Source of the DNA: a virus
DNA length: 62,237 nt
Strand: one strand, 5' to 3'
Virus record (IMG/VR): IMGVR_UViG_3300032289_001167
Location: 1 to 62,237 of that record
The notes beneath the pieces were generated by a model. That model was not told the origin of the DNA. It did not search any database and saw only the letters and a list, made by a program, of their open reading frames with translations. Made by a program: the position numbers and the translations under genes. This document shows positions 1 to 62,237 of the stretch, in pieces (the first letter of the stretch is position 1; each line of letters begins with the position of its first letter).

Positions 1-45
1 ATCACTTTTAGTGGCGCTTTTAGCGGCGTAGCGTACCTATCGTAG
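1..45 (+). CDS. 3' end of a truncated upstream gene
   Basis: Frame 1 is open from the first base and ends at a TAG at 43-45, giving a 14-residue tail (ITFSGAFSGVAYLS). It stops 9 nt before the next start and overlaps that gene's Shine-Dalgarno region, as expected for the last codons of an upstream virion gene in the same operon. The Ser/Gly/Phe-rich tail resembles fibre-type proteins, but the fragment is too short to assign. Confidence 0.4.
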   Translation: MTFSGAFSGVAYLS

Positions 46-54
46 GAGATGTAA

Positions 55-2121
55 ATGGCACGTAAATTTTTAACCCCCATAGACCTGGGTAAGAACGAGC
101 TTCAAAATGCCCGTATTCAAAACCTTGCGGGCTCTCCTGCATCCCCTGTTGCTGGTCAGGTTTACTACGACAGTACGGCTAACACGCTGTACTTCTACAA
201 TGGCACGGGCTGGGTTGGCGCTGGAGGTATGTCTGCTGGACCACTTGCATCTCGCCCTGCGGCAGGTTCAGGTAACGTAGGTACTTTCTACTACGCCACA
301 GACAACAAGCACATCTATTACTCAAATGGCTCTGTTTGGGCACAAAGCGATGAGTTTGGCGCTTCTACACCTGCTGACCTTGGAGCTACAGCCACAACTG
401 GTTCTGCAGAGACCTACTCTCGTTCTGACCACGTTCACCGCCATGCTGGAGCAGATCACTCAGCAATCAAGCTTAGTGATTTAAGCAACTCCCTAAGTGC
501 CAACGTTGACTTCAGCGCTTCTGGCTATACCATTCGCGCTACTGCTCCTGTAAACGCTCTTGATGTGGTTAACAAGAGTTATGTAGATAACATCTCTGCA
601 GGTCTTAATCCACACGATGCTGTAGAAGCTTGTACAACTGGAACTCTTGCCGCTACTTATACCGCTGGTTCTGCCGATGCTTCTGGCGGTACAGGTATTG
701 GGGCGTACATCCAAGCTTCTTCTAACGGTTTTCTTAGCATTGACGCTGTTAGCACTACCAGTAGTCCGATTTCTCTAACCACTGGTTCTCGTATTCTTGT
801 TAAAGATGGTGTCACTGCTGCTGCAGGTGCTGAGTCTATTGCTAACGGTGTTTACTATGTTGCTGCCGCTGGTGACATTGGCTCTGGCTCAACCCCTTGG
901 AAATTAACTCGCGCAATTGACATGGACAATAGTCCAGCAGGCGAGTTTATCTCTGGCGACTTTGTATTCGTATTAGGCGGTACACAGCACGCTAATCAGG
1001 GCTTTGTAATGAACTCCCCTGGAACAGGTACTCCAACAAACGCTATTAAAATTGGCACTGACCCTGTTAAGTGGACTCAGTTCTCTGGTGGCGGAACACT
1101 TACAGGCTCCTCTCCAATTAGCGTTTCTAATAACATTATTTCTGTAGGTCTTGCTTCTACATCTGCATTAGGTGTTGCGTCATTCCCAACCGCTCAGTTT
1201 AGTGTTGCATCTGGCGCGGTATCTATTTCCGCGCTTGCTGGCTCGTTAATCTCTGGAAATATTACAGGTAATGCTGCTAACGTAACAGGCACGGTTGATA
1301 TTGCTAACGGTGGTACTGGTCAAACAACTGCTACCCAAGCTGCCACTGCACTTGGGGTTGGAGCAACTTCAGTTGTTTCTTTTGGTGGCCTTACAATTAC
1401 AAACGCTACATCAACTAATTCTGTACCTCTTGTTGTAAAAGGTATAGAGAATCAATCTGAAGATTTGCAAGAATGGCAAAATCACTTAGGTACAACACTA
1501 GCAAGAGTTTCCTCAAGTGGTCAGGGTATTTTTACAAACATTTTTGCTGCTACTCTTAATAACACTTCGTCATCAACTAATTCTCAAATTACTTTAGCTT
1601 CGACTGGCTCAAACATTACAACTGCTGTTGCAACAAACGTGGCGTTAAAAGTACAAAATACACACGCTTCACCAAGTGGCGATTTAACTAGATGGTTAAA
1701 TACTAATGGAACTACAGTTGCGGCTGTATCGTTTGCGGGAAACATTACTGCTAACAGCATTTCTTCTTTGGGAACAGCACTATCTGTTGCTAATGGTGGT
1801 ACAGGTAATACTGCTACGGCTACCAATAACTACATTGCGGTTGGCGATGGCACTAAGTATGTACCTACTTCAACTACTGATGTACGTACGCTTTTAGGTA
1901 TTACTAGCGGTGTCACAAAAACAACGGGATCGCTGTCTTTCTCATCCACAACAACAGTTCCTGTAACTCATACATTGGCTACTACTGCGGTTCTAGTACA
2001 AACGTTTGATTCATCAGGCATTTTGGTGGATATGGATGTCACAGTTACTAACTCTACAACTGTTACATTTGCGGTAGCCGCTACTACGGCAAATTCTTTC
2101 TCTTACGTTATCATAGGGTAA
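55..2121 (+). CDS. Tail fibre / adhesin, 688 aa
   Basis: A probable tail-fibre or minor tail protein. The N-terminus ([19 protein letters not shown], then a short segment with [14 protein letters not shown]) is the type seen at the baseplate-anchoring end of many phage fibres. About residues 180-350 resemble the phage fibre domain that follows an 'NKSYVDN' motif. The module [19 protein letters not shown], common in fibre shafts, occurs near residue 420, and a related AANGGTGNTATA element lies near residue 580. The C-terminal 65 residues form a Thr/Val-rich beta tip also seen in the gene at 3375. Composition is Ser/Thr/Ala/Gly-rich with almost no Cys. The start is supported by AGGAG at 44-48. 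The exact receptor role is inference. Confidence 0.75.
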
Positions 2122-2144
2122 ACTAGTTACTTAGGAGTTTAATT

Positions 2145-2756
2145 ATGGCACGTAGATTTTTATCAGCAATCAAACTGCTTACTGGATCAACCCCACCTGC
2201 AGGCACGGCTGGTGACACTTTTTTTGATACTGATACTAAAACTATTCAAGTACACGATGGAACCGCTTGGATAAACTCTGCCGTACAGGCAACAGATGGT
2301 GCTATTGGTGGTCGCGTATTTACTGGAGACACTGCTCCATCATCTCCAGTAATTGGTGATATTTGGATTGACTCTACGGGCACCTCTAGTGATTTTTACA
2401 CACAAGCCCAGTCTGATGCTAGATATACCCTGCAATACCCAGTTACCAACGAAATAACAAGTACTACCTACACACTTGTTCTTGGCGATGTTGGTGAATA
2501 TGTTGAAATGAATAACGCTTCTGCAAATACTTTAACTGTCCCGCCTAATTCAAGTGTGGCTTTTCCTATTGGAACACAGGTAACAGTAATCCAAACTAAC
2601 GCTGGAACAACTACTATTGCTCCTGGGTCTGGCGTTACTATTAATTACTTTTCTCCAACAAGTGCTGGAACTCGGACACTTAAAGCTCGATGGGCTGCTG
2701 CAACTCTAATTAAACGTGCTACTGATACTTGGGTATTGATTGGAAACTTGACCTAA
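2145..2756 (+). CDS. Short tail fibre-like protein
   Basis: 203 aa. The N-terminus MARRFLSAIKLLTGS parallels [11 protein letters not shown] of the preceding gene, so the two probably share an anchoring element. The next 50 residues (GDTFFDTDTKTIQVHDGTAWI, shortened here) are a common fibre-head pattern. The C-terminal half (TLTVPPNSSVAFPIGTQVTV and the ending TWVLIGNLT) is a compact beta domain typical of the tips of phage adhesins. AGGAG at 2132-2136 supports the start. Likely a paralogous or accessory fibre; function inferred from architecture only. Confidence 0.65.
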   Translation: MARRFLSAIKLLTGSTPPAGTAGDTFFDTDTKTIQVHDGTAWINSAVQATDGAIGGRVFTGDTAPSSPVIGDIWIDSTGTSSDFYTQAQSDARYTLQYPVTNEITSTTYTLVLGDVGEYVEMNNASANTLTVPPNSSVAFPIGTQVTVIQTNAGTTTIAPGSGVTINYFSPTSAGTRTLKARWAAATLIKRATDTWVLIGNLT

Positions 2757-3361
2757 TGATTAATGTAGGTGTAGTAGCAGGAAGTATTGCTTCAGCAGTT
2801 GCTCCAAGTGCCCCGCAGTCATTTACAGCAACTGCAGTTAGTGGTGGTACATCTGTAAACTTAAGTTGGGCTGCCCCAGCTACCAATGGTGGCGCCGCTA
2901 TTACCAGTTACACGCTTAAACGCGGAGCTACAACAATCTACACGGGAGCAGGAACATCTTTTACTGACACTGGTTTAACTCCTCAAACTGCTTACTCGTA
3001 CACAGTTCTTGCCACTAACTCTGTTGGTAACGGTCCTACTGCATCTGCAAGTGCTACAACTTCTGCTGGTGTTCCAAGTGCCCCATCATTAACTGGGTAT
3101 CTTTATTCTCAGGGGGATAGCGAATATTCAACAATTCATCAGGTATCTTGGAGTGTTCCTGCAAATAACGGTAGTGCAATTACAGGATATACACTGCAGT
3201 ACTTTGATGGGTCATCATGGGCTTTATATAGCACATTTAATAGCGCTACAACCAGCACTTTTGTTGGAGTAGACATTGGTGGAGGTTACGACATTAGAGT
3301 GTACGCAGTTAACGCCATCGGTAATGGGACTCCAAGTAATACGTATTTTGTTTATTTTTAA
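2756..3361 (+). CDS. Two-FN3-domain virion protein
   Basis: 201 aa, starting at the ATG that overlaps the upstream TAA (TAATG). An upstream in-frame ATG at 2729 would overlap the previous gene and is less likely. A short hydrophobic lead is followed by two fibronectin type III repeats, about residues 18-110 (SAPQSFTATAVSGGTSVNLSW, trimmed) and 112-201 (WSVPANNGSAITGYTLQYF). FN3 repeats are common on phage tails, where they are thought to mediate weak glycan or cell-surface binding. Located between two fibre-like genes. Confidence 0.65.
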   Translation: MINVGVVAGSIASAVAPSAPQSFTATAVSGGTSVNLSWAAPATNGGAAITSYTLKRGATTIYTGAGTSFTDTGLTPQTAYSYTVLATNSVGNGPTASASATTSAGVPSAPSLTGYLYSQGDSEYSTIHQVSWSVPANNGSAITGYTLQYFDGSSWALYSTFNSATTSTFVGVDIGGGYDIRVYAVNAIGNGTPSNTYFVYF

Positions 3362-3374
3362 GGATGGTTAAATA

Positions 3375-4073
3375 ATGGCAGTTAAAAGATGGAACGGTAC
3401 AGCTTGGGTAACTCAGGCAGGAGCTATTGCGGCAACAAGCGCTAATACTGTTAGTACTATTGTTCAACGTGATGGTTCAGGCAATTTTAGCGCTGGCGCA
3501 ATTACAGCTACGTCTGTTACAGCTACATCTGTTAGCGGTAGGATAGATGCACTCTATGATGCAACGGCTGACTATGGTGTAAGAATTAGAGCAGCATCAG
3601 GTGACCCTTATGAGCGAGCAGAATTAAAGTTTACAAATAACGATGCCAGCGCTACACATCTTTTTTTAACAGGAGATGTAGACGGAGTTGTACTAGATAG
3701 TAGTTCGGGCTTTATACAACTAAATGGAACTACTAATGGAAGTTTTACAGGATTTTTAACTGGTACTGCAACTAGCGCAAATAGCGCAACTAGCGCAACT
3801 AGCGCAAGTACCGATAGTGCAGGTATTACGCTTAGAGGTGCTAGAGGTGGAACTGGTACAACGTCATCAGGCTCAACCTTAACTGTGACTCACAGCCTTG
3901 GAACTACCCCAACAGCAGTTGTAGCAACTGTTCGCAATACTGCTTACAGCTCATCACTTAATACAAACATTTTTGTAAGTACAGCACCTAGTTCAACAAC
4001 ATTTACAGTTTTTGCCAACAATGGCGCAGGTGGTGCAGTTGCAGCTACCTTTGGATGGATAGCGATAAGATAA
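3375..4073 (+). CDS. Tail fibre-like protein, 232 aa
   Basis: The N-terminus MAVKRWNGTAWVTQAGA and the motif RDGSGNFSAGAITATSV are classic phage-fibre shaft elements. A low-complexity stretch around residues 130-150 is encoded by tandem copies of 'actagcgca' (3772-3810), giving repeated ATSA units. The C-terminal 80 residues (HSLGTTPTAVVATV to FGWIAIR) resemble the tip of the gene at 55. AAGGA at 3360-3364 precedes the start. Probably a further adhesin component. Confidence 0.6.
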   Translation: MAVKRWNGTAWVTQAGAIAATSANTVSTIVQRDGSGNFSAGAITATSVTATSVSGRIDALYDATADYGVRIRAASGDPYERAELKFTNNDASATHLFLTGDVDGVVLDSSSGFIQLNGTTNGSFTGFLTGTATSANSATSATSASTDSAGITLRGARGGTGTTSSGSTLTVTHSLGTTPTAVVATVRNTAYSSSLNTNIFVSTAPSSTTFTVFANNGAGGAVAATFGWIAIR

Positions 4074-4252
4074 TGGATGAGATAATGAACGATTACATTT
4101 GGTACGACATAACATGTCACACAGAGGGTTGCGAACATCAAGACGTAACTATACATGGTGATGGTCCTGTAGGGACTGAATTTATGTGTGGTCCATGCGG
4201 TCAAAGAGTAACTGACTGGAAAGTTTCAGAAAACCAAACAGATGGCTTGTAG
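4073..4252 (+). CDS. Small zinc-ribbon protein
   Basis: 59 aa, starting at the ATG that overlaps the upstream TAA (an in-frame ATG also exists at 4055). Two Cys pairs, CHTEGC near residue 15 and CGPC near residue 45, suggest a zinc ribbon. It lies in an overlapping chain of small genes after the fibres. Function not recognised. Confidence 0.6.
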   Translation: MDEIMNDYIWYDITCHTEGCEHQDVTIHGDGPVGTEFMCGPCGQRVTDWKVSENQTDGL

Positions 4253-4343
4253 AACAGGTTGCCCTACCCAAGATCACGCTGACTATGGCGAGTGCTTATT
4301 TGCTGCTCGTATTAATATAGATAAGAGTAGTTTGAGGCCATAA
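4242..4343 (+). CDS. 33-aa Cys/His microprotein
   Basis: ATG at 4242, TAA at 4341-4343, product MACRTGCPTQDHADYGECLF followed by 13 more residues. It overlaps the stop of the preceding gene and its own stop overlaps the next ATG (TAATG), so it fits the coupled chain exactly. The motif CRTGCPTQDH..YGEC places three Cys and a His as possible metal ligands. I recall similar tiny ORFs from actinobacteriophage genomes but cannot verify this here. Role unknown. Confidence 0.6.
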   Translation: MACRTGCPTQDHADYGECLFAARINIDKSSLRP

Positions 4344-4858
4344 TGAGTAGACCGTATACACCTGGCGGTAGGTTTGATACCGACTTTGAGCATTCCGAAA
4401 TCCACGATGCCATTACTAAAGACCTAACTAACCCAGTAGGTACTGAGGTTTTGTGGTATAGATTTAACTCTGCGGCTACTGTGGTTGATCCAATTTATGA
4501 TGTTGGCAGCAGCGCTGGCGTAGGCCGTCAATGGTATTCCCCAGTTACCCTACCTGTTATTAGGGCGGTTATTAAGCATGGAACTGTGGAGCACAGCCAC
4601 GAGGGTTTCTACAACGCTGACGCTGTACACCTTACTATTGATAAAGAAGAACTTTCTAGACTACTTCCGACAGTATTTAATAACCCTGACCCATTAAATC
4701 GTGACCGTATTATTTGGCAAAATCAGGTTTATCGCCCAATTTTGTCTCAGCTACGTGGTATTGTATTAGAGAAGTTTACCGTGGTCTCTTTGGATTGTCG
4801 TCAGATTATGCCCGAAGAAATGGTCAACGACTCTCAATTTCAAGCTTACGCAAACTAG
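4343..4858 (+). CDS. Hypothetical virion-module protein, 171 aa
   Basis: Starts at an ATG overlapping the upstream stop. Sequence begins MSRPYTPGGRFDTDFEHSE and has a mixed alpha/beta character with a central segment (VGTEVLWYRFN, GRQWYSPVTLPVIRAVIKHG). No catalytic motif is visible. Position near structural genes and size are compatible with a neck or head-tail joining protein, but no family is recognised, so this is only a positional guess. Confidence 0.5.
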   Translation: MSRPYTPGGRFDTDFEHSEIHDAITKDLTNPVGTEVLWYRFNSAATVVDPIYDVGSSAGVGRQWYSPVTLPVIRAVIKHGTVEHSHEGFYNADAVHLTIDKEELSRLLPTVFNNPDPLNRDRIIWQNQVYRPILSQLRGIVLEKFTVVSLDCRQIMPEEMVNDSQFQAYAN

Positions 4859-4866
4859 GAGTTATT

Positions 4867-5037
4867 ATGTGCGCACCGTGTGGATGTGGAAAGAAAAAAG
4901 GCGAGCCTGGCTACGGCAAAGGTAAGGGAGCAGCAAAGAAGCTATCCCCAAAGCAAAGCAAGATTGCTGGAAAAGCTGGTAACCCAAATAAAATTGATGC
5001 TGCTGATTTAGCCGCACTACGAAAGAAGAAAAAATAA
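4867..5037 (+). CDS. Cys/Lys-rich microprotein 1
   Basis: 56 aa starting at ATG 4867, with AGGAG at 4857-4861. The N-terminus MCAPCGCGKKKGEPGYGKGK holds a CxxCxC cluster followed by a strongly basic Lys/Gly/Ala tail ending KKKK. It is the first of three consecutive proteins of this design (also 5037 and 5153). A metal-binding head with a nucleic-acid-binding tail is plausible. Function unknown. Confidence 0.6.
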   Translation: MCAPCGCGKKKGEPGYGKGKGAAKKLSPKQSKIAGKAGNPNKIDAADLAALRKKKK

Positions 5038-5153
5038 TGTGCGCAACTTGTGGCTGTGGCGCCCCAAAAAACAAGCACGGTGAAAAAACACTAGCCGCTG
5101 CTAATAAAAAGTTTGCTAAGAAAACTACTACTAAGAAAGCTGGTAAGAAATAA
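5037..5153 (+). CDS. Cys/Lys-rich microprotein 2
   Basis: 38 aa, ATG at 5037 overlapping the previous TAA and ending at 5153 in another TAATG. It begins MCATCGCGAPKNKHGEK and ends in a Lys/Thr-rich tail (KKTTTKKAGKK). Same architecture as its neighbours, suggesting tandem duplication and divergence. Too short for automated calling but fully embedded in the translationally coupled chain. Confidence 0.6.
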   Translation: MCATCGCGAPKNKHGEKTLAAANKKFAKKTTTKKAGKK

Positions 5154-5365
5154 TGTGTAAAAAATGCGGTAAGGCAAAGTGTGCATGTGGTCCAATGAAG
5201 GCTGCAGACAAGAAGCAAGATGCTAAGGCAATGAAGGGCATGTCCCCAGCTCAAAAAGCTAAGTTTGAAAAAGAAGATAAGAAAATGGACAAGAAGCCAA
5301 TGTCCCGCAAAGAGGACACTAAGAAAGACAACGCTCTTGCCAAGAAGATTAAGGGTAAGAAGTAA
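5153..5365 (+). CDS. Cys/Lys-rich microprotein 3
   Basis: 70 aa beginning MCKKCGKAKCACGPMKAADK: four Cys in the first 12 residues, then a highly charged Lys/Asp/Glu/Met/Ala tail with no predicted hydrophobic core. It is joined to both neighbours by TAATG overlaps. Probably a disordered basic protein with a small metal site; possibly virion-associated DNA-binding, which is inference. Confidence 0.6.
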   Translation: MCKKCGKAKCACGPMKAADKKQDAKAMKGMSPAQKAKFEKEDKKMDKKPMSRKEDTKKDNALAKKIKGKK

Positions 5366-5655
5366 TGGCAATTGTATGTGCAGCATTTACTGTAGCAACT
5401 ACGCCTACTTTAATTGCAGAAATTCCTGAGGGAAACCCAAGCACCGCAGTTCAAATATCTAATACCGATACAGCCGCTCTATTTTTAGGTACTAATTTAG
5501 TAGACCATAACTACACAGGTAACAGAGGCGTTAGAATGAACCAAAATACTAACCTGCAACTTTGGTTAAACGCGGGAGACAAACTTTACGCTATATCGGG
5601 CGCTGGCACTGCTACTAACGCTGTTAGTGTTTTGTTTTCTAAAATTGTTGGCTAA
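5365..5655 (+). CDS. Small beta-rich structural protein
   Basis: 96 aa, MAIVCAAFTVATTPTLIAEI..., with alternating hydrophobic residues and the C-terminal motif GDKLYAISGAGTATNAVSVLF. The pattern suggests a compact beta-sandwich like small phage decoration or head-fibre proteins. Starts in a TAATG overlap. Family not recognised with certainty. Confidence 0.5.
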   Translation: MAIVCAAFTVATTPTLIAEIPEGNPSTAVQISNTDTAALFLGTNLVDHNYTGNRGVRMNQNTNLQLWLNAGDKLYAISGAGTATNAVSVLFSKIVG

Positions 5656-5909
5656 TGGCTAAAACAGAAGGGTATTTTGATACCAACCCGTATCGTAATT
5701 CAAAGTGCCCGTCTTGTAGTAAAAGACGGAATAGCTTTGGCAAATGCGCAGACGACAGTTGCAGTAAAAACTACGTAAAGGCTTCTTGCGGGGGTTGCGG
5801 TAGAGATAAGATGCAGTCCTATCATAAAGCGGACTCTACTTTTCCTAGGCCAGACTTGGATAAAAGACCATGTAGGACCTGTAACTCAAAAGAAGTTACG
5901 TATAACTAA
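5655..5909 (+). CDS. Multi-zinc-ribbon protein, 84 aa
   Basis: Contains CPSC near residue 16, CADDSC near residue 28, CGGC near residue 43 and CRTC near residue 74, spaced as two or three zinc ribbons. Basic overall. It is the last gene of the leftmost operon and is followed 10 nt later by a strong terminator. Function unknown; nucleic-acid binding is plausible. Confidence 0.6.
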   Translation: MAKTEGYFDTNPYRNSKCPSCSKRRNSFGKCADDSCSKNYVKASCGGCGRDKMQSYHKADSTFPRPDLDKRPCRTCNSKEVTYN

Positions 5910-5918
5910 GACTGATTT

Positions 5919-5940
5919 AGCGGGCGAAAGCCCGCTTTTT
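5919..5940 (+). terminator. Rho-independent terminator
   Basis: A perfect 7-bp stem (AGCGGGC/GCCCGCT) with a GAAA tetraloop is followed by TTTTT. It separates the fibre/microprotein operon from the tail operon. Confidence 0.9.
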
Positions 5941-6024
5941 CATTTATCCTTATAAGTAGTTCCACTGCAGGAACTGAAATACCCACTGCGAATACCCCTG
6001 CTACTCCTACAAGGAGATTTACCA

Positions 6025-6153
6025 ATGGCTAATGAGAACATATCTCAAGGCTCTTTCTCTGATTTTTATCAGGGGGCAGTTTCAGGCGATTCCACAATGG
6101 TAAATATGTTAGCTTATTACTTGGGTGTTTTACGCGGTGGGGGAATGCGTTAA
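6025..6153 (+). CDS. 42-aa protein before the tail genes
   Basis: MANENISQGSFSDFYQGAVS and 22 further residues, ending GGGMR. The start is preceded by AAGGAG at 6011-6016 and the TAA overlaps the next ATG. No motif recognised. As first gene of the tail operon it may be a small structural or assembly factor. The 115 nt upstream (5910-6024) hold only the terminator and this ribosome-binding site. Confidence 0.55.
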   Translation: MANENISQGSFSDFYQGAVSGDSTMVNMLAYYLGVLRGGGMR

Positions 6154-6779
6154 TGTTTTTATTAGCTGAGGACGCTGCTCTTAAATCTTATTTATCAGGC
6201 ATTACGGTTGCCGATGAAAAAAATCCAACCCGCTCAGTAGGTGTATGGTTTGGCTACCCTGATGTAGAAATTCGTGAGCAAACCTATCCTTTTATTACTC
6301 TTGATTTACTTTCTGTGCGCAACGCTGTTGAGCGCCAGATGTCTGGGGAAATTTATGATGGAAATTACTCAGGTACAATCGCCCCTGTAAATAATAGGTT
6401 TTATAAGTATGAAGTACCAGTTGCTTATGATTTATTGTATCAAGTAACCTCTTACTCCAGACATCCGCGGCATGATCGCGCTATAATTTTTCAGTTAAGC
6501 CAAAAGTTTCCTGGCATGCGTGGGCACTTACCTGTTCCAAATGAGCTAGGAACATCCATAGCTTACCGCCATATGTTCCTTGAGAGCACAATGAAAAGCG
6601 ATAAAGCCGAAGGTGAAAACGGAAATAAAAGACTTTTACGTAATATTTATACCATCAGAGTGATGAGTGAAATGACTCCTCCAACCGCTGCCCCTACCTA
6701 TATTCCTGGTGTAACAACCGTTTTGGTGAACCAACAGAATACTCCTACAGTTCCCGCAAATAAAACAATCGTTAAATAA
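6153..6779 (+). CDS. Putative tail terminator / neck protein
   Basis: 208 aa. In contractile-tailed phages the gene directly upstream of the sheath usually encodes the tail completion or neck protein that caps the tube, and size and position fit. The sequence has the beta-rich central part of such proteins (QTYPFITLDLLSVRNAVERQ, YEVPVAYDLLYQVTSYSRHP) and a Pro/Thr-rich C-terminal tail. Assignment is from synteny; no diagnostic motif. Confidence 0.5.
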   Translation: MFLLAEDAALKSYLSGITVADEKNPTRSVGVWFGYPDVEIREQTYPFITLDLLSVRNAVERQMSGEIYDGNYSGTIAPVNNRFYKYEVPVAYDLLYQVTSYSRHPRHDRAIIFQLSQKFPGMRGHLPVPNELGTSIAYRHMFLESTMKSDKAEGENGNKRLLRNIYTIRVMSEMTPPTAAPTYIPGVTTVLVNQQNTPTVPANKTIVK

Positions 6780-6805
6780 CTATTAACCCTTTCTAAGGAG
6801 AAATT

Positions 6806-8986
6806 ATGGCTTACAATAAGCCTGGCGTGTACGTCGAAGAGACACTTACACCTAACGTGCCTGTTGCCCCAACGGTTGCTGACTCAGTAGCAGCTTTTAT
6901 TGGTAGAGCAGACCGTGGACCTACTGAAGTTGTAGGCGGTAACGTTGTTGGTATCCCTACTTTTGTTAACAGTTGGTCTGACTTTGTTAACAATTTTAGT
7001 TTTGGATCATCTCTTAATACTTTTAGTGGTGCAGGACTTGGCATTACAACTTCAGCAACTTCCGCGGCCTATGTAGCCAATACCCCTAACTCCGTAATTA
7101 CTGTAAATTCAACTAGCAACGTAGTTGTTGGGATGACTGTTTCAGGAACTGGTATTGAACCAACCGCAACTGTAACAAGCATTTCTGGAACAGATGTAAC
7201 TTTGTCTCTACCAATTACAGCAACTGTTTCTGGAAATGTTAACTTTGCCAATAACTCTTTAAAGTACGCAGTAAAGTCTTTCTTTGATAATGGTGGCGGT
7301 GGCGCTTATGTTCTTCGAGAAGTTAATACTGATGCGGTACGAGCCTCAGTTTCTTTTCGCGACAGTAATGGCGCTATTACCCAAGCTTACAGCTGGCAGT
7401 TTGAAGCTATTTCTGCTAGTAAAGTAGTTAGAATTACTAGCGCTACTGCTGGTCAATTTACTGGCGCTCTTGTTGGTGACTCCGTTTCATTTTCAGGAAT
7501 TACTCTTACTAACTATCTTTTCCTTAATAGTAACCGCTGGGTTATTGCTGCTGTAGATGGCACTGGAACTACTTTAGACATTGTTTACAACGGCGCTAGC
7601 TTTGCTCAAGCATCTCAAGCTCTTGGTACCGCAATTGTTATTACTAATGCTGTGGTTAGCGCTACTGCTTCTTTAACCGTTACGGCTAAAGATCACGGCG
7701 AATGGGGAAATAATGTATGGGTAGGTATTTACCCTAATAATAACGCTGGTTACTTTGACCTGCATGTTTTCTACTCAACTACTGCTACTACATCAACCGC
7801 ACTTACTGATGTTAACCGAGTTGAACGATTTGTTAAGCTAAGCATGGACACCACAGACGCTCGGTATGTAATTAATAACGTATCTTCTAAATGGATTACT
7901 GTTACAGATGCAGGCTCTGCCGCAACTGGATACGCGGACCTTCCTGCGTTTACAGGTACTTGGTCAACTTCACCAACAGCCGTAAGTATTAATAGCACTT
8001 CTGGAGCACTAAATTGGAACTCAATAGGCTTTGATACTAGTGTTGTTAGCGCCGCTCGTCTAGGCGTTACTAGTACTACCAATAATACTTTAGCTGGTAC
8101 TGCTGGAGCTTCAGGTATTGCAACCCCAGTTGCTGCTACTACAACAATTCCACGCCTTGATAGCTTGACATTCCCGCTTATCCTTAATTTCCCTGCTAGG
8201 ACTGACGCTACAACAGTTAATGCGTTAACCACATATGCAGCAACTCGTACAGATTCATTTGTAGTTATTGATACAAAAAATGATACTGTAACTAACACGC
8301 TTGCAGCAATTGCTGGATACACTACTAATCAAAATTATGGTGCTGTTTACTACCCTAATATTGTTATTGCTGAACCAGCTTCAACCACTGGGCAGACTAG
8401 GTTAATCCCGTCTGGTGGTGCAGTTGCGGCCCTGTACACAATTACAGATACTTCTCGCGGCGTGTTTAAAGCGCCTGCTGGGTCTCAGACTCGAATATCC
8501 TCAGCGGTATCTGTGCAAGCATTAACTAGTGATGAGTTTAACCGAGTTGGAGGAACTACTCCAAACTTAAACATTATTCGTTTTGTTCCTGGAGCGGGTA
8601 TCTGTGTTATGGGCGCTCGCACGCTTAAGAGTAACTCCTCAGATATTTATGTACCAGTTCGTCGCTCATTAAACTACCTATCGTACAACTTGCGTAGTAT
8701 CACTCAGTTTGCAGTATTTGAACCTAATGATGCAAACCTTTGGTCGCGTGTAAATGCTGTAGTTACTGGGTTCTTGGATGACTTCTGGCGTGCAGGCGGA
8801 TTGGCTGGAGCTTCTTCAAGCGCAGCTTATTTTGTTAAGTGCAATGAAACAATTAATACTCCTGCAGTAATTAATGCTGGAGAACTTCGAATTGAAGTTG
8901 GTGTAGCGTTACAACGCCCAGCAGAGTTCGTAATTATTACAATTGGTCAAATTGATGGTGGCGCAACAGTCACCACTTCTATTTAA
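6806..8986 (+). CDS. Contractile tail sheath protein
   Basis: 726 aa. The N-terminus MAYNKPGVYVEETLTPNVPV carries the PGVYVEE signature of phage tail sheaths, followed by VAAFIGRADRGPTE. The C-terminal domain (SDIYVPVRRSLNYLSYNLRS, AVVTGFLDDFWRAGGLAG, LRIEVGVALQRPAEFVIITI) is the conserved sheath core that forms the extended strand mesh around the tube. A beta-rich insert near residues 80-150 (VVVGMTVSGTGIEPTATVTS) is probably surface-exposed. AAGGAG precedes the ATG. The following tube gene confirms the assignment. Confidence 0.93.
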   Translation: MAYNKPGVYVEETLTPNVPVAPTVADSVAAFIGRADRGPTEVVGGNVVGIPTFVNSWSDFVNNFSFGSSLNTFSGAGLGITTSATSAAYVANTPNSVITVNSTSNVVVGMTVSGTGIEPTATVTSISGTDVTLSLPITATVSGNVNFANNSLKYAVKSFFDNGGGGAYVLREVNTDAVRASVSFRDSNGAITQAYSWQFEAISASKVVRITSATAGQFTGALVGDSVSFSGITLTNYLFLNSNRWVIAAVDGTGTTLDIVYNGASFAQASQALGTAIVITNAVVSATASLTVTAKDHGEWGNNVWVGIYPNNNAGYFDLHVFYSTTATTSTALTDVNRVERFVKLSMDTTDARYVINNVSSKWITVTDAGSAATGYADLPAFTGTWSTSPTAVSINSTSGALNWNSIGFDTSVVSAARLGVTSTTNNTLAGTAGASGIATPVAATTTIPRLDSLTFPLILNFPARTDATTVNALTTYAATRTDSFVVIDTKNDTVTNTLAAIAGYTTNQNYGAVYYPNIVIAEPASTTGQTRLIPSGGAVAALYTITDTSRGVFKAPAGSQTRISSAVSVQALTSDEFNRVGGTTPNLNIIRFVPGAGICVMGARTLKSNSSDIYVPVRRSLNYLSYNLRSITQFAVFEPNDANLWSRVNAVVTGFLDDFWRAGGLAGASSSAAYFVKCNETINTPAVINAGELRIEVGVALQRPAEFVIITIGQIDGGATVTTSI

Positions 8987-8999
8987 GGAAATATGAACA

Positions 9000-9662
9000 A
9001 TGGCTGAATCAACTACAACAGTTAACGTTATTGATAGCAGGTCTACAATTGGCTCTGACCCTTTACGTAGGTTTAGGTTCCGCGCTGTATTTTCTCCTGC
9101 GTCTTCTGGAAGCACTTCTACTACTGGCGCTGCTTTTGATTCTCGAATTACGTCTTTTAGCGGTGGGTTTAATGCTATAAATGGCCTAGGTATTAAAGTA
9201 AATCCTATTGAATACCGTGAGGGTGGCTATAACACTACCACGCATAAGATTCCTGGTCAGGCAACTTTTAGTGACGTTACGTTCTCTCGTGGTGCCCTAT
9301 ACGGAAATGATGGTGCTATTACTTGGATGCGCGGGTTGTTTGCTGCCGCTTCTGGTGATGGAATTGGGTTAACCACAGCAAATGGTGGCGGATTTAGGTG
9401 CAACATTTCTGTGTTTTTAATGGACCACCCAAGTGCCGCAACACCTACAAACACTCCTCGTATGGGGTTTTTCATTCACAATGCCTGGATTAATAGCCTT
9501 GAATACAGTGGCCTTGACGCTGGCTCTAACGATCTTTTGTTTGAAGGTATGACTCTTTCACACGAAGGTATCTCAATAGCAATGGTAGATGTCTCTAACA
9601 CTGGAACTATTACGGCTTCATCAGGCAACAAGATTCCTGCGGGATTCACTGGAGCTGTTTAA
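9000..9662 (+). CDS. Tail tube protein (T4 gp19-like)
   Basis: 220 aa. The segment IEYREGGYNTTTHKIPGQAT with the following FSDVTFSRG is characteristic of the T4 gp19/Hcp-type tube family, which stacks as hexameric rings inside the sheath. AAGGA at 8985-8989 serves the ATG at 9000. The immediate sheath-tube gene pair is typical of myoviruses. An alternative ATG at 8993 is followed by an immediate stop and is not used. Confidence 0.92.
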   Translation: MAESTTTVNVIDSRSTIGSDPLRRFRFRAVFSPASSGSTSTTGAAFDSRITSFSGGFNAINGLGIKVNPIEYREGGYNTTTHKIPGQATFSDVTFSRGALYGNDGAITWMRGLFAAASGDGIGLTTANGGGFRCNISVFLMDHPSAATPTNTPRMGFFIHNAWINSLEYSGLDAGSNDLLFEGMTLSHEGISIAMVDVSNTGTITASSGNKIPAGFTGAV

Positions 9663-9701
9663 AATATAGTACAATAAACAAAACAATAATAAGGAGTATT
9701 A

Positions 9702-10502
9702 ATGGAATTCAGCGATCCAACTGCTATAGCTGCACTAGCTAAAGAGTTTGAAAACGCATCATTGGACGATACCAAAGTAGAAATTACTACCGAAGCACCT
9801 TCAAGCAACGTGGTTAACTTGCCAGGAGGGTTTGTACTTAAAGATGGAACTCTTGCTAAAAACGTTGAGATTAAAGAACTAAACGGGTTTGATGAAGAGG
9901 CTCTTGTTAAAACTACAACTTCTAATCGACTACTTCACACTGCGTTTACTAGAGGACTAGTTAGTGTTGGCAACGTACCAGTATTTGATGTGGATTTAGA
10001 CACTATGCTTTCGGGCGATAGGGACGCTATTCTTCTTGGAATTCGTATTGCTACCTTCGGTAAAGATGTTGAGTACTCAGCTTCTTGTCCAAAGTGCTTA
10101 GAGTCCCAAACTTTTGTTATTGATTTAACTACAGATGTTGAAACCAGACAGCTTACCGAACCTATTAGTGACAGAGTTTTTTCGGTTAAACTTAAAAACG
10201 GTGAAGCAATAGTAACGCTTCCTAACGGCATTACTAATAAAAAACTATTAGACGCGGACGATAAGTCCACATCTGAATTAGTAACTATTGTGCTATCAGG
10301 ATGCATAGTCAGTATTGATGGGATGCCATCTTTAGGGGTACAAACTGCCCTTAATCTTGGTATTTTAGATAGAGAAGCTATTGTCTCTGCTATATACAAA
10401 AGAACCCCAGGCCCACGCCTTGGGGAGGTGACAAAGGCTTGCAAGGCATGTGATAATGAAGTTCCATTACCACTAAGTCTGGCTAGTTTATTTCAATTAT
10501 AA
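9702..10502 (+). CDS. Tail assembly chaperone / gp26-like protein
   Basis: 266 aa between tube and tape-measure genes, the usual place for tail assembly chaperones. It has a zinc-ribbon pair (CPKC near residue 130, CKAC near residue 248) and the C-terminus ...EVPLPLSLASLFQL. The region LTEPISDRVFSVKLKNGEAIV through LPNGITNKKLLD recalls T4 gp26-type baseplate assembly proteins. A conserved-looking +1-frame extension begins at the very end of this gene (see frameshift entry). AAGGAG precedes the ATG. Confidence 0.65.
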   Translation: MEFSDPTAIAALAKEFENASLDDTKVEITTEAPSSNVVNLPGGFVLKDGTLAKNVEIKELNGFDEEALVKTTTSNRLLHTAFTRGLVSVGNVPVFDVDLDTMLSGDRDAILLGIRIATFGKDVEYSASCPKCLESQTFVIDLTTDVETRQLTEPISDRVFSVKLKNGEAIVTLPNGITNKKLLDADDKSTSELVTIVLSGCIVSIDGMPSLGVQTALNLGILDREAIVSAIYKRTPGPRLGEVTKACKACDNEVPLPLSLASLFQL

Positions 10503-10635
10503 AATTGAACATTACGTTGATTTAATGGACTCCTACGAAATAATAATCCGAGCATTTACTGGTTGGAGCCTCAGCGATGTGCGCTCTCTTTCCTACAGGG
10601 AAAGAAAAAACTGGCTATTACGAGCTACTAGATAA
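10477..10635 (+). CDS. Frameshift extension of the tail assembly chaperone
   Basis: The +1 frame is open from 10477 to a TAA at 10633-10635. It encodes FNYKIEHYVDLMDSYEIIIR followed by AFTGWSLSDVRSLSYRERKN and WLLRATR. The only ATG (10525, giving 36 aa) lacks a Shine-Dalgarno sequence, and protein-like sequence extends upstream of it to the end of the preceding gene. The segment is therefore most likely made as a frameshifted C-terminal extension, as in many phage tail chaperones. Independent initiation at 10525 is the alternative. Confidence 0.55.
   Translation, partial: VWLVYFNYKIEHYVDLMDSYEIIIRAFTGWSLSDVRSLSYRERKNWLLRATR
10488..10502 (+). other. Candidate +1 programmed frameshift site
   Basis: The end of the upstream frame reads TTA TTT CAA TTA TAA. 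tRNA-Phe (GAA anticodon) on TTT at 10491-10493 could slip +1 onto TTC, a better match, entering the open +1 frame three codons before the stop. Seen: the overlap and slippery codon. Inferred: that shifting occurs. Confidence 0.45.
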
Positions 10636-10643
10636 GGATTATC

Positions 10644-12128
10644 ATGGCAGATAGTGAAGAGATTATTGAACGGCGGGCAAGTAATGCTGCCATGGCGCGG
10701 TTAGAACGTGCTATAACTTCTTTAACAAGTCAATTTGCCTCAAGTAACAGCTCTCCGTCTAGCGGTGGCGGTGGTATTAGCGCAGCTGCTCCATCCTTTG
10801 GTACTGCGGGCGGAGCTCCTAGCCCTCCTCGTTTTACTAACTATACTGACCGTCAAAACTTTACTAAGATATTAACTTCTTTTGGTAATGGCGCGCTTGG
10901 CCTTGCTGGCGCGGTGTCTATGGCTTTACCTACTACTCAAGAAGCGGTAGATGTCCAAGCACTAGCTAATCGTATGCGGTTCTATGGAGGAACTAACTAC
11001 AATACTGAAGCCAAAGCAATGAAGGCTCAGCTACAAACTTCTCTTATGGGCACTGCGACTAGCCCTGAAGACTCCGCGCTTGCATCTAATTATGCATCAC
11101 AAAGAGGCTTAATGCCTGGGTTAGCAAACTTTGGTGTGGGCAAAAACTATACAGGTATTATGGGAGGCGCTGCCCTTGCGTCTAATTTAACTCCAGGTCT
11201 TGGTATTACAGGTGGCGTAGGGGTTATGGCAGGCCTTAACGATCCTAAACTAGTTAACATGTCACGCATGTTTGGTATCCAAACGCGTAATAAAGAGGGC
11301 ACTGGCATGGTAGATTTGCCACAAATTATTAAACAACTTTACGATATTTTAGCTAAAGCAGGACCTGTTACTCCAGAAAATATAGCTATTTCTGCTATGC
11401 CAGGTAACGCTCTTGATAGCATTCTTAATCAGTACTTTGGATTAGACCCTAATGTTAGAAGCACAGTACTTGCTGGTATTACCCAGTTAGCTAAAAACAA
11501 GGGTTCAGTTAGCTCTTTAACTAGCAAAGCAGCTCTTACAACGTCAGGCGCATCTACTGATGCTATTGCCTCTACTGGATATAGAGCCTCAACTGAATTA
11601 AGTTTGCTTCAAGCATATGCTGGTCGCACAACAACAAACCTCATTGGCACTAACAATATTCTTAATGATATTTATAAAGGCGTAGCCAAGACTGCAACTG
11701 GTACGGGCGTTGAAGATAAAGCAGTACAAATGATTTCAAACCTTTCAACTATCCTTGAAACATTTGGCGGTGCAAGAAATGGCGCTGGGCAACTACTCGT
11801 TGACACTATGTTTGATCTTACTGGAGATGCTGCAACAGGAGCATTTAAAGGCCTACAAAGCGGAAAATTTTTGGGAAAAGCTCTTACAGTTGGTGGCATT
11901 GGATTAGGGGCGTATGGTGGGTACAAGCTTAATCAAAAATTTAGCAATAGTTTTGCTGACGGCACCGTAAGAAATCCACTTGGTATAGGGACAGAGACTG
12001 GGGTACAGCCAACAAATCCAGGCCAACTATTTACTGGCGCAATTACCATTAACGTGTCAGCTCCTTTAGGTCAAGACCCGTACGCGTTTGCTTCGGCAAT
12101 TACTAAGTCATTAAGCGCGGCGATGTAG
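10644..12128 (+). CDS. Probable tape measure protein (short)
   Basis: 494 aa located right after the tail assembly chaperone. An N-terminal helical segment (ASNAAMARLERAITSLTSQF) precedes a Gly/Ala/Ser-rich region with hydrophobic stretches (FLGKALTVGGIGLGAYGGYK). The C-terminus ITINVSAPLGQDPYAFASAI is of the type that ends many tape measure proteins. It is short for a tape measure, which would predict a short contractile tail. AAGGA precedes the ATG. Confidence 0.6.
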   Translation: MADSEEIIERRASNAAMARLERAITSLTSQFASSNSSPSSGGGGISAAAPSFGTAGGAPSPPRFTNYTDRQNFTKILTSFGNGALGLAGAVSMALPTTQEAVDVQALANRMRFYGGTNYNTEAKAMKAQLQTSLMGTATSPEDSALASNYASQRGLMPGLANFGVGKNYTGIMGGAALASNLTPGLGITGGVGVMAGLNDPKLVNMSRMFGIQTRNKEGTGMVDLPQIIKQLYDILAKAGPVTPENIAISAMPGNALDSILNQYFGLDPNVRSTVLAGITQLAKNKGSVSSLTSKAALTTSGASTDAIASTGYRASTELSLLQAYAGRTTTNLIGTNNILNDIYKGVAKTATGTGVEDKAVQMISNLSTILETFGGARNGAGQLLVDTMFDLTGDAATGAFKGLQSGKFLGKALTVGGIGLGAYGGYKLNQKFSNSFADGTVRNPLGIGTETGVQPTNPGQLFTGAITINVSAPLGQDPYAFASAITKSLSAAM

Positions 12129-12129
12129 C

Positions 12130-13167
12130 ATGGCTATACCACCCCCAGGCGGATTTGAAGGTTACAGAAACCCAGGTGTTATGGGTACGGGTGCTATAGG
12201 CGACGAAAAAAACCCAGGCGGTACAGGCACTTCAAAAGTAATTAATGCGGCTGCCTCTCCATGGATTGGGGCAGATGCTAAAACAAGCACGCAAAGCGGC
12301 CTTGGGTTAAATGGTTACCAATGGAATTTACCTCCACATAAATGGAGTCTTCCTGTAGAACCCTCTTTAGATGACATGGTTATAGACCCTGCTACTAGAG
12401 CAATTGGAGCCACACATAAGTACCGCCGTGGTCGCATTTATTGGTATGCGCGCGTTGATAACACGTACGTTAACAGCAATAATTATAATTACGGTGGCAA
12501 AGACGATCCTAGATACGGATTTCAATTTATGTGGAACCCTACTGAGTTTAATACTTCAGTAGCAGTTAACATGAGTGTTACGCCTACGTTTGCTGATAAA
12601 TTTGCTACTGTAGTTGGCGCATTCCCTAGCGGTCAAGCTTTAAGTTTACAAATAGCTCTTGATAGAACTAATGACTTTGCGTGCTTAAACTCTTTAAACC
12701 TTAATGCTAGTGATTTACAATCAATTAGTTCACTAAACAATCCTACGGCATTTAATGCTAAAGATACTAAATCTATTAGTGAAGCCGCAAGAACATTTGC
12801 CTCAAGTACATTTGCGTCTACTTTGGGATACACACCTGGTCACTCTTTTGATCAGGGGTTTGCAGAAACTCTTATTAATAAAGTATTAAACTTAGCTAGA
12901 TACGGAACTACTGCAGATATTGAATATATCTACAAAGCCATTAATGGTCCTGGTTGGACAAACGTAGCTACAGGTAGAGAGTCTTCTGAAATTGGATTTC
13001 TTCGCCCTACACTTTTACGCATTGATTTAGGGCCATTAAGTTACTTAGGATACGTCAGCGCTATGAATGTAAGTCATACCAAATTTACTAAAGGAATGAT
13101 ACCTATGGCATCTACTATTGATTTGCAGTTTAACCTTATGGCTACTGCAGGATTGTCGAGTCAATAA
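12130..13167 (+). CDS. Baseplate/tube-initiator-like protein
   Basis: 345 aa between tape measure and LysM-like genes. The motif YGFQFMWNPTEFNTSVAVNM matches the 'f.NPt.f' pattern of contractile injection system tube-cap or tube-initiator proteins. The C-terminus (FLRPTLLRIDLGPLSYLGYV, AMNVSHTKFTKGMIPMASTI) is also of this kind. The N-terminal 60 residues are Gly/Pro-rich and probably flexible. Likely links the tube to the baseplate hub; assignment by synteny and pattern. Confidence 0.6.
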   Translation: MAIPPPGGFEGYRNPGVMGTGAIGDEKNPGGTGTSKVINAAASPWIGADAKTSTQSGLGLNGYQWNLPPHKWSLPVEPSLDDMVIDPATRAIGATHKYRRGRIYWYARVDNTYVNSNNYNYGGKDDPRYGFQFMWNPTEFNTSVAVNMSVTPTFADKFATVVGAFPSGQALSLQIALDRTNDFACLNSLNLNASDLQSISSLNNPTAFNAKDTKSISEAARTFASSTFASTLGYTPGHSFDQGFAETLINKVLNLARYGTTADIEYIYKAINGPGWTNVATGRESSEIGFLRPTLLRIDLGPLSYLGYVSAMNVSHTKFTKGMIPMASTIDLQFNLMATAGLSSQ

Positions 13168-13448
13168 TGACTATCCGCGCAAGTTCCAGATACGAAACTT
13201 CGGTTGTAGATTATTTTAGAAAAGTAGAAAACGGTCAAACGTTTCCAATTGTGTTTTACAATTTTGATTACTTGAACTCAATATCTTTTGTTCCTCATAC
13301 TTTTGTTGAAGGTGAAACATTAACAGGGTTATCTTGGAGATACTTTAACCGCCCAGATTTATGGTGGGCTATTGCCGAGTACAATCCAGAAATTAAAGAC
13401 TTTATTAATATTCCTGGTGGAACGGTATTAAGAATCCCTAATGTTTAA
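13167..13448 (+). CDS. LysM/gp53-like baseplate protein
   Basis: 93 aa. The C-terminal half, HTFVEGETLTGLSWRYFNRP then DLWWAIAEYNPEIKDFINIP and GTVLRIPNV, is a LysM-like fold found in T4 gp53-type wedge and hub-adaptor proteins. It starts in a TAATG overlap and overlaps the next gene by 8 nt. It lies between the tube initiator and the gpD-like hub, its usual place in contractile tails. Confidence 0.75.
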   Translation: MTIRASSRYETSVVDYFRKVENGQTFPIVFYNFDYLNSISFVPHTFVEGETLTGLSWRYFNRPDLWWAIAEYNPEIKDFINIPGGTVLRIPNV

Positions 13449-14760
13449 TTATATATCTGTATCGTTTCCGTTATCTCAAAATGCACCTCAACGAGTAAGC
13501 TCGTTTACTTTAAGCCAAGAACGCTACGCTCACGAAATGGCTACTATTAAGTTTAGAGATTGGGGAATTTCCTATACTAGTGTGCGCCCAGGCGACCCTG
13601 TAAAATGTGTGCTTAGAGGTAAGGACAGCTCTAGAGAGTTTGTAGGGTACGTGCACGAGATTAAACCCAATATTACTCCTGGGTCCAACTTTGTAGAAGT
13701 TACTGTTATTGGCGCATCTTACCGTTTAAAGCAGGCCAGGCAAAAAGTATATGAAAACGTAACTGCCACAGATGTTATTAAAAGTATTGCTAATAAATAT
13801 GGGTTCTCTACGTCTAATGTCCAACAACACGGGCGAGTATACGAACAGGTAGTACAAGCTGGACACACAGAACTTCAATTAATGAGCAGGCTAGCAAAAC
13901 AATGCGGTTATTCACTACGTATTGAGAACACTAATATTTACTTTGAGCCTTTAACTTTTAACTACGAAGAAAGTAGGGCTAACGCTCAAACGTATACAAT
14001 GCGCGAAGCCAACGACCCTGCTGGTTCTACTATATATTCTTTTAATTTAACATTAGGAGATAGTGTTGCATACAAGGACTCTTACAAGTCTGCGGTGCAA
14101 ATAGGTGGCGTTGATCCTAATACTACGTCTTCGAGTCTTGTAACTAACCAACGTCAGAACACGCTTAACGAAACCCAAGCTACTGAGTTTTTTGATAGTT
14201 TTGCTACTAATACGGTTGCTCCATCGTTTACGATTGCTGCGTATGAGGCAAAGGCAGCTGATGAACGAAACCGCTTTCCTTACCGTGCACGTGTTCAAGT
14301 TATTGGTACGCCTGAACTTAAACCTGACCAGCCCATTTACCTGGAAGGTATTGGCCCTAATTACTCAGGATATTGGATCGTACTTTACGCTGAACATTTT
14401 ATAGTAGAGGAATCCCCTAATATTTTACGGTATGTAACTGTCCTTGACGTAGGTGCTGATTCTATTGGGCAAGCCCAGTCTTGGAAAGGTAACGTAGTTA
14501 CTTCTCCAGGTAGTTTTAGAGTACGCACGCTAGTACCCGATACACGAAATGTACCGCCAATCTCATCATCAGTGTTGACTGAGGGAACAGGCACTTACAA
14601 CAACGCTGGGTTTACCGAAGTAACAAATCGCGAGACTGCCTCTAATGTTAAACCTTACGTTTGGGTAACAGTAGGGGTTGGGGAAGTTTCTACTACAATT
14701 GATGTAAGAAACCGACCTGAAACAGTAGTTAAAAGATTGGAGAACAAAGGTGTACTCTGA
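13441..14760 (+). CDS. Baseplate hub protein (gpD/gp27-like)
   Basis: 439 aa. The segments VRPGDPVKCVLRGKDSSREF, VTVIGASYRLKQARQKVYEN, VTATDVIKSIANKYGF and HTELQLMSRLAKQCGYSLRI form the late-control gene D/gp27/VgrG-N pattern: beta-barrel domains that make a trimeric hub. The C-terminal about 80 residues (SSSVLTEGTGTYNNAGFTEV onward) appear to be an extra domain. The next gene supplies the OB-fold spike part, so hub and spike are separate polypeptides. Confidence 0.8.
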   Translation: MFNYISVSFPLSQNAPQRVSSFTLSQERYAHEMATIKFRDWGISYTSVRPGDPVKCVLRGKDSSREFVGYVHEIKPNITPGSNFVEVTVIGASYRLKQARQKVYENVTATDVIKSIANKYGFSTSNVQQHGRVYEQVVQAGHTELQLMSRLAKQCGYSLRIENTNIYFEPLTFNYEESRANAQTYTMREANDPAGSTIYSFNLTLGDSVAYKDSYKSAVQIGGVDPNTTSSSLVTNQRQNTLNETQATEFFDSFATNTVAPSFTIAAYEAKAADERNRFPYRARVQVIGTPELKPDQPIYLEGIGPNYSGYWIVLYAEHFIVEESPNILRYVTVLDVGADSIGQAQSWKGNVVTSPGSFRVRTLVPDTRNVPPISSSVLTEGTGTYNNAGFTEVTNRETASNVKPYVWVTVGVGEVSTTIDVRNRPETVVKRLENKGVL

Positions 14761-15019
14761 TTTATTTACAGGTGATCTATCTGACAAAAGATTTTACGGC
14801 GTTTACCGCGGTATTGTGCAAGAAACTAACGACCCCCTTAACTTAAAACGTATTAAAATGCAAGTTCCTCAAATTTTAGGAACCGCCGTTACAGGTTGGG
14901 CTTGGGGTGTGCAGCCATCAATAGCTTCCGCTTTGGTTGTGCCAGAACCTGGTACGGGCGTCTGGGTAATGTTTGAAGGCGGAGACCCTAATTTCCCACT
15001 ATGGCTAGGAGTTTTCTAA
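14750..15019 (+). CDS. gp5-like OB-fold spike protein
   Basis: 89 aa from a GTG start at 14750, 11 nt inside the hub gene, with GGAG upstream. The sequence FYGVYRGIVQETNDPLNLKR, IKMQVPQILG and VWVMFEGGDPNFPLWLGVF is the OB-fold of gp5/VgrG-type spike proteins, which sits on the trimeric hub. It lacks the lysozyme domain and the beta-helix of T4 gp5, so this is a minimal spike. Confidence 0.82.
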   Translation: MYSDLFTGDLSDKRFYGVYRGIVQETNDPLNLKRIKMQVPQILGTAVTGWAWGVQPSIASALVVPEPGTGVWVMFEGGDPNFPLWLGVF

Positions 15020-15020
15020 A

Positions 15021-15452
15021 ATGGCAAATATTCCAAGTAGCATCTTGGCTACATCTACCTACTCGGTTTCACTACCTTTTAATATATCTGCTAATGGCAA
15101 GATTGGTATTGTAGCTGATTCGTCCCCTAAAGCTTGGCGTGATCGTGTATTAACCTTGTTATCCACAGGAATTAACGAAAGAGTTTGGTATTATAATTAT
15201 GGAGCTAGTTTAGACGGATTACTATACGAAACCGCAGGCAGTGCTACTGAATTAGGTAGGCGAGCAATTACGGAGATGTTTGCTTCGTGGATTCCTCAGC
15301 TTTCTTTATTGGATGTAGTATCTGGCTATGACAGCGGTACAGCGACCCTTGAGCTTACTATTATATATAAACTTCCCAATGGGGAAACCGATTCTGTTAC
15401 AATATCTACAGCATCTTTAACTGCTGCAGGCGAAACAATTAAGGGTTCATAA
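15021..15452 (+). CDS. Baseplate wedge protein gp25/GPW
   Basis: 143 aa with the gp25-like core (LPFNISANGKIGIVADSSPK, WRDRVLTLLSTGINERVWYY, ELGRRAITEMFASWIPQLSL). gp25 nucleates the sheath onto the baseplate wedges. It lies directly upstream of the baseplate J gene with a TAATG overlap, which is the standard arrangement. Confidence 0.85.
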   Translation: MANIPSSILATSTYSVSLPFNISANGKIGIVADSSPKAWRDRVLTLLSTGINERVWYYNYGASLDGLLYETAGSATELGRRAITEMFASWIPQLSLLDVVSGYDSGTATLELTIIYKLPNGETDSVTISTASLTAAGETIKGS

Positions 15453-17167
15453 TGGCTGATAATCTGTACCTTCCTCAGGTTGATTACACTTCACGAGATT
15501 ACGTCTCTATCCGTGATGATTTAATTGCGCTTATTCCTAACTTCACCCCTCAGTGGACATCCCGCGACTCTAATGACTTTGGTATTGTACTTCTTGAGTT
15601 GTTCTCTTACCTAGGAGATTTGCTTAACTACCAGATTGACCGTGCAGCAAACGAAAGCTACCTCAATACATCTACTCAACGCGATACTGTAGTTGCTATT
15701 TCTAAACTGCTTAACTACATTCCTAATGATATTAGTCCTGCTACTGGCACTGTTACTTTCTCTAATTCAGGCGCTAATCCTACAATTGTACCTGCAGGAA
15801 CTTTGGTGTCTACCGTTTCTGACGGCATTAGCCCTGCAATCACATTTACTACTACAGCTGATGTGCCACTTAACGCTATTGTAGGAACTACTCCTGGAAC
15901 AGGCTCAGTAGTTGTAACTCAAGGACAGTCTTTAACTGAAACTGTAGGTACATCAAACGGCGCTATTAACCAAAGGTTTGCACTTACTGCCCAAGGTGTT
16001 ATTACTAGTGGAACACTTGTAGTAATTGTAGGCTCATTAGCGTATACCAAAGTTTCATACATTATTGATTACGCAGCTGATGATCCTGTGTTTTCAACAT
16101 TTACTAATGGTGCGGGAACTACATTTTTGCAGTTTGGTGACGGAATATCTGGGCGAATTCCGCCAACAGGATCAACTATAACTGCAACATACACTTACTC
16201 CTCTACATCTGGCGCATTAGGAAACGTAGCTGCTGGAGCAGTTACTACCCTTGAAAGTACTGATTCTTTTGTAAATGCTTGGGTTGATGTAACTAACGCC
16301 GCAGCGTTTAGCGGTGGAGCAGACCCTGAGTCAACGGACTCAATCAGAGTCAATGCACCCGCTAATTTACGTAGCCTTAACCGCGCCGTATCCCTTGCAG
16401 ACTATGGTCAAATTGCTTTAGGTGTTAATGGTGTTTCTAAGTCTATTGCTATGGCTACTAGTAAAAGCGCTGTAGTTTTGTACATTGCTGCTTCAGGTGC
16501 TACGGCTTCTACTGATTCATTTAAAAATATTGTAAGCGAATTTTTTATTGATAAAATGCCTCCAGGCACTACGCTTAAAGTACTAGATTTTACCCCAGCG
16601 TACCCTTACTTAGACGCTACGGTTAACGTGCTTCCACGCTATAACGCTGCTAATGTGGGCTCCGCTGTCCAAGCTGCTTTATATAGTTTATTTGCTTTTG
16701 ATAACGTTACTTTTAATGACAACATTGCAATAGGGGATGTTCAAGCTGCTATTAAAGCAGTTGATGGTGTTAACTCTGTTACTTTAAACGATTACGAAAA
16801 ACTTCCTGCGTTGTACTCACAGTCTGGTACAACTTCTACGGCCTCAACTACCTCTACCTCTACTACTACTTCAGTGCCTGTCTCTAGTTCTGCAGGTTTA
16901 TGGGTGGGCGCCGCTATTAACTCTATTACTAACAGCAGTGGTACAGTATTGTACTCATACACTACTCCTGTTACTACTATTACAAGTATTCCTAATGCTA
17001 CTAGCGTAGTCATTAGTACTACTCCAACAGCTATTACAATTCCAGCTAGTTCGGTAATTACTGTTAAAGGTAACGGCGGAACTACAGACTTTGTATGCGC
17101 GGTTAACGAAGTGCCGATCCTTAACCCTAATTACATCTATGTTGATACTACGGGTGGTACAACGTAA
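15452..17167 (+). CDS. Baseplate J-like wedge protein
   Basis: 571 aa. The N-terminal DYTSRDYVSIRDDLIALIPN and FGIVLLELFSYLGDLLNYQI with the following DRAANESYLNT are the hallmark of gpJ/gp6 wedge proteins, and the middle contains LRSLNRAVSLADYGQIALGV. The last about 120 residues (Ser/Thr-rich, SGTTSTASTTSTSTTTSVPV) are an appended low-complexity/beta segment. Coupled by TAATG overlaps on both sides. Confidence 0.88.
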   Translation: MADNLYLPQVDYTSRDYVSIRDDLIALIPNFTPQWTSRDSNDFGIVLLELFSYLGDLLNYQIDRAANESYLNTSTQRDTVVAISKLLNYIPNDISPATGTVTFSNSGANPTIVPAGTLVSTVSDGISPAITFTTTADVPLNAIVGTTPGTGSVVVTQGQSLTETVGTSNGAINQRFALTAQGVITSGTLVVIVGSLAYTKVSYIIDYAADDPVFSTFTNGAGTTFLQFGDGISGRIPPTGSTITATYTYSSTSGALGNVAAGAVTTLESTDSFVNAWVDVTNAAAFSGGADPESTDSIRVNAPANLRSLNRAVSLADYGQIALGVNGVSKSIAMATSKSAVVLYIAASGATASTDSFKNIVSEFFIDKMPPGTTLKVLDFTPAYPYLDATVNVLPRYNAANVGSAVQAALYSLFAFDNVTFNDNIAIGDVQAAIKAVDGVNSVTLNDYEKLPALYSQSGTTSTASTTSTSTTTSVPVSSSAGLWVGAAINSITNSSGTVLYSYTTPVTTITSIPNATSVVISTTPTAITIPASSVITVKGNGGTTDFVCAVNEVPILNPNYIYVDTTGGTT

Positions 17168-20100
17168 TGGCTCAAGTATCGGTTACAGCACCTCTGTTTA
17201 CAGTTAATGCCGACGCAAGACCCTCTAACTATTTAATTAACCACGTTAGTTGGTCAGCTCCAAATGAAGCAATTAACTGGTCGGAAGTTAGGGTTATCCG
17301 TAGTACTACTGGATATCCTATGAACATTAATGATGGTATTCAAATATTTTCAGAGCAGCCTTACTCTGTTATTGGTACTGTAGGAGCAGTGTATACAGCT
17401 AGTTCGATTTCTGCTGTTACGCATACAGGTGGCGGTACATATGCTTCAGGTAATACGTATGACTACTACACCGCTATTACTGGCACTGCAAGCGCATCTG
17501 GAACGGGCGCATCATTTAATATTGTGCGGTCTAAAGACGTACTTGGAGCTATTAGTTCAGTAACTATTAACTCTGCTGGCGGTGATTATGCTGTCGGTGA
17601 AACTATTACTATTGATAAAAATAAAATTGGTTTTTTAAAATTAGACGGAGTAACAGCTGATCCAGCAGGAACTTTAGTAACTGACTTGGTTATTACTGTA
17701 AGCGCTGTTAGTGCTGGAACTTCTGGTATTAAAACCATAACGCTTACTCAACCAACTTTACAAGACGTGTCAAATACCACCACTGTTTACTCTAATGTAG
17801 CGGCGGTATCTACTGATAACTCTATTGGCAGCGGCGTTACTTTTGACGTATCTCGTGCAGGTAACGGAAACGTTGCTACCACCACTACAACTATTAGGTC
17901 TAGAGGGGCTAATTATAAAGTTGGTGATATTGTTCGTGTTCCTGGGTACAGCATTGGCGGTCGCGTTAGTGGTCTTCAATTAGGAATTGATACAAATTAT
18001 CATATTTATGATAAAGGTGATAGCACGGCTGCTACCACTAACCCTGGATATGGAGTAACAGGTACCGACCTACGTGCTTCAAAATATTATTATTCTATTT
18101 TTATTAAATACGTAGTTAACGGAGAAACCCTTCCACGGTGGAAACGAGTAGCTGCTGTGTCTAGTTTTGCAGTAAAAGATAGCGGAGCACTTGAGGTTAT
18201 TCTAAATCATATCCCTTTGTTTTATCGTAGAGACTACCAAGGTAAAGATAATAAAGATTTAAAAGACTTTATTAGATTATTTGCATTTCATTATGATACG
18301 TACTTAACTCAAAGTAACGCTGTGTTTACGGCTAGTGATCCTAACAATATTGATGATAAATTACTAGCTTTAGCTCTAAAACAATTTGGATTTGATATAA
18401 ATGATGTTGCTAGCATTACACAAGCTAAAGTAGCTCTTAGTCAATTAGTAAAGGCATACCAGACTTCAGGTTCTACGGAAGGATTTAAAAATCATATCCA
18501 AGTTATCTCTGGGTATGATGCAAATATTAATGCTGGTAGAAACTTGTTAACTGACTACAACGCTTCTTCATTTATTGAAGGAACTGACTCGTGGTATTTA
18601 GACCCTGCTTTTTACACGGCTACTACTTACGTAGCCACTTTAAGTTTAGCTGGGCCAATTGCCACGGGAACTTCAACTATTGGATCATACACTAACACCA
18701 ACGGCGTTACTATGACCAGCGCTAGCTCGTCTGGATATGTTATTACTGTACCAAGTACTGAAGGGCTTAAGTCTGGCTCTGCCGTAACAGTTACCGCGGG
18801 TACTGGTCTTTTTGCTCCAGGAACTGTAGTGACATCTATTGATAGTACAACTAAGTTTAAAGTTAATATTATTCCAACAACTACTTTAAGCGCGGCTACA
18901 ATTATATCCTCAAGTATTCTTACTTCAGGTATGGGTAAAGTAACAGTAACAGGAACTACCTCTGTACCAACGTTTAAGTTTGGTTTGAAGAACACTATTA
19001 CCGCAACTAACTCAGCAATCAATACCAATACTATTACTATCAAGCCAATTATTGCTGAAGTTGGCGACTACGTTATTGCTAGTACTACTATCGCTACTAC
19101 GGGTGCCACACTTAACTATATTCCTAATAACACAGTAGTTGCTGCAGTTAGTACTGCAGGAGTAGTCACCCTTTCAAAAAATATTACATCAGCCCTTGCT
19201 ACTGGAACTTCCGTATTATTTAGTACGCCACCAGCTTCTGATAAAATTGGTGCACTTACCTCTACAATGCTTGTTGATCCAGACAAACCGTATGCGTTTA
19301 GCATTAAAGCTAACCGCGCTGGTACTACTGCTGTAGCCGTTACTGCTTCTATTAACTGGCTTGATAAAAATGGAACTGCAATTTCTAGTACTACTGGAAC
19401 TCTAAGCACTGGTGATCAGAGCTCTGGTACAACTTGGTACACCGCTCAAATTAGTGGCTCTGCTCCGTCCAATGCTATATATGCTCAACCTTCATTTTCC
19501 GCCGCTAACAACTATTTTGTAGATGCTGCTCAATTTGAAGGCGGGATTACGGTAAGCGTAGCTCAAATTGCAAGCAATGTTGCTACTCTTGGTACAGACA
19601 TTGAGCATGGGTTTACTACAGGCAACTCAGTAACTGTATACGGATTAGGCGTTCCATTTGACGGCACATATAGCATTTCTACAACACCTACTACAACTAC
19701 GTTTAGTTACGCTAAGACTGCTGCGGACCAAACGTTAAACGCCCCAGGGCTTGTTGCCTCAGCTTCTACGTTCCAAGATGCACGCAATACTACTATCCAA
19801 GTTCTTGCTGACCGCCGTAACCTTATTCTTAATCCGAGTTTTGCTACAGCAACAACTAGTTGGTCAGTAAGCACATCGGCAGTTACAATAGCTTCAACTA
19901 CAGCTCAACAAATTTTTGGAACAACTTCAGCAAAAGTAGATGATACAAACGCTACTGCTAATGCATTTATGTACAACACTAATCGTATTGCAATAACTCC
20001 TAGTACCCCATACACTTTTTCGGTTTATGCTAAGTGGGGATCAGGGGCTGGAGTCACTTATAACGTAGAGATTGATTGGTACGTAGCAGCTACGGGAGCA

Positions 20101-20499
20101 ACGCCAGCAATTACCACTTCTGTAGGAGCGGCATATTACAACTCAGCGGGTACCTTAGTATCTACCGCACCTGTACCAATGTCATCAGCCACTGGTTGGA
20201 ACCGTCTTTTTGTATCTGCCCTATCTCCAGATAATGCTAATTTTGCTGTAGTTAAAGTTGTCAGAAAAGACACTACAGGTAATGCATCAACTATCTACGT
20301 AGACTCTTGTTTATTCGAACCTGTGTCCGTGCTTAAACATTATTTTGATGGATCATATGATGGGCAAAACTATTCTTCTGATCGAGATTCAATTTGGGAA
20401 GGCACCGCCGATAATAGTGTCAGCCATTTGTACTATAATAGATTATTCAACATTGGAAAAATTGATTCTTTAATTTTAGAGGGTATGTATTATGCCTAG
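17167..20499 (+). CDS. gpI-like baseplate protein with adhesin inserts
   Basis: 1110 aa, far longer than the usual 200-residue tail protein I. The gpI-type core is near residues 355-450 (LKDFIRLFAFHYDTYLTQ, then DDKLLALALKQFGFD and YQTSGSTEGFKNHIQVISGY). It is preceded by a beta-rich N-terminal region and followed by about 600 residues of beta domains. One near residues 880-1060 begins RNLILNPSFATATTSWSVST and resembles carbohydrate-binding jelly-rolls (CBM4/9-like). The protein probably joins wedge and adhesin functions. It ends 8 nt inside the next gene. Confidence 0.65.
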   Translation: MAQVSVTAPLFTVNADARPSNYLINHVSWSAPNEAINWSEVRVIRSTTGYPMNINDGIQIFSEQPYSVIGTVGAVYTASSISAVTHTGGGTYASGNTYDYYTAITGTASASGTGASFNIVRSKDVLGAISSVTINSAGGDYAVGETITIDKNKIGFLKLDGVTADPAGTLVTDLVITVSAVSAGTSGIKTITLTQPTLQDVSNTTTVYSNVAAVSTDNSIGSGVTFDVSRAGNGNVATTTTTIRSRGANYKVGDIVRVPGYSIGGRVSGLQLGIDTNYHIYDKGDSTAATTNPGYGVTGTDLRASKYYYSIFIKYVVNGETLPRWKRVAAVSSFAVKDSGALEVILNHIPLFYRRDYQGKDNKDLKDFIRLFAFHYDTYLTQSNAVFTASDPNNIDDKLLALALKQFGFDINDVASITQAKVALSQLVKAYQTSGSTEGFKNHIQVISGYDANINAGRNLLTDYNASSFIEGTDSWYLDPAFYTATTYVATLSLAGPIATGTSTIGSYTNTNGVTMTSASSSGYVITVPSTEGLKSGSAVTVTAGTGLFAPGTVVTSIDSTTKFKVNIIPTTTLSAATIISSSILTSGMGKVTVTGTTSVPTFKFGLKNTITATNSAINTNTITIKPIIAEVGDYVIASTTIATTGATLNYIPNNTVVAAVSTAGVVTLSKNITSALATGTSVLFSTPPASDKIGALTSTMLVDPDKPYAFSIKANRAGTTAVAVTASINWLDKNGTAISSTTGTLSTGDQSSGTTWYTAQISGSAPSNAIYAQPSFSAANNYFVDAAQFEGGITVSVAQIASNVATLGTDIEHGFTTGNSVTVYGLGVPFDGTYSISTTPTTTTFSYAKTAADQTLNAPGLVASASTFQDARNTTIQVLADRRNLILNPSFATATTSWSVSTSAVTIASTTAQQIFGTTSAKVDDTNATANAFMYNTNRIAITPSTPYTFSVYAKWGSGAGVTYNVEIDWYVAATGATPAITTSVGAAYYNSAGTLVSTAPVPMSSATGWNRLFVSALSPDNANFAVVKVVRKDTTGNASTIYVDSCLFEPVSVLKHYFDGSYDGQNYSSDRDSIWEGTADNSVSHLYYNRLFNIGKIDSLILEGMYYA

Positions 20500-23400
20500 A
20501 AAAACCAGTTTAAATAATCTTGCTGCTAGCATTACGGGTGCTACAGTAGCGCTTTCTAAAACAGACGAAAACACGGCAGTAATTACATTTACTACATTAG
20601 ATGTGCATAATCTTTACCCTGGAGCTAAAGTAATTACTACGGGCCTTACCAGTTCAGATGGTAATTTTAGCCCTAATCTTGTAAGCCAATTAGTTTATAA
20701 AATTGATTCTCCTACATCTTTTAGCGCAAATGTTCCATGGACATACACGACTGTTCCTACAATTAGTCTTACAGGTGGTGCAGGTGTTTACGGCACTATG
20801 TACTCTTCAAATGGCGCACTTAATGCTGTCGCACCTAAATACGGACTCCCTGTAGTTATTCCTAGACCTAAGTTTTACAACTACACATACCCAACACTTA
20901 CTGCTGTTGGTTGGGGAACTGGTGTAAAACTTAATTGGACTGCTATTGGAATTGCTAACCCAGCAGTAACTTCTGTAAAAGTTGAGCGGTTAGTTAATGG
21001 GTCTGTTGTTGCAACCGTGTCTACCTCGGCTACTGGAGTAAACGTAATAGACCCAAGTTTAGCTAGCACTGGTGTAGCTAATCCATTTACTTACCGTGTT
21101 ACAGCTCTTAATACAGTTCAAGCAAATATTATAAGCGAAACTGTGGATACTTTATGGCTTGGCTCACTTGGTACGGCTATAGCTGCAGCCACCTCAGGAA
21201 CTTCAAGTAGCATTACTATTTCTTGGCCTACACCAACTAGTGGTAACGCTTCTATTACTAACCTTGAACTTGAAAGAGCAACCAACAGTGGTTTCACTGT
21301 TGGGGCAACTACCCTTAGCACGGCGTTATCCGCTTCTGCTACCTCTTACACAGATGCAACTGTTGCTACCAACTCTAGTTATTTTTATCGTGTTCGTTCC
21401 CGTGCAGATTACGCAGCGGCTACTTCGGTGTACAGCGTGTATTCAACTACGGGTTCAGCAACTAACCCATATTACATTACTGCCCCAGCTTCAGTTACAG
21501 TTGTACCAACAGCTGCTACTGCTAATCAGCTCAGCCTTAGTTGGAGCGCAGTGTCTACTGCTAACCCAGCTGTTAACTCATACAGTGTACAAGAAGCCTA
21601 CTCAATTGATGGCGGAACAACTTTTAGTGCTTGGGAAACTATTTTTACTGGGAACACTACTAGCTCACCAGTAGAAGCTTTGTCGGGGTACCAATACAAG
21701 TACCGAGTTCAAGCAAGTAATACTCAATTAATCAGTGCGTATACCACTAGTACTGCCACCGCACCATATTACTTAGCTGATCCACTTACTGCTCCTGGAG
21801 TTACTAACGCGGCATCCACTAATTCTAATTTAGTAGTTAGCGGTTCTTACAATGCTAATCCAAGTGCTTTAACTTACAATATTAGACGTTCTTCTGATGG
21901 CGGGTCTACTTGGTCTAACGTTGGTGTTACTGACTTTACAATCACGTTGCCGTACACAGATACAACAACTGCTTCAGGAGTCAGTTACGTATACGCAGTT
22001 AAAGCTAAAAACGCACAACTTACTAACTCAAACTGGTCTGCAACTAGTGCATCTAAACTAACTTATAACGTTCCGACATTCCCAACAGGAGTTACCGCCA
22101 CAGCCACAGCTTACAACACGATTAACTTGGGTTGGACCGCTGGAACAGTTAACTCAACTGCTACCCCAATTATTGACTACAAGATTGAACGCGCAACTAA
22201 TAGTGGGTTTACTATTAATGCAACAACATTGTCTACCACAACTACCGCTATAACATATTCAGATTCTACTGCTTCCGAACTTACTACTTATTACTATCGG
22301 ATAAGCGCTAGAAACGGTATTGGATACTCACCAGTATCTTCCGTTGTTGTAGCAACTACACCTGCCCAGGCTGTTAACACTACGCTTAACGTCAGCGCAA
22401 TTTCTACCGTTACTTACCCAACAGCAGCAACGGTTAGTGGTTCTATTTCACCTAACCCAGCAGGTGGAACAGTTACTATTACTGAAGGAGGTGCACCTCG
22501 TGCCACTGCAACAGTTTCAGGCGCAGGGTCTTACTCAGTAACTTTACCTACAGCAAATAGTGGTGGGCATAATTTAGCCCTGTCTTATAGCGGTAACGGA
22601 ATCTACCAACCTTCAACTGCTACAGCAAGTTACACGGTTAATGCTGCTTCGTCTAGCATTACAATTTCTGGACCTACAAGTACCTATTACACAGATACTC
22701 AGGCTTTCTCCGCTACAGTATCACCAGCAGTTAGTGGTCGCTCAGTTACGTTCTACAGAGCAGGTAGCCCAGTAGCAACAAGTACAACAAACGCTTCTGG
22801 TACTGCAACCTACAACAGAGTTACTTCAACCACAGAGTCAAGCATTTCATGGACAGCCTCTGTTGATGCGGACAACTACGCAAGTGCTTCATCTAGCGCT
22901 AAGGTATCTTCTGTAGTTGCTATGCCTTTGTACATTAATGCTACTATTTCGGGCGCTACTAACGGTGGTTTCTACGTAGGAACTGGTTCTAATGCAACAA
23001 CTAGAAGTATTGCAATGTCTGCTACTGCAGAAGATATTAACGGTGACGCTGTTGCTATTACTCCTACGTATTACTACAAGCAATTTGACGGAAGTCCAAC
23101 TACTTGGAGCGGCGCATCTACTTCGCGCAATCAATCTACCATGTTCTACGCTACAGCAACCAAAGCTGGATACGCGGTTCAAGACAGATCAGGATACGGC
23201 AACGGTAGCAACTTATTGTATGTTTACATTGCGCAAGAACAAACAGTAGCGGCATCAGACTTGGGTGACTACGCTGGACCTTCAGGTACAGTATTTGGTA
23301 ACAACGCTAGATACTCAACAACCTCTTTGCATCAAGGGTACTTCAGCGCTAACCAAGGTGATTACCAATCAGTTGTTTGGTTTGCAACACTTAACTGGCC

Positions 23401-23803
23401 TAGTATTAAGCAATCAGTCACCCCAACAACAAACAGCGGCGACGGAATTGTTGCAGCTAGGTTAACTATTGATAGACTTGCTGGAGTAGGTGACGGTGCT
23501 GCTAGAACTTTATACATTGGAGCTCACGCAAATACAGCAGCTAGCCCGCCCGCATCCTACACATCTGTTACACCTAGGTCTACTAATTTAGATTTAGATC
23601 ATTCTATGGCAGCTGGAACAACAGCTACTAAATCACTAAACCTTTTTATTAGACAATATTGGCGTACCAACGCAGCTACTAACGGAGGCGTTACTTTTGG
23701 TAGACAAGGTGTGAGCAGCGTTCAGTCAGGCAGTAACAACGTCTACATGGAATTAGATAATCCTTCGCTTGAAGTAGTTTGGTACGCTAACCCCGCCCTT
23801 TAA
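20492..23803 (+). CDS. Giant FN3/Ig-repeat tail fibre, 1103 aa
   Basis: A unique N-terminal region of about 130 residues is followed by roughly five fibronectin III repeats to about residue 615 (for example NLGWTAGTVNSTATPIIDYK, ERATNSGFTINATTLSTTTT). Two bacterial Ig-like repeats follow at about 625-810 (GSISPNPAGGTVTITEGGAP, TVSPAVSGRSVTFYRAGSPV). The C-terminal domain of about 290 residues is distinct (GTVFGNNARYSTTSLHQGYF) and may be the receptor-binding tip. It is the last gene of the tail operon. Repeats are sequence-similar, so assembly errors or recombination are possible. Confidence 0.75.
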   Translation: MPRKTSLNNLAASITGATVALSKTDENTAVITFTTLDVHNLYPGAKVITTGLTSSDGNFSPNLVSQLVYKIDSPTSFSANVPWTYTTVPTISLTGGAGVYGTMYSSNGALNAVAPKYGLPVVIPRPKFYNYTYPTLTAVGWGTGVKLNWTAIGIANPAVTSVKVERLVNGSVVATVSTSATGVNVIDPSLASTGVANPFTYRVTALNTVQANIISETVDTLWLGSLGTAIAAATSGTSSSITISWPTPTSGNASITNLELERATNSGFTVGATTLSTALSASATSYTDATVATNSSYFYRVRSRADYAAATSVYSVYSTTGSATNPYYITAPASVTVVPTAATANQLSLSWSAVSTANPAVNSYSVQEAYSIDGGTTFSAWETIFTGNTTSSPVEALSGYQYKYRVQASNTQLISAYTTSTATAPYYLADPLTAPGVTNAASTNSNLVVSGSYNANPSALTYNIRRSSDGGSTWSNVGVTDFTITLPYTDTTTASGVSYVYAVKAKNAQLTNSNWSATSASKLTYNVPTFPTGVTATATAYNTINLGWTAGTVNSTATPIIDYKIERATNSGFTINATTLSTTTTAITYSDSTASELTTYYYRISARNGIGYSPVSSVVVATTPAQAVNTTLNVSAISTVTYPTAATVSGSISPNPAGGTVTITEGGAPRATATVSGAGSYSVTLPTANSGGHNLALSYSGNGIYQPSTATASYTVNAASSSITISGPTSTYYTDTQAFSATVSPAVSGRSVTFYRAGSPVATSTTNASGTATYNRVTSTTESSISWTASVDADNYASASSSAKVSSVVAMPLYINATISGATNGGFYVGTGSNATTRSIAMSATAEDINGDAVAITPTYYYKQFDGSPTTWSGASTSRNQSTMFYATATKAGYAVQDRSGYGNGSNLLYVYIAQEQTVAASDLGDYAGPSGTVFGNNARYSTTSLHQGYFSANQGDYQSVVWFATLNWPSIKQSVTPTTNSGDGIVAARLTIDRLAGVGDGAARTLYIGAHANTAASPPASYTSVTPRSTNLDLDHSMAAGTTATKSLNLFIRQYWRTNAATNGGVTFGRQGVSSVQSGSNNVYMELDNPSLEVVWYANPAL

Positions 23804-23828
23804 AAAAATATGATTATATTAAGAGTTC

Positions 23829-23856
23829 TTGCGTATTCTTAAGTTGCGTGTATAGT
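23829..23856 (+). promoter_or_regulatory. Promoter for the replication operon
   Basis: TTGCGT at 23829-23834 and TATAGT at 23851-23856 are separated by 16 nt, in the 79-nt gap after the tail operon. A leader with AAGGAG follows before the ATG at 23883. Matches to sigma-70-type boxes are 4 of 6 and 5 of 6. Confidence 0.5.
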
Positions 23857-23882
23857 AGTTCTCCTACCACTAAGGAGACTTT

Positions 23883-24419
23883 ATGTACGACCACATCATA
23901 GTTACGGGAAATGGTAAAACTAGCCGTGCAAATGTTGAGGCTTTAGTAGATGATTACATCCACGCTAACCCAAAAATTAAATTCACATTAGCCAACCCAG
24001 TTAGGCTTTCTGAAGGTCAGGTATGGCTTAAGCAATACCTTACTGATAAAGAGATTGAGTTTGCTGTAGAGCTTTCAAACCCTGAAAACATACAGGAAAA
24101 CTCAGCTATGTTTATCCTTTGGGATGACGATGATCCTGAATCTCTATCAAGTCTTGCTATTGCTAAGGAAAATAGAATCCCAGCGTTTGACTTGACTGAG
24201 GGACTTAACGAGCTAGTGCCTCAAGACTCAATTAAATCCGTTGCGGCACCTGTTATTCCTGAACAGGAACAGATGACCGAGGAGGAAATTGAGGCTGATG
24301 TTGACGATGAAGAGGCTGCAGAGGAATTTGAAGACCCACTATACGAAGCCGTTCGTATTGTTGCTGACATTTTTGCCGAGGCTATTGGCAAAGAGTTAAA
24401 GCGGGTACTAAAGAAATGA
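23883..24419 (+). CDS. Rossmann-like protein with acidic tail
   Basis: 178 aa. An alternating strand/helix pattern (YDHIIVTGNGKTSRANVEAL, SAMFILWDDDDPESLSSLAI, ENRIPAFDLTEGLNELVP) suggests a SLOG/Rossmann-type nucleotide-binding fold. The stretch at about 125-150 is very acidic (TEEEIEADVDDEEAAEEFED). It is the first gene after the promoter at 23829 and overlaps the next by ATGA. Biochemical role not recognised. Confidence 0.5.
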   Translation: MYDHIIVTGNGKTSRANVEALVDDYIHANPKIKFTLANPVRLSEGQVWLKQYLTDKEIEFAVELSNPENIQENSAMFILWDDDDPESLSSLAIAKENRIPAFDLTEGLNELVPQDSIKSVAAPVIPEQEQMTEEEIEADVDDEEAAEEFEDPLYEAVRIVADIFAEAIGKELKRVLKK

Positions 24420-25345
24420 TAAGCACGTTATCGCCTAAGGCACTAGTTGCCCTTATGGCAGGAGCCACAGGTAAGGTCCGCATGACCAAACCTGGGCTCA
24501 TGGAGGCATTTCCAGGTTTTGGAAGGGACTACTGGGGTGGAGCACTTAAAGAGCTTGAAGACTGTGGCATGGTAAAAAGAGGCAGTTATCAAGCAGGTAA
24601 AAACAAGCAATGGAACCACTATGAGGACATCACAGACTTAGGTTGGATGTACATTAAAGACTGGTTACCGCCGTCGGATAATCCGTCTACGGAGTGGGTA
24701 GCCGCCGTCGGAAAACCCGTCGTCCTTTTAAGTAAGAACCAGCTAATTAATCCTAATAATATAACTAGTATAACTAGTAAAGAAGTCGCGAGGGAACACC
24801 CTCGCGAAGAATTCATTACGACATACATGCCAATGGAGGATAACGTGCCTTATGATTTTTTTAAGAGCGGGGAACCTACAGATGACTACACTCAGGAATC
24901 TTTAGAGGAGCGCCTTAAGTTTCGGCAAAAAAAGATAGATGAGGGCAAAACAGAATTTACTTCTACTCGGAGTAAGAAGTTCGGGACACGGCATAATATA
25001 CCAATTGACCAGTGGGGCAGTAACGAGATTGCCTATGAGTTTATGGAGCGGTTAACTAAGTACTTCCACATTAAGAACAACATCGCTATCCAGCGAATTA
25101 CTGGAGCGTTTGCTAGCATGCGTAAAGCTCAGGATACTAGTGGTACGGTTGATTACAAGATGCTTGACTTATTTTTTGAGGTAACAAAGTTTGACAAGAT
25201 TGATGATGGTAATCATGCTTGGCGATTATTTATGACTCGTGCACCTGAACTTGCGGTACAGGCTAAACGTATGATACAAACACCAGAAGAAAAAGAAACA
25301 GCAGCAACTCAAGCTGCTAAGTCACAGGAGTGGTTAAATGAGTAA
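24416..25345 (+). CDS. Winged-helix replication protein
   Basis: 309 aa. The N-terminal 75 residues have a winged-helix pattern (LMEAFPGFGRDYWGGALKEL, EDCGMVKRGSYQAGKNKQWN). The middle is polar and probably disordered, and the C-terminal domain from about residue 195 is helical (IAYEFMERLTKYFHIKNNIA). Immediately downstream is a DnaC-like loader and then DnaB and DnaG, so an origin-binding or helicase-loading role similar to DnaD-type proteins is inferred. Confidence 0.5.
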   Translation: MISTLSPKALVALMAGATGKVRMTKPGLMEAFPGFGRDYWGGALKELEDCGMVKRGSYQAGKNKQWNHYEDITDLGWMYIKDWLPPSDNPSTEWVAAVGKPVVLLSKNQLINPNNITSITSKEVAREHPREEFITTYMPMEDNVPYDFFKSGEPTDDYTQESLEERLKFRQKKIDEGKTEFTSTRSKKFGTRHNIPIDQWGSNEIAYEFMERLTKYFHIKNNIAIQRITGAFASMRKAQDTSGTVDYKMLDLFFEVTKFDKIDDGNHAWRLFMTRAPELAVQAKRMIQTPEEKETAATQAAKSQEWLNE

Positions 25346-25514
25346 TATGAAACGTGCATTTGAAGAAAGTCTTGAACGCGACTACCGACAAGCAGGTCTA
25401 ACTACAGAGACTGTCCAACGCATAACTGAATGGATTCAAAAGGCGGAAAAGTCTAATCCAGGATGTAAGTGCACTAACTGCAGTTGCGGTAAGTCAGAGG
25501 AAACAAATGATTAA
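25338..25514 (+). CDS. 58-aa Cys-rich small protein
   Basis: ATG at 25338 overlaps the previous stop by 8 nt, and its TAA at 25512-25514 overlaps the next gene by 8 nt. A helical N-terminal part (MSNMKRAFEESLERDYRQAG) is followed by a CKCTNCSC cluster. The operon position suggests a replication accessory factor, but nothing more can be said. Confidence 0.6.
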   Translation: MSNMKRAFEESLERDYRQAGLTTETVQRITEWIQKAEKSNPGCKCTNCSCGKSEETND

Positions 25515-26202
25515 TGTTAGCGAGTTACCTGTACGGCGTAAGTCGTGGTTAACGATTGCTAATGTTCCCGCGAACCGCAGGGGCTGGGAGTTATCAGACT
25601 GCAAGGAAGTATCCGAACAAGACTTAAAGTTAGTATCTAATTGGATACGTAAAGTTAAATCTGGCAATGTGATCAGAGCAGAGGGTAACCCTATTTGCGG
25701 TAAAGGATTACTGCTTGTTGGAGAGCCAGGCCACGGAAAGACCACGCTTTCTTTAGCGGTCATCCAAGAGATGATGCGGACGTTTGATCTAGAAGACTTT
25801 GCCGTAAACAACGGCAGGGTTCTTGTAAAGCCATGTCACTTTGCTACCTACAACGACATTATTGAACTTAAGGGTGCATTGATGAGTCCAGATAAAACCG
25901 ATGAGCAAGAGCGTTTGTTTTTAGGTATGCATGGTGAGTGTGAAGACGACGCTTATAACATTCGAGTACTAGTTATTGACGATGTAGGCAAGGAGCATGT
26001 ATCAGGCAGTGGCTGGAACAAGAACTTACTACACCACATTTTACGTACCAGATTTAACCTAGGACTTCCTACTATAGTTACAACAAATCTTCCCATAGAC
26101 GCTTGGTCTGCCGCGTATGGTGAGGCAACTGGTTCGTTTATACACGAAGCTTTTGCCACAATTGAACTAAAATCTACTAAAGGAGACTTACGAAAAAAAT
26201 GA
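25507..26202 (+). CDS. DnaC/IstB-like helicase loader ATPase
   Basis: 231 aa AAA+ ATPase. Walker A is GEPGHGKTT near residue 75 and Walker B VLVIDDVGKE near residue 156, followed by a sensor-1-like segment (LPTIVTTNLPIDAW) near residue 195. The length matches DnaC-type loaders that open the DnaB ring. Placed between a winged-helix protein and DnaB, which supports the role. Confidence 0.8.
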   Translation: MINVSELPVRRKSWLTIANVPANRRGWELSDCKEVSEQDLKLVSNWIRKVKSGNVIRAEGNPICGKGLLLVGEPGHGKTTLSLAVIQEMMRTFDLEDFAVNNGRVLVKPCHFATYNDIIELKGALMSPDKTDEQERLFLGMHGECEDDAYNIRVLVIDDVGKEHVSGSGWNKNLLHHILRTRFNLGLPTIVTTNLPIDAWSAAYGEATGSFIHEAFATIELKSTKGDLRKK

Positions 26203-26510
26203 GCGAGGGAGTTATGGAAGACACCAAGTTAGTTCAGATTTTCTTAGGCGGTTCTGGAACCCCAGGTCCAGGTATCTTTGAAGTAAGCATTGACAAAGAT
26301 AGAAACTTTATTTGTACTTGCCCAGGATACGCTGGACGCGGAGTATGCAAGCACACTAAGTTTGTAAACTCACGCGTTAAACAAAATCATGGTACTTATC
26401 CATTACAAATTTCTACCACTGTAACCGATGAGGATACAGACAAAGCTCACGAGTCCTCAGACGAACTGCGAAAGTTCATTATTAAATTTGGAAAAATAGA
26501 GGTTTGTTAA
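26199..26510 (+). CDS. SWIM zinc-finger protein
   Basis: 103 aa starting in an ATGA overlap. FICTCPGYAGRGVCKHTKFV is a CxC-x8-CxH SWIM finger (residues about 44-57), a motif linked to recombination and helicase partners. It is coupled to the helicase loader, so an accessory role in replication or recombination is likely. Confidence 0.7.
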   Translation: MSEGVMEDTKLVQIFLGGSGTPGPGIFEVSIDKDRNFICTCPGYAGRGVCKHTKFVNSRVKQNHGTYPLQISTTVTDEDTDKAHESSDELRKFIIKFGKIEVC

Positions 26511-26513
26511 ACC

Positions 26514-26909
26514 ATGTATAAAGGGGACATCAGCAACGACATGCCACGGCGTGTACTTGTGAATGCTAATTTGATATTCATTAAAGTACCTGTTGTAGAA
26601 AAGAAGTTAAAAATATTTAATGTTAAGTCTGAGGAAATTGGATTTGACAAATTCCTTTTAAACAAGTTTTACTTGTACACTACTCGCGCAGGAGTAACAC
26701 TTGAGCTAGTCTCATTTGAATACAAAGACCCTGAACTCGAAATCTTGTTTAACAAAATTGATCGGGCAGGCAACAACCCATTCAGGTATTACAACCACTA
26801 TGCTTCTCCTAAGAAGTTAGTTGCAGACTTACCATATAGACCAGAAGTAATTGGCGTAATTGACCCAGAGCACCAACTAATGTATGGTCGCTTAGGATTG
26901 GACTTTTAA
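26514..26909 (+). CDS. Hypothetical replication-operon protein
   Basis: 131 aa, MYKGDISNDMPRRVLVNANL..., mixed alpha/beta with no recognised motif. It lies between the SWIM protein and DnaB in a tight operon. Basic in the middle (VEKKLKIFNVK). Function unknown. Confidence 0.55.
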   Translation: MYKGDISNDMPRRVLVNANLIFIKVPVVEKKLKIFNVKSEEIGFDKFLLNKFYLYTTRAGVTLELVSFEYKDPELEILFNKIDRAGNNPFRYYNHYASPKKLVADLPYRPEVIGVIDPEHQLMYGRLGLDF

Positions 26910-26918
26910 GGGGACTAG

Positions 26919-28148
26919 ATGAACTACGAAAACCTACTATTAAACCGAGCACTAAACGAAAGAAGCATTAGCTTTCTGCTTGAACGTGGTGTGTCTGAGC
27001 CTTGGTTTTCAAACAATGAGGATCGAAGAGTCTGGTCTTTTATTAGAAACCATTACACCAACTACAACGAGGTTCCTAGCACGGAAGTTATTAAAGATAA
27101 CTTTCCTACATATGTTTTTGTTGAAGTTAGTGACTCTCTTGATTTTTTAGTAGATGAAGTAGTCAAAGCCCAGCGTAAAGCTATTGTTAATAACTCTCTC
27201 AGAAAAGCTATTGAAGAGATTGAGAAGTTTGGCAACCACGAGAACGCTGTAACTATTTTACAAAGCGGGTTCTCCACACTTGACGACAACGGGTTTCACG
27301 CTGTTAGTGACATTGATATTACTCAGAACACCGATCAGCGTTGGGAAGAATACCTTGAGCGTAAGAACCTTCCAGGAGGTCTTCGTGGAATGGCAACAGG
27401 GTTTAGTACTATTGACCAAGCAACCAGCGGTCTACAGCCAGGTCAGCTGATTGTAATTGTTGCGCCACCTAAAACTGGTAAGTCAACCCTTGCATTACAG
27501 ATGGCTCATAACATTCATAGTGGTGGAAAGGTTCCTGTTTTTCAATCATTTGAAATGAGTAACCAAGAACAAATTACTCGTTACGATGCTATGCGTGCTC
27601 GTATTTCACACCACCGTTTAACTACAGGAACTCTTACTTCAGAAGAAGAGGCGCGTTACCAAGCAAAACTTCGTGGTATGACTATGTTGCAACATAAGTT
27701 CTGGCTTACGGATTCTGCAGGAGCTTCCGTAATTTCTGGAATATCAAATAAAATTCAACAATTGCAGCCTAACGTTTTATTTATTGACGGTGTGTACTTG
27801 ATGATGGATGAGCAGTCTGGAGAAGCAAACACTGCGCTAGCTCTCACCAACATCACACGTAGTCTTAAGCGTCTGGCACAAAAGCACCAGATTCCAATTG
27901 TTGTTACTACGCAGGCTTTGGGATGGAAAATGCGTAAGGGAAATGTAACAGTAGACTCTATTGGTTACTCTTCCTCATTCTTTCAAGATGCTGACGTTGT
28001 ATTTGGTTTGCAACGTGAAGACGAAAACGTAGACGACACTAGATTGCTAAAGGTTATGGCTAGTCGTAACTGTGGCCCTCTAGAGGTATCACTAGTATGG
28101 GATTGGAACACAGGTGAGTTCCGTGAGATTAGCAGTGATGACATGTGA
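26919..28148 (+). CDS. dnaB: Replicative DNA helicase (DnaB family)
   Basis: 409 aa. An N-terminal helical domain (residues 1-110) precedes the RecA-type core with Walker A APPKTGKST near residue 184. PVFQSFEMSNQEQITRYDAM is the typical DnaB H1a region. VLFIDGVYLMM is Walker B, and the arginine-finger region (VMASRNCGPLEVSLVWDW) is present. Unwinds DNA ahead of the phage fork. It overlaps the primase gene by 4 nt. AAGGGG precedes the ATG. Confidence 0.9.
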   Translation: MNYENLLLNRALNERSISFLLERGVSEPWFSNNEDRRVWSFIRNHYTNYNEVPSTEVIKDNFPTYVFVEVSDSLDFLVDEVVKAQRKAIVNNSLRKAIEEIEKFGNHENAVTILQSGFSTLDDNGFHAVSDIDITQNTDQRWEEYLERKNLPGGLRGMATGFSTIDQATSGLQPGQLIVIVAPPKTGKSTLALQMAHNIHSGGKVPVFQSFEMSNQEQITRYDAMRARISHHRLTTGTLTSEEEARYQAKLRGMTMLQHKFWLTDSAGASVISGISNKIQQLQPNVLFIDGVYLMMDEQSGEANTALALTNITRSLKRLAQKHQIPIVVTTQALGWKMRKGNVTVDSIGYSSSFFQDADVVFGLQREDENVDDTRLLKVMASRNCGPLEVSLVWDWNTGEFREISSDDM

Positions 28149-29071
28149 ACGTAGAAGAAATGGAACGTGTCTTAGAAGACCTAGGTGTTGAATACGTAAG
28201 CTCTCGTGGGGATGAGATACAAGGCTTTTGCCCTATGCACGAACAGCGCACAGGTAAGAAAGATCGCAACCCTTCTTGGTACATAAATGCCGAGACTGGA
28301 GCTCACATATGTTTCTCTTGCGAGTACCGCGGCAATATCATTTCCCTTACAGCAACTTTGCGTGAGTTAGACTACGAAGACGCTAAGGCTTGGTTGTCTA
28401 GTGGCGGGGAACTTATGGACGCTTTTGAGCGAGCAATTAGTAAACCTAAAGAAGTGTTTGAAGAGCTAGTCTACATATCTGAGGCCTCTTTAGCAGCTTT
28501 TACAGACCCTCCAGAGTATGCTCTAAAGGCACGCGGACTGACGCTAGCTGCTGCTCAGCACTTTGGTTTACGGTGGGAGCGTTCTACTGAGAGCTGGATT
28601 ATCCCAATTAGAGACCCACATACAGGTAACTTACAGGGTTGGCAGGTCAAGGCTTTTAACGGTAGGCACTTTCGCAATTACCCCGTGGGGGTAAAGAAAT
28701 CCAACGGATTATTTGGCTTTCAACAATATACAGGTGGCGACATGATAGTTGTAGAGTCCCCACTAGACGTTGTAAGGCTTGCGTCTATAGGTATACCTGG
28801 TGGGGTAGCCGTCTATGGGGCATTAATTTCAGACGTTCAACTGAAATACATACGTTCCGCTGATAGAATTGTAATGGCATTAGATTCCGATGAGGCTGGA
28901 ACATCAGCTTCTTTTAAATTGGCTCAATTAACTAAAACTCAAAACTTTGAAGCTTGGTTTTTTGATTATTCTAATACTGACATGAAAGACGTGGGTGGTA
29001 TGAGCAAGGCCGAGGTATTACTTGGCCTAGACTCCGCTAAACACTCTATTCGATATAAAACTAGTCTTTAA
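28145..29071 (+). CDS. dnaG: DNA primase (DnaG family)
   Basis: 308 aa from GTG 28145. A CHC2-type zinc finger (CPMH near residue 29, CFSC near residue 58) is followed by a catalytic core with TOPRIM motifs VVESPLDVVRLASIG near residue 202 and IVMALDSDEAG near residue 244. It lacks the C-terminal helicase-interaction domain of cellular DnaG, so it is a compact phage version. Makes RNA primers for Pol I. Coupled to dnaB by a 4-nt overlap. Confidence 0.88.
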   Translation: MNVEEMERVLEDLGVEYVSSRGDEIQGFCPMHEQRTGKKDRNPSWYINAETGAHICFSCEYRGNIISLTATLRELDYEDAKAWLSSGGELMDAFERAISKPKEVFEELVYISEASLAAFTDPPEYALKARGLTLAAAQHFGLRWERSTESWIIPIRDPHTGNLQGWQVKAFNGRHFRNYPVGVKKSNGLFGFQQYTGGDMIVVESPLDVVRLASIGIPGGVAVYGALISDVQLKYIRSADRIVMALDSDEAGTSASFKLAQLTKTQNFEAWFFDYSNTDMKDVGGMSKAEVLLGLDSAKHSIRYKTSL

Positions 29072-29080
29072 GGAGAGAAC

Positions 29081-29485
29081 ATGGCATCACCGATGCAGGA
29101 TAAAAAATATAAGGTCACGACGCCCTGGGGTATTGCGGGGAAACGATGGTCCAGCGGAAAGCATGAAGGAGTGGACTACGCTGCTCCAGTAGGTGCTGTA
29201 GTAGTTGCTCCTGTAGCTGGCGAAGTAGTTAAAGTTGGTCAGTGCTGGGGTGCCGCTTTTGGTCAGCACTCGGTACTAATGAAAGTTAAAGGTGGACATC
29301 TTCTATTTGCTCACCTATCTTCCAACAGCGTTAAGGTTGGTCAAGACTTAAAAGTTGGAGACGTCATCGGTAAAGTTGGATCAGAAGGCAATGTCACAGG
29401 TCCACACTTACACATGGAGCTTCAGAAGGGTCCAGGCTGGGTTCGTGGAGGCGGGCTTAACCCACAGGCAATTCTAGACGCATAG
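29081..29485 (+). CDS. M23 (LytM) endopeptidase, endolysin
   Basis: 134 aa, a single peptidase_M23 domain. Zinc ligands are visible as HEGVD near residues 27-31 and GPHLHME near residues 107-113. It cleaves peptidoglycan peptide cross-links. There is no signal peptide and no cell-wall-binding domain, so release would need a holin or tail delivery. AAGGAG precedes the start and a terminator follows 16 nt after the stop. Confidence 0.85.
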   Translation: MASPMQDKKYKVTTPWGIAGKRWSSGKHEGVDYAAPVGAVVVAPVAGEVVKVGQCWGAAFGQHSVLMKVKGGHLLFAHLSSNSVKVGQDLKVGDVIGKVGSEGNVTGPHLHMELQKGPGWVRGGGLNPQAILDA

Positions 29486-29500
29486 TTTTTACTAAAGATG

Positions 29501-29527
29501 ACCCACCCTAAGGGGTGGGTTTTCTTT
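29501..29527 (+). terminator. Rho-independent terminator
   Basis: An 8-bp perfect stem (ACCCACCC/GGGTGGGT) with a TAAG loop is followed by TTTCTTTTT. It ends the replication-start operon. Confidence 0.9.
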
Positions 29528-29542
29528 TTGTTTAACGTGGTG

Positions 29543-29548
29543 TAGTAT
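29543..29548 (+). promoter_or_regulatory. -10 element, leaderless start
   Basis: TAGTAT ends exactly 6 nt before the ATG at 29555, so transcription would begin at or next to the A of the start codon. No Shine-Dalgarno is present. The same spacing recurs at three other genes in the window. Confidence 0.5.
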
Positions 29549-29554
29549 TTTTAT

Positions 29555-31138
29555 ATGTCATTTACTGGAACACTTTTACCGTATCAAGTAGACGCCGTAG
29601 ACCGTATGTGTGAGCAAGGCTCCATGTTAGTTGCTTATGATTTAGGTTTAGGTAAAACCGTATTAACTATTGCAGCTGTTGAACGGTTAATGGATGAAGA
29701 CAAAATTTATGAACCTGGATTAATAGTTTGCTTGTCTAGTCTTAAATACCAGTGGGCTAACTCCATTACAAAATTCAGTAATTCTACCTCATTAGTAATT
29801 GACGGCACTCCTAAACAACGACAAGCTCAATACGCCGAAGCAATGAACTGGGAAAATTCAGGGGTGGACTACATAATCATGAACTACGAACAGGTAGTTA
29901 ATGATTGGGCTTACGTATCTAAATTACCTCGCGGGTTTGTTGTTTTAGACGAAGCCACCGCTATTAAATCTTTTAAGTCTAAACGAGCTAAGCAAGTAAA
30001 AAAGTTAGCTAATGCTCCTTTTAAATTTGCTCTTACTGGTACGCCAATTGAAAATGGTAAGCCTGAAGAGTTGTACTCAATCATGCAATTTGTAGATCAA
30101 AAAGTGCTGGGACGTTTTGATATTTTTGATTCAACATTTATTGTTCGTAATACCTGGGGCGGTGTTGATAGATACAGAAATCTACCTACTTTACATACAA
30201 AAATGAAAGAGGCTTCCGTAAGGAAATCACAAAAAGACCCAGACGTTGCGCCATACTTACCTGACTCAATTCATAAAGAACCTATTCTTGTTTACTTTGA
30301 CAGGAAAGCTGCAAAGTTGTACAGAAAAATTGTTGATGATCTAATTCAAGAATTAGACAATGCCAAAGATTTATTTGGCGGTTCTTTTAATATGCTTTCT
30401 CATTACGGGTATGCTGATAAGACAGGTAGTAGAGCAGATGAGATACGCGGCAGAATTATGTCTAAAGTAGGTTGCCTTAAAATGCTTTGCTCCCATCCAG
30501 ACTTAGTTAGGTTGAGCGCAGAAAGATTTCAAGAAATAGGGGACACAGGTTCTGAGTATGCTAACTACCTTCTTTTAGAAGGTTTATTAGATGGCGTTAC
30601 CGCAGCTCCTAAACTAGATGCGCTAATTGAATACGTACAAGACTTCTTAGGGCAAAGGCCAGACAATAAAGTTGTTATTTTTGCTACGTATGTAGATATG
30701 GTAAGCATGATTAAAGATAAGCTAGGAGAAGACATTTGTCGGACCTACACAGGGCAGCTTGATGCAAAATCTAAAGAAGATAATAAGGTTGAATTTAACA
30801 CTAACCCTGATGTGCGTGTTCTTATTAGTAGTGACGCTGGGGGTTATGGTGTTGACTTGCCTGCTGCCAATTTACTGGTTAATTATGACATGCCATGGTC
30901 GTCTGGCCTTGCGACGCAAAGAAACGGTCGAATAAAAAGAGCGTCTTCTACTTGGGAGACTATTGTTATCCAAGACTTTTTAGTATCTGGGTCTATTGAA
31001 GTACGCCAGCATGAAGCTCTACAACAGAAAAACTCAATAGCCAATGCTGTTATGGACGGTGAAGGTATTGATGATAAGGGTGGAGTAGACCTAACTTTAG
31101 GGTCTTTAAAGTCATTTATTCAAGGAACATCTGTTTAA
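29555..31138 (+). CDS. SNF2/DEAH-family helicase
   Basis: 527 aa SF2 helicase-like ATPase. Motif I is YDLGLGKTVLT near residue 31, motif Ia region IVCLSSLKYQW, motif II DEATAIKS near residue 132, motif III ALTGTPIENGKPEELYSIMQ, and motifs V/VI LISSDAGGYGVDLPAANLLV and QRNGRIKRAS. This is the SNF2/Rad54-like layout, a translocase that remodels protein-DNA complexes. It is probably transcribed as a leaderless mRNA from the -10 at 29543. Confidence 0.88.
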   Translation: MSFTGTLLPYQVDAVDRMCEQGSMLVAYDLGLGKTVLTIAAVERLMDEDKIYEPGLIVCLSSLKYQWANSITKFSNSTSLVIDGTPKQRQAQYAEAMNWENSGVDYIIMNYEQVVNDWAYVSKLPRGFVVLDEATAIKSFKSKRAKQVKKLANAPFKFALTGTPIENGKPEELYSIMQFVDQKVLGRFDIFDSTFIVRNTWGGVDRYRNLPTLHTKMKEASVRKSQKDPDVAPYLPDSIHKEPILVYFDRKAAKLYRKIVDDLIQELDNAKDLFGGSFNMLSHYGYADKTGSRADEIRGRIMSKVGCLKMLCSHPDLVRLSAERFQEIGDTGSEYANYLLLEGLLDGVTAAPKLDALIEYVQDFLGQRPDNKVVIFATYVDMVSMIKDKLGEDICRTYTGQLDAKSKEDNKVEFNTNPDVRVLISSDAGGYGVDLPAANLLVNYDMPWSSGLATQRNGRIKRASSTWETIVIQDFLVSGSIEVRQHEALQQKNSIANAVMDGEGIDDKGGVDLTLGSLKSFIQGTSV

Positions 31139-31193
31139 GTAATACACCTTGTCTATCTGAACCTTAACTTTTTTTATGTTAGGGTGGAAATGT

Positions 31194-31667
31194 ATGTTAG
31201 ACAGAACCAAACGTCTGACCACCGCTATTGCGCTTCTTACAAGTTTACTTGTATCGCTACCAGTAGCCCAGGGTCAGGCTAATGCTAATGAAATGCAGAC
31301 AAAAATCGAAACAAAAGTTGCGGTTAAATCGATCGTAGCTATTGCTAAACAATATATCGGAACCCCGTACTGTCGGGGTGGGCACACTTCCAGATGCTTT
31401 GATTGCTCTGGATTCACACAATACGTATATAACCAACAGGGCATTAAGTTGCCACCGATTGTACACAGTCAGTACCGTATTGCTACAAAAATTACTGCGG
31501 CAAAAGCAAAGCCAGGAGACTTAGTGTTTTTTATAACTAGGCAGGGTTACGCTTACCATGTAGGAATCTATGTAGGTAATGGAAAGGTTATACATTCCCC
31601 TAAACGTGGTCATCACGTTCGAATAGAAAGTATCTGGACGTCTAACGTCCGCTATGGTAGAGTTTAA
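31194..31667 (+). CDS. Secreted NlpC/P60 endopeptidase
   Basis: 157 aa from ATG 31194, chosen because AGGGTGG lies 6 nt upstream and because the N-terminus becomes a clean signal peptide (MLDRTKRLTTAIALLTSLLV, cleavage after the ANA-type motif near residue 31). An in-frame ATG at 31176 is less likely. The NlpC/P60 domain shows the catalytic Cys in FDCSGFTQYV near residue 70 and His in YAYHVGIYVGNG near residue 121. A secreted D-gamma-glutamyl peptidase that would act on peptidoglycan from outside the membrane, in lysis or superinfection control. Confidence 0.82.
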   Translation: MLDRTKRLTTAIALLTSLLVSLPVAQGQANANEMQTKIETKVAVKSIVAIAKQYIGTPYCRGGHTSRCFDCSGFTQYVYNQQGIKLPPIVHSQYRIATKITAAKAKPGDLVFFITRQGYAYHVGIYVGNGKVIHSPKRGHHVRIESIWTSNVRYGRV

Positions 31668-31676
31668 TTTCTACCA

Positions 31677-31755
31677 GGGGCAGATTTGGTATCGACTAGC
31701 ATTAACTCCGCACGTCGGAAGTGTTAGGAATCGAGTTCGACTCTCGACTGCTCCA
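31677..31755 (+). ncRNA. tmRNA-like RNA lacking the mRNA domain
   Basis: 79 nt. The acceptor stem GGGGCAG (31677-31683) pairs with CTGCTCC (31748-31754) through a G3-U70 wobble, and A31755 is the discriminator base: the alanine identity set of tmRNA. The 5' part GATTTGGTATCGAC (31683-31696) matches the conserved tmRNA D-loop region (GATT.TGG.TTCGAC). The T-arm is TCGAG-TTCGACT-CTCGA (31731-31747). Where a tmRNA has P2, pseudoknots and tag frame, there is only a hairpin: TAAC TCCG, loop CACGT, CGGA, bulge AGT, GTTA (31703-31726). CCA is not encoded. It starts 10 nt after the NlpC/P60 stop and is followed by a small hairpin (31756-31773). A canonical tRNA does not fit: no D-stem and no 7-nt anticodon loop. 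Confidence 0.75.
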
Positions 31756-31834
31756 CTTGCAAGTAGAAGCAAGACCAGACATAGCAACTTTCTTTAGGTA
31801 AACTTAATACGTTGCCTTTAGGAGAGAACTGGCA

Positions 31835-33265
31835 TTGAAACCCTTTAAAATTTTTGCTGCCTTAGTGTTTGCATTTGCTTTTCCATTAAGCGCTATGCCC
31901 GCACAAGCTGCAGTTGATGTGCCTTGCGATACTTATTCTTGGACTGGTGAAGACGATAGTGCACATCAGATGGCTTTGCCATTTTCATTACCTCTAGGTG
32001 ATACTACATACGACACTACGTATGTGACTACTAATGGAACGCTTACCTTTGGAACCGCTGATGCTAACTTTAGCTCGTATCCAAATACCCCATCCATTTC
32101 TTTAGCGGGGTATGATTGGGTAACTTTTGGTGAGGGTGCCAGTTTAAGTTATGGCGTTAACAGCACAGGCTTTTGTGTGCTTTGGAAGGTTCGTCCTTAC
32201 CCACAATCAATTGGGGCAATAACTGAAATTAAGTTAATTGTAGACATAGCCAGGTACCCTTCATGGTCAGGAACTGTAGAGACCACGGGCTGGCTCCCTG
32301 CAGATTTACGGCGGGGTATTCGATTTGCCCCTAACACAGACGTAGTAACCATCTCTGAAGCCTTTACGGTTAACGGTGGGCGCCCTGTAGAGATGCAGTC
32401 ATGCTGGGATGGGTCTGTTATTCCTTTGACCTCTACGTGCCCTCCAGAGCCTCCTCCAGGCCAATGCTGGGACGGTACTACCGTAGCTTGGAATCAAACT
32501 TGCCCGCCTGTACCGCCTGATACACAGTGTTGGGATGGATCATGGATTACTTGGAGTCAGACTTGTCCCGTGGAACCTACTCCCACCCCAACACCAGAGC
32601 CAACACTAACACCCACGCCAGAGCCAACACTAAGCCCTGAACCAACGCCATCCCCAGAACCAACCCCAGAGCCGTCCCCAAGCCCTTCAGAAACTTCTTC
32701 ACCTATACCAACTCCTGAGCCAACGCCCACAGATATAGCAACCCCACTACCAGAACCCACACCCGAAGAAACACTTACACCAACTCCAGAGCCAACTCTA
32801 GAACCTGTGCCAAGTCTTAGCCCTGATCCAGTCGAAAGCGTTGAACCAACTCTGGACCCAGAGCCAACGCCAATACCTGAACCTACTCAAAACGTGACAC
32901 CTGAGCCTCCGACTACGGTAACTGAATTACTTACTCAGTATACCCCTGATGAAGCTATTCCTTTTGATGTGCTTATGGCTTCGGGTATTGATTACAGTGA
33001 GTTGCCGCCAGATCAACCCGTTACTTTAGAAAACGGTGTAGTACTTACCGCTGCAGTAGCGGATGCACTTCAAATTTTTGAAAACCCATCTGAGTTACTA
33101 TCAGCGGTATTCACAGACCCAGGAAAAGCTCTTAAAGCTATTTCCAACGTAGGCGCAGATTTACCTGCGGATGTACGTAAAACCGCTCAACAAGGCACAG
33201 TAGCTGTGGTTCTTGTTGGTCAAGTCATTGTTGGCGGAGTTACCGCCCAATTAATTAGGAGATAA
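31835..33265 (+). CDS. Secreted proline-rich surface protein
   Basis: 476 aa from a TTG start at 31835 with AGGAG 10 nt upstream. A signal peptide (KPFKIFAALVFAFAFPLSAM, cleaved after AQA) is followed by a NIDO-like beta domain, about residues 28-190. Three repeats of CWDG...W.QTCP (near 188, 210 and 231) come next. A Pro/Glu/Thr repeat region (about 245-355, PTPEPTLTPTPEPTLSPEPT) leads to a C-terminal domain with a hydrophobic segment (VAVVLVGQVIVGGVTAQLI) ending in RR. It looks like a cell-surface protein of an actinobacterium rather than a virion protein. Confidence 0.65.
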   Translation: MKPFKIFAALVFAFAFPLSAMPAQAAVDVPCDTYSWTGEDDSAHQMALPFSLPLGDTTYDTTYVTTNGTLTFGTADANFSSYPNTPSISLAGYDWVTFGEGASLSYGVNSTGFCVLWKVRPYPQSIGAITEIKLIVDIARYPSWSGTVETTGWLPADLRRGIRFAPNTDVVTISEAFTVNGGRPVEMQSCWDGSVIPLTSTCPPEPPPGQCWDGTTVAWNQTCPPVPPDTQCWDGSWITWSQTCPVEPTPTPTPEPTLTPTPEPTLSPEPTPSPEPTPEPSPSPSETSSPIPTPEPTPTDIATPLPEPTPEETLTPTPEPTLEPVPSLSPDPVESVEPTLDPEPTPIPEPTQNVTPEPPTTVTELLTQYTPDEAIPFDVLMASGIDYSELPPDQPVTLENGVVLTAAVADALQIFENPSELLSAVFTDPGKALKAISNVGADLPADVRKTAQQGTVAVVLVGQVIVGGVTAQLIRR

Positions 33266-33266
33266 A

Positions 33267-33449
33267 ATGCGCTGGTTAAAAGACGCAATCATTGAATCAT
33301 TGAACCAGGGATACACACTCCTTGGATTCTTTGTAGCTTGGCTATTGCTGGAGGGTAGCGCCCGTACGGTTGTGGGCTACTCAATCTTGTTAGTAACCCT
33401 TATACATTTAGTCACTATTCGGATTCGTGAAGACAAGGATGACGAATAG
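33267..33449 (+). CDS. Two-TM membrane protein, holin candidate
   Basis: 60 aa. Two hydrophobic segments, about residues 16-30 (YTLLGFFVAWLLLEG) and 34-50 (TVVGYSILLVTLIHLVT), are separated by a short turn, and the C-terminus is charged (RIREDKDDE). This matches small class II holins. It follows secreted lysin and surface genes. AGGAG precedes the ATG. Other small membrane functions cannot be excluded. Confidence 0.55.
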   Translation: MRWLKDAIIESLNQGYTLLGFFVAWLLLEGSARTVVGYSILLVTLIHLVTIRIREDKDDE

Positions 33450-33485
33450 TTTAACTATTTGGGGCATTTTGTCAGTACATTTTGG

Positions 33486-33491
33486 TACAAT
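33486..33491 (+). promoter_or_regulatory. -10 element, leaderless start
   Basis: TACAAT ends 6 nt before the ATG at 33498, and no Shine-Dalgarno lies between them. Confidence 0.45.
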
Positions 33492-33497
33492 ATAGGT

Positions 33498-33671
33498 ATG
33501 CCTAACGCACCTAAGACGCCAACTCGCACCCTACGGGTAGATGACGAGCTTTGGCTTGCTGTTCAAGATCAGGCTCGAATTGACGGAGTCACGGTAACTA
33601 GTATTATTATTGACGGGTTGTACTCGTATCTAAAGAGCGCCCGTGCACGTCAGGTTGATGTGCTAGAGTAA
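33498..33671 (+). CDS. Ribbon-helix-helix DNA-binding protein
   Basis: 57 aa from ATG 33498 (an upstream in-frame ATG at 33459 would add 13 residues overlapping the promoter). RTLRVDDELWLAVQDQARID followed by GVTVTSIIIDGLYSYL is the Arc/MetJ-type beta-helix-helix pattern. Probably a small transcription regulator, possibly acting on its own leaderless promoter. Confidence 0.7.
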   Translation: MPNAPKTPTRTLRVDDELWLAVQDQARIDGVTVTSIIIDGLYSYLKSARARQVDVLE

Positions 33672-33695
33672 TTTTTACCTAAGAAGGGGGTTCAC

Positions 33696-34103
33696 ATGAA
33701 CATAGAAGATATGTTAGACCTTGTCCGTCAAAACGCTACGCTTAAAGATCGTATTGATAGCACAGTTGCAATTCAAAATGATGTTAAAGAAAAACTACGC
33801 AACGGTTTAAAAGAGCTAGGTGAAGTTGATGACCGAGGACATGTTGTAGTAGAAATTAATGACGACGTAACAGGAATTAAAAGAGTACTCAATCAGCGAA
33901 AAGTTTCTAAGTCTTTAGACATGGACATTGCTGAGAATATTTTAAAAGAAAAAGGTTTGCACGAGCGTTGCGTTACAATGATTCCTGTTTTAGATGAGGA
34001 AGCCATTATGGCTGCATATTACGAAGGTTTAGTTACTGAAGAAGACATTGACAAGATGTTCCCAGCTAAAATAACTTGGGCGTTAGTAATGTCAAAGAGT
34101 TAA
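33696..34103 (+). CDS. Hypothetical protein, 135 aa
   Basis: Starts at ATG 33696 after AAGAAGGGGG. The N-terminal half is helical and possibly coiled (DLVRQNATLKDRIDSTVAIQ). The C-terminal part includes EEAIMAAYYEGLVTEEDIDK. No motif recognised. It begins the operon leading to SSB, Pol I and RecA. Confidence 0.55.
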   Translation: MNIEDMLDLVRQNATLKDRIDSTVAIQNDVKEKLRNGLKELGEVDDRGHVVVEINDDVTGIKRVLNQRKVSKSLDMDIAENILKEKGLHERCVTMIPVLDEEAIMAAYYEGLVTEEDIDKMFPAKITWALVMSKS

Positions 34104-34104
34104 C

Positions 34105-34599
34105 ATGGAAGACTTAATTGATGAAATGTTTTCTGCCATTGACCAGTATTACCCAGGCAGTAAGCGTAAAAGAAAATTAGTTAAAGAAGAAAAGCCCAAA
34201 GTAATTGTAGAAAAAACTTGGGACGCACGCCCTTTTGTAAAGACTTTGCCAAGCGGCATTGACGTAGAAATGTTTACGCTCGGTGCTTTGGCACAGGCTC
34301 TAGGTAGACCGATTATTACGGTACGAACCTGGGGTATGTTAGGATATTTACCTAACGCACCATATAGACTACCTGATGTAGTTGATAAAAATGGTGACAC
34401 AAGAAAAGGTCGAAAGCTGTATAGCCGTGCTATGGTAGAGGCAGCTGTCGATCTATTTGACAAGCACGGACTATTAGGTTTAGATAGAATCGAGTGGTCC
34501 GAATACCAGCAAGTTCCTCAAGAACTTGCTGAGATGTGGGAACACATTAAGATGCAAGAAACAACCAACAATGCCGATAACGCAGAAAAAGAGAAATAA
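34105..34599 (+). CDS. MerR-like HTH protein
   Basis: 164 aa. The central segment FTLGALAQALGRPIITVRTW with GMLGYLPNAPYRLP and GRKLYSRAMVEAAVDLF is a MerR/excisionase-type winged helix with the characteristic wing and following helix (about residues 52-115). The N-terminus is charged. Probably a phage transcription or replication-initiation regulator; the target is unknown. Confidence 0.65.
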   Translation: MEDLIDEMFSAIDQYYPGSKRKRKLVKEEKPKVIVEKTWDARPFVKTLPSGIDVEMFTLGALAQALGRPIITVRTWGMLGYLPNAPYRLPDVVDKNGDTRKGRKLYSRAMVEAAVDLFDKHGLLGLDRIEWSEYQQVPQELAEMWEHIKMQETTNNADNAEKEK

Positions 34600-34600
34600 A

Positions 34601-35284
34601 ATGCCAGTTAACCGTTCGATAGAAGAAGAGAAGTACTCCGTAGCAGATAGCTTTGGTGAAGACTTCGATGTAAACGCCCGCCCTGCTCAAGCAACCAGCG
34701 GTGCAGTTAAGTCAGGCTGGGATGCAGCCGAGAGCATGACTACCCCATCAGGTAGTTTTCCAATTGACTTCAAAGCAAGTGAAGCCTTGCAGGTAGTCAA
34801 GTTCTTGGATGAGGGTGGTCCATTTGCTACCTACAAGCAACACTTCCTAACTAACAAGCCAGGCAAAAAGTCATACATTTGCCTTAAGCCAAGTGGTCAG
34901 CCTTGCCCATTGTGCACAGTTTTAGACCACCGTCCAGATGACAAGCGTGGGTTCACGATTGTTAACCTAAGCGCAGAAGGTGGCCCACAGCGCCAAATCC
35001 TTACTGCAACCCCTCCTTTGTTCCGCACTTTGTTGCAGGCAAACAGCTCCCCACAGGGTCCAATTAATAAGAACTACTGGGCGATTAGTCGCACAGGAGA
35101 AAAGGCTGGTACTACCTACCATGTCAACGCTATTAAGGCACGCGACCTAGATGAGGACTGGGGAATTAACCAGGCAGAAGCAGAAGCTTACATTGCAACT
35201 GTAGAGGTTTACACTGATGCAGTAATTCGTGAGACACCTTACGATCAATTGCTTGAAATTGCTGAAAGCCTTCGTAATTCCTAA
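34601..35284 (+). CDS. Putative ssDNA-binding protein
   Basis: 227 aa from ATG 34601 (upstream in-frame ATGs at 34526 and 34571 lie inside the previous gene). It contains a zinc-type pair CLKPSGQPCPLC near residues 91-102 and an OB-like core (GFTIVNLSAEGGPQRQILTA). Actinophage SSB-like proteins of similar size with a GxPCPLC motif are known, and the gene sits directly before Pol I. Would coat single strands at the fork. Confidence 0.6.
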   Translation: MPVNRSIEEEKYSVADSFGEDFDVNARPAQATSGAVKSGWDAAESMTTPSGSFPIDFKASEALQVVKFLDEGGPFATYKQHFLTNKPGKKSYICLKPSGQPCPLCTVLDHRPDDKRGFTIVNLSAEGGPQRQILTATPPLFRTLLQANSSPQGPINKNYWAISRTGEKAGTTYHVNAIKARDLDEDWGINQAEAEAYIATVEVYTDAVIRETPYDQLLEIAESLRNS

Positions 35285-35298
35285 ATAACACACAGACC

Positions 35299-35339
35299 GC
35301 CACTGGCGGTAGGTTCCCCCCTTTCCTACCGCTAGTGGC
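35299..35339 (+). terminator. 15-bp hairpin between SSB and Pol I genes
   Basis: 35299-35313 pairs with 35325-35339 over 15 bp with a single G-U wobble; the 11-nt loop is C-rich. No U-tract follows (TCTT only), so it may be an attenuator, an RNase-processing site or an mRNA stabiliser rather than a classical terminator. It ends 17 nt before the Pol I start. Confidence 0.55.
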
Positions 35340-35355
35340 TCTTAAGGGGCATGCT

Positions 35356-37335
35356 ATGAATATTATTACTACACTTGACCAGTTAAATGAAATGGTTGCA
35401 CATTATTTAACGCAAGATGCTTTTGCATTTGACGTAGAAACCGTTGGCGATAACCGTGGGGTCACTCCAATTAACGAAGTTTTATGGATTACTTTTGCTA
35501 CCCACGGTAGGTGCGATGTAATTCCAATGGGCCACCCTAACGGTGACTTTGTAGAGGAAGTGTTTCCACTTACAGGCCAAGGTGAGAAGCGAGTAGAAGC
35601 AGGTCTTACCGCTCGTCCTAGTGATTACTCACGGGATAAGAAAAAAGCTACTAAAAAGTTTGGCCCTCCTCCATCCCAGCTGTATCCTAACGAGGTTTTT
35701 AAGGCTTTGCGCCCTATTCTATTTAATAGTAACCTTCTTACAGTAGGGCATAACCTAATCTTTGATTTGACATCTATCGCAAAATACTATAAAGGGGAAG
35801 TTCCCACAGGCCCATACTTTGACACTATGATTGCGTCATTTATTAGTGATAACCGTAATAAGAACAAGTGTGGACTTGACGCTTGCCTTAAGCGTGAGTT
35901 TGGATACGAGATGGTTAAAGGCGTAGGTAAAGAAGTAGAGAAGTATTCGTTTACCGAAGTTGCTAAGTATGCTTTCCTTGATGCTAAGTACACTTTCTTA
36001 TTGTGGAAAGCCCTAGCCCCGAAGATTAAAGAGTCAGACCTTGACGTTATTATGAGTTTAGAAATGGACGTGCTTCAAGTTTTATGCGCCATGAAACTTG
36101 AAGGTGCTCCAATAGATGTGGTTGAGTTAGAGGCTCTTGATACGCAATTACGTATTGACATTGAAACCGCTAGGGCAGAGATATTTCGTATTGCTGAACG
36201 CCCGTTTAATATTAACTCTAACCAAGAGAAGCAGTTATTACTATACGGTTCTAAAGATGAGGGTGGACGGGGCCTTAAGCCTAAGATTCTTACCACTGCT
36301 GGAAACCGTAAAGCTGAGCAGGGTTTAGAACTTACTTACGCAGACTATTCCGTGTCAGCCGAGGCTCTAGAAGCATACAAACTTGCTGACCCTTTAGTAG
36401 ATGCTATGCTTACCTATGCTGATCTTAACAAGTTGAGTACCACATATGTAGTGCCATACTTAGGCGGAGAGGTAGTCCGAACTACAGGAGGAAAGGAAAA
36501 ACGTGAACATAAAGACTCGCTCCTTATTAACGGCAGGATTCATTGCGATTTCGTACAGCACGGTGCGGAAACTGGTCGTTTCAGCAGTCGTAACCCTAAC
36601 CTTCAAAACGTTCCTGCACCTCATACAGCACACGGAAAGGCAATCAGAAACCTTTTCTTTGCCCCCGAAGGATACAAACTTGTAGTTGCTGACTACTCTC
36701 AGATTGAACCACGCGTCATTGCGTCTATGTCTAAAGACCCTATTATGATGGAGAACTATCTACGGGGTGGAGATATCTATACCACTGTAGGTGACACTAT
36801 GGGGGTAGATCGTAAAGCAGGTAAGGTGCTGGTTCTTGCCATGGCTTACGGTGTAGGCCCAGATAAAATCTCCCGTCAGATTGGGTGCTCTATTAATGAA
36901 GCCCGTGACTTACTTTCTAGATTTGGCTCTGAATTTTCATCCGTAAGTTCTTATAGGATAAAAGTTATTGGGGCAACTAAAGTTAATACCCCGCCTTATG
37001 TGACTACGGTACTAGGCCGCAAACGGTATCTTCCAGAGATTTTATCTAGTGATCCATTTTTAAGGTCTGCTGCAGAGCGCCAGGCTTTTAACACCCGTAT
37101 TCAAGGCTCCGCTGCTGACATTATTAAGTTGGCTATGGTGCGTGCGTACAAAAGATTGCCAGAGGGTGCTAAGCTCCTCTTGACAGTGCACGACGAGTTG
37201 GTTACGCTGACTCCAGATGATAAGGTTGATGACACCGTGTCAGCAATCCGTGAGGCAATGGAAGGTATTGATTTGTTATCTATACCTTTAGTAGCTGACA
37301 TAAAAGTAGTAGACCGTTGGGGAGAAGCAAAATGA
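35356..37335 (+). CDS. polA: DNA polymerase I (3'-5' exo + pol)
   Basis: 659 aa from ATG 35356 with AAGGGG upstream (a GTG at 35335 lies inside the hairpin). Proofreading domain: ExoI FAFDVETVGD near residue 25, ExoII VGHNLIFDLT near 131, ExoIII YAFLDAKYTFLLW. Polymerase domain: GRFSSRNPNLQNVP, motif A DYSQIEPRV near 446, motif B RKAGKVLVLAMAYG near 487, motif C VHDEL near 613. There is no 5'-nuclease domain. Motif A has Pro where most family A enzymes have Leu (DYSQIELR). Replicative polymerase of the phage. Confidence 0.93.
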   Translation: MNIITTLDQLNEMVAHYLTQDAFAFDVETVGDNRGVTPINEVLWITFATHGRCDVIPMGHPNGDFVEEVFPLTGQGEKRVEAGLTARPSDYSRDKKKATKKFGPPPSQLYPNEVFKALRPILFNSNLLTVGHNLIFDLTSIAKYYKGEVPTGPYFDTMIASFISDNRNKNKCGLDACLKREFGYEMVKGVGKEVEKYSFTEVAKYAFLDAKYTFLLWKALAPKIKESDLDVIMSLEMDVLQVLCAMKLEGAPIDVVELEALDTQLRIDIETARAEIFRIAERPFNINSNQEKQLLLYGSKDEGGRGLKPKILTTAGNRKAEQGLELTYADYSVSAEALEAYKLADPLVDAMLTYADLNKLSTTYVVPYLGGEVVRTTGGKEKREHKDSLLINGRIHCDFVQHGAETGRFSSRNPNLQNVPAPHTAHGKAIRNLFFAPEGYKLVVADYSQIEPRVIASMSKDPIMMENYLRGGDIYTTVGDTMGVDRKAGKVLVLAMAYGVGPDKISRQIGCSINEARDLLSRFGSEFSSVSSYRIKVIGATKVNTPPYVTTVLGRKRYLPEILSSDPFLRSAAERQAFNTRIQGSAADIIKLAMVRAYKRLPEGAKLLLTVHDELVTLTPDDKVDDTVSAIREAMEGIDLLSIPLVADIKVVDRWGEAK

Positions 37336-37793
37336 ATTGGAAATTCTGGGAAAGACAAGAACCAACTTGGGAAGTTGATACAACAGAGGTCCCTGCAACA
37401 ACTCTGTACAGGTGGTTTTTATACGATAGTGGTATTGATAACCCTAACAAGTACGCAATAACAGCTGGGTTCTCTCCTGTAAGTCAAGAGGGAGACGAGA
37501 TGGAACGCAAAGAAAGCCTTGAGAGACTGCTTAGGGTTATGCCATATAAAGCTTTTGTTGACATGATGTCTTCTATGAACGGACAAGTTTTAGCAGAGAC
37601 TCTTACTACAACGTTAAAAGAAGATGGCGTTATTAGTGACGAATCAAGCCTTGCGGAAGACATGGAATTGATGGCTGAGATTTATACACGGGTGTCCGCG
37701 GCAGTTCTTATTCCAGCCCTTGCGGCTGCTTTAGAGCTAGGTATTTTGGTAAACCCAGGCTCATTTGTATCAGGAGAATTTTATGAGCGGTAA
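37332..37793 (+). CDS. Hypothetical protein, 153 aa
   Basis: ATG 37332 overlaps the polymerase stop (ATGA) and has GGGGAG upstream. The N-terminus is Trp-rich (MNWKFWERQEPTWEVDTTE). The rest is helical (ERLLRVMPYKAFVDMMSSMN, AAVLIPALAAALELGI). No family recognised; the operon suggests a replication accessory factor. Confidence 0.55.
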   Translation: MNWKFWERQEPTWEVDTTEVPATTLYRWFLYDSGIDNPNKYAITAGFSPVSQEGDEMERKESLERLLRVMPYKAFVDMMSSMNGQVLAETLTTTLKEDGVISDESSLAEDMELMAEIYTRVSAAVLIPALAAALELGILVNPGSFVSGEFYER

Positions 37794-38166
37794 TTGGTGG
37801 GCCGACAAATTGGGCGCCCCAGTTCCAGCAAGCAGGCCTTCTCCTACGCCTCCGTACACGCCTCCAGCGCCTGTTCCTTACAACCCTGTACCCCAACCTC
37901 AGATGCCTCCTCAAGAGGCTCCTAGGCTGCCTCAGAGCGCTACAACAGCTAGTAGGTGCCCTGGTTGCAGTAGCGGGAATTATGGCTCAGTAACTCCTGA
38001 GTCCAAGGCTAGATGTTATGACTGTGGTTATCCAGTAGTTCAATCAGGCAGTGGTATGGGTAAGGGTGTTTCCCAGCAAGGTGGCGGAGGACCAGCTACT
38101 CCAGCTAGACAAATTAGTACTGCTAATAATTTTAACCCGCAAACTATCATTGGAAAGATTGAATAA
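37783..38166 (+). CDS. Pro-rich zinc-ribbon protein
   Basis: 127 aa from ATG 37783 (AGGAG upstream). Residues 10-50 are proline-rich and disordered (SRPSPTPPYTPPAPVPYNPV), followed by a zinc ribbon CPGC...CYDCG (about 59-82) and a Gly-rich tail. It overlaps the preceding gene and its stop overlaps recA. Possibly a scaffold or recombination partner; function unknown. Confidence 0.6.
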   Translation: MSGNWWADKLGAPVPASRPSPTPPYTPPAPVPYNPVPQPQMPPQEAPRLPQSATTASRCPGCSSGNYGSVTPESKARCYDCGYPVVQSGSGMGKGVSQQGGGGPATPARQISTANNFNPQTIIGKIE

Positions 38167-39224
38167 TGGACTTAGACCTCGCTAAAGCAATTGCTAAACT
38201 AAATAAAAAATTTGGCTCAGAGATGATCGTCCTTGGTACAGATATTAAAGATAATGTATTAGGACGCATGACCACAGGATCACTTGCAGTAGACATGATT
38301 CTTGGTGGAGGTTTCCCTGTAAACCAATGGCACGAAATTGTAGGTGAAGCGTCTAATGGTAAGACAGCACTTGCCCTTAAAACCGTAGCCGCTAATCAGG
38401 CTCGCGACCCAGAGTTCACCACAGTTTGGGTAGCCGCGGAAACTTGGGTACCACAATATGCGCAAATGTGTGGTATAGACCTATCTCGTGTGTATGTAGT
38501 TGCTACTAACGTTATGGAAGAAGCCTATGAAGCCGTCATTGAATTAGTAGAAACTAAATCTATTGACTGCGTTGTAATTGATTCCCTTCCAGCTTTAGTC
38601 CCTATGGCAGAAGATGACAAGAACATGGATGAGGCTACTGTTGGTCGTGGTGCGTTACTTACAGGTAAGTTTTTCCGTAAGGTTGGTAAAGCCTCGCGCC
38701 GTTCACTTACTGAGTCCGAACGTCCCTTTATTGGAATCATCATTAACCAGTACCGCATGAAAATTGGCGTTATGTATGGTGATCCTCGCACCACCCCAGG
38801 TGGAGAAGCTAAGAACTACGCATTCTTTACTCGTTTAGAGGTTAAGCGTGACGAATGGATTGAGGCTGGTACAGGACAGGAAAAACGTAAGGTTGGTCAG
38901 ACTATTAAGGTACGTACCATTAAGAACAAGTCAGCCCCACCAGCACAGGTAGCGTATGTAGACTTCTACTTTAGTGACGGCGGAAATTGCTACGCAGGTG
39001 AATTTGACTACGCTAAAGAGATTGTTGCTCTTGGCATTATCTACAAGATTATTACCCGTGCAGGTGCCTATTACAGTTACGGTGATCGTAAGTGGCTAGG
39101 TGGAGATGCTGTGGTAAACTCTATTAGGGAAGAGGTTGACCTCAAAGAGGCCCTAGATCGGGATGTACGCAGAGTTGTACGTCCAGAAGCTAGCGCAACT
39201 TACGAGGTGGCTGATGCGCTCTGA
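38166..39224 (+). CDS. recA: RecA-like recombinase
   Basis: 352 aa. TTGSLAVDMILGGGFPVNQW is the RecA entry motif. Walker A is GEASNGKTA near residue 60 and Walker B CVVIDSLPALVP near 137. IGIIINQYRMKIGVMYGDPR followed by TTPGGEAKNYAF is the RecA L1/L2 region. The Walker A is slightly degenerate relative to GPESSGKT. Catalyses strand exchange in phage recombination and replication restart. Confidence 0.9.
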   Translation: MDLDLAKAIAKLNKKFGSEMIVLGTDIKDNVLGRMTTGSLAVDMILGGGFPVNQWHEIVGEASNGKTALALKTVAANQARDPEFTTVWVAAETWVPQYAQMCGIDLSRVYVVATNVMEEAYEAVIELVETKSIDCVVIDSLPALVPMAEDDKNMDEATVGRGALLTGKFFRKVGKASRRSLTESERPFIGIIINQYRMKIGVMYGDPRTTPGGEAKNYAFFTRLEVKRDEWIEAGTGQEKRKVGQTIKVRTIKNKSAPPAQVAYVDFYFSDGGNCYAGEFDYAKEIVALGIIYKIITRAGAYYSYGDRKWLGGDAVVNSIREEVDLKEALDRDVRRVVRPEASATYEVADAL

Positions 39225-39546
39225 AGGGCAAAAGCAGTCTAAGAAGCACGAGAACAGACTAGCTAAAGCAGTTGGCGGTAGTACCGTAGCTGCTAGCGGA
39301 GCCTTTTGGAGCCGCAAGGGTGATGTCAGGTCTAGTGATCTACTTATTGAACATAAGTGGACAGGCAAGCAACAGGTAACCGTTAAAGCGGGGGTCCTGG
39401 AAAAAATCGTTAAAGAAGCTATTCTTGACGGTAGGATGCCTGTCCTAGGTTTCCATCTTAATGGCGAGAACTACGTCATGCTAGATGAAAACGATTTCCT
39501 GGAGCTTCGCCAAAAGCTCCAGGAGTGTTCGTGCGAGACCCCTTAG
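39214..39546 (+). CDS. PD-(D/E)xK Holliday-junction resolvase-like
   Basis: 110 aa from ATG 39214. KHENRLAKAVGGSTVAASGA then GDVRSSDLLIEHKWT carries an E...GD...ExK active-site array (about residues 14, 36 and 46-48) like RecU/VRR-NUC/Hjc-type enzymes. It overlaps recA by 11 nt, consistent with a recombination role. A second, RuvC-type resolvase is encoded at 41519. Confidence 0.65.
   Translation: MRSEGQKQSKKHENRLAKAVGGSTVAASGAFWSRKGDVRSSDLLIEHKWTGKQQVTVKAGVLEKIVKEAILDGRMPVLGFHLNGENYVMLDENDFLELRQKLQECSCETP
39498..39523 (+). promoter_or_regulatory. Hairpin occluding the whiB ribosome-binding site
   Basis: A perfect 10-bp inverted repeat, CCTGGAGCTT (39498-39507) with AAGCTCCAGG (39514-39523), loop CGCCAA. 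Its 3' arm contains the first three bases of AGGAG (39521-39525), the Shine-Dalgarno of the WhiB gene starting at 39531. Ribosomes translating the resolvase gene would melt it, giving translational coupling. Confidence 0.55.
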
Positions 39547-39848
39547 ACGTAGAAAACTGGCGTGCAGACGCTAAGTGTAAAGGCATGGATACGGAGTTAT
39601 GGTTTCCTCCCAGAGAAAAAGAACTTTACAAATCTATTGCCGATGTTTCTAAAGGCATCTGTTTTGGTAGAGATGGTCGCCCAGAGTGTCCCGTTCGTAA
39701 AGAGTGCCTAATGTACTCAGAGACTATGAACGAGCAGTATGGTATTTGGGGTGGACTAAGCCATAGAGAAAGAAATGCGTTAAAGCGTAAAGCTGAACGT
39801 AACGGAATGACCCTGAAAGAATGGGTAGAAAGCGGTAGAAAAAAATGA
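39531..39848 (+). CDS. WhiB-family Fe-S regulator
   Basis: 105 aa from GTG 39531, chosen because AGGAG sits 5 nt upstream; a GTG at 39525 is an alternative. WRADAKCKGMDTELWFPP, then ICFGRDGRPECPVRKECL and GIWGGLSHRERN are WhiB signatures (4Fe-4S Cys ligands, the GxWGG sigma-binding turn and a basic C-terminus). The second and third Cys are separated by 8 residues instead of the usual 2, an insertion inside the cluster-binding loop. WhiB proteins bind the host primary sigma factor region 4 and reprogramme transcription. Confidence 0.88.
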   Translation: MRDPLDVENWRADAKCKGMDTELWFPPREKELYKSIADVSKGICFGRDGRPECPVRKECLMYSETMNEQYGIWGGLSHRERNALKRKAERNGMTLKEWVESGRKK

Positions 39849-40075
39849 AATACGACCCATTTAAATGTCCTGATTGTAGTGTATGGTGGCGTGGAGAGAC
39901 GCACAAATGCATAGTTCCAATGTCAAATACAGACTCTCAACGCAAGGGTTGGATTTCTTGTCCGATGTGTGGTAAGAATGTAACTAAGTACGATTGGCAT
40001 TCTTGCACTGACTACCATAAACCAAATAAGAAGGACCCACATGACCCAAATCGCCCGCCCATTAGGTACTCTTAA
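39845..40075 (+). CDS. Two-zinc-finger small protein
   Basis: 76 aa starting in an ATGA overlap with whiB. CPDC..HKC near residues 8-22 and CPMCGKNVTKYDWHSC near 39-54 look like two treble-clef or C2H2-type sites. The C-terminal tail is Pro/Asp/Lys-rich. It overlaps the Cas4-like gene by 35 nt. Nucleic-acid binding is likely; role unknown. Confidence 0.65.
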   Translation: MKYDPFKCPDCSVWWRGETHKCIVPMSNTDSQRKGWISCPMCGKNVTKYDWHSCTDYHKPNKKDPHDPNRPPIRYS

Positions 40076-40916
40076 AAAATTGGTAGACGTTGGAAAAAAA
40101 GAATCCAGAGTAATTGGTTCTGTAGAGCGTTGGATTCTTGCACGACCAGCTGACAATAGCCGTGCTACTAATGTAATTCATCCTTCGGCTATGATTAAAC
40201 CAGACTGGTGCCACCGAGCCGAGTACTACCATTTACGAGGTGCAGAGCCCGCTCCTCCTAAATATCGTGCCAGCATGAAGACTCATCTTACTTTTGAAGA
40301 AGGTCACCGTATCCATGCTAGATGGCAAAACTGGTTTAGAGATATGGGCAATCTTTATGGTCAGTGGAAGTGTTTAAACTGTGGCCTTAAAGAGTGGGGC
40401 CTATCGGCTGAAATGGAACCGCACATTGATGGTTGTGGACCAGTGGTATACAACGAGGTTCCTGTGTCCAGTTCAGTTCATGGTATCTCAGGTCATGCTG
40501 ACGGCTGGCTTAAAAATTTTGGGGATGACTTACTACTTGAGATCAAGTCCGTAGGTGAAGGTACGTTTGCTTGGGAAGACCGAATGGGTTGGCAAGCCCA
40601 AGGAGAAGATTTTAAGAAAGCTTGGTCTAGTTTAAAGTCTCCATTTTATACTCACATTATGCAGGCCCAGGTATACATGAAACTGTTAGAACTTATGGAC
40701 CCAAATAATTATCCTAAAGAAGCGGTATTTATTTATGAGGCTAAGCCTAATCAAGAAGTTAAAGAGTTTATTATTCCTAAAAGTGATTTTGGGGTAACAC
40801 CTTTGTTTGAAGCCGCTACTATGATTATGGCTGCAATTGACAAACAACAGCCTCCTGGGTGTAATATATCTCCAACAGGTAACTGTTCTAAATGTGAGGT
40901 GTTTAATGTCAATTAA
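40041..40916 (+). CDS. Cas4/RecB-like PD-(D/E)xK exonuclease
   Basis: 291 aa. FEEGHRIHARWQNWFRDMGN, GISGHADGW near residue 149 and LLLEIKSVGEG near 166 supply the H...D...ExK nuclease motifs, with THIMQAQVYMKLLEL as the QxxxY-type motif. Cys residues at the C-terminus (CNISPTGNCSKC) together with an upstream Cys (CLNCGL) could ligate an Fe-S cluster, as in Cas4/AddB nucleases. Lies in a recombination cluster. No CRISPR array or other cas gene is present. Confidence 0.8.
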   Translation: MTQIARPLGTLKKLVDVGKKESRVIGSVERWILARPADNSRATNVIHPSAMIKPDWCHRAEYYHLRGAEPAPPKYRASMKTHLTFEEGHRIHARWQNWFRDMGNLYGQWKCLNCGLKEWGLSAEMEPHIDGCGPVVYNEVPVSSSVHGISGHADGWLKNFGDDLLLEIKSVGEGTFAWEDRMGWQAQGEDFKKAWSSLKSPFYTHIMQAQVYMKLLELMDPNNYPKEAVFIYEAKPNQEVKEFIIPKSDFGVTPLFEAATMIMAAIDKQQPPGCNISPTGNCSKCEVFNVN

Positions 40917-41394
40917 ACTTAAGGCTGAGGAAAGCCAACGTACCATTGATACAATTCGTGCTCAAGGGTTTACCTTTGACTCAGAATTTACTGGAATTAA
41001 TCCAACAATGCCAGCTGATATTACAGACCTAGATGACCTAGGTGCTATGAGATTGTTCCAAGAGTACAACGCATTTTTGTCTTTTGTAACTGCTCAAATG
41101 GCATGTGCACAGATTGATGAATCCAATGCTAAAAAACGTTTGGATTACGCTGAAGCCTCAGCCATGGAAGATTATACTCAGCCTAAGATGACCGTCTCGG
41201 CTATCAAAGCTAAAGTTATGGCTGATTTTAACGTACTTAAACTGGCTCAAGCACACGCAGAAGCCAGTGCTTACCGCAAAGGTATGGAAATGATGCACTC
41301 TAACGTAGAGCGTGATTGTGCGTTTATTAGCCGCGATCTTACCCGTCGTACATCTTCTGGATTTACTAACCGAGCCAGTAAGTTTACAACTTAA
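40906..41394 (+). CDS. Hypothetical recombination-cluster protein
   Basis: 162 aa from ATG 40906 with GAGGTG upstream, overlapping the nuclease gene. It is largely helical (AMRLFQEYNAFLSFVTAQMA, IKAKVMADFNVLKLAQAHAE). The C-terminus is Arg/Ser/Thr-rich (RDLTRRTSSGFTNRASKFTT). No known motif. The position suggests it aids the nuclease or resolvase. Confidence 0.55.
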   Translation: MSIKLKAEESQRTIDTIRAQGFTFDSEFTGINPTMPADITDLDDLGAMRLFQEYNAFLSFVTAQMACAQIDESNAKKRLDYAEASAMEDYTQPKMTVSAIKAKVMADFNVLKLAQAHAEASAYRKGMEMMHSNVERDCAFISRDLTRRTSSGFTNRASKFTT

Positions 41395-41519
41395 TGTGCA
41401 ATAAAACTGAGGATATGATGCGAATGTATAACCAAGAACACCGTTGTTCTTATTGTGAGTCCACGTTTGTCGAGGTTTTAGACCTCATAGCTCACATTAA
41501 AGAAAAGCACGGAAAATAG
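41394..41519 (+). CDS. 41-aa C2H2 zinc-finger protein
   Basis: MCNKTEDMMRMYNQEHRCSY then CESTFVEVLDLIAHIKEKHGK. CxxC followed by H-x4-H (residues 18, 21, 34 and 39) is a classic C2H2 finger with an LIAHIKEKH recognition helix. The ATG overlaps the previous TAA, and its TAG overlaps the GTG of the RuvC-like gene. Likely a small DNA-binding partner. Confidence 0.65.
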   Translation: MCNKTEDMMRMYNQEHRCSYCESTFVEVLDLIAHIKEKHGK

Positions 41520-42061
41520 TGGCTAAGAAAATTTTTGGCAAGCCTAATCTGCGAGGAGCAGTAGCCGTGGGCATTGACCAGTCCTATAGCGGGTTTGCTA
41601 TAACTGCTATTGACAAAAATCTTAACTATTACACTGAGGTGTATAAACCAGAAGGAACTGGTGTAGAAAGACTTTCAAATCTACGTAACTATACTGAAGA
41701 CTTTTTAGCTAATTACGATGTGCAAAAAACTTGCATTGAGGGCTATGCTTTTGGATCACAAATGGCTAACATGGCAGGTGAATTAGGCGGGATGCTTAGG
41801 TTACTAATGTACGACTTGTACCCAGCGGTCCCTCAGGCGCGGTTTCCTTTAGTAGTGCCTCCAACTAGTTTAAAGAAATATGTGGCTGGAAAAGGTACTG
41901 GAATAAGTAAAAGCCAGATGCTTTTAGCTGTATACAAGAAGTGGGGCGTGGATTTTACTGACGATAACGCAGCAGATTCCTATGGATTAGCCCGTATTGT
42001 GATGAATAAACATGATTTTGAGTATGAAAAAGAAGTGTACGATAAGTTAACTTCACCCTGA
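41519..42061 (+). CDS. RuvC-like Holliday junction resolvase
   Basis: 180 aa from GTG 41519. VGIDQSYSGFAITAID near residue 17 supplies the first acidic residue, CIEGYAFG near 73 the second, and DDNAADSYGLARIV near 147 the acidic C-terminal pair: the RNase-H-fold RuvC arrangement. Resolves branched DNA before packaging. Confidence 0.82.
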   Translation: MAKKIFGKPNLRGAVAVGIDQSYSGFAITAIDKNLNYYTEVYKPEGTGVERLSNLRNYTEDFLANYDVQKTCIEGYAFGSQMANMAGELGGMLRLLMYDLYPAVPQARFPLVVPPTSLKKYVAGKGTGISKSQMLLAVYKKWGVDFTDDNAADSYGLARIVMNKHDFEYEKEVYDKLTSP

Positions 42062-42100
42062 AAACGTAGGTGTAATACCTCATAATTGATAGAACACTAC

Positions 42101-42106
42101 TATAAT
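42101..42106 (+). promoter_or_regulatory. Consensus -10 box before spoVS
   Basis: Perfect TATAAT, 13 nt before the ATG at 42120, followed by GAGG as a possible ribosome-binding site. No good -35 hexamer at the usual spacing. Confidence 0.45.
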
Positions 42107-42119
42107 ACGAGGTACAAAA

Positions 42120-42398
42120 ATGTCTGAAATACAAGACGAGCAAATTTTAAAGGTAAGTGCTGGTTCTAACCCACAATCTGTAGCGGCAGCTATTGCCCAC
42201 AGTATTTATGAAAACCATTCTTGCAAGCTTCGTGCCGTAGGCGCTGGAGCTGTTAACCAGGCTGTTAAAGCTATTGCTATTGCCCGTGGTTACACTGCGC
42301 CTAGAGGTCTAGACCTTAAATGCATTCCAGGGTTTGCCAGCATTGAAAGTCATGATGGTCAGATCAGCGCTATTGTTTTTACAATTGTTTCTGATTAA
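42120..42398 (+). CDS. spoVS: SpoVS (stage V sporulation S) protein
   Basis: 92 aa. LKVSAGSNPQSVAAAIAHSI, LRAVGAGAVNQAVKAIAIAR and GLDLKCIPGFASIE are diagnostic of SpoVS, an Alba-like fold that binds nucleic acids and influences developmental gene expression in bacteria. Full length for the family. It stands alone behind its own -10 box. Phage use as a chromatin-like or regulatory protein is inference. Confidence 0.92.
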   Translation: MSEIQDEQILKVSAGSNPQSVAAAIAHSIYENHSCKLRAVGAGAVNQAVKAIAIARGYTAPRGLDLKCIPGFASIESHDGQISAIVFTIVSD

Positions 42399-42463
42399 GC
42401 CTGAATATTAAAGAAAACCCCTTTATCCTTTAATAAGGATATCCCACTCTTAAAGAGGTTTAA

Positions 42464-42793
42464 ATGGCTAAAAATATTGCCCCTGTTCCAGCAGACGGTT
42501 CAGCCCCTATGGGCGCTGGTGCTGTTGTGAACGCATCAGGTGCGCCATCAAAGAACACAACGTTAATGCCTAAACATCACAGCAAGTCTGTAGACCCATA
42601 TGCAGGTCCTGCAGGTCCTGCGTACGTATACGCCCCAAAAGAACGTTGCGGAGCTTGCTACGGAGTGCAGGTTGGCTTTGAGGCTCACACTGCTCCAGAA
42701 GCTGGTATGACTCAGGCTAACGGACGCCTATTCCAGCATGCTATTCAACGCAGTGCCCCTAACTTCCTTGCAGGAATGTACAGCGTTAACTAA
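42464..42793 (+). CDS. Hypothetical protein, 109 aa
   Basis: Gly/Ala/Pro-rich N-terminal half (APMGAGAVVNASGAPSKNTT) followed by a segment with CGACYG near residue 62. No motif recognised. GAGG lies 8 nt before the ATG. The 65-nt gap upstream holds a 7-bp hairpin (42424-42441), and a strong terminator follows the gene. Confidence 0.55.
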   Translation: MAKNIAPVPADGSAPMGAGAVVNASGAPSKNTTLMPKHHSKSVDPYAGPAGPAYVYAPKERCGACYGVQVGFEAHTAPEAGMTQANGRLFQHAIQRSAPNFLAGMYSVN

Positions 42794-42823
42794 TTAGACT
42801 ACCGTGGACTACGGTAGACTTTC

Positions 42824-42860
42824 AAAAAACCCCAGCTGAAATTTCAGCTGGGGTTTTGCT
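42824..42860 (+). terminator. Strong palindromic terminator
   Basis: A 32-nt perfect dyad (42826-42857) of form AAAACCCCAGCTGAAA and its reverse complement gives a 14-bp stem flanked by A and T tracts, so it could terminate in both directions. Confidence 0.9.
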
Positions 42861-42883
42861 GTTTCTAGACTTATGTGTATGCT
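42856..42883 (+). promoter_or_regulatory. Promoter overlapping the terminator tail
   Basis: TTGCTG (42856-42861) and TATGCT (42878-42883) with a 16-nt spacer lie just after the terminator and upstream of the GTG start at 42919 with its GGAGG. Confidence 0.5.
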
Positions 42884-42918
42884 AGTCTGAATGGACAACG
42901 AAATTCCAAGGAGGAATC

Positions 42919-43158
42919 GTGTTTAGTGACATCATTAAGCAGCACTTAAACGCTGCGGATGCTAAGTGTAGTTTTGGCGCTTGGCTAGATAAACAAAATA
43001 AAGAAGATCAAGAAGGTTTTGCATTATTAATGCAGAAACAATCAATCAATGTAGCTAGTTTATACCGATCTATGACTTCGGTTTTAGAAGACCTTCCATT
43101 CAAATCAACCACTTTTAAATCGCATGTGCGAGGGGACTGTAAATGTCAAACACAATAG
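42919..43158 (+). CDS. Small HTH-like protein
   Basis: 79 aa from GTG 42919, preceded by AAGGAGGA. CSFGAWLDKQNKEDQEGFAL, ASLYRSMTSVLEDLPFKSTT and FKSHVRGDCKC suggest a compact helical DNA-binding domain ending in a Cys pair. It overlaps the phosphoesterase gene by 16 nt. Possibly a terminase-small-like or regulatory protein; not certain. Confidence 0.55.
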   Translation: MFSDIIKQHLNAADAKCSFGAWLDKQNKEDQEGFALLMQKQSINVASLYRSMTSVLEDLPFKSTTFKSHVRGDCKCQTQ

Positions 43159-44171
43159 AGTTTATCGACATCATTATGGCTGCGTTAAACGAGCCACAGG
43201 TAGATGAACCTACAACTTTAAAGCCAGTAAATGCCGCTAAATTGCCTAAAACCACAAAGACTAAAAACAAAAAAGGCAAAACTGATTGGAAATTGGCAGT
43301 TTTATTGCCAGATACTCAAATTGGATACCGTCGTTATGAAGACGGCTCTTTAGACCCATTCCACGATATAAACGCTATTAACGTTGCCATGCAAGTAACG
43401 GCTACTTTAGAAGAAGAGTATGGCATTGACCAGATTATTAATCTTGGAGACACTATTGACTTACCTATGTTTGGTAAGTATGCCCAAGAGAATGCCTTCT
43501 TTAACACGGTTAATGAATCTTTAAAAGCTGGGCATGATTATATTGCTGGTCAGAGAGCAATTTCCCCTAATGCAGAAATTGTGTTTATTGAAGGAAACCA
43601 TGATTGCCGTCTTGTAAAATACGTTGGCCTAAATGCAATGGCTAGTTCACGTATGAAACAAATTGGTAGTGATAATCCAGTTATGAGCATTCCTCATTTG
43701 CTCAGGTTTGATGATATTGGTGTAACTTATGTAGACGGATACCCAGCGGATAAGTTTTGGATTAACGATCGTCTTGTAGCACGCCATGGCGTAACTGCTA
43801 ACTCTAACGGGTCTACCGCGGCAAAATACGTAAATAAAGAGCCTATGTACACTACTGTTTACGGTCACTCACACCGTATGGACTTGCATTACAAGACTCA
43901 CGATACGCTTGCAGGCCCAATTCAAAATGGCGCGTACAGTCCAGGTTGCCTATGTCGTATTGATGGTGCAGTTCCATCTGTTAAAGGTGGAATTAAAGCC
44001 GATGAGCGTCCAGTATTGCAGTATGAAGACTGGCAACAAGGTATGGGTCTAGTTTGGTACAAATCATCAGGTGACTTCAAGGGCGCCAATGATTTTAGTA
44101 TTGAGAACATTCATATCATGGATGGCTGGGCAGTTTACGCAGGTACTGAGTTTAGGTCAACAGCAAGGTAA
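43143..44171 (+). CDS. Calcineurin-like metallophosphoesterase
   Basis: 342 aa. Metal-binding motifs in order: PDTQIG near residue 55 (Q in place of the usual H), NLGDTID near 101, EGNHDCR near 149 and YGHSH near 239. This is the dimetal phosphoesterase fold; the substrate could be nucleic acid or a nucleotide. The N-terminal 40 residues are Lys-rich and precede the domain. Promoter and terminator separate this two-gene unit from the genes upstream. Confidence 0.85.
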   Translation: MSNTIEFIDIIMAALNEPQVDEPTTLKPVNAAKLPKTTKTKNKKGKTDWKLAVLLPDTQIGYRRYEDGSLDPFHDINAINVAMQVTATLEEEYGIDQIINLGDTIDLPMFGKYAQENAFFNTVNESLKAGHDYIAGQRAISPNAEIVFIEGNHDCRLVKYVGLNAMASSRMKQIGSDNPVMSIPHLLRFDDIGVTYVDGYPADKFWINDRLVARHGVTANSNGSTAAKYVNKEPMYTTVYGHSHRMDLHYKTHDTLAGPIQNGAYSPGCLCRIDGAVPSVKGGIKADERPVLQYEDWQQGMGLVWYKSSGDFKGANDFSIENIHIMDGWAVYAGTEFRSTAR

Positions 44172-44179
44172 TTTACCCG

Positions 44180-44185
44180 TAAAAT
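44180..44185 (+). promoter_or_regulatory. -10 element, leaderless start
   Basis: TAAAAT ends 6 nt before the ATG at 44192, with no Shine-Dalgarno site between. Confidence 0.5.
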
Positions 44186-44191
44186 TAGGGT

Positions 44192-44731
44192 ATGCCTCAA
44201 GCCCACCAGAATATTCAAAGTCTAGGCGCCAACGGTCTATACGGCACTAACACCACATATGGTGGTGGTGGCGTACCCGTAGCTCGCGGAGAGCTTGATT
44301 TCTTGCGCCTTGGTGTAGGTAGGGTTCCATCTGCTGAATACCCTGATGGCTATTTAGGAACTATTCGTTCCCGCCGTGATGACCGAGGTCGTCCTTCTAG
44401 CACTTCAGACACAGTTCTGAATAGCATGAAGCAACGCCTCGGTCAACGCGGTTATCAACGAGGCGTTCACCGTGGTGAACGTATTGATCCGTCTGATTAT
44501 TACTACCCAACTGAATTAGACCCAGCCCGTGGGGTTAAGCGTCAAATGAAAGCTAAATTTGACGGTAATACTTACATGGTGCCTCGTCACGTTGAAAACC
44601 AAAAACTTGTTCCAGCTCCTCATTTACCTAATGATGGCAAGGCTGGCCCTGATGTAAGAAGCGATTCGCCTTACAATATTGATGCAAAACGAGCCTCCCA
44701 GCTTCGTAATATGCGTCCAAGCTGGAGATAA
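44192..44731 (+). CDS. Hypothetical protein, 179 aa
   Basis: Arg/Gly/Tyr/Pro-rich, hydrophilic sequence (RSRRDDRGRPSSTSDTVLNS, RLGQRGYQRGVHRGERIDPS). No hydrophobic core or motif is recognised, and it may be largely disordered. First gene of a unit (44192-47660) of unknown polar proteins, probably translated from a leaderless message. Confidence 0.55.
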   Translation: MPQAHQNIQSLGANGLYGTNTTYGGGGVPVARGELDFLRLGVGRVPSAEYPDGYLGTIRSRRDDRGRPSSTSDTVLNSMKQRLGQRGYQRGVHRGERIDPSDYYYPTELDPARGVKRQMKAKFDGNTYMVPRHVENQKLVPAPHLPNDGKAGPDVRSDSPYNIDAKRASQLRNMRPSWR

Positions 44732-44733
44732 CC

Positions 44734-45645
44734 ATGGGTAAATTTAAAACACAAGTTAAATTTGGTGGAAATTCAAAAACTAAAAGCAAAGGTCCTATGG
44801 CTAAACCCATTGTTTCGACCTCCCGTCCCGCAGATACTTGTGCGGAAGGGTGCATATTTAAAGGTTTAGGCATTGATCATAAGCCAAGCCAGGACGGAAC
44901 CTCTTGTTACGCAGCTAATAAACCAGGTGGTGGACCTAATCTATTTCAAATTGCTGAAAGTAAAGGGGAAAGCGATACTGCTCGAGCGTTTAGGATTCTT
45001 GCACGTAATACACCTTCAGAAGCTACAGTTCGTCACCTTGAAGCAGGAGATATTAAGACTCCTGAAGAAGGCGATGACTACATCCAAGAAGCTAATAAAT
45101 TCCACGCTGCTATGCCTAAAACAAAAGGTCATGGGTATACTCATAACTTTGAAAATTTAGACCCAAATTCAGTAGAAGGTTGGATGTTACGTGCGTCCAC
45201 TGAGACTCGTAATCAATCCGCAGCAGCTTCTGCTAAAGGCTGGAACACGGTTATTGAATCCCCAGCAAACGATATGTTATCTGCCCGCAAAGAACGTATT
45301 GCAGGAAAGCTGGTTCGTCAATGTCCAGCTCAAACTCATCCTGAGTCAGTTGGATGCGCTAATTGCAATATGTGCCGTAATGAAAACACTATAGTTGAAT
45401 TTCAAATTCATGGAACAAACAATCGCATTAATGAAAACCGTATTAGGCAAGTGCGCCATGCAGAACAAAACCAGCCTGTTAATATGGGTACTCGAATTCC
45501 TGTTGGACCACCTCAACACGACGATTGGGCTACAGGGCAAAACCGAGTAACTAACTCAGGCACCCCTGATGGCGATTCAATTGACGTAGATAAACCTTCC
45601 CGTAATAAAGGCTTCATCACAGGGTTTTCAGAAAGAAATATCTAG
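44734..45645 (+). CDS. GP88-like phage protein
   Basis: 303 aa. A Cys-rich N-terminal part (DTCAEGCIFKG, SCYAANKPGGG) is followed by GYTHNFENLDPNSVEGWMLR with ASTETRNQSAAASAKGWNTV and CPAQTHPESVGCANCNMCRN. This order (Cy.A, AGDI, GYTH, ASTE, CPAQT..C..C..C) resembles the phage GP88 family of unknown activity. Conserved Cys and His suggest a metal or Fe-S site. GGAG precedes the ATG. Family name is from memory, not a search. Confidence 0.55.
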   Translation: MGKFKTQVKFGGNSKTKSKGPMAKPIVSTSRPADTCAEGCIFKGLGIDHKPSQDGTSCYAANKPGGGPNLFQIAESKGESDTARAFRILARNTPSEATVRHLEAGDIKTPEEGDDYIQEANKFHAAMPKTKGHGYTHNFENLDPNSVEGWMLRASTETRNQSAAASAKGWNTVIESPANDMLSARKERIAGKLVRQCPAQTHPESVGCANCNMCRNENTIVEFQIHGTNNRINENRIRQVRHAEQNQPVNMGTRIPVGPPQHDDWATGQNRVTNSGTPDGDSIDVDKPSRNKGFITGFSERNI

Positions 45646-45992
45646 TGCCTAATTTAACTAACGGTGTTTATTCTAACCGCCCCTGGATTGCTCCACCAGA
45701 GGCTGCATATCCCCCACAGGCATATATTGGCCCATTTGCTAGTAATCAAGAGCAGAACCTATCCCAGGCTATGGCGTCTTTAACTATGTCCAGCGAGGAC
45801 ATCCAACAGTACGTTCGTCCTAACCTGCCGCAGATTCAATTATTTCCCCCACGATTTGGTTACGAAACCCGTGAGTACGGAATAGACGACATGATAGACT
45901 TGAATGTTCCAATGACCGAGCGTGTGGACACAGCCAAACCAGCGGCTCAAGCAGAACCAAGCTCAAGGAACACATTAGGGGGTGGGGTCTAA
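45645..45992 (+). CDS. Hypothetical protein, 115 aa
   Basis: GTG start overlapping the previous TAG. Pro/Ala/Gln-rich, low in charge (WIAPPEAAYPPQAYIGPFAS), with the motif PQIQLFPPRFGYETREYGID. No domain recognised. Coupled to the next gene by a TAATG overlap. Confidence 0.5.
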   Translation: MPNLTNGVYSNRPWIAPPEAAYPPQAYIGPFASNQEQNLSQAMASLTMSSEDIQQYVRPNLPQIQLFPPRFGYETREYGIDDMIDLNVPMTERVDTAKPAAQAEPSSRNTLGGGV

Positions 45993-46342
45993 TGACTATT
46001 TACCGTAAAGGCGATGACGTTTCCGAGTTAAAGGAAAGAGCCAGCCGCGATTGGCAGATTCGCATAAACAAGGTAAACCACCCAGCTGACCGTAGAAAAG
46101 CGGGACGAGGAGCCCATGCCGAATACCCTTGGACTTTAGTAGTTAACACAGAAACTAAAGAAGTTACGCATGACCCTAAATCAGGTCATCATATGAAGCC
46201 GCTTGTGCAACCTTATAGTGGTGAAGTAACTAGAGAGGCCAGAAAAACCCCAATTGATAGAGCAAAACACCCTAAACGCGTTGTTGCCGTAGGGAGCCTT
46301 AACCCAAGACGTGAAGACAATATAGGAGTAACTAATGGTTGA
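45992..46342 (+). CDS. Hypothetical basic protein, 116 aa
   Basis: Rich in Arg, Lys and His (RKAGRGAHAEYPWTLVVNTE, HHMKPLVQPYSGEVTREARK). The central WTLVVNTETKEVTHDPKSGH may be a small beta hairpin. No known family. It overlaps the following gene by 8 nt. Confidence 0.5.
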   Translation: MTIYRKGDDVSELKERASRDWQIRINKVNHPADRRKAGRGAHAEYPWTLVVNTETKEVTHDPKSGHHMKPLVQPYSGEVTREARKTPIDRAKHPKRVVAVGSLNPRREDNIGVTNG

Positions 46343-46565
46343 CCCAGGATTAATGACAGATTCTACAGGCGAGGGTATGGCGGGAGCCACAGATGTTTCC
46401 TTAGTTACCCAGAAAAACCTTGAGAATACGTACTACAATAATAGTAAGCCTTGTATAGAATGCGGTCTTAATCTAGACCCATACCGTGCATTGCATAATC
46501 AGTATTGTGCAGGGTGCAGTAATCGCAAGTCTTACAACCACGTAAAGAACGGAATGGTGTCCTAA
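46335..46565 (+). CDS. Zinc-ribbon small protein
   Basis: 76 aa with CIECGLNLDPYRALHNQYCA then GC near residues 40-59: a CxxC...CxxC zinc ribbon. The N-terminus is polar. Starts inside the previous gene and ends in a TAATG overlap. Function unknown. Confidence 0.55.
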   Translation: MVDPGLMTDSTGEGMAGATDVSLVTQKNLENTYYNNSKPCIECGLNLDPYRALHNQYCAGCSNRKSYNHVKNGMVS

Positions 46566-46771
46566 TGACCGTACCATATCGCCGCTCGCCTAATGCAGAG
46601 CTTAATGAAGGGTCTACCGATGGAAAGTACCGAAAGCGTCGCCCAAATACAACAGTCGCTGCTGGAATGGGTGACCAGTCTGTCGTAGCAAATCGCGCTG
46701 GTTTGCATCCTTACATGAACTATGGTTTTATTAACTCCGAAGAACCTTCAAAAGTAAACCCAGGAGCATAA
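46565..46771 (+). CDS. Hypothetical protein, 68 aa
   Basis: MTVPYRRSPNAELNEGSTDG with Arg-rich KYRKRRP and a C-terminal segment LHPYMNYGFINSEEPSKVNP. Polar, no motif. Held in the operon by a TAATG overlap upstream and a 2-nt gap downstream. Confidence 0.5.
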   Translation: MTVPYRRSPNAELNEGSTDGKYRKRRPNTTVAAGMGDQSVVANRAGLHPYMNYGFINSEEPSKVNPGA

Positions 46772-46773
46772 CC

Positions 46774-47214
46774 ATGGCTAGAAAACTACACCACTGGCAA
46801 ATTACTAGTTACGCCTATAAAAAAGACCCGTCAGGTAGTACTGCTCCAGGTATTGATTACCATAACCAAAAAAAGACTGCTCTTTTAGACGATCCTGAAC
46901 CCTTTTTAGAGAACGCGGGTCATTACGAAGCTACAGTAGATACGCCTGCTAAAAAACTTAACGAAAGTTATTTTGAGCATCCAATGTCTGGCGATGATAT
47001 TGCAAAAATGGGTGGTAGAAGAATTTCTATGAAACCCACTTTAAAGCATTTTGTTGATGTTCCTCAAGATTTAGATTACTATCAAGCACAACGTGAAGCA
47101 GCTAGCCGTAGAGAAGCTCAAAATGCGGAGACTCCACCAGACCGTGGTAGTGATCCTTCTCGTCGTCCAGATATGGGTATGAGTGGGCCCGAGCAGCGTG
47201 CGCGTTATGCATAA
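46774..47214 (+). CDS. Hypothetical protein, 146 aa
   Basis: Begins MARKLHHWQITSYAYKKDPS. The C-terminal part is Arg/Glu/Gln/Pro-rich (AQREAASRREAQNAETPPDR) and ends SGPEQRARYA. AGGAG upstream. The tail PDRGSDPSRRPDM resembles PEDRGNHPARRPG in the next gene, so the two may share an ancestral tail motif. Function unknown. Confidence 0.5.
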   Translation: MARKLHHWQITSYAYKKDPSGSTAPGIDYHNQKKTALLDDPEPFLENAGHYEATVDTPAKKLNESYFEHPMSGDDIAKMGGRRISMKPTLKHFVDVPQDLDYYQAQREAASRREAQNAETPPDRGSDPSRRPDMGMSGPEQRARYA

Positions 47215-47237
47215 AAACCAATTGGTGGGTATTAATT

Positions 47238-47660
47238 ATGTCACGCGGAGATAACGATAACCCTAATGATTTTAGTTACACTTCTGAGTGGCAAGATGAG
47301 CACGCTGAAGCTCATGCCCCAGAAGATCGTGGAAACCATCCTGCTCGTCGCCCAGGTGCATACGAGCAAGCTCGCAGATTTATAGAGCAAATGGACCCTA
47401 ACGATGTTAGAGAAGACGAAGCGGATAGAGAAGCTGGATACGCAGGTTTAGCTGACGCTACTAGTTACGCACGCCATGCCAAGTCTGAGCGCGTTACTCG
47501 TGGCGGTAAATACGATGAGCCAGTAAACATGCCATTAAAACCTATAGAAGGCAAGAATCGTTACTACCCAGAATTTTCAGCCATGGGCGGTAAGCATGGA
47601 AAACCTTATAGAGGCGAAGACATTCCTGAAGAAACTAAACTTCGTGGGTTTCTTGACTAA
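47238..47660 (+). CDS. Hypothetical protein, 140 aa
   Basis: Highly charged (SEWQDEHAEAHAPEDRGNHP, MDPNDVREDEADREAGYAGL), probably disordered. Shares the 'DRG..P.RRP' element with its upstream neighbour. Last gene of the 44.2-47.7 kb unit. Confidence 0.5.
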   Translation: MSRGDNDNPNDFSYTSEWQDEHAEAHAPEDRGNHPARRPGAYEQARRFIEQMDPNDVREDEADREAGYAGLADATSYARHAKSERVTRGGKYDEPVNMPLKPIEGKNRYYPEFSAMGGKHGKPYRGEDIPEETKLRGFLD

Positions 47661-47690
47661 GTGTTTATAAGGATAATTAGACTCATGTGG

Positions 47691-47696
47691 TAAAAT
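47691..47696 (+). promoter_or_regulatory. -10 element, leaderless start
   Basis: TAAAAT (same hexamer as at 44180) ends 6 nt before the ATG at 47703. The 42-nt intergenic gap has no ribosome-binding site. Confidence 0.5.
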
Positions 47697-47702
47697 TGGG
47701 GC

Positions 47703-48245
47703 ATGGATTTTAATGGAGCAAAAGACTTAAGTCAAGCCAACAAAGACGAACCAATGATTCGTGTATTGGTATGCCGTAATTGTAAGACTATTGAGGAACT
47801 GCCAGATTATGATGGCGACCCAGCTACTGACACTTTATTAAATATATTAGTATCTAAGCACCAAAAGCCTGTAGAGCATATCGGTTTGCTTATGAAGTTC
47901 CCGTTTAAATACTGGGCAGTGCCTAAAATCCAAAAAGAGATCATTAAGCAAATTCGTGGCGGCTCTGAAGGTTTAGATGTATTCCAGACTAAATTTTATG
48001 AGACCAAAAACCAATTTGCTGAAGACGCCATGGCTTGCTATTCAGATCATTTGCGCCCCAAAGGCCAGTGTCCAGACTACAAGTCAGAGAAGAAATTGCT
48101 TAAACCTGACACAGATGCTGACCGTAAAGAGGCTGGCCTTGAAAAGGCGGGCAAAACTGGCCCTAAAGTATACTTATGTGACTTCTGCCCCGTAAAATCC
48201 TTTAATATGCAGAAGTCTAACGCCGAGAAGGGGCTGTATAAATAA
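47703..48245 (+). CDS. Hypothetical Cys-containing protein
   Basis: 180 aa. An N-terminal zinc-type pair (VCRNCKTIEELP, near 29-32) and a C-terminal pair (YLCDFCPVKSFN, near 158-161) flank a helical middle with another Cys at CPDYK. The arrangement could bring the two Cys pairs together in one metal site. No family recognised. Leaderless start inferred. Confidence 0.55.
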   Translation: MDFNGAKDLSQANKDEPMIRVLVCRNCKTIEELPDYDGDPATDTLLNILVSKHQKPVEHIGLLMKFPFKYWAVPKIQKEIIKQIRGGSEGLDVFQTKFYETKNQFAEDAMACYSDHLRPKGQCPDYKSEKKLLKPDTDADRKEAGLEKAGKTGPKVYLCDFCPVKSFNMQKSNAEKGLYK

Positions 48246-48260
48246 CCTTAAGGGGGTAGA

Positions 48261-48488
48261 ATGAGAGTACAAAATCCTATTAGCAGGGGTGGTGCCTCCA
48301 TGTTCGTTGAATTGGTGTGCTCGTGTACGGCTTCAATTACCGTGGACCTAGAGAAAAATAGGGAAGACGCAGGTTGGCTACTTATAAACAGATTCACTAA
48401 TGCACATATTGCGTGCGGTTTAGTAAGTCCTTTATTTGAACAGCGTGAAGCCCCAACCAAACCATTTAACATAGACCAGGAAAATTAA
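48261..48488 (+). CDS. Hypothetical protein, 75 aa
   Basis: Starts after AAGGGGG at 48249-48255. The segment MFVELVCSCTASITVDLEKN is strand-like with a CSC motif, followed by WLLINRFTNAHIACGLV. Compact alpha/beta, with a possible Cys metal site. The TAA overlaps the next ATG. Confidence 0.5.
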   Translation: MRVQNPISRGGASMFVELVCSCTASITVDLEKNREDAGWLLINRFTNAHIACGLVSPLFEQREAPTKPFNIDQEN

Positions 48489-49411
48489 TGAACTACTACG
48501 AAACGCTAGCTCAACAAGCGAAGTCCGTAGAGTTTGAACCAAGCGAAACTTCTTATTTTAGTGAGTCTGCTGGTCATTTAGATTCAAGATTATTTCGTGG
48601 GGCTACCCTAATTTCTAATGTGCGTAACGCCATTTTAGTTTTACTTAAAAATCATCTAGAACTTGGATACAACGAGCCTATGTCCTGGGCACAAGTATTC
48701 CTAGCGGGTTCGGGAGTATCGTTTAACTGGCAGGCCCATAGGGCCCCAGCAGACTTAGACTGCTTAGTTAGTGTAGATTACGTTCAGTTCCGTCAATCTA
48801 ATCAAGAATACAAGGGTTGGTCGAATAGAGAAATTGCTGCTGAGATTAACCAGGGATTTAAGAACGAATTACATCCACGTACCGATAATTTTATGGACGC
48901 CTTTGAGCTTACATTTTATGTAAACCCAAATCCCAATATTACAGAATTAAAGCCCTACGCAGCCTATTCAGTTACAGATAACACTTGGGTAGTTCCACCA
49001 ACAAGATTAGAGCCTCCAACCGACCCTGAATGGGTGTCCGCAGTTGAGCGTGACAAAGTAAAAGCCGTTGAATTGGTTAAACGGTATTCAACAGCATTAG
49101 ATCAAATTAAAAACGCGGCTAATGACGCAATGCGTATAAATGCTGAGGCAGCTTTAGCCGTATTGGTACAACAAGGGGCCGCAATGTTTGAGGACATTCA
49201 TACCTCACGAAGTGGAGCTTTTAGCCCTACGGGTGCAGGCTACGCAGATTTTGCAAACTACCGTTGGCAAGCTGGAAAGCAAAGTGGTGTTGTCCCAGCA
49301 TTAAAAAAGATACACTCTATGTCTAAAGAAGCTAATGAACGTTTTTCTAAAGAAACTTATGGTATAGAATTACCAGATACAAGCACTTTACTTAGGCGTG
49401 CAATTCGTTAA
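48488..49411 (+). CDS. Nucleotidyltransferase-fold protein
   Basis: 307 aa. VFLAGSGVSFNWQAHRAPAD with LDCLVSVDY gives a GS...DxD signature (about residues 74-91) of the Pol-beta/MNT nucleotidyltransferase superfamily, and EIAAEINQGFKNELHPRTDN may continue the palm. The C-terminal 130 residues are helical. It could nucleotidylate RNA, protein or a small molecule; no specific subfamily is recognised. Confidence 0.6.
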   Translation: MNYYETLAQQAKSVEFEPSETSYFSESAGHLDSRLFRGATLISNVRNAILVLLKNHLELGYNEPMSWAQVFLAGSGVSFNWQAHRAPADLDCLVSVDYVQFRQSNQEYKGWSNREIAAEINQGFKNELHPRTDNFMDAFELTFYVNPNPNITELKPYAAYSVTDNTWVVPPTRLEPPTDPEWVSAVERDKVKAVELVKRYSTALDQIKNAANDAMRINAEAALAVLVQQGAAMFEDIHTSRSGAFSPTGAGYADFANYRWQAGKQSGVVPALKKIHSMSKEANERFSKETYGIELPDTSTLLRRAIR

Positions 49412-49456
49412 ACTGTGATAGTGTAAACGCAAGATTTCTACTAAATGGAGAATTAA

Positions 49457-50173
49457 ATGAAAGCAAAAGATACCGTAGCCATTGGTTGGTGCCACGCAGG
49501 CGAAGTAGACACCGAATTTGCATTAAGTATGATGCAGATTGTTCGTGATAATCCTAAGCGCGTAGGTACATTTTTCTGTGTAGAAGGTTTAGGTTTGTTA
49601 GCTAAGAGCCGCAACATCATGGTTGCCCATTTCTTAGACAAAACAAAAGATGACTGGTTATTAATGTTAGATTCTGATGAGCGACTTTCCTCAGACGCGT
49701 TTAGCTTGTGGTGTGCCACAGCAGACCAGATAGAACGCCCAGTAGTTGCTGGTTTGTATTTTGCAGCTTTGTGGGAAGGCCCTAGCCTACGACCAGTGCC
49801 TTTGATTTTTAAGTTAGATGAGCAAGGTGGCTTACAGCCTTGGGATAACTACCCAGAAAATGAAGTAATACAAATTTATGCGGCAGGTACTGGCGCATTA
49901 TTAATGCACCGTTCAGCCTTGCAGAAATTGCGTGACTCCGTAGATGAGGGTCTAAAAGATTGGTGTTGGTTCCAAGACGGCCCTATTGGAGATAACAAAT
50001 GGCTATCAGAAGACTTAATGTTTTGTTCTAAGTTAACTAACGCAGGCATTCCAATGCACGCTCATACTGGCGTAGTCCTACAGCATCATAAACCTATGTG
50101 GCTTGATGTGCCTCATTACCGCGCATGGGCTGAAAACAACGAGCCTGGAACTGGGTTGGATCAACTAAAATGA
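49457..50173 (+). CDS. GT-A type glycosyltransferase
   Basis: 238 aa. DDWLLMLDSDERLSSDAFSL provides the DxD motif near residue 73, and WLSEDLMFCSKLTNAGIPMH near 183 the acidic catalytic-helix (ED) motif; together these define a GT2-like fold. The N-terminus VAIGWCHAGEVDTEFALSMM is the first nucleotide-binding strand. Might glycosylate phage DNA, virion proteins or host surface. GGAG precedes the ATG. Confidence 0.75.
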   Translation: MKAKDTVAIGWCHAGEVDTEFALSMMQIVRDNPKRVGTFFCVEGLGLLAKSRNIMVAHFLDKTKDDWLLMLDSDERLSSDAFSLWCATADQIERPVVAGLYFAALWEGPSLRPVPLIFKLDEQGGLQPWDNYPENEVIQIYAAGTGALLMHRSALQKLRDSVDEGLKDWCWFQDGPIGDNKWLSEDLMFCSKLTNAGIPMHAHTGVVLQHHKPMWLDVPHYRAWAENNEPGTGLDQLK

Positions 50174-50292
50174 CCGCAGAATTTCAAGACGAATACGAAG
50201 AGGTCTGGCAGTTATGTGAAGTGTGCCAAGACTTACGAGTAGACGTAACGTACCATTCTGGGAAACGTGCGTGCTCTAAATGTCAGTCGTAA
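50170..50292 (+). CDS. 40-aa zinc-ribbon microprotein
   Basis: ATG 50170 overlaps the glycosyltransferase stop (ATGA). The product MTAEFQDEYEEVWQLCEVCQ plus 20 residues ending CSKCQS forms a CxxC...CxxC zinc ribbon after an acidic helix. It overlaps the next gene by 13 nt. Function unknown. Confidence 0.6.
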   Translation: MTAEFQDEYEEVWQLCEVCQDLRVDVTYHSGKRACSKCQS

Positions 50293-50747
50293 TTTTTGTT
50301 GATGGGGTAATGCGCCGAGTGCGCGATCAATCCATTATTATGGAAGGTGTAGCCCTATATAAGTCCCTTAATGAGACTAACAGGGTTATTTTGGTATGCG
50401 ACGATGCAGAACGAACAGACGTTTGGTTAAAGACTAACAACCTGGCTAAAAAACTAGATGACATTATGGCAGTGGTAGATACCCCTCTAGAGCGCCCTCG
50501 CTTACTTACTATTGAAACCATACGCAGTAAAGGCAAAATTGATTACGTTGTCACAGAAGACACTGAGCTAGCTACCCAATTAATTGAAATGGGTATTCCT
50601 GTTTTAGTGTTCCTTAATCCAAGATATACTAGGCCAGAATTCCGCCCAGATGGGCGTGAAGGCCGCAAGAGCTGGAATGCTATTAACGAGGAGTTAGACC
50701 GTCAGCAAGGGTTATATGATGACGACGCAAGACTTGGGGAAAAATAG
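50280..50747 (+). CDS. HAD-like hypothetical protein
   Basis: 155 aa. The N-terminal VVIFVDGVMRRVRDQSIIME and RVILVCDDAERTDVWL, followed by IDYVVTEDTELATQLIEMGI, recall a HAD-like Rossmann core, but the usual DxD is reduced to VDG. The C-terminus FLNPRYTRPEFRPDGREGRK with SWNAINEELDRQQ is strongly patterned. Enzymatic activity uncertain. Confidence 0.5.
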   Translation: MSVVIFVDGVMRRVRDQSIIMEGVALYKSLNETNRVILVCDDAERTDVWLKTNNLAKKLDDIMAVVDTPLERPRLLTIETIRSKGKIDYVVTEDTELATQLIEMGIPVLVFLNPRYTRPEFRPDGREGRKSWNAINEELDRQQGLYDDDARLGEK

Positions 50748-52243
50748 TGCACCTAATCTATTTAGGGGCAGATGTACCTAGTAATAGAGTAATCCTAGAA
50801 ACTATGGGAATTAAACGTGTTGGCGTGTCCTTTTGGAGACTAACCCGCCGTGGATTACCTAAAAGTAAACGGTATTTATTAGAAAATTACTTTCAACCCT
50901 ATATGGAAATCCACGTTCATCCTGGCATTCCAGAGGCCACAGTGCTAACGGCAGCTGAGCTGGAAGAGTTTGCGGAGGCTTATGAGGACTTTCTAGCCCA
51001 TAATATGGAAAGAATTGCATCATTTACAGAAATAACGCACCCACAAGTTGATAAGTTGAATCTTCAACTACAACGACAGGCCGCCTGGTCTGAAGAGGAC
51101 AAGTTTTGGGTGACCATTAGGTCAGATAGTTCTTACGCCGAGATTGTAGATTTATGCCAGCAATATAAGAACGTAGCCATTCCCTACGACCTTATTGAGT
51201 CAGACGTATCCCTAGCCGCTAAGACCCGTTCCTTGACTAATCAATACGGTACGGTGTTCCATGCCCTTGCCTGTGCCAAGCCAGATAACCTGCGCCAGAT
51301 ACAGGTAGAGTCCGCTACTACCCAGTCTTGGTTGTCCCCTATGATGCGTGGAGAGACCATTGTATGGGATGGTAACAAGCTAGTTAGATACCCAAAGAAG
51401 ATGAAAGATCAAGCTCGCCCAAGATACAAAGCGGTGTACGAGAAAGCTGGGCTAGACTTTGATAAAATTATAGAAGACGACCCAGTAGAGGTAGCAAAGC
51501 TTGCCCTGTGGTCATATGACCAGTTTGAGGAGCGCTTTAATATGGTAAACAACCCATTTTCAAGTCCAGAAAATGACTACGATCAAGAAGACGAGTTATA
51601 TTATAACAGCGACTTATTGCATACTACTGGAAACGCGGAAACTACCCCCGCTGTACATGATAAGAGGGGGGGTCAGATGCGGAAACTTGAACATAGGGAT
51701 AGCACCGAAATGGCTACACTTCCTGTGTTTGGAACTGAGTACAAAACCATTGTTGAGCAGGATGAAAACGGGTTTGACGTCATCAAAGATGTCCCCCTTA
51801 TGCGGTCAAATGCAACCAGCCTTCGTATGTGTGATACTTGTTTTGTAGCCTCTAATTGCCCTGCGTTTAAACCTGCAAACACCTGTGCGTTTAACCTACC
51901 AGTAGAGGTTAAAACAAAAGAACAGTTAGTTTCGTTACTCAATGCAATCATTGAGATGCAGGCGCAACGTGTAGCATTCGCAAGGTTTTCCGAAGAATTA
52001 AACGGTGGTTATCCAGACCCTAATACAGGTCAAGAAATGGATAGATTACTTAAACTTGTAAAGAACGCTAAGGACTTGCAAGACACATCATCATTCATTA
52101 AGATGACTGTTGAAGCAAAGAATGGAGGCGGGGTTTTAAGCCAAATATTTGGTGAAAGAGCCCGCGATTTGAGTCAGTTGCCAAACAACGGACTGTCTGA
52201 AGATGACACTACACAGGTCATTCGAAGAGCCATCGAAGACTAG
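50747..52243 (+). CDS. Large conserved-looking unknown protein
   Basis: 498 aa from a GTG overlapping the previous TAG. The N-terminal half may be an alpha/beta barrel-like enzyme (MHLIYLGADVPSNRVILETM, TAAELEEFAEAYEDFLAHNM). A Cys cluster CDTCFVASNCPAF...C near residues 361-380 is followed by a helical C-terminal domain (LLNAIIEMQAQRVAFARFSE). No family is recognised. A possible role in nucleic-acid modification is only a guess from its neighbours. Confidence 0.5.
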   Translation: MHLIYLGADVPSNRVILETMGIKRVGVSFWRLTRRGLPKSKRYLLENYFQPYMEIHVHPGIPEATVLTAAELEEFAEAYEDFLAHNMERIASFTEITHPQVDKLNLQLQRQAAWSEEDKFWVTIRSDSSYAEIVDLCQQYKNVAIPYDLIESDVSLAAKTRSLTNQYGTVFHALACAKPDNLRQIQVESATTQSWLSPMMRGETIVWDGNKLVRYPKKMKDQARPRYKAVYEKAGLDFDKIIEDDPVEVAKLALWSYDQFEERFNMVNNPFSSPENDYDQEDELYYNSDLLHTTGNAETTPAVHDKRGGQMRKLEHRDSTEMATLPVFGTEYKTIVEQDENGFDVIKDVPLMRSNATSLRMCDTCFVASNCPAFKPANTCAFNLPVEVKTKEQLVSLLNAIIEMQAQRVAFARFSEELNGGYPDPNTGQEMDRLLKLVKNAKDLQDTSSFIKMTVEAKNGGGVLSQIFGERARDLSQLPNNGLSEDDTTQVIRRAIED

Positions 52244-52261
52244 CTCTTATATTATAAGAGC
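52243..52261 (+). terminator. Hairpin after the unknown operon
   Basis: GCTCTTAT and ATAAGAGC form an 8-bp stem with an ATT loop, beginning on the last base of the stop codon. It is followed by a C-run instead of a U-tract, so termination would be weak. A second small stem (GTTCC/GGAAC, 52267-52281) follows. Confidence 0.4.
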
Positions 52262-52286
52262 CCCCCGTTCCCCTGTGGAACAGCAC

Positions 52287-52292
52287 TATAGT
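52287..52292 (+). promoter_or_regulatory. -10-like box before the RNR gene
   Basis: TATAGT, same hexamer as in the promoter at 23829, 25 nt before the RNR ATG. No convincing -35. AAGGAT follows as ribosome-binding site. Confidence 0.35.
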
Positions 52293-52317
52293 AAAAACCA
52301 CACAAATAAGGATAGGT

Positions 52318-54336
52318 ATGTTGTCATTTAAGTTGACTGACGAGTTCATCTCGTCGTATGAAGGTAAAAAAGTTCCCTGGGGTTACCAAGACGCAGGTGG
52401 AAATGCGGTCGGGGAAATCACATTTCTACGAACCTATTCTCGTAAGAAAGAGGATGGCACTAAAGAGACTTGGGTAGAAGTTTGCCGTCGTGTTATCGAG
52501 GGTATGTACTCAATCCAAAAAGATCACTGCAAGACTAACCGTCTGCCGTGGAATGAGAACAAGGCACAAGCCTCGGCTAAAGAGGCTTTCGAACGCCTGT
52601 TCGAACTCAAGTGGACTCCGCCAGGTCGTGGGTTATGGGTAATGGGTACTCCCATTGTTACTGTGCAAAAGAATAGCGCGGCTCTACAAAACTGCTCATT
52701 TGTATCCACAGAGTCAATGACCAAGCACAACCCAGCCAAGCCATTTGCGTTCCTAATGGAAGCCTCAATGCTAGGTGTAGGTGTGGGCTTTGATGACAAA
52801 GGGGCAGACAAAGAGTTCACCATTTACGCGCCAACACAAACTATCAGCGAGTATGTAATCCCTGATACCCGTGAGGGTTGGGTGGAATCCACCTCTGCTT
52901 TGATTAACTCATACCTACGCCACGACCAGCCAACCCTTAGTTTTGACTATAGTGAAATCCGTAAAGAAGGAGAACCTATCAAAACGTTTGGTGGCACGGC
53001 AGCGGGCCCTGATCCGTTGAAGGCGCTTCACCAGCATATTATCCGAATCTTCAAAGATAGAGAAGGCACATTATTAACTAGAGTGGACATTGCCGATTTG
53101 GGTAACCTTATTGGAGTGTGCGTAGTGTCAGGTAACGTGCGCCGTTCCGCTGAGCTACTGATGGGTCGCTTGGATGATGATGACTTCCTTAATCTAAAAA
53201 ATAGTGAGCGCTTTCCAGAGCGTAATAGCTATGACAAGAAAGCTCCAGGTTGGGGTTGGATGTCCAACAACTCTGTTGGCATTTCTGTTGGGGATGATCT
53301 ATCAGGAATTATTGACGGTATTGCTTTGAATGGTGAGCCAGGTGTTATCTGGATGGATGTAACCCGTAAGTACGGTCGCCTCATTGACCCACCAAACAAC
53401 AAAGACTGGCGGGCAGCTGGATACAATCCGTGTGCAGAGCAGAGCCTAGAATCGTTTGAGTGCTGTACTCTAGTCGAGACTTACCTTAACCGCCACGACG
53501 ATATGGCAGATTACTTGCGAAGCCTAAAGTTTGCTTACCTGTATGCCAAGACGGTTACGCTTCTACCTACCCATTGGGAGGAAACCAACGCTATTATGCA
53601 ACGTAACCGCCGTATTGGTACTTCAATGTCTGGTATTGCTAACTTTGCTGATAAGAATGGACTACCTGAACTTCGTACTTGGATGGACTCTGGTTACGAT
53701 ACCGTGCTGAAGTACGACAGGATGTACTCGGAATGGCTGGGTATTCGTGAGTCAATTAAGACTACTACCGTTAAGCCAAGCGGGACTGTGTCTATTCTAG
53801 CTGGTGAAAGCCCAGGTGTGCATTGGACTCCAGGTGGCAGGCACTTCTTACGAGCTATTCGCTTTGCCAATGATGACCCAATGTTACCTCTCTTTCAGTA
53901 CGCAGGGTACACGGTTGAACCTGCTAGTGAGTCTCCAAAGACTACCAGCGTAGTTTTCTTCCCCGTGGAATCCGACGCTTCTCGTAGTGAGAAAGATGTC
54001 TCTATCTATGAAAAAATGTCTCTCGCTTCGGTAGCTCAACGCCATTGGTCAGACAACTCGGTCTCGGTTACTGTATCCTTTAATAAGGACACGGAAACTA
54101 AAGATGTTGGTACAGTCCTACACCTCTTTGACGGGCAACTCAAAACTGTTTCTTTCTTACCAATGGGAAACAAGACTTACCCGCAAATGCCGTACACACA
54201 GATAACTGCCGAAGAGTATGAATCTTACAAAATGAAACTGCTACCCATTGACTTTACAGATGTCTATGCAGGAATGGCAGCCGACGCTATCGGTGAGAAA
54301 TACTGCAGTACGGATTTCTGCGAAGTACCGAAGTAA
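52318..54336 (+). CDS. nrdJ: Class II (B12-dependent) ribonucleotide reductase
   Basis: 672 aa monomeric class II type. NCSFVSTES near residue 125 carries the first redox Cys. YNPCAEQSLESFECC near 368-382 carries the NxCxE thiyl-radical site and its redox partner. PSGTVSILAGESPGVHW near 487 and the terminal CSTDFC pair near 663-668, which re-reduces the active site, are also present. It resembles the Lactobacillus-type ribonucleoside-triphosphate reductase. Makes dNTPs without oxygen or a second subunit but needs adenosylcobalamin. Stands alone between a weak promoter and a strong terminator. Confidence 0.92.
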   Translation: MLSFKLTDEFISSYEGKKVPWGYQDAGGNAVGEITFLRTYSRKKEDGTKETWVEVCRRVIEGMYSIQKDHCKTNRLPWNENKAQASAKEAFERLFELKWTPPGRGLWVMGTPIVTVQKNSAALQNCSFVSTESMTKHNPAKPFAFLMEASMLGVGVGFDDKGADKEFTIYAPTQTISEYVIPDTREGWVESTSALINSYLRHDQPTLSFDYSEIRKEGEPIKTFGGTAAGPDPLKALHQHIIRIFKDREGTLLTRVDIADLGNLIGVCVVSGNVRRSAELLMGRLDDDDFLNLKNSERFPERNSYDKKAPGWGWMSNNSVGISVGDDLSGIIDGIALNGEPGVIWMDVTRKYGRLIDPPNNKDWRAAGYNPCAEQSLESFECCTLVETYLNRHDDMADYLRSLKFAYLYAKTVTLLPTHWEETNAIMQRNRRIGTSMSGIANFADKNGLPELRTWMDSGYDTVLKYDRMYSEWLGIRESIKTTTVKPSGTVSILAGESPGVHWTPGGRHFLRAIRFANDDPMLPLFQYAGYTVEPASESPKTTSVVFFPVESDASRSEKDVSIYEKMSLASVAQRHWSDNSVSVTVSFNKDTETKDVGTVLHLFDGQLKTVSFLPMGNKTYPQMPYTQITAEEYESYKMKLLPIDFTDVYAGMAADAIGEKYCSTDFCEVPK

Positions 54337-54350
54337 TAATTAAATAGAAT

Positions 54351-54385
54351 AAGCCCCCTAGTCAAAACTAGGGGGCTTTTCTTAT
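54351..54385. terminator. Strong terminator between convergent operons
   Basis: AAGCCCCCTAGT (54351-54362) and ACTAGGGGGCTT (54367-54378) form a 12-bp stem with a CAAA loop, then TTCTT on the plus strand. It ends the RNR transcript. Confidence 0.92.
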
Positions 54386-54446
54386 GCCAAGTCTCTCCTT
54401 CCAGCTGCGCCTGAGGGGTACGAAGAACATAAGCTAATTCTTAAGC

Positions 54447-54485
54447 AAGAAAAAGCCACCCGTTCCCGATTAGGAGAGAGGTGGC
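54447..54485 (-). terminator. Terminator of the minus-strand operon
   Basis: On the minus strand, GCCACC (54485-54480) pairs with GGTGGC (54460-54455) across an 18-19 nt loop and is followed by TTTTTC. It lies 20 nt after the last minus-strand gene. The 170 nt between 54337 and 54505 hold only the two terminators. Confidence 0.7.
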
Positions 54486-54505
54486 AGTTCCTGGTCTATT
54501 TTATA

Positions 54506-54724
54506 TTATTCAAAGCTATGAATTAGGTCTCTCTCGTTTGGAGCTATGCTAATTCCGTTGTGCTTACGAAGTCTCTTATTAACTTGGTTGATTGCTACTA
54601 CGTTATTGCAAGCAGGGCATTTAGTAGTTACTTTATTAGACTCTGGATAGTGCCAGACTTCGGCAGTATCTAAATCTATCTCTCCTGTGTAATAGCAGGG
54701 GTGTTCAACGTGTTTATTAGCCAT
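54506..54724 (-). CDS. Small zinc-ribbon protein
   Basis: 72 aa starting at the ATG in the TAATG overlap with the upstream gene (an ATG two codons earlier also exists). HPC...KCPACNNVV near residues 10 and 36-39 are possible zinc ligands. The C-terminus is Arg/Lys-containing (NKRLRKHNGISIAPNERDLI). Last gene of the minus-strand operon. Confidence 0.6.
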   Translation of the reverse strand: MANKHVEHPCYYTGEIDLDTAEVWHYPESNKVTTKCPACNNVVAINQVNKRLRKHNGISIAPNERDLIHSFE

Positions 54725-54966
54725 TACCACTCCACCATTGTCCTTGCGTATTGGTGCAAAGTCATAGTTACCGAGACTTCTCCATCACCGTTTACTTTAT
54801 CCTCGCAACTACAATGCTCTTTGCATAAAGGTTTGGCAAAAGCATAACAGAAAGCTTTTTCCATAGGTTCATAACACACATCACAACGAAGGTCATAGTC
54901 CTCGTCCCAATCGTCCTCGTCGTCTTGCCAGTCGTCGTCTAAGTCATTTACAATTATTTTGTCCAT
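54724..54966 (-). CDS. Acidic zinc-binding protein, 80 aa
   Basis: Very acidic N-terminus (NDLDDDWQDDEDDWDEDYDL) followed by CDVC, C, C..HCSC Cys/His clusters near residues 28-54, likely two zinc sites. The acidic tail suggests DNA mimicry or binding to a basic partner, which is speculation. Coupled on both sides by TAATG overlaps. Confidence 0.6.
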   Translation of the reverse strand: MDKIIVNDLDDDWQDDEDDWDEDYDLRCDVCYEPMEKAFCYAFAKPLCKEHCSCEDKVNGDGEVSVTMTLHQYARTMVEW

Positions 54967-55103
54967 TATCGTTTCTTAGCCTTTCCTGCATATCCAGTCT
55001 TTTTCTTATTCATAGACCCAGGGGTGTTGTACCCACCTCGGTTTGGTACGTTACGCTTACGGACTTCTAGTGCTTCTAATATTTTATCGTGGTGCTTACC
55101 CAT
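54966..55103 (-). CDS. 45-aa basic microprotein
   Basis: MGKHHDKILEALEVRKRNVP then NRGGYNTPGSMNKKKTGYAG and KAKKR. Strongly basic, and its stop overlaps the ATG of the acidic gene downstream. It starts 1 nt after the stop of the next gene upstream. A nucleic-acid-binding role, or pairing with the acidic neighbour, is possible. Confidence 0.55.
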   Translation of the reverse strand: MGKHHDKILEALEVRKRNVPNRGGYNTPGSMNKKKTGYAGKAKKR

Positions 55104-55104
55104 T

Positions 55105-55260
55105 TTAATTTCCATTTTCTTTGTAAGACATTTTTATAGTTATTCCTGTTGGTTTTGATGACCAAAATCCATCATAAATTCTAGAATTTTTTGCTTCTTT
55201 TGAGTTCTTTTTATATTTACGAGGGTTGTATACCTCGCAATATAGTTTGTTTTTACCCAT
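55105..55260 (-). CDS. 51-aa basic microprotein
   Basis: MGKNKLYCEVYNPRKYKKNS then KEAKNSRIYDGFWSSKPTGI and TIKMSYKENGN. AAGGAG lies 7 nt upstream of the ATG, a textbook site, and the gene overlaps the previous stop by 8 nt. Its MGKNK start resembles MGKHH of the next gene. No known family. Confidence 0.55.
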   Translation of the reverse strand: MGKNKLYCEVYNPRKYKKNSKEAKNSRIYDGFWSSKPTGITIKMSYKENGN

Positions 55261-55609
55261 TTGGGTTCTCCTTGTAGTAATCGGTTTCTAAAGCTAACTT
55301 AACAACGTGGGCGCAGGGGTCTCCGCCCTCCTCCCAATCATTACTCTCTTGCTCGGTGAGGTAAGGGTCTCCGTCGTGAGTCATACAAAACGGTGGGGTA
55401 ATCCACTTGTTAGTAAGCCCTGTATTTAACCACTCAAAGTATTCCTCAAGATCATTAGACTCAACAAGTTCCTTAGCCAATTCAGGATAGTGTTTTACTA
55501 TGTCCTCGTAGGTCATAACACCTTTGTATTCAGAGCAAGACGCACAATATGTCGCTTCCTCTCCTAAATTGTTGCTACAAAAGACACAGAATAGGGTGCT
55601 ACTCTCCAT
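55253..55609 (-). CDS. Zinc-ribbon protein, 118 aa
   Basis: Start at 55609 chosen over 55642 because GAGG precedes it and it overlaps the upstream stop by only 11 nt. LFCVFCSNNLGEEATYCASC is a zinc ribbon (residues 8-27). The rest is acidic and helical (YEDIVKHYPELAKELVESND). Function unknown. Confidence 0.55.
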   Translation of the reverse strand: MESSTLFCVFCSNNLGEEATYCASCSEYKGVMTYEDIVKHYPELAKELVESNDLEEYFEWLNTGLTNKWITPPFCMTHDGDPYLTEQESNDWEEGGDPCAHVVKLALETDYYKENPNG

Positions 55610-55781
55610 CTTTTTTGTCCTCAACTTTTCTGTACAAGTCAATAAGTGCTTCTAGTTCTAGTTCTCTTTTCTTTGACTCATAAGTTTTCTTGCCTTTAAG
55701 TCTCCAATGTAGACTCCATACCCAAGCTTCTACAATGTTGTAAACTTGCGCGAACGCGATTATCCATAGTGCTGTTTTCAT
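55599..55781 (-). CDS. Small membrane-anchored protein
   Basis: 60 aa. The N-terminal MKTALWIIAFAQVYNIVEAW is a likely membrane anchor with further Trp residues. The C-terminal half is a charged helix (KRELELEALIDLYRKVEDKK). Begins in a stop/start overlap. Possibly an inner-membrane accessory protein; role unknown. Confidence 0.5.
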   Translation of the reverse strand: MKTALWIIAFAQVYNIVEAWVWSLHWRLKGKKTYESKKRELELEALIDLYRKVEDKKDGE

Positions 55782-56056
55782 TATTTCTCCTCATTTGGTG
55801 GGCAGGTGCAGGTCTCAAGTGGCATAAGAATAAGTTCTGCCCAACTATTGTCAGCGTTTAGTAAGTGCATAGCCTTTGAGTTTATTAAAGAGTTGTGGAT
55901 AGTCCCCTTTAATATTTCTTGTTTTGCTTCATCAGGTAACGTGTTAAAGAATTGAACGTGTGGGTGATCGTTATCAAGCTTGATAGCAAACTCAATGCTT
56001 ACTCTCTCAATGGTGATGTTATCACGCTTTTTCTTCTTCTTATCTTTCTTAATCAT
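55781..56056 (-). CDS. Hypothetical protein, 91 aa
   Basis: Lys-rich start (MIKKDKKKKKRDNITIERVS) followed by an alpha/beta segment and a C-terminal CTCPPNEEK. Overlaps the upstream Nmad1 gene by 8 nt. No motif recognised. Confidence 0.5.
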   Translation of the reverse strand: MIKKDKKKKKRDNITIERVSIEFAIKLDNDHPHVQFFNTLPDEAKQEILKGTIHNSLINSKAMHLLNADNSWAELILMPLETCTCPPNEEK

Positions 56057-56369
56057 TGTTTTCTCCGTTTTCTAGTTTAGGCCATACTCCGTCAATAACC
56101 ATTAAAGCAATAATGCCGTAGTTGGTTAAGTCTAGGAAGCTATCCCGCAGCGACTCGTGCTTTGGGTCTTTATTCTCGTCTATTAAGTTGTTAATGCGCG
56201 ATACTTTATCGTAGATACGAACCCTTAAACCATTTAACGCACCGCCAGGGGCGTTCGCTATGTTTAGAGGACCATAATCGTTTTGCTTTGAGATAAGCAG
56301 GTTACTACATTCAGTAATAATGTCTGCTACATCTACTACAAACTTTTTCATTTCAGGGCTTGTTGCCAT
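56049..56369 (-). CDS. Nmad1/DUF1599-like protein
   Basis: 106 aa from ATG 56369 (ATGs at 56405 and 56399 would translate a GA repeat into RERERE). LLISKQNDYGPLNIANAPGG, LRVRIYDKVSRINNLIDENK and HESLRDSFLDLTNYGIIALM match the nucleotide-modification-associated domain 1 (DUF1599) pattern: K.DYG, DK..R, D...DL..Y. The family is frequent in phages with modified DNA, though its activity is unproven. Confidence 0.75.
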   Translation of the reverse strand: MATSPEMKKFVVDVADIITECSNLLISKQNDYGPLNIANAPGGALNGLRVRIYDKVSRINNLIDENKDPKHESLRDSFLDLTNYGIIALMVIDGVWPKLENGENND

Positions 56370-56370
56370 T

Positions 56371-56388
56371 CTCTCTCTCTCTCTCTCT
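56371..56388 (-). repeat. (CT)9 microsatellite before the Nmad1 gene
   Basis: Nine CT units on the plus strand, read as GAGAGA... on the coding strand, end 1 nt before the ATG at 56369. They may act as a Shine-Dalgarno-like purine tract. Repeat-number change could alter translation. Confidence 0.7.
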
Positions 56389-56407
56389 TTGGTAAACATT
56401 ACCATAA

Positions 56408-56542
56408 TTATTTATGACAAGCGCATTCGCAAGTGTAGGTTAAGCCTGTCAAGTTTGATGTGAACGATATGGTGCAATCGGTGTGGGTAGCGTCTACTCC
56501 ACCACACCAACCAAAGAAGTTACTCTTACCCTTGCTACTCAT
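56408..56542 (-). CDS. 44-aa Cys/His-rich microprotein
   Basis: The ATG overlaps the XRE gene's TGA (ATGA). The product MSSKGKSNFFGWCGGVDATH plus 24 residues ends TYTCECACHK. WCGG...H..C...CECACH resembles a recurring small Cys/His module of actinobacteriophages (from memory). Probably binds zinc. It sits between the XRE regulator and Nmad1. Confidence 0.6.
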   Translation of the reverse strand: MSSKGKSNFFGWCGGVDATHTDCTISFTSNLTGLTYTCECACHK

Positions 56543-56778
56543 ACTGTTACGGACTCTCTCATCAGGGTTGATACTCGGTCTAATACATCAGGCACGTTAG
56601 AGTCTAAAGCTTCGCACAGGCTAAACATAAGATCGCTTGAGACTTCCTTGACACCTCTTTCTATCTCGGAGATGTACCCCAGAGACATAAGAGCTTTGGT
56701 AGATAGTTCCCGTAAAGTCCAACCCTGCTTAATCCGCAGGTCTTTAATTACTATTCCTAGCGCGGTTCGGTACAACAT
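56539..56778 (-). CDS. ClgR-like XRE regulator
   Basis: 79 aa. LGIVIKDLRIKQGWTLRELS then ALMSLGYISEIERGVKEVSS and LCEALDSNVPDVL is an XRE helix-turn-helix closest in pattern to actinobacterial ClgR/PopR (LRxxSxxAxVSLGYxSEVERGxKExSSELL). ClgR activates clp protease and stress genes. A phage copy could redirect host proteostasis or regulate the phage operon. Confidence 0.82.
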   Translation of the reverse strand: MLYRTALGIVIKDLRIKQGWTLRELSTKALMSLGYISEIERGVKEVSSDLMFSLCEALDSNVPDVLDRVSTLMRESVTV

Positions 56779-56780
56779 AA

Positions 56781-56951
56781 CTAGTTTATTTCCTTTCTAG
56801 AGACGTACTCAAGCACGTCAGCTTCCTCTACGGCGCATTGAAGTTGAGCATAAAGAGCAGATAGTTCGCGGTAAGTTAGGTAGTAAAGAGTGTCTTTAAT
56901 AGTTATTGGGTGGAGTATTGGTTTCATTTCCTTGTTAGTTTCCTTATCCAT
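56781..56951 (-). CDS. Hypothetical protein, 56 aa
   Basis: Start at 56951 overlaps the upstream stop by 8 nt (a longer form from 56981 would overlap more). MDKETNKEMKPILHPITIKD followed by a helix LSALYAQLQCAVEEADVLEY. No motif. Lies directly before the ClgR-like gene. Confidence 0.5.
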   Translation of the reverse strand: MDKETNKEMKPILHPITIKDTLYYLTYRELSALYAQLQCAVEEADVLEYVSRKEIN

Positions 56952-57102
56952 TGACTTCAACGTGTTCGTCAGATAGTTCAATATCCCCGTCTTGCCAATC
57001 TGTCGCGCCTGTTCGGGGGTGAGCGTTCCACTTATCGAGAGCTTCCTGAGCTGTCTCGGCTTGTACCCAGTAGGTAATAACTTGTGTTATTTGATATTCC
57101 AT
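56944..57102 (-). CDS. Hypothetical protein, 52 aa
   Basis: MEYQITQVITYWVQAETAQE then ALDKWNAHPRTGATDWQDGD and IELSDEHVEVNG. The pattern (short strand, ETAQEAL helix, WQDGDIE) resembles small phage proteins in which a strand pair flanks an 'AEALxxW' helix, and a similar plan is seen in the next upstream gene. Function unknown. Confidence 0.5.
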   Translation of the reverse strand: MEYQITQVITYWVQAETAQEALDKWNAHPRTGATDWQDGDIELSDEHVEVNG

Positions 57103-57119
57103 TTCTATTCTTTCTTTGA

Positions 57120-57332
57120 TTAGTTCCAGTATTTGATCTTAGAGATACGGTAATTTGAGGCTTTCCAATCGTCTGTGTGGTGTTGCGCCCACTCAAAGGC
57201 TTGCTCGCTCGCGTGGTCAGGGTCATCTGCAAAGACTTTCATTTCATACGAGATGTTATTGCCGTCTTGTAATCCTGTTATTGTTACCTCGTAGTCAGGT
57301 CGAGGTGGTTGCGGTTGTTCTGGCTCGGTCAT
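57120..57332 (-). CDS. Hypothetical protein, 70 aa
   Basis: Pro-rich start (MTEPEQPQPPRPDYEVTITG), then KVFADDPDHASEQAFEWAQH followed by a short C-terminal strand. Same strand-helix-strand plan as the 52-aa protein downstream, so the two may be distant paralogues. Start in a TAATG-type junction with the upstream gene. Confidence 0.5.
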   Translation of the reverse strand: MTEPEQPQPPRPDYEVTITGLQDGNNISYEMKVFADDPDHASEQAFEWAQHHTDDWKASNYRISKIKYWN

Positions 57333-57541
57333 TAGATACCTCTCTTGGGTCTGTATTTATTAGCAATAGTGTAGTTAATATCGAGATACTTAATCAAAGT
57401 TGGTAGATAACTAGCGGTAAAGCTTGCTTTCGGTTCTGCTTCGGATAAGTTCCACACGACATATTTAGAGTCACCGTCATATTCTGGATAATGTTCCCCG
57501 TACTCTGTAATAACTAATCCGCTTCGGTGTATTAAAGCCAT
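57332..57541 (-). CDS. Hypothetical protein, 69 aa
   Basis: MALIHRSGLVITEYGEHYPE followed by SKYVVWNLSEAEPKASFTAS and a basic tail. AGGTG lies 5 nt upstream of the ATG. No motif. It is the first clear minus-strand gene after the structured RNA region. Confidence 0.5.
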   Translation of the reverse strand: MALIHRSGLVITEYGEHYPEYDGDSKYVVWNLSEAEPKASFTASYLPTLIKYLDINYTIANKYRPKRGI

Positions 57542-58278
57542 TACGCACCTGCAAAAGTTTGTGTTGGGATAAGCATTATTACTGGTGAGAGTGGAGGATA
57601 AACCGTTCGGTGGTTCTCTCGGTCACAAGCAGACCACAACCTAAGTTGGGTAAGCTTGAGGACATCTTGGAACAGACCAGTAGTCTGATCGTCACTCTCA
57701 CCAGTAGTAATGGGATTAACCACGCGAGGTAAAGGTCGCAAGTTGAGACTCCTCCAATGCTCGCTTCGTCTAACGCGGTCTCCAATTTGAGGGAGACACC
57801 TCATAGATGAGCAAAGCGGAACGTATTTACCACGACCTTTACTCACCAGACACAGGCAAAATGCCCCTGAACGTGCGTGGTTAAAGGGATTAGTATCAAC
57901 AGAGAATAACTTACTACTACCAACCCTGACAACGCTAGGCGTGTACTTCGTGGTTCGAGTAGATACCGTTGTTGATACTAAGCTTGTTAGTAGGCGCAGA
58001 GGCACAGGCATTGTCGCAATATGCAAACGCAGGTCGCACGTTGCGCCTACTAAGCTTGTTAGTACGCCCAGAGGCTCAACCCCTACTAGTGAAGCCATAC
58101 CACTCTTACGCATAATGCGTTCAGGTAGGTATTCCGTTCGCAAGTGAGCGTTGGGCGTACTAAGTTTAGTAAGTGGCATAGGCGCAGGTACTTCTAGGAC
58201 TGAAAGGAAGTAAGTATCCATTATGGAAGTCCTTGCCGAGATTTCACCAGTCGGTTTAACGCCTATGCCACAAGTCAT
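57541..58278 (-). CDS. Doubtful 245-codon frame antisense to a structured RNA
   Basis: An open frame with GGAG 6 nt before the ATG; both ends fall in TAATG overlaps with neighbours, which favours translation. Against: the product (MTCGIGVKPTGEISARTSIM...) is Ser/Thr/Arg/Leu/Cys-rich and poor in Lys/Glu/Asp, unlike every neighbour. It has no recognisable fold pattern. Its internal LTSLV repeats are simply translated RNA hairpin arms. The DNA is dominated by long inverted repeats. It may be a fortuitous frame, or a genuine dual-use region. Confidence 0.3.
   Translation of the reverse strand: MTCGIGVKPTGEISARTSIMDTYFLSVLEVPAPMPLTKLSTPNAHLRTEYLPERIMRKSGMASLVGVEPLGVLTSLVGATCDLRLHIATMPVPLRLLTSLVSTTVSTRTTKYTPSVVRVGSSKLFSVDTNPFNHARSGAFCLCLVSKGRGKYVPLCSSMRCLPQIGDRVRRSEHWRSLNLRPLPRVVNPITTGESDDQTTGLFQDVLKLTQLRLWSACDRENHRTVYPPLSPVIMLIPTQTFAGA
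57574..58271 (+). ncRNA. Large multi-domain structured RNA (about 700 nt)
   Basis: Six consecutive long-range stems with almost no unpaired linker. P1 57574-57594/57692-57712, 21 bp. P2 57716-57725/57875-57884, 10 bp, enclosing P3 57728-57738/57833-57843, 11 bp, which encloses 57777-57783/57792-57800. P5 57890-57900/57971-57981, 11 bp. P6 57987-57998/58042-58053, 12 bp. P7 58059-58070/58152-58163, 12 bp. P8 58173-58184/58260-58271, 12 bp. Linkers are 3, 5, 5, 5 and 9 nt; two are identical GCTTG. Six G-U pairs (57579-57707, 57594-57692, 57728-57843, 57726-57874, 57999-58041, 58071-58151) would be A-C mismatches on the other strand, so the plus strand is the likely RNA. It resembles GOLLD/ROOL-type ornate phage RNAs in size and context. 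The promoter is not identified. Confidence 0.65.
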
Positions 58279-60149
58279 TAGAGACTCCGTAAGATGTTAC
58301 GAGCAACACTAACAAGCTCGTTAGGCTTGGAAACTAATTCAATAGAATGTGCGTGGTGGCGGTAACGCTTCATTGTGGCTTCCCTGTCCAGCACAGACTG
58401 TTCCATAATCCACTCACTACTACTAATGAATACAATCTGACTAATAGTGCCGTCAATATTGTTAATACGCTTAATAGTAGAGTCACACTCGTCAGAGCGT
58501 GACCACTCCCCGTCTGTGATTACGAATAACAACTTGGTCTTGCGCCTTGAGGACTCAAGTATCGCCTCGGCGTCAAGCAAAGCGTCAAGTGGGTCAGTAC
58601 CTCCACCGTCATACCAAAATCGGTATTGGCTAGTGGCACGTTCGTTACTTCCATAAACAAGCTTGGTCTTGTCACTAAACCCAATGACCGTAACCTTGCC
58701 GTCAATTTCCTCCAGCGCACGTTTGATCGCCCACATAGATTGAGAGACTTCCTTGATTACGTTGCCCATAGAGCCTGATGTGTCGCACATAATAACGGCT
58801 TCGATATTAAACTCGTCACGACCCTCACGCCACTCATCAAAGACCGTGTTGATATCGTTGATATCCATATTCATAACACGGTTGATATTGAGCCTACCAA
58901 CAGGCTTCTCAATGTCCCAATGTGGGTCGCTGTCAATACGAAGCTTGCTAAGTTCCTGACCAAAGGCTTTACTTGCCACGCGGTAAGCGTTATCTACTGG
59001 TAGCAATTCTGCTGTTGCCTTGAGGTCTGTACGACCTGCACGGTCAGACTCACGGATAGCAGAACGTAGTTGTCGAGCCTCGGTCTTGGCTTGCTTAGAC
59101 TTCATAACAGACTTGATAGCCTCGCGCACTACGTCAGCAAACTCCTTATCCATTTCGGTACGTTCCATAAGTGGGTCATATTCTTGAGACTCACCCTCGA
59201 CACCTGCACCTGCACCTGCACTCGGCTCGGCGTTGGGTGGGATATTCTCGGCTTTCTTGTCCATATTCTTAGCACGATTAGCAATATTGCTTTGCTTATC
59301 ATTACTTTCAGGTCTGCCAGACTTGAGCATTGGGCGTGAGCCACATTGTCCCTCGGTCTTATTCTTTGGGTCAGCAAGCTTGAGCAGGTTATGAAACTCA
59401 ACAATGAGATCGTAACCACGTTCGTAATCACTTGGGTAAGTAAGTAGTCGGTACTCATCTACGATACGAGCGACATTGTTAGTGTGAGTCGAGCCGTGCC
59501 GTGCCACATAGAGATCAGCAGATAGTTGGCGCACCTCGATAGGCAAGTAACGCCGACCTCGGATTAGAGGAAACGAGTCACTTGGGTCTGGGTTATCCAT
59601 AATGTAAGTCAAAACAGACTGGGTAAGTGACAGGGTAGTGCTTGGGAAACGCGCGGTCATAAGAGTTTCGATACGCAAGTCCTCAAGGATATTGAAAGAG
59701 GTTTGGTATCCACCTGATGTGACCTTGCGCCCAAACTCGGAGTTACCTCGAGGTGACCACAGGATATGAGCAACTTCGTGGTAGTTAATACCGTTAAGGC
59801 TAATGAGACTGTTATCGTCAATCTCGGCTAAGACGTTTGTGTTGAGATAGATAGTCTTGCCGTCATTGAACGCAGGTGCTTCACCCATTGACTCCATATT
59901 GCTAAAGTCACCAGCAGTAACGGTAATACTAGACTTGGTAAGAACACTATCCGCAGTCTGGTACACACCAGCAATAGCCTGAAACCTAGCAAGCTTCTTA
60001 GCTTGTTTAGCCACAAGGTATTCCTTGAGTTCGTCACGTTCGATCTGGGATAGACCCTCGCTAGAGTTGGTGCTGTTGTAGTCATACCAGTCTTGGTACA
60101 GGTTGCCCGTATCGGCAGACTTAGCAGGTTTCTTAGTTGGCATTACCAT
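58278..60149 (-). CDS. VWA-domain protein with HExxH motif
   Basis: 623 aa. INYHEVAHILW (HEVAH at 124-128) looks like a metallopeptidase-type zinc site, followed by NILEDLRIETLM. A charged, disordered linker (about 290-340) leads to a C-terminal von Willebrand A domain with MIDAS motif CDTSGSMG near 455, the Thr loop GGGTDPLDA and TDGEWS near 543. The architecture matches VWA partners of MoxR ATPases (CobT, YehP and DUF2201-like). GGAGG precedes the ATG, and the gene overlaps the ATPase gene by 17 nt, so the two act together. Confidence 0.85.
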   Translation of the reverse strand: MVMPTKKPAKSADTGNLYQDWYDYNSTNSSEGLSQIERDELKEYLVAKQAKKLARFQAIAGVYQTADSVLTKSSITVTAGDFSNMESMGEAPAFNDGKTIYLNTNVLAEIDDNSLISLNGINYHEVAHILWSPRGNSEFGRKVTSGGYQTSFNILEDLRIETLMTARFPSTTLSLTQSVLTYIMDNPDPSDSFPLIRGRRYLPIEVRQLSADLYVARHGSTHTNNVARIVDEYRLLTYPSDYERGYDLIVEFHNLLKLADPKNKTEGQCGSRPMLKSGRPESNDKQSNIANRAKNMDKKAENIPPNAEPSAGAGAGVEGESQEYDPLMERTEMDKEFADVVREAIKSVMKSKQAKTEARQLRSAIRESDRAGRTDLKATAELLPVDNAYRVASKAFGQELSKLRIDSDPHWDIEKPVGRLNINRVMNMDINDINTVFDEWREGRDEFNIEAVIMCDTSGSMGNVIKEVSQSMWAIKRALEEIDGKVTVIGFSDKTKLVYGSNERATSQYRFWYDGGGTDPLDALLDAEAILESSRRKTKLLFVITDGEWSRSDECDSTIKRINNIDGTISQIVFISSSEWIMEQSVLDREATMKRYRHHAHSIELVSKPNELVSVARNILRSL

Positions 60150-61569
60150 TGTTAAGCACCTCCATAACAGGCTCGGCAGGAGTGGAGTGAGCCAAACCTA
60201 GTTCCTCCTCAATGTTGTAGCGGTAGGTGTCAATAACTAACTTGACACTTGCTTGCTCGCGCATTGGGAATAGGTTGAGGTAGGCATAGATACCGTAGTC
60301 AATACCAAGACTGTTAATGTTACCCATTAGAGCGACAAGTGAACGAGTCGAGATCGGAGTCTGGATTTCCTCCTCCTCGAAACGGTCGCGTAATGAATTA
60401 GCCATTTCCAAGATTGCCTTACTTTTGATTAGTTTACCCTCAATGTCTGGGTCGTAAGGGAAGTCGAGGTGGTGTGTGAACCTATCGTTGAAAGCTTGGG
60501 ATAGTTCCCGAGTACCACGATAGCCAAGATTACCGTCAGCAACAATGAGCAGATCAGGGTGAGCCTTGACAACCTCCCCGTCTTTATCCGTTAGTTGGAT
60601 TTCACGGCGGTAATCTAATAGAGAATACAATTCCGAGGCGGTACGTTCAGGCATAAAGGTAATCTCACCGATAAGCAGGACTCCTCCGTTGCGTACCAAG
60701 TCTGTTATTGCCCCGTCTTGCCAATGGAAGTGACCGTCTGGGCTTGGGTTGTATCCACCAAATAGTTTCTTGGTATCCGTGCCAGCAGAGCAAGAGAAGT
60801 TGTAGTAACGGTATCCGCGAGCCGAGGCGTAAGCCATAACCGAGGAAGTCTTACCAGAACCAGCGTGACCAGTAATAAGCACGTTCTCATCATTACGCAT
60901 AGCAACGTCAAAGATATCAAAATCAGTAACATCACCTACGACCTTGCGGTTGATGTATTGCTTCGCCCACTTGATATCAGGCACACTTGCCAATTCCATT
61001 ACCAAGCTTGGTGTGGTGGTCTGGCGAGAGATAGCAGGTTGGTTAGGTACTGCCACGTTAGAAATTGTCGGGGTGACTGGATTGCTAACAGGACTATTAC
61101 CAAAGGCACGGTTAGGCACTAGGGCAGGAAACTCGATTGAGGTGTCCTTGTAACGGGAGTCGGTCAAGTAGATAGCAAGACTGCTATCAGCGTTCTCGAA
61201 ACGTGATACCAAGTCTGATACTAGATCGAAGTGGTTGAGAGTGTAATCGCCACCAAGCTTGGTAAGTTGATCGGAGGCGGTGGTGGTCTTGTATCCCAAA
61301 GTAGTTACCTTGCCACCTTGAATAGCAAAGTGGTCATTGTCGGTGAGACGGATAGCAACAGGGTTCTTAATGACACGGGTATTAGGTAGATCAGATAGAG
61401 GCGTTAGTGTCCAAGCCTCGGAACGACCACGCTTACCCGTACTGGTACGGTGGAATAATTGAATTGCGCCAATGGTGTAGTTTGGCACGATAATAGTTTG
61501 GTCAAGACCTGCTTCGCCATTGTCACCAATAGTCTCGGACAGGGACTCAACGTAGAGTGCGATTGTCAT
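60133..61569 (-). CDS. MoxR-type AAA+ ATPase
   Basis: 478 aa. The N-terminal 200 residues are a separate domain of unknown function. The AAA+ core has Walker A GHAGSGKTS near residue 233, pore-region LFGGYNPSPDGHFHWQDGAI, Walker B-like GGVLLIGEI near 297 (Gly-Glu instead of Asp-Glu), and sensor/Arg-finger segments (LIVADGNLGYRGTRELSQAF, NDRFTHHLDFPY). This is the MoxR/CobS/CbbQ layout. It heads the minus-strand operon, with AAAGGAAG before the ATG. Likely remodels a target through the adjacent VWA protein. Confidence 0.85.
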   Translation of the reverse strand: MTIALYVESLSETIGDNGEAGLDQTIIVPNYTIGAIQLFHRTSTGKRGRSEAWTLTPLSDLPNTRVIKNPVAIRLTDNDHFAIQGGKVTTLGYKTTTASDQLTKLGGDYTLNHFDLVSDLVSRFENADSSLAIYLTDSRYKDTSIEFPALVPNRAFGNSPVSNPVTPTISNVAVPNQPAISRQTTTPSLVMELASVPDIKWAKQYINRKVVGDVTDFDIFDVAMRNDENVLITGHAGSGKTSSVMAYASARGYRYYNFSCSAGTDTKKLFGGYNPSPDGHFHWQDGAITDLVRNGGVLLIGEITFMPERTASELYSLLDYRREIQLTDKDGEVVKAHPDLLIVADGNLGYRGTRELSQAFNDRFTHHLDFPYDPDIEGKLIKSKAILEMANSLRDRFEEEEIQTPISTRSLVALMGNINSLGIDYGIYAYLNLFPMREQASVKLVIDTYRYNIEEELGLAHSTPAEPVMEVLNNGNAN

Positions 61570-62237
61570 AGTGGATTGCTTCCTTTCGTAAAGCTTGATT
61601 TATCCAATACAAGGACAGTACCAGTTATGGGTGAAATTACATAATTATTATCAAAAGATTTAGTGTGATACTCGTCACATTTATTTAGATCAAGTCCATA
61701 CCACACATAGGGGTCAAAAGTCAATAGTTTTCTCAAACTATTTTTGCAAGCTTTCCACTTGGGGTCTCAAAGCTTTCGGGGTGTGTCCCAACACCTAATC
61801 TAAGAAATATCGGGGGGTTTCCTGAATTGGCTATCAAATACTAATAGAGATACAGAGAGAGGATTGGATACACTTCAGGTCACTTGAACCACCTATGAAC
61901 AACTTTAGTAATAGGACTGGTATCTCTTTCTCTCACTCTCTTATCACATAACAGACTTGCGATACTAGCTAATAATCTGGTCACGCAAGCGGTCAAGCTT
62001 GCCCCATATCACAGCAGTAGCCGACTGTCAAATCGGCGAGCATAACCAGCTGGGTAAGCTCTCTCTGGCCTATACAGCTCTTCTCTCTCTCTGTCAAGCC
62101 GACACGCCGTTTAAGCGGTGTGACTTTGGTCACATTGTTTGTGTCGGATTTAAAGCCGAATTCAGCTTTAAAGCTGAATTCATTCAGGGACAGCCTTTAA
62201 AGGCTTAGGGTGGGTGGGCCAACACAAACAAAAAAAG
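61570..62237. other. Gene-free structured region upstream of the minus operon
   Basis: No credible gene. On the minus strand it must hold the promoter of the MoxR operon; tandem TTGACT/TTGACC boxes (61711-61724) are candidates without a clear -10. Hairpins include AAGCTTT/AAAGCTT (61750-61775), GGTGT/ACACC (61780-61794) and CTTGCG/CGCAAG (61956-61961/61984-61989). The last competes with GCAAGC/GCTTGC (61985-61990/61997-62002). A three-way junction CCGACAC/GTGTCGG (62099-62105/62141-62147) encloses two hairpins. Could be a regulatory leader, an origin, or part of a second structured RNA. Confidence 0.5.
62158..62205. repeat. Two adjacent perfect palindromes
   Basis: 62158-62181 is a 24-nt perfect dyad centred on TTTAAA with GAATTC at both ends. 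62192-62205 (AGCCTTTAAAGGCT) is a second perfect dyad with the same TTTAAA centre. Spacing is 10 nt. Candidates for protein-binding sites or hairpins. Confidence 0.75.

Follow-up and report, generated by a model that had tools for sequence, protein, structure and literature searches.

Trans-translation is nearly universal in bacteria and, to our knowledge, little is known about how phages handle it. Mycobacteriophage DS6A carries a tmRNA that consists of the tRNA-like domain (TLD) only (PMC4131195, PMC11915505). This form is listed as a single case, and a 2025 tmRNA database holds nine "standard, no CDS" entries among 97,179 tmRNAs (PMC11915505). These reports describe a TLD-only RNA, similar to the one presented here, that strongly inhibits tmRNA in E. 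coli whether or not it can be charged, and suggest that titration of SmpB is perhaps the cause (PMC4131195, PMC11915505).

The stretch of viral DNA analysed here (62,237 nt, IMG/VR record IMGVR_UViG_3300032289_001167; hereafter the window) holds tailed-phage genes and a 79-nt TLD-only tmRNA gene with a complete tmRNA TLD (Table 1). The Rfam tmRNA model RF00023 matches 31677–31758 (+) with 56.7 bits (gathering threshold 47, E=1.3e-19), the sole notable Rfam match in 62 kb, and the alignment spans the model ends (1–374) with its entire middle, the message domain, deleted. A covariance model (R1) of 12 viral elements from outside the window's own group recovers 31677–31755 at 80.3 bits (E=1.7e-19) and gives no second match in the window up to E=10. 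The initial annotation had proposed tmRNA-type anatomy (D region, T arm, A73 and the G3-U70 wobble) without an mRNA-like domain, and both the Rfam and the TLD-only model bear this out, G3-U70 and the discriminator A73 being in place. The 24-nt hairpin it described turned out to be a capped segment of 30 nt (31697–31726, between GAC and GGA), in which a 7-bp P2 leads, with an AAC bulge, into a cap hairpin of 4 bp with a 5-nt loop. The predicted fold contains the acceptor, P2 and T helices as expected (z=-2.1; 6 of 200 shuffles were equally stable).

Of the parts of a full tmRNA, the element retains the TLD with G3-U70, the tmRNA D region and the T arm (RF00023, R1). Resume codon, tag frame and stop are absent, the TLD halves lying only 30 nt apart, as are pseudoknots PK1–PK4, since the RF00023 positions between the halves are deleted. 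The anticodon arm with an Ala anticodon that would mark a tRNA-Ala is absent too, with the capped P2 in its place, and ARAGORN calls neither a tRNA nor a tmRNA in the window. A permissive Rfam scan found no message domain or permuted tmRNA piece elsewhere in the window. Directly 3' of the element stands CTTG; CCA is not encoded and must be added.

Table 1 Positions of the element, its parts and its upstream neighbour in the window, and of the release-factor domains in three carrier records
Feature	Position (strand)	Sequence	Basis or remark
NlpC/P60 protein (tail-type lysin)	31176..31667 (+)		PF00877, E 1.2e-27; phrog_329 minor tail protein
Whole element	31677-31755 (+)	GGGGCAG-ATTTGGTATCGAC-TAGCATT-AAC-TCCG-CACGT-CGGA-AGTGTTA-GGAA-TCGAG-TTCGACT-CTCGA-CTGCTCC-A	
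Acceptor stem, 5' strand (incl. G3)	31677..31683 (+)	GGGGCAG	Partner 31748-31754; covariation
tmRNA-type D region	31684..31696 (+)	ATTTGGTATCGAC	Fits RF00023 consensus
P2 helix, 5' strand	31697..31703 (+)	TAGCATT	Partner 31720-31726; covaries in 90 elements
A-rich bulge and cap hairpin	31704..31719 (+)	AAC UCCG CACGU CGGA	Replaces message domain; by fold
P2 helix, 3' strand	31720..31726 (+)	AGTGTTA	Covariation
Linker	31727..31730 (+)	GGAA	GGA conserved in 30/37 first-scan elements
T arm	31731..31747 (+)	Loop TTCGACT	
Acceptor stem, 3' strand (incl. U70)	31748..31754 (+)	CTGCTCC	Covariation
Discriminator A73	31755 (+)	A	
GGQ domain, L269	953-1315 (-)		
GGQ domain, L267	350-700 (+)		
GGQ domain, L268	291-638 (+)		

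The stop codon of the NlpC/P60 gene lies 9 nt upstream of the element, with no promoter-like site between the two and neither promoter-like nor terminator-like sites around the element; processing out of a longer transcript is therefore probable, and co-transcription with the NlpC/P60 gene is likely. A 701-bp query region has no DNA similarity to known phages. The best matches of the window's DNA polymerase are those of phages GiJojo, Alone3, LuckySocke, pSt2308 and BRock (39–40% identity). The window virus is accordingly distantly related to that group of Streptomyces phages, and an actinobacterium is its probable host. In one closer relative (L049) the element is 97% identical and the remainder 72%, and in another (L068) the element shows three differences that leave all pairs intact (A-U becomes G-U, U-G becomes U-A, and one change lies in a loop), two of them pairing-preserving changes in P2. 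In both relatives a tRNA-Asn follows the element. The window has lost it and contains no tRNA gene (ARAGORN), so the element persists here in the absence of a tRNA array. Elsewhere, on the minus strand of the window, an AAA ATPase gene (60133–61569) adjoins a gene whose protein has a weak VWA-domain match (58278–60149), in a MoxR/VWA-like arrangement.

A first scan of IMG/VR, for the D region and T loop at short spacing, returned 98 stretches, about half of them full TLDs and the others chance-like with poor acceptor pairing, serving as an internal control. A second viral pattern gave at least 119 stretches; as it fixed U70-C-C-A73, G3-U70 was never counted from this pattern by itself. Two cap-based patterns fixed the D region, cap hairpin and GGA only, leaving acceptor and T arm free. 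Overall, at least 150 distinct sequences, forming at least 118 clusters at 85% identity, were found on at least 193 viral contigs, at eight bacterial-genome loci, in five named phages and in the window. Bacterial genomes hardly ever carry it: across 84,980 of them (257 billion bases) the pattern matched 10 times, and both bacterial neighbourhoods that were checked (Cellulosimicrobium L201 and Cellulomonas L204) contain phage-type genes; within one actinobacterial order, a strong match was present in 1 of 297 genomes, the seed genome itself.

Sought in related phages, the element was found in relatives L049 and L068 and in named Streptomyces phages. The cultured phages that carry it are Streptomyces phages BRock, Shaeky, LuckySocke and pSt2308 and Stenotrophomonas phage Jojan60, in all five of which it lies unannotated among tRNA genes; GiJojo and Alone3 were matched by similarity alone. 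ARAGORN was the tool used to annotate BRock and Shaeky, and because it gave no call for their elements, these were overlooked. In a control set, R1 scores the five named-phage elements at 72–79 bits and no tRNA or full tmRNA above ~24; in whole genomes and some phages its other matches score up to ~35 bits. For 38 of 152 elements, about a quarter, there are tRNA genes on the same strand less than 1 kb away. The neighbours differ by locus: one clade has capsid and portal genes, another has an HNH-type gene, and replication genes occur elsewhere (names mostly sequence-based). With such variable neighbours, the element resembles an independent RNA gene.

Four phages considered as TLD-only carriers (Synechococcus S-CAM1 and S-CAM3, Pseudomonas PA_L9 and Mycobacterium Reindeer) were rejected, as their tmRNAs are full-length or permuted; the tRNA region of Reindeer also contains a GOLLD RNA (206 bits, L211:4762-5176). 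At three loci (L106, L140 and L170) ARAGORN calls longer tmRNAs (~320–340 nt), each ending at the TLD-only element, and for L106 and L170 Rfam favours the compact form over the long call. Eight elements (L006, L010, L025, L065, L117, L133, L158 and L200) form a 60–65 nt class in which P2 lacks the cap and is a simple small hairpin, and a further class (L119, L121 and L135) has other inserts between the TLD halves, with abundant GACGA-like stretches.

P2 positions 1–5 form standard pairs in 88–100% of elements compared to 41–46% after shuffling, and the T-stem and acceptor pairs show a covariation pattern like that of P2, well above shuffles, with the T stem 98–100% paired in 97 elements. Conservation of the D region in relatives is not independent evidence, because the search patterns fixed it. 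In the cap-based scans, acceptor and T arm helices were present in 41/41 distinct elements, G3-U70 in 40/41 and A73 in 40/41. The initial annotation had made its reading depend on homologues keeping G3-U70 and the T-arm pairing, and they do. Further to that, the first scan, with the acceptor left free, gave G3-U70 in 35 of 37 elements, or 35 of 36 real ones; of the two exceptions, L011 is a false match and L072 a real G3-C70. The cap is more alike among elements than P2, which varies freely: related CC..GG stems with C-N-N-G loops recur, often as CCG-CNNG-CGG, and the cap may bind something. A hidden short tag in the cap (readable in the window as ARRKC-stop) was rejected, as tag reading frames occur at chance level across the 97 elements (18, compared to 15.2 in shuffles).

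We suggest, as the likeliest reading and with somewhat better than even confidence, that the phage-encoded TLD-only tmRNA is a host-charged decoy that suppresses host trans-translation. Host tRNA-processing enzymes would cut the RNA out of a longer transcript, after which it would receive CCA and then alanine from host AlaRS, and the charged RNA could bind host EF-Tu and SmpB. It would then compete with host tmRNA for SmpB and stalled ribosomes while offering no tag template, the consequence being less tagging and less ordinary rescue during infection. SmpB was found in none of 50 carrier records, nor was a second full-length tmRNA match. Inhibition is reported with or without charge, yet G3-U70 is strongly kept, so that either a decoy must use its charge or the RNA has another function; were SmpB titration alone sufficient, alanine identity would not be needed. 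The strict G3-U70 in these sequences suggests that charging is important to the phage. If so, entry into the ribosome, as a charge-dependent trap or for tagless rescue, is favoured over passive titration. We regard a benefit of the decoy to the phage as a candidate only.

Tagless rescue is the main rival, although we consider it rather unlikely. Here the charged TLD would enter stalled ribosomes with host SmpB, where the nascent peptide would pass to the alanine of the TLD; release or hydrolysis of the resulting peptidyl-TLD would then free the ribosomes and leave the products without a tag for proteolysis. Such a role would account for the strict conservation of G3-U70, A73 and the T arm, and has been suggested for the message-less mitochondrial tmRNA, which, with SmpB, is thought to handle incomplete mRNAs (PMC11915505). 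A stand-alone GGQ release-factor domain (115–120 aa) is encoded in 3/50 carrier records, and in L269 it shares the element's strand and lies ~0.4 kb away; however, the association with carriers is not significant (0/36 controls passing the cut-off). Peptidyl-tRNA hydrolase, of which the host has one, was found in 0/50 carrier records, and the effect reported for a TLD-only RNA in E. coli is inhibition.

Less probable still is that the element serves as some other tRNA-like module, for instance as a sponge for AlaRS or EF-Tu, as a donor of alanine, or as a processing mark through which the flanking transcript is matured. The proximity of about a quarter of the elements to tRNA genes and, in one phage clade, a position just upstream of the capsid gene would fit a module of this kind, but the tmRNA-specific D region, the GGA linker and the strong alanine identity exceed what a processing mark needs, and no conserved neighbour enzyme able to use alanine was found.

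We hold it very improbable that the element is a functionless remnant of an attachment site or host tmRNA gene, even though tmRNA genes are frequent integration sites of phages and islands (PMC11915505). A new capped P2 joins both TLD halves, compensatory changes are seen across elements, and the changes in close relatives are structure-neutral. Tyrosine integrases occur in only 8/50 carrier records and within about 1 kb of the element in one; the count covers tyrosine integrases alone, and Shaeky has an annotated serine recombinase about 1.5 kb from its element. An attachment-site remnant was rejected on the compensatory changes, the new capped P2 and the few nearby integrases, and is largely refuted by covariation. 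That the element is half of a two-piece tmRNA with its message part elsewhere is hardly credible, for although phages can carry permuted tmRNAs (PMC9004378; here S-CAM1, S-CAM3 and PA_L9), a single short hairpin carries the 5'-TLD ahead of the 3'-TLD, whereas a permuted gene has the opposite order, and there is no other tmRNA-like piece in the window, where this reading is refuted, and no second full-length match in the 50 records.

The host-charged decoy thus remains our preferred reading. We extend it tentatively, and with clearly less confidence, to an overlooked and widespread viral RNA class that would take over host ribosome rescue, with the charged TLD and the conserved capped P2 blocking tagging, in some phages alongside a GGQ release factor of the phage; the virus would in this way counteract ribosome stalling induced by stress or defence. 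That a common viral gene keeps the parts for ribosome entry and alanine charging but has no template for the tag suggests that viruses actively control ribosome rescue. The elements are natural, evolved candidate inhibitors of this process, and the cultured Streptomyces and Stenotrophomonas phages that carry them make the question directly testable.

A TLD-only tmRNA is not new in kind, with precedents in one phage and in organelles; the large family is unexpected, and no published account of a broad viral TLD-only family was found among openly licensed papers. The element shares with the bacterial one-piece tmRNA (RF00023) the acceptor with G3-U70, the D region, the T arm and the base of P2, but lacks resume codon, tag frame, stop and pseudoknots, and its P2 is closed by a cap hairpin. 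The full-length tmRNAs of Mycobacterium phage Reindeer and of cluster BE1 Streptomyces phages are likewise phage-borne among tRNA genes, whereas these retain the message domain (the Reindeer RF00023 match spans 371 nt, and BE1-type tag peptides are annotated). The message-less mitochondrial tmRNA of jakobids and oomycetes (RF02544; PMC11915505, PMC4131195) is also a TLD without a tag frame that relies on SmpB from elsewhere; it is, however, mitochondrial with nucleus-encoded SmpB, while the element described here is viral with bacterial hosts. The DS6A RNA, compared by description only, is likewise phage-encoded and without a tag reading frame, but is a single listed case against at least 150 distinct sequences here, nearly all of them viral. 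What is new is how widely the element occurs among viruses, that its alanine identity and its cap are conserved, and that usable laboratory phages carry it.
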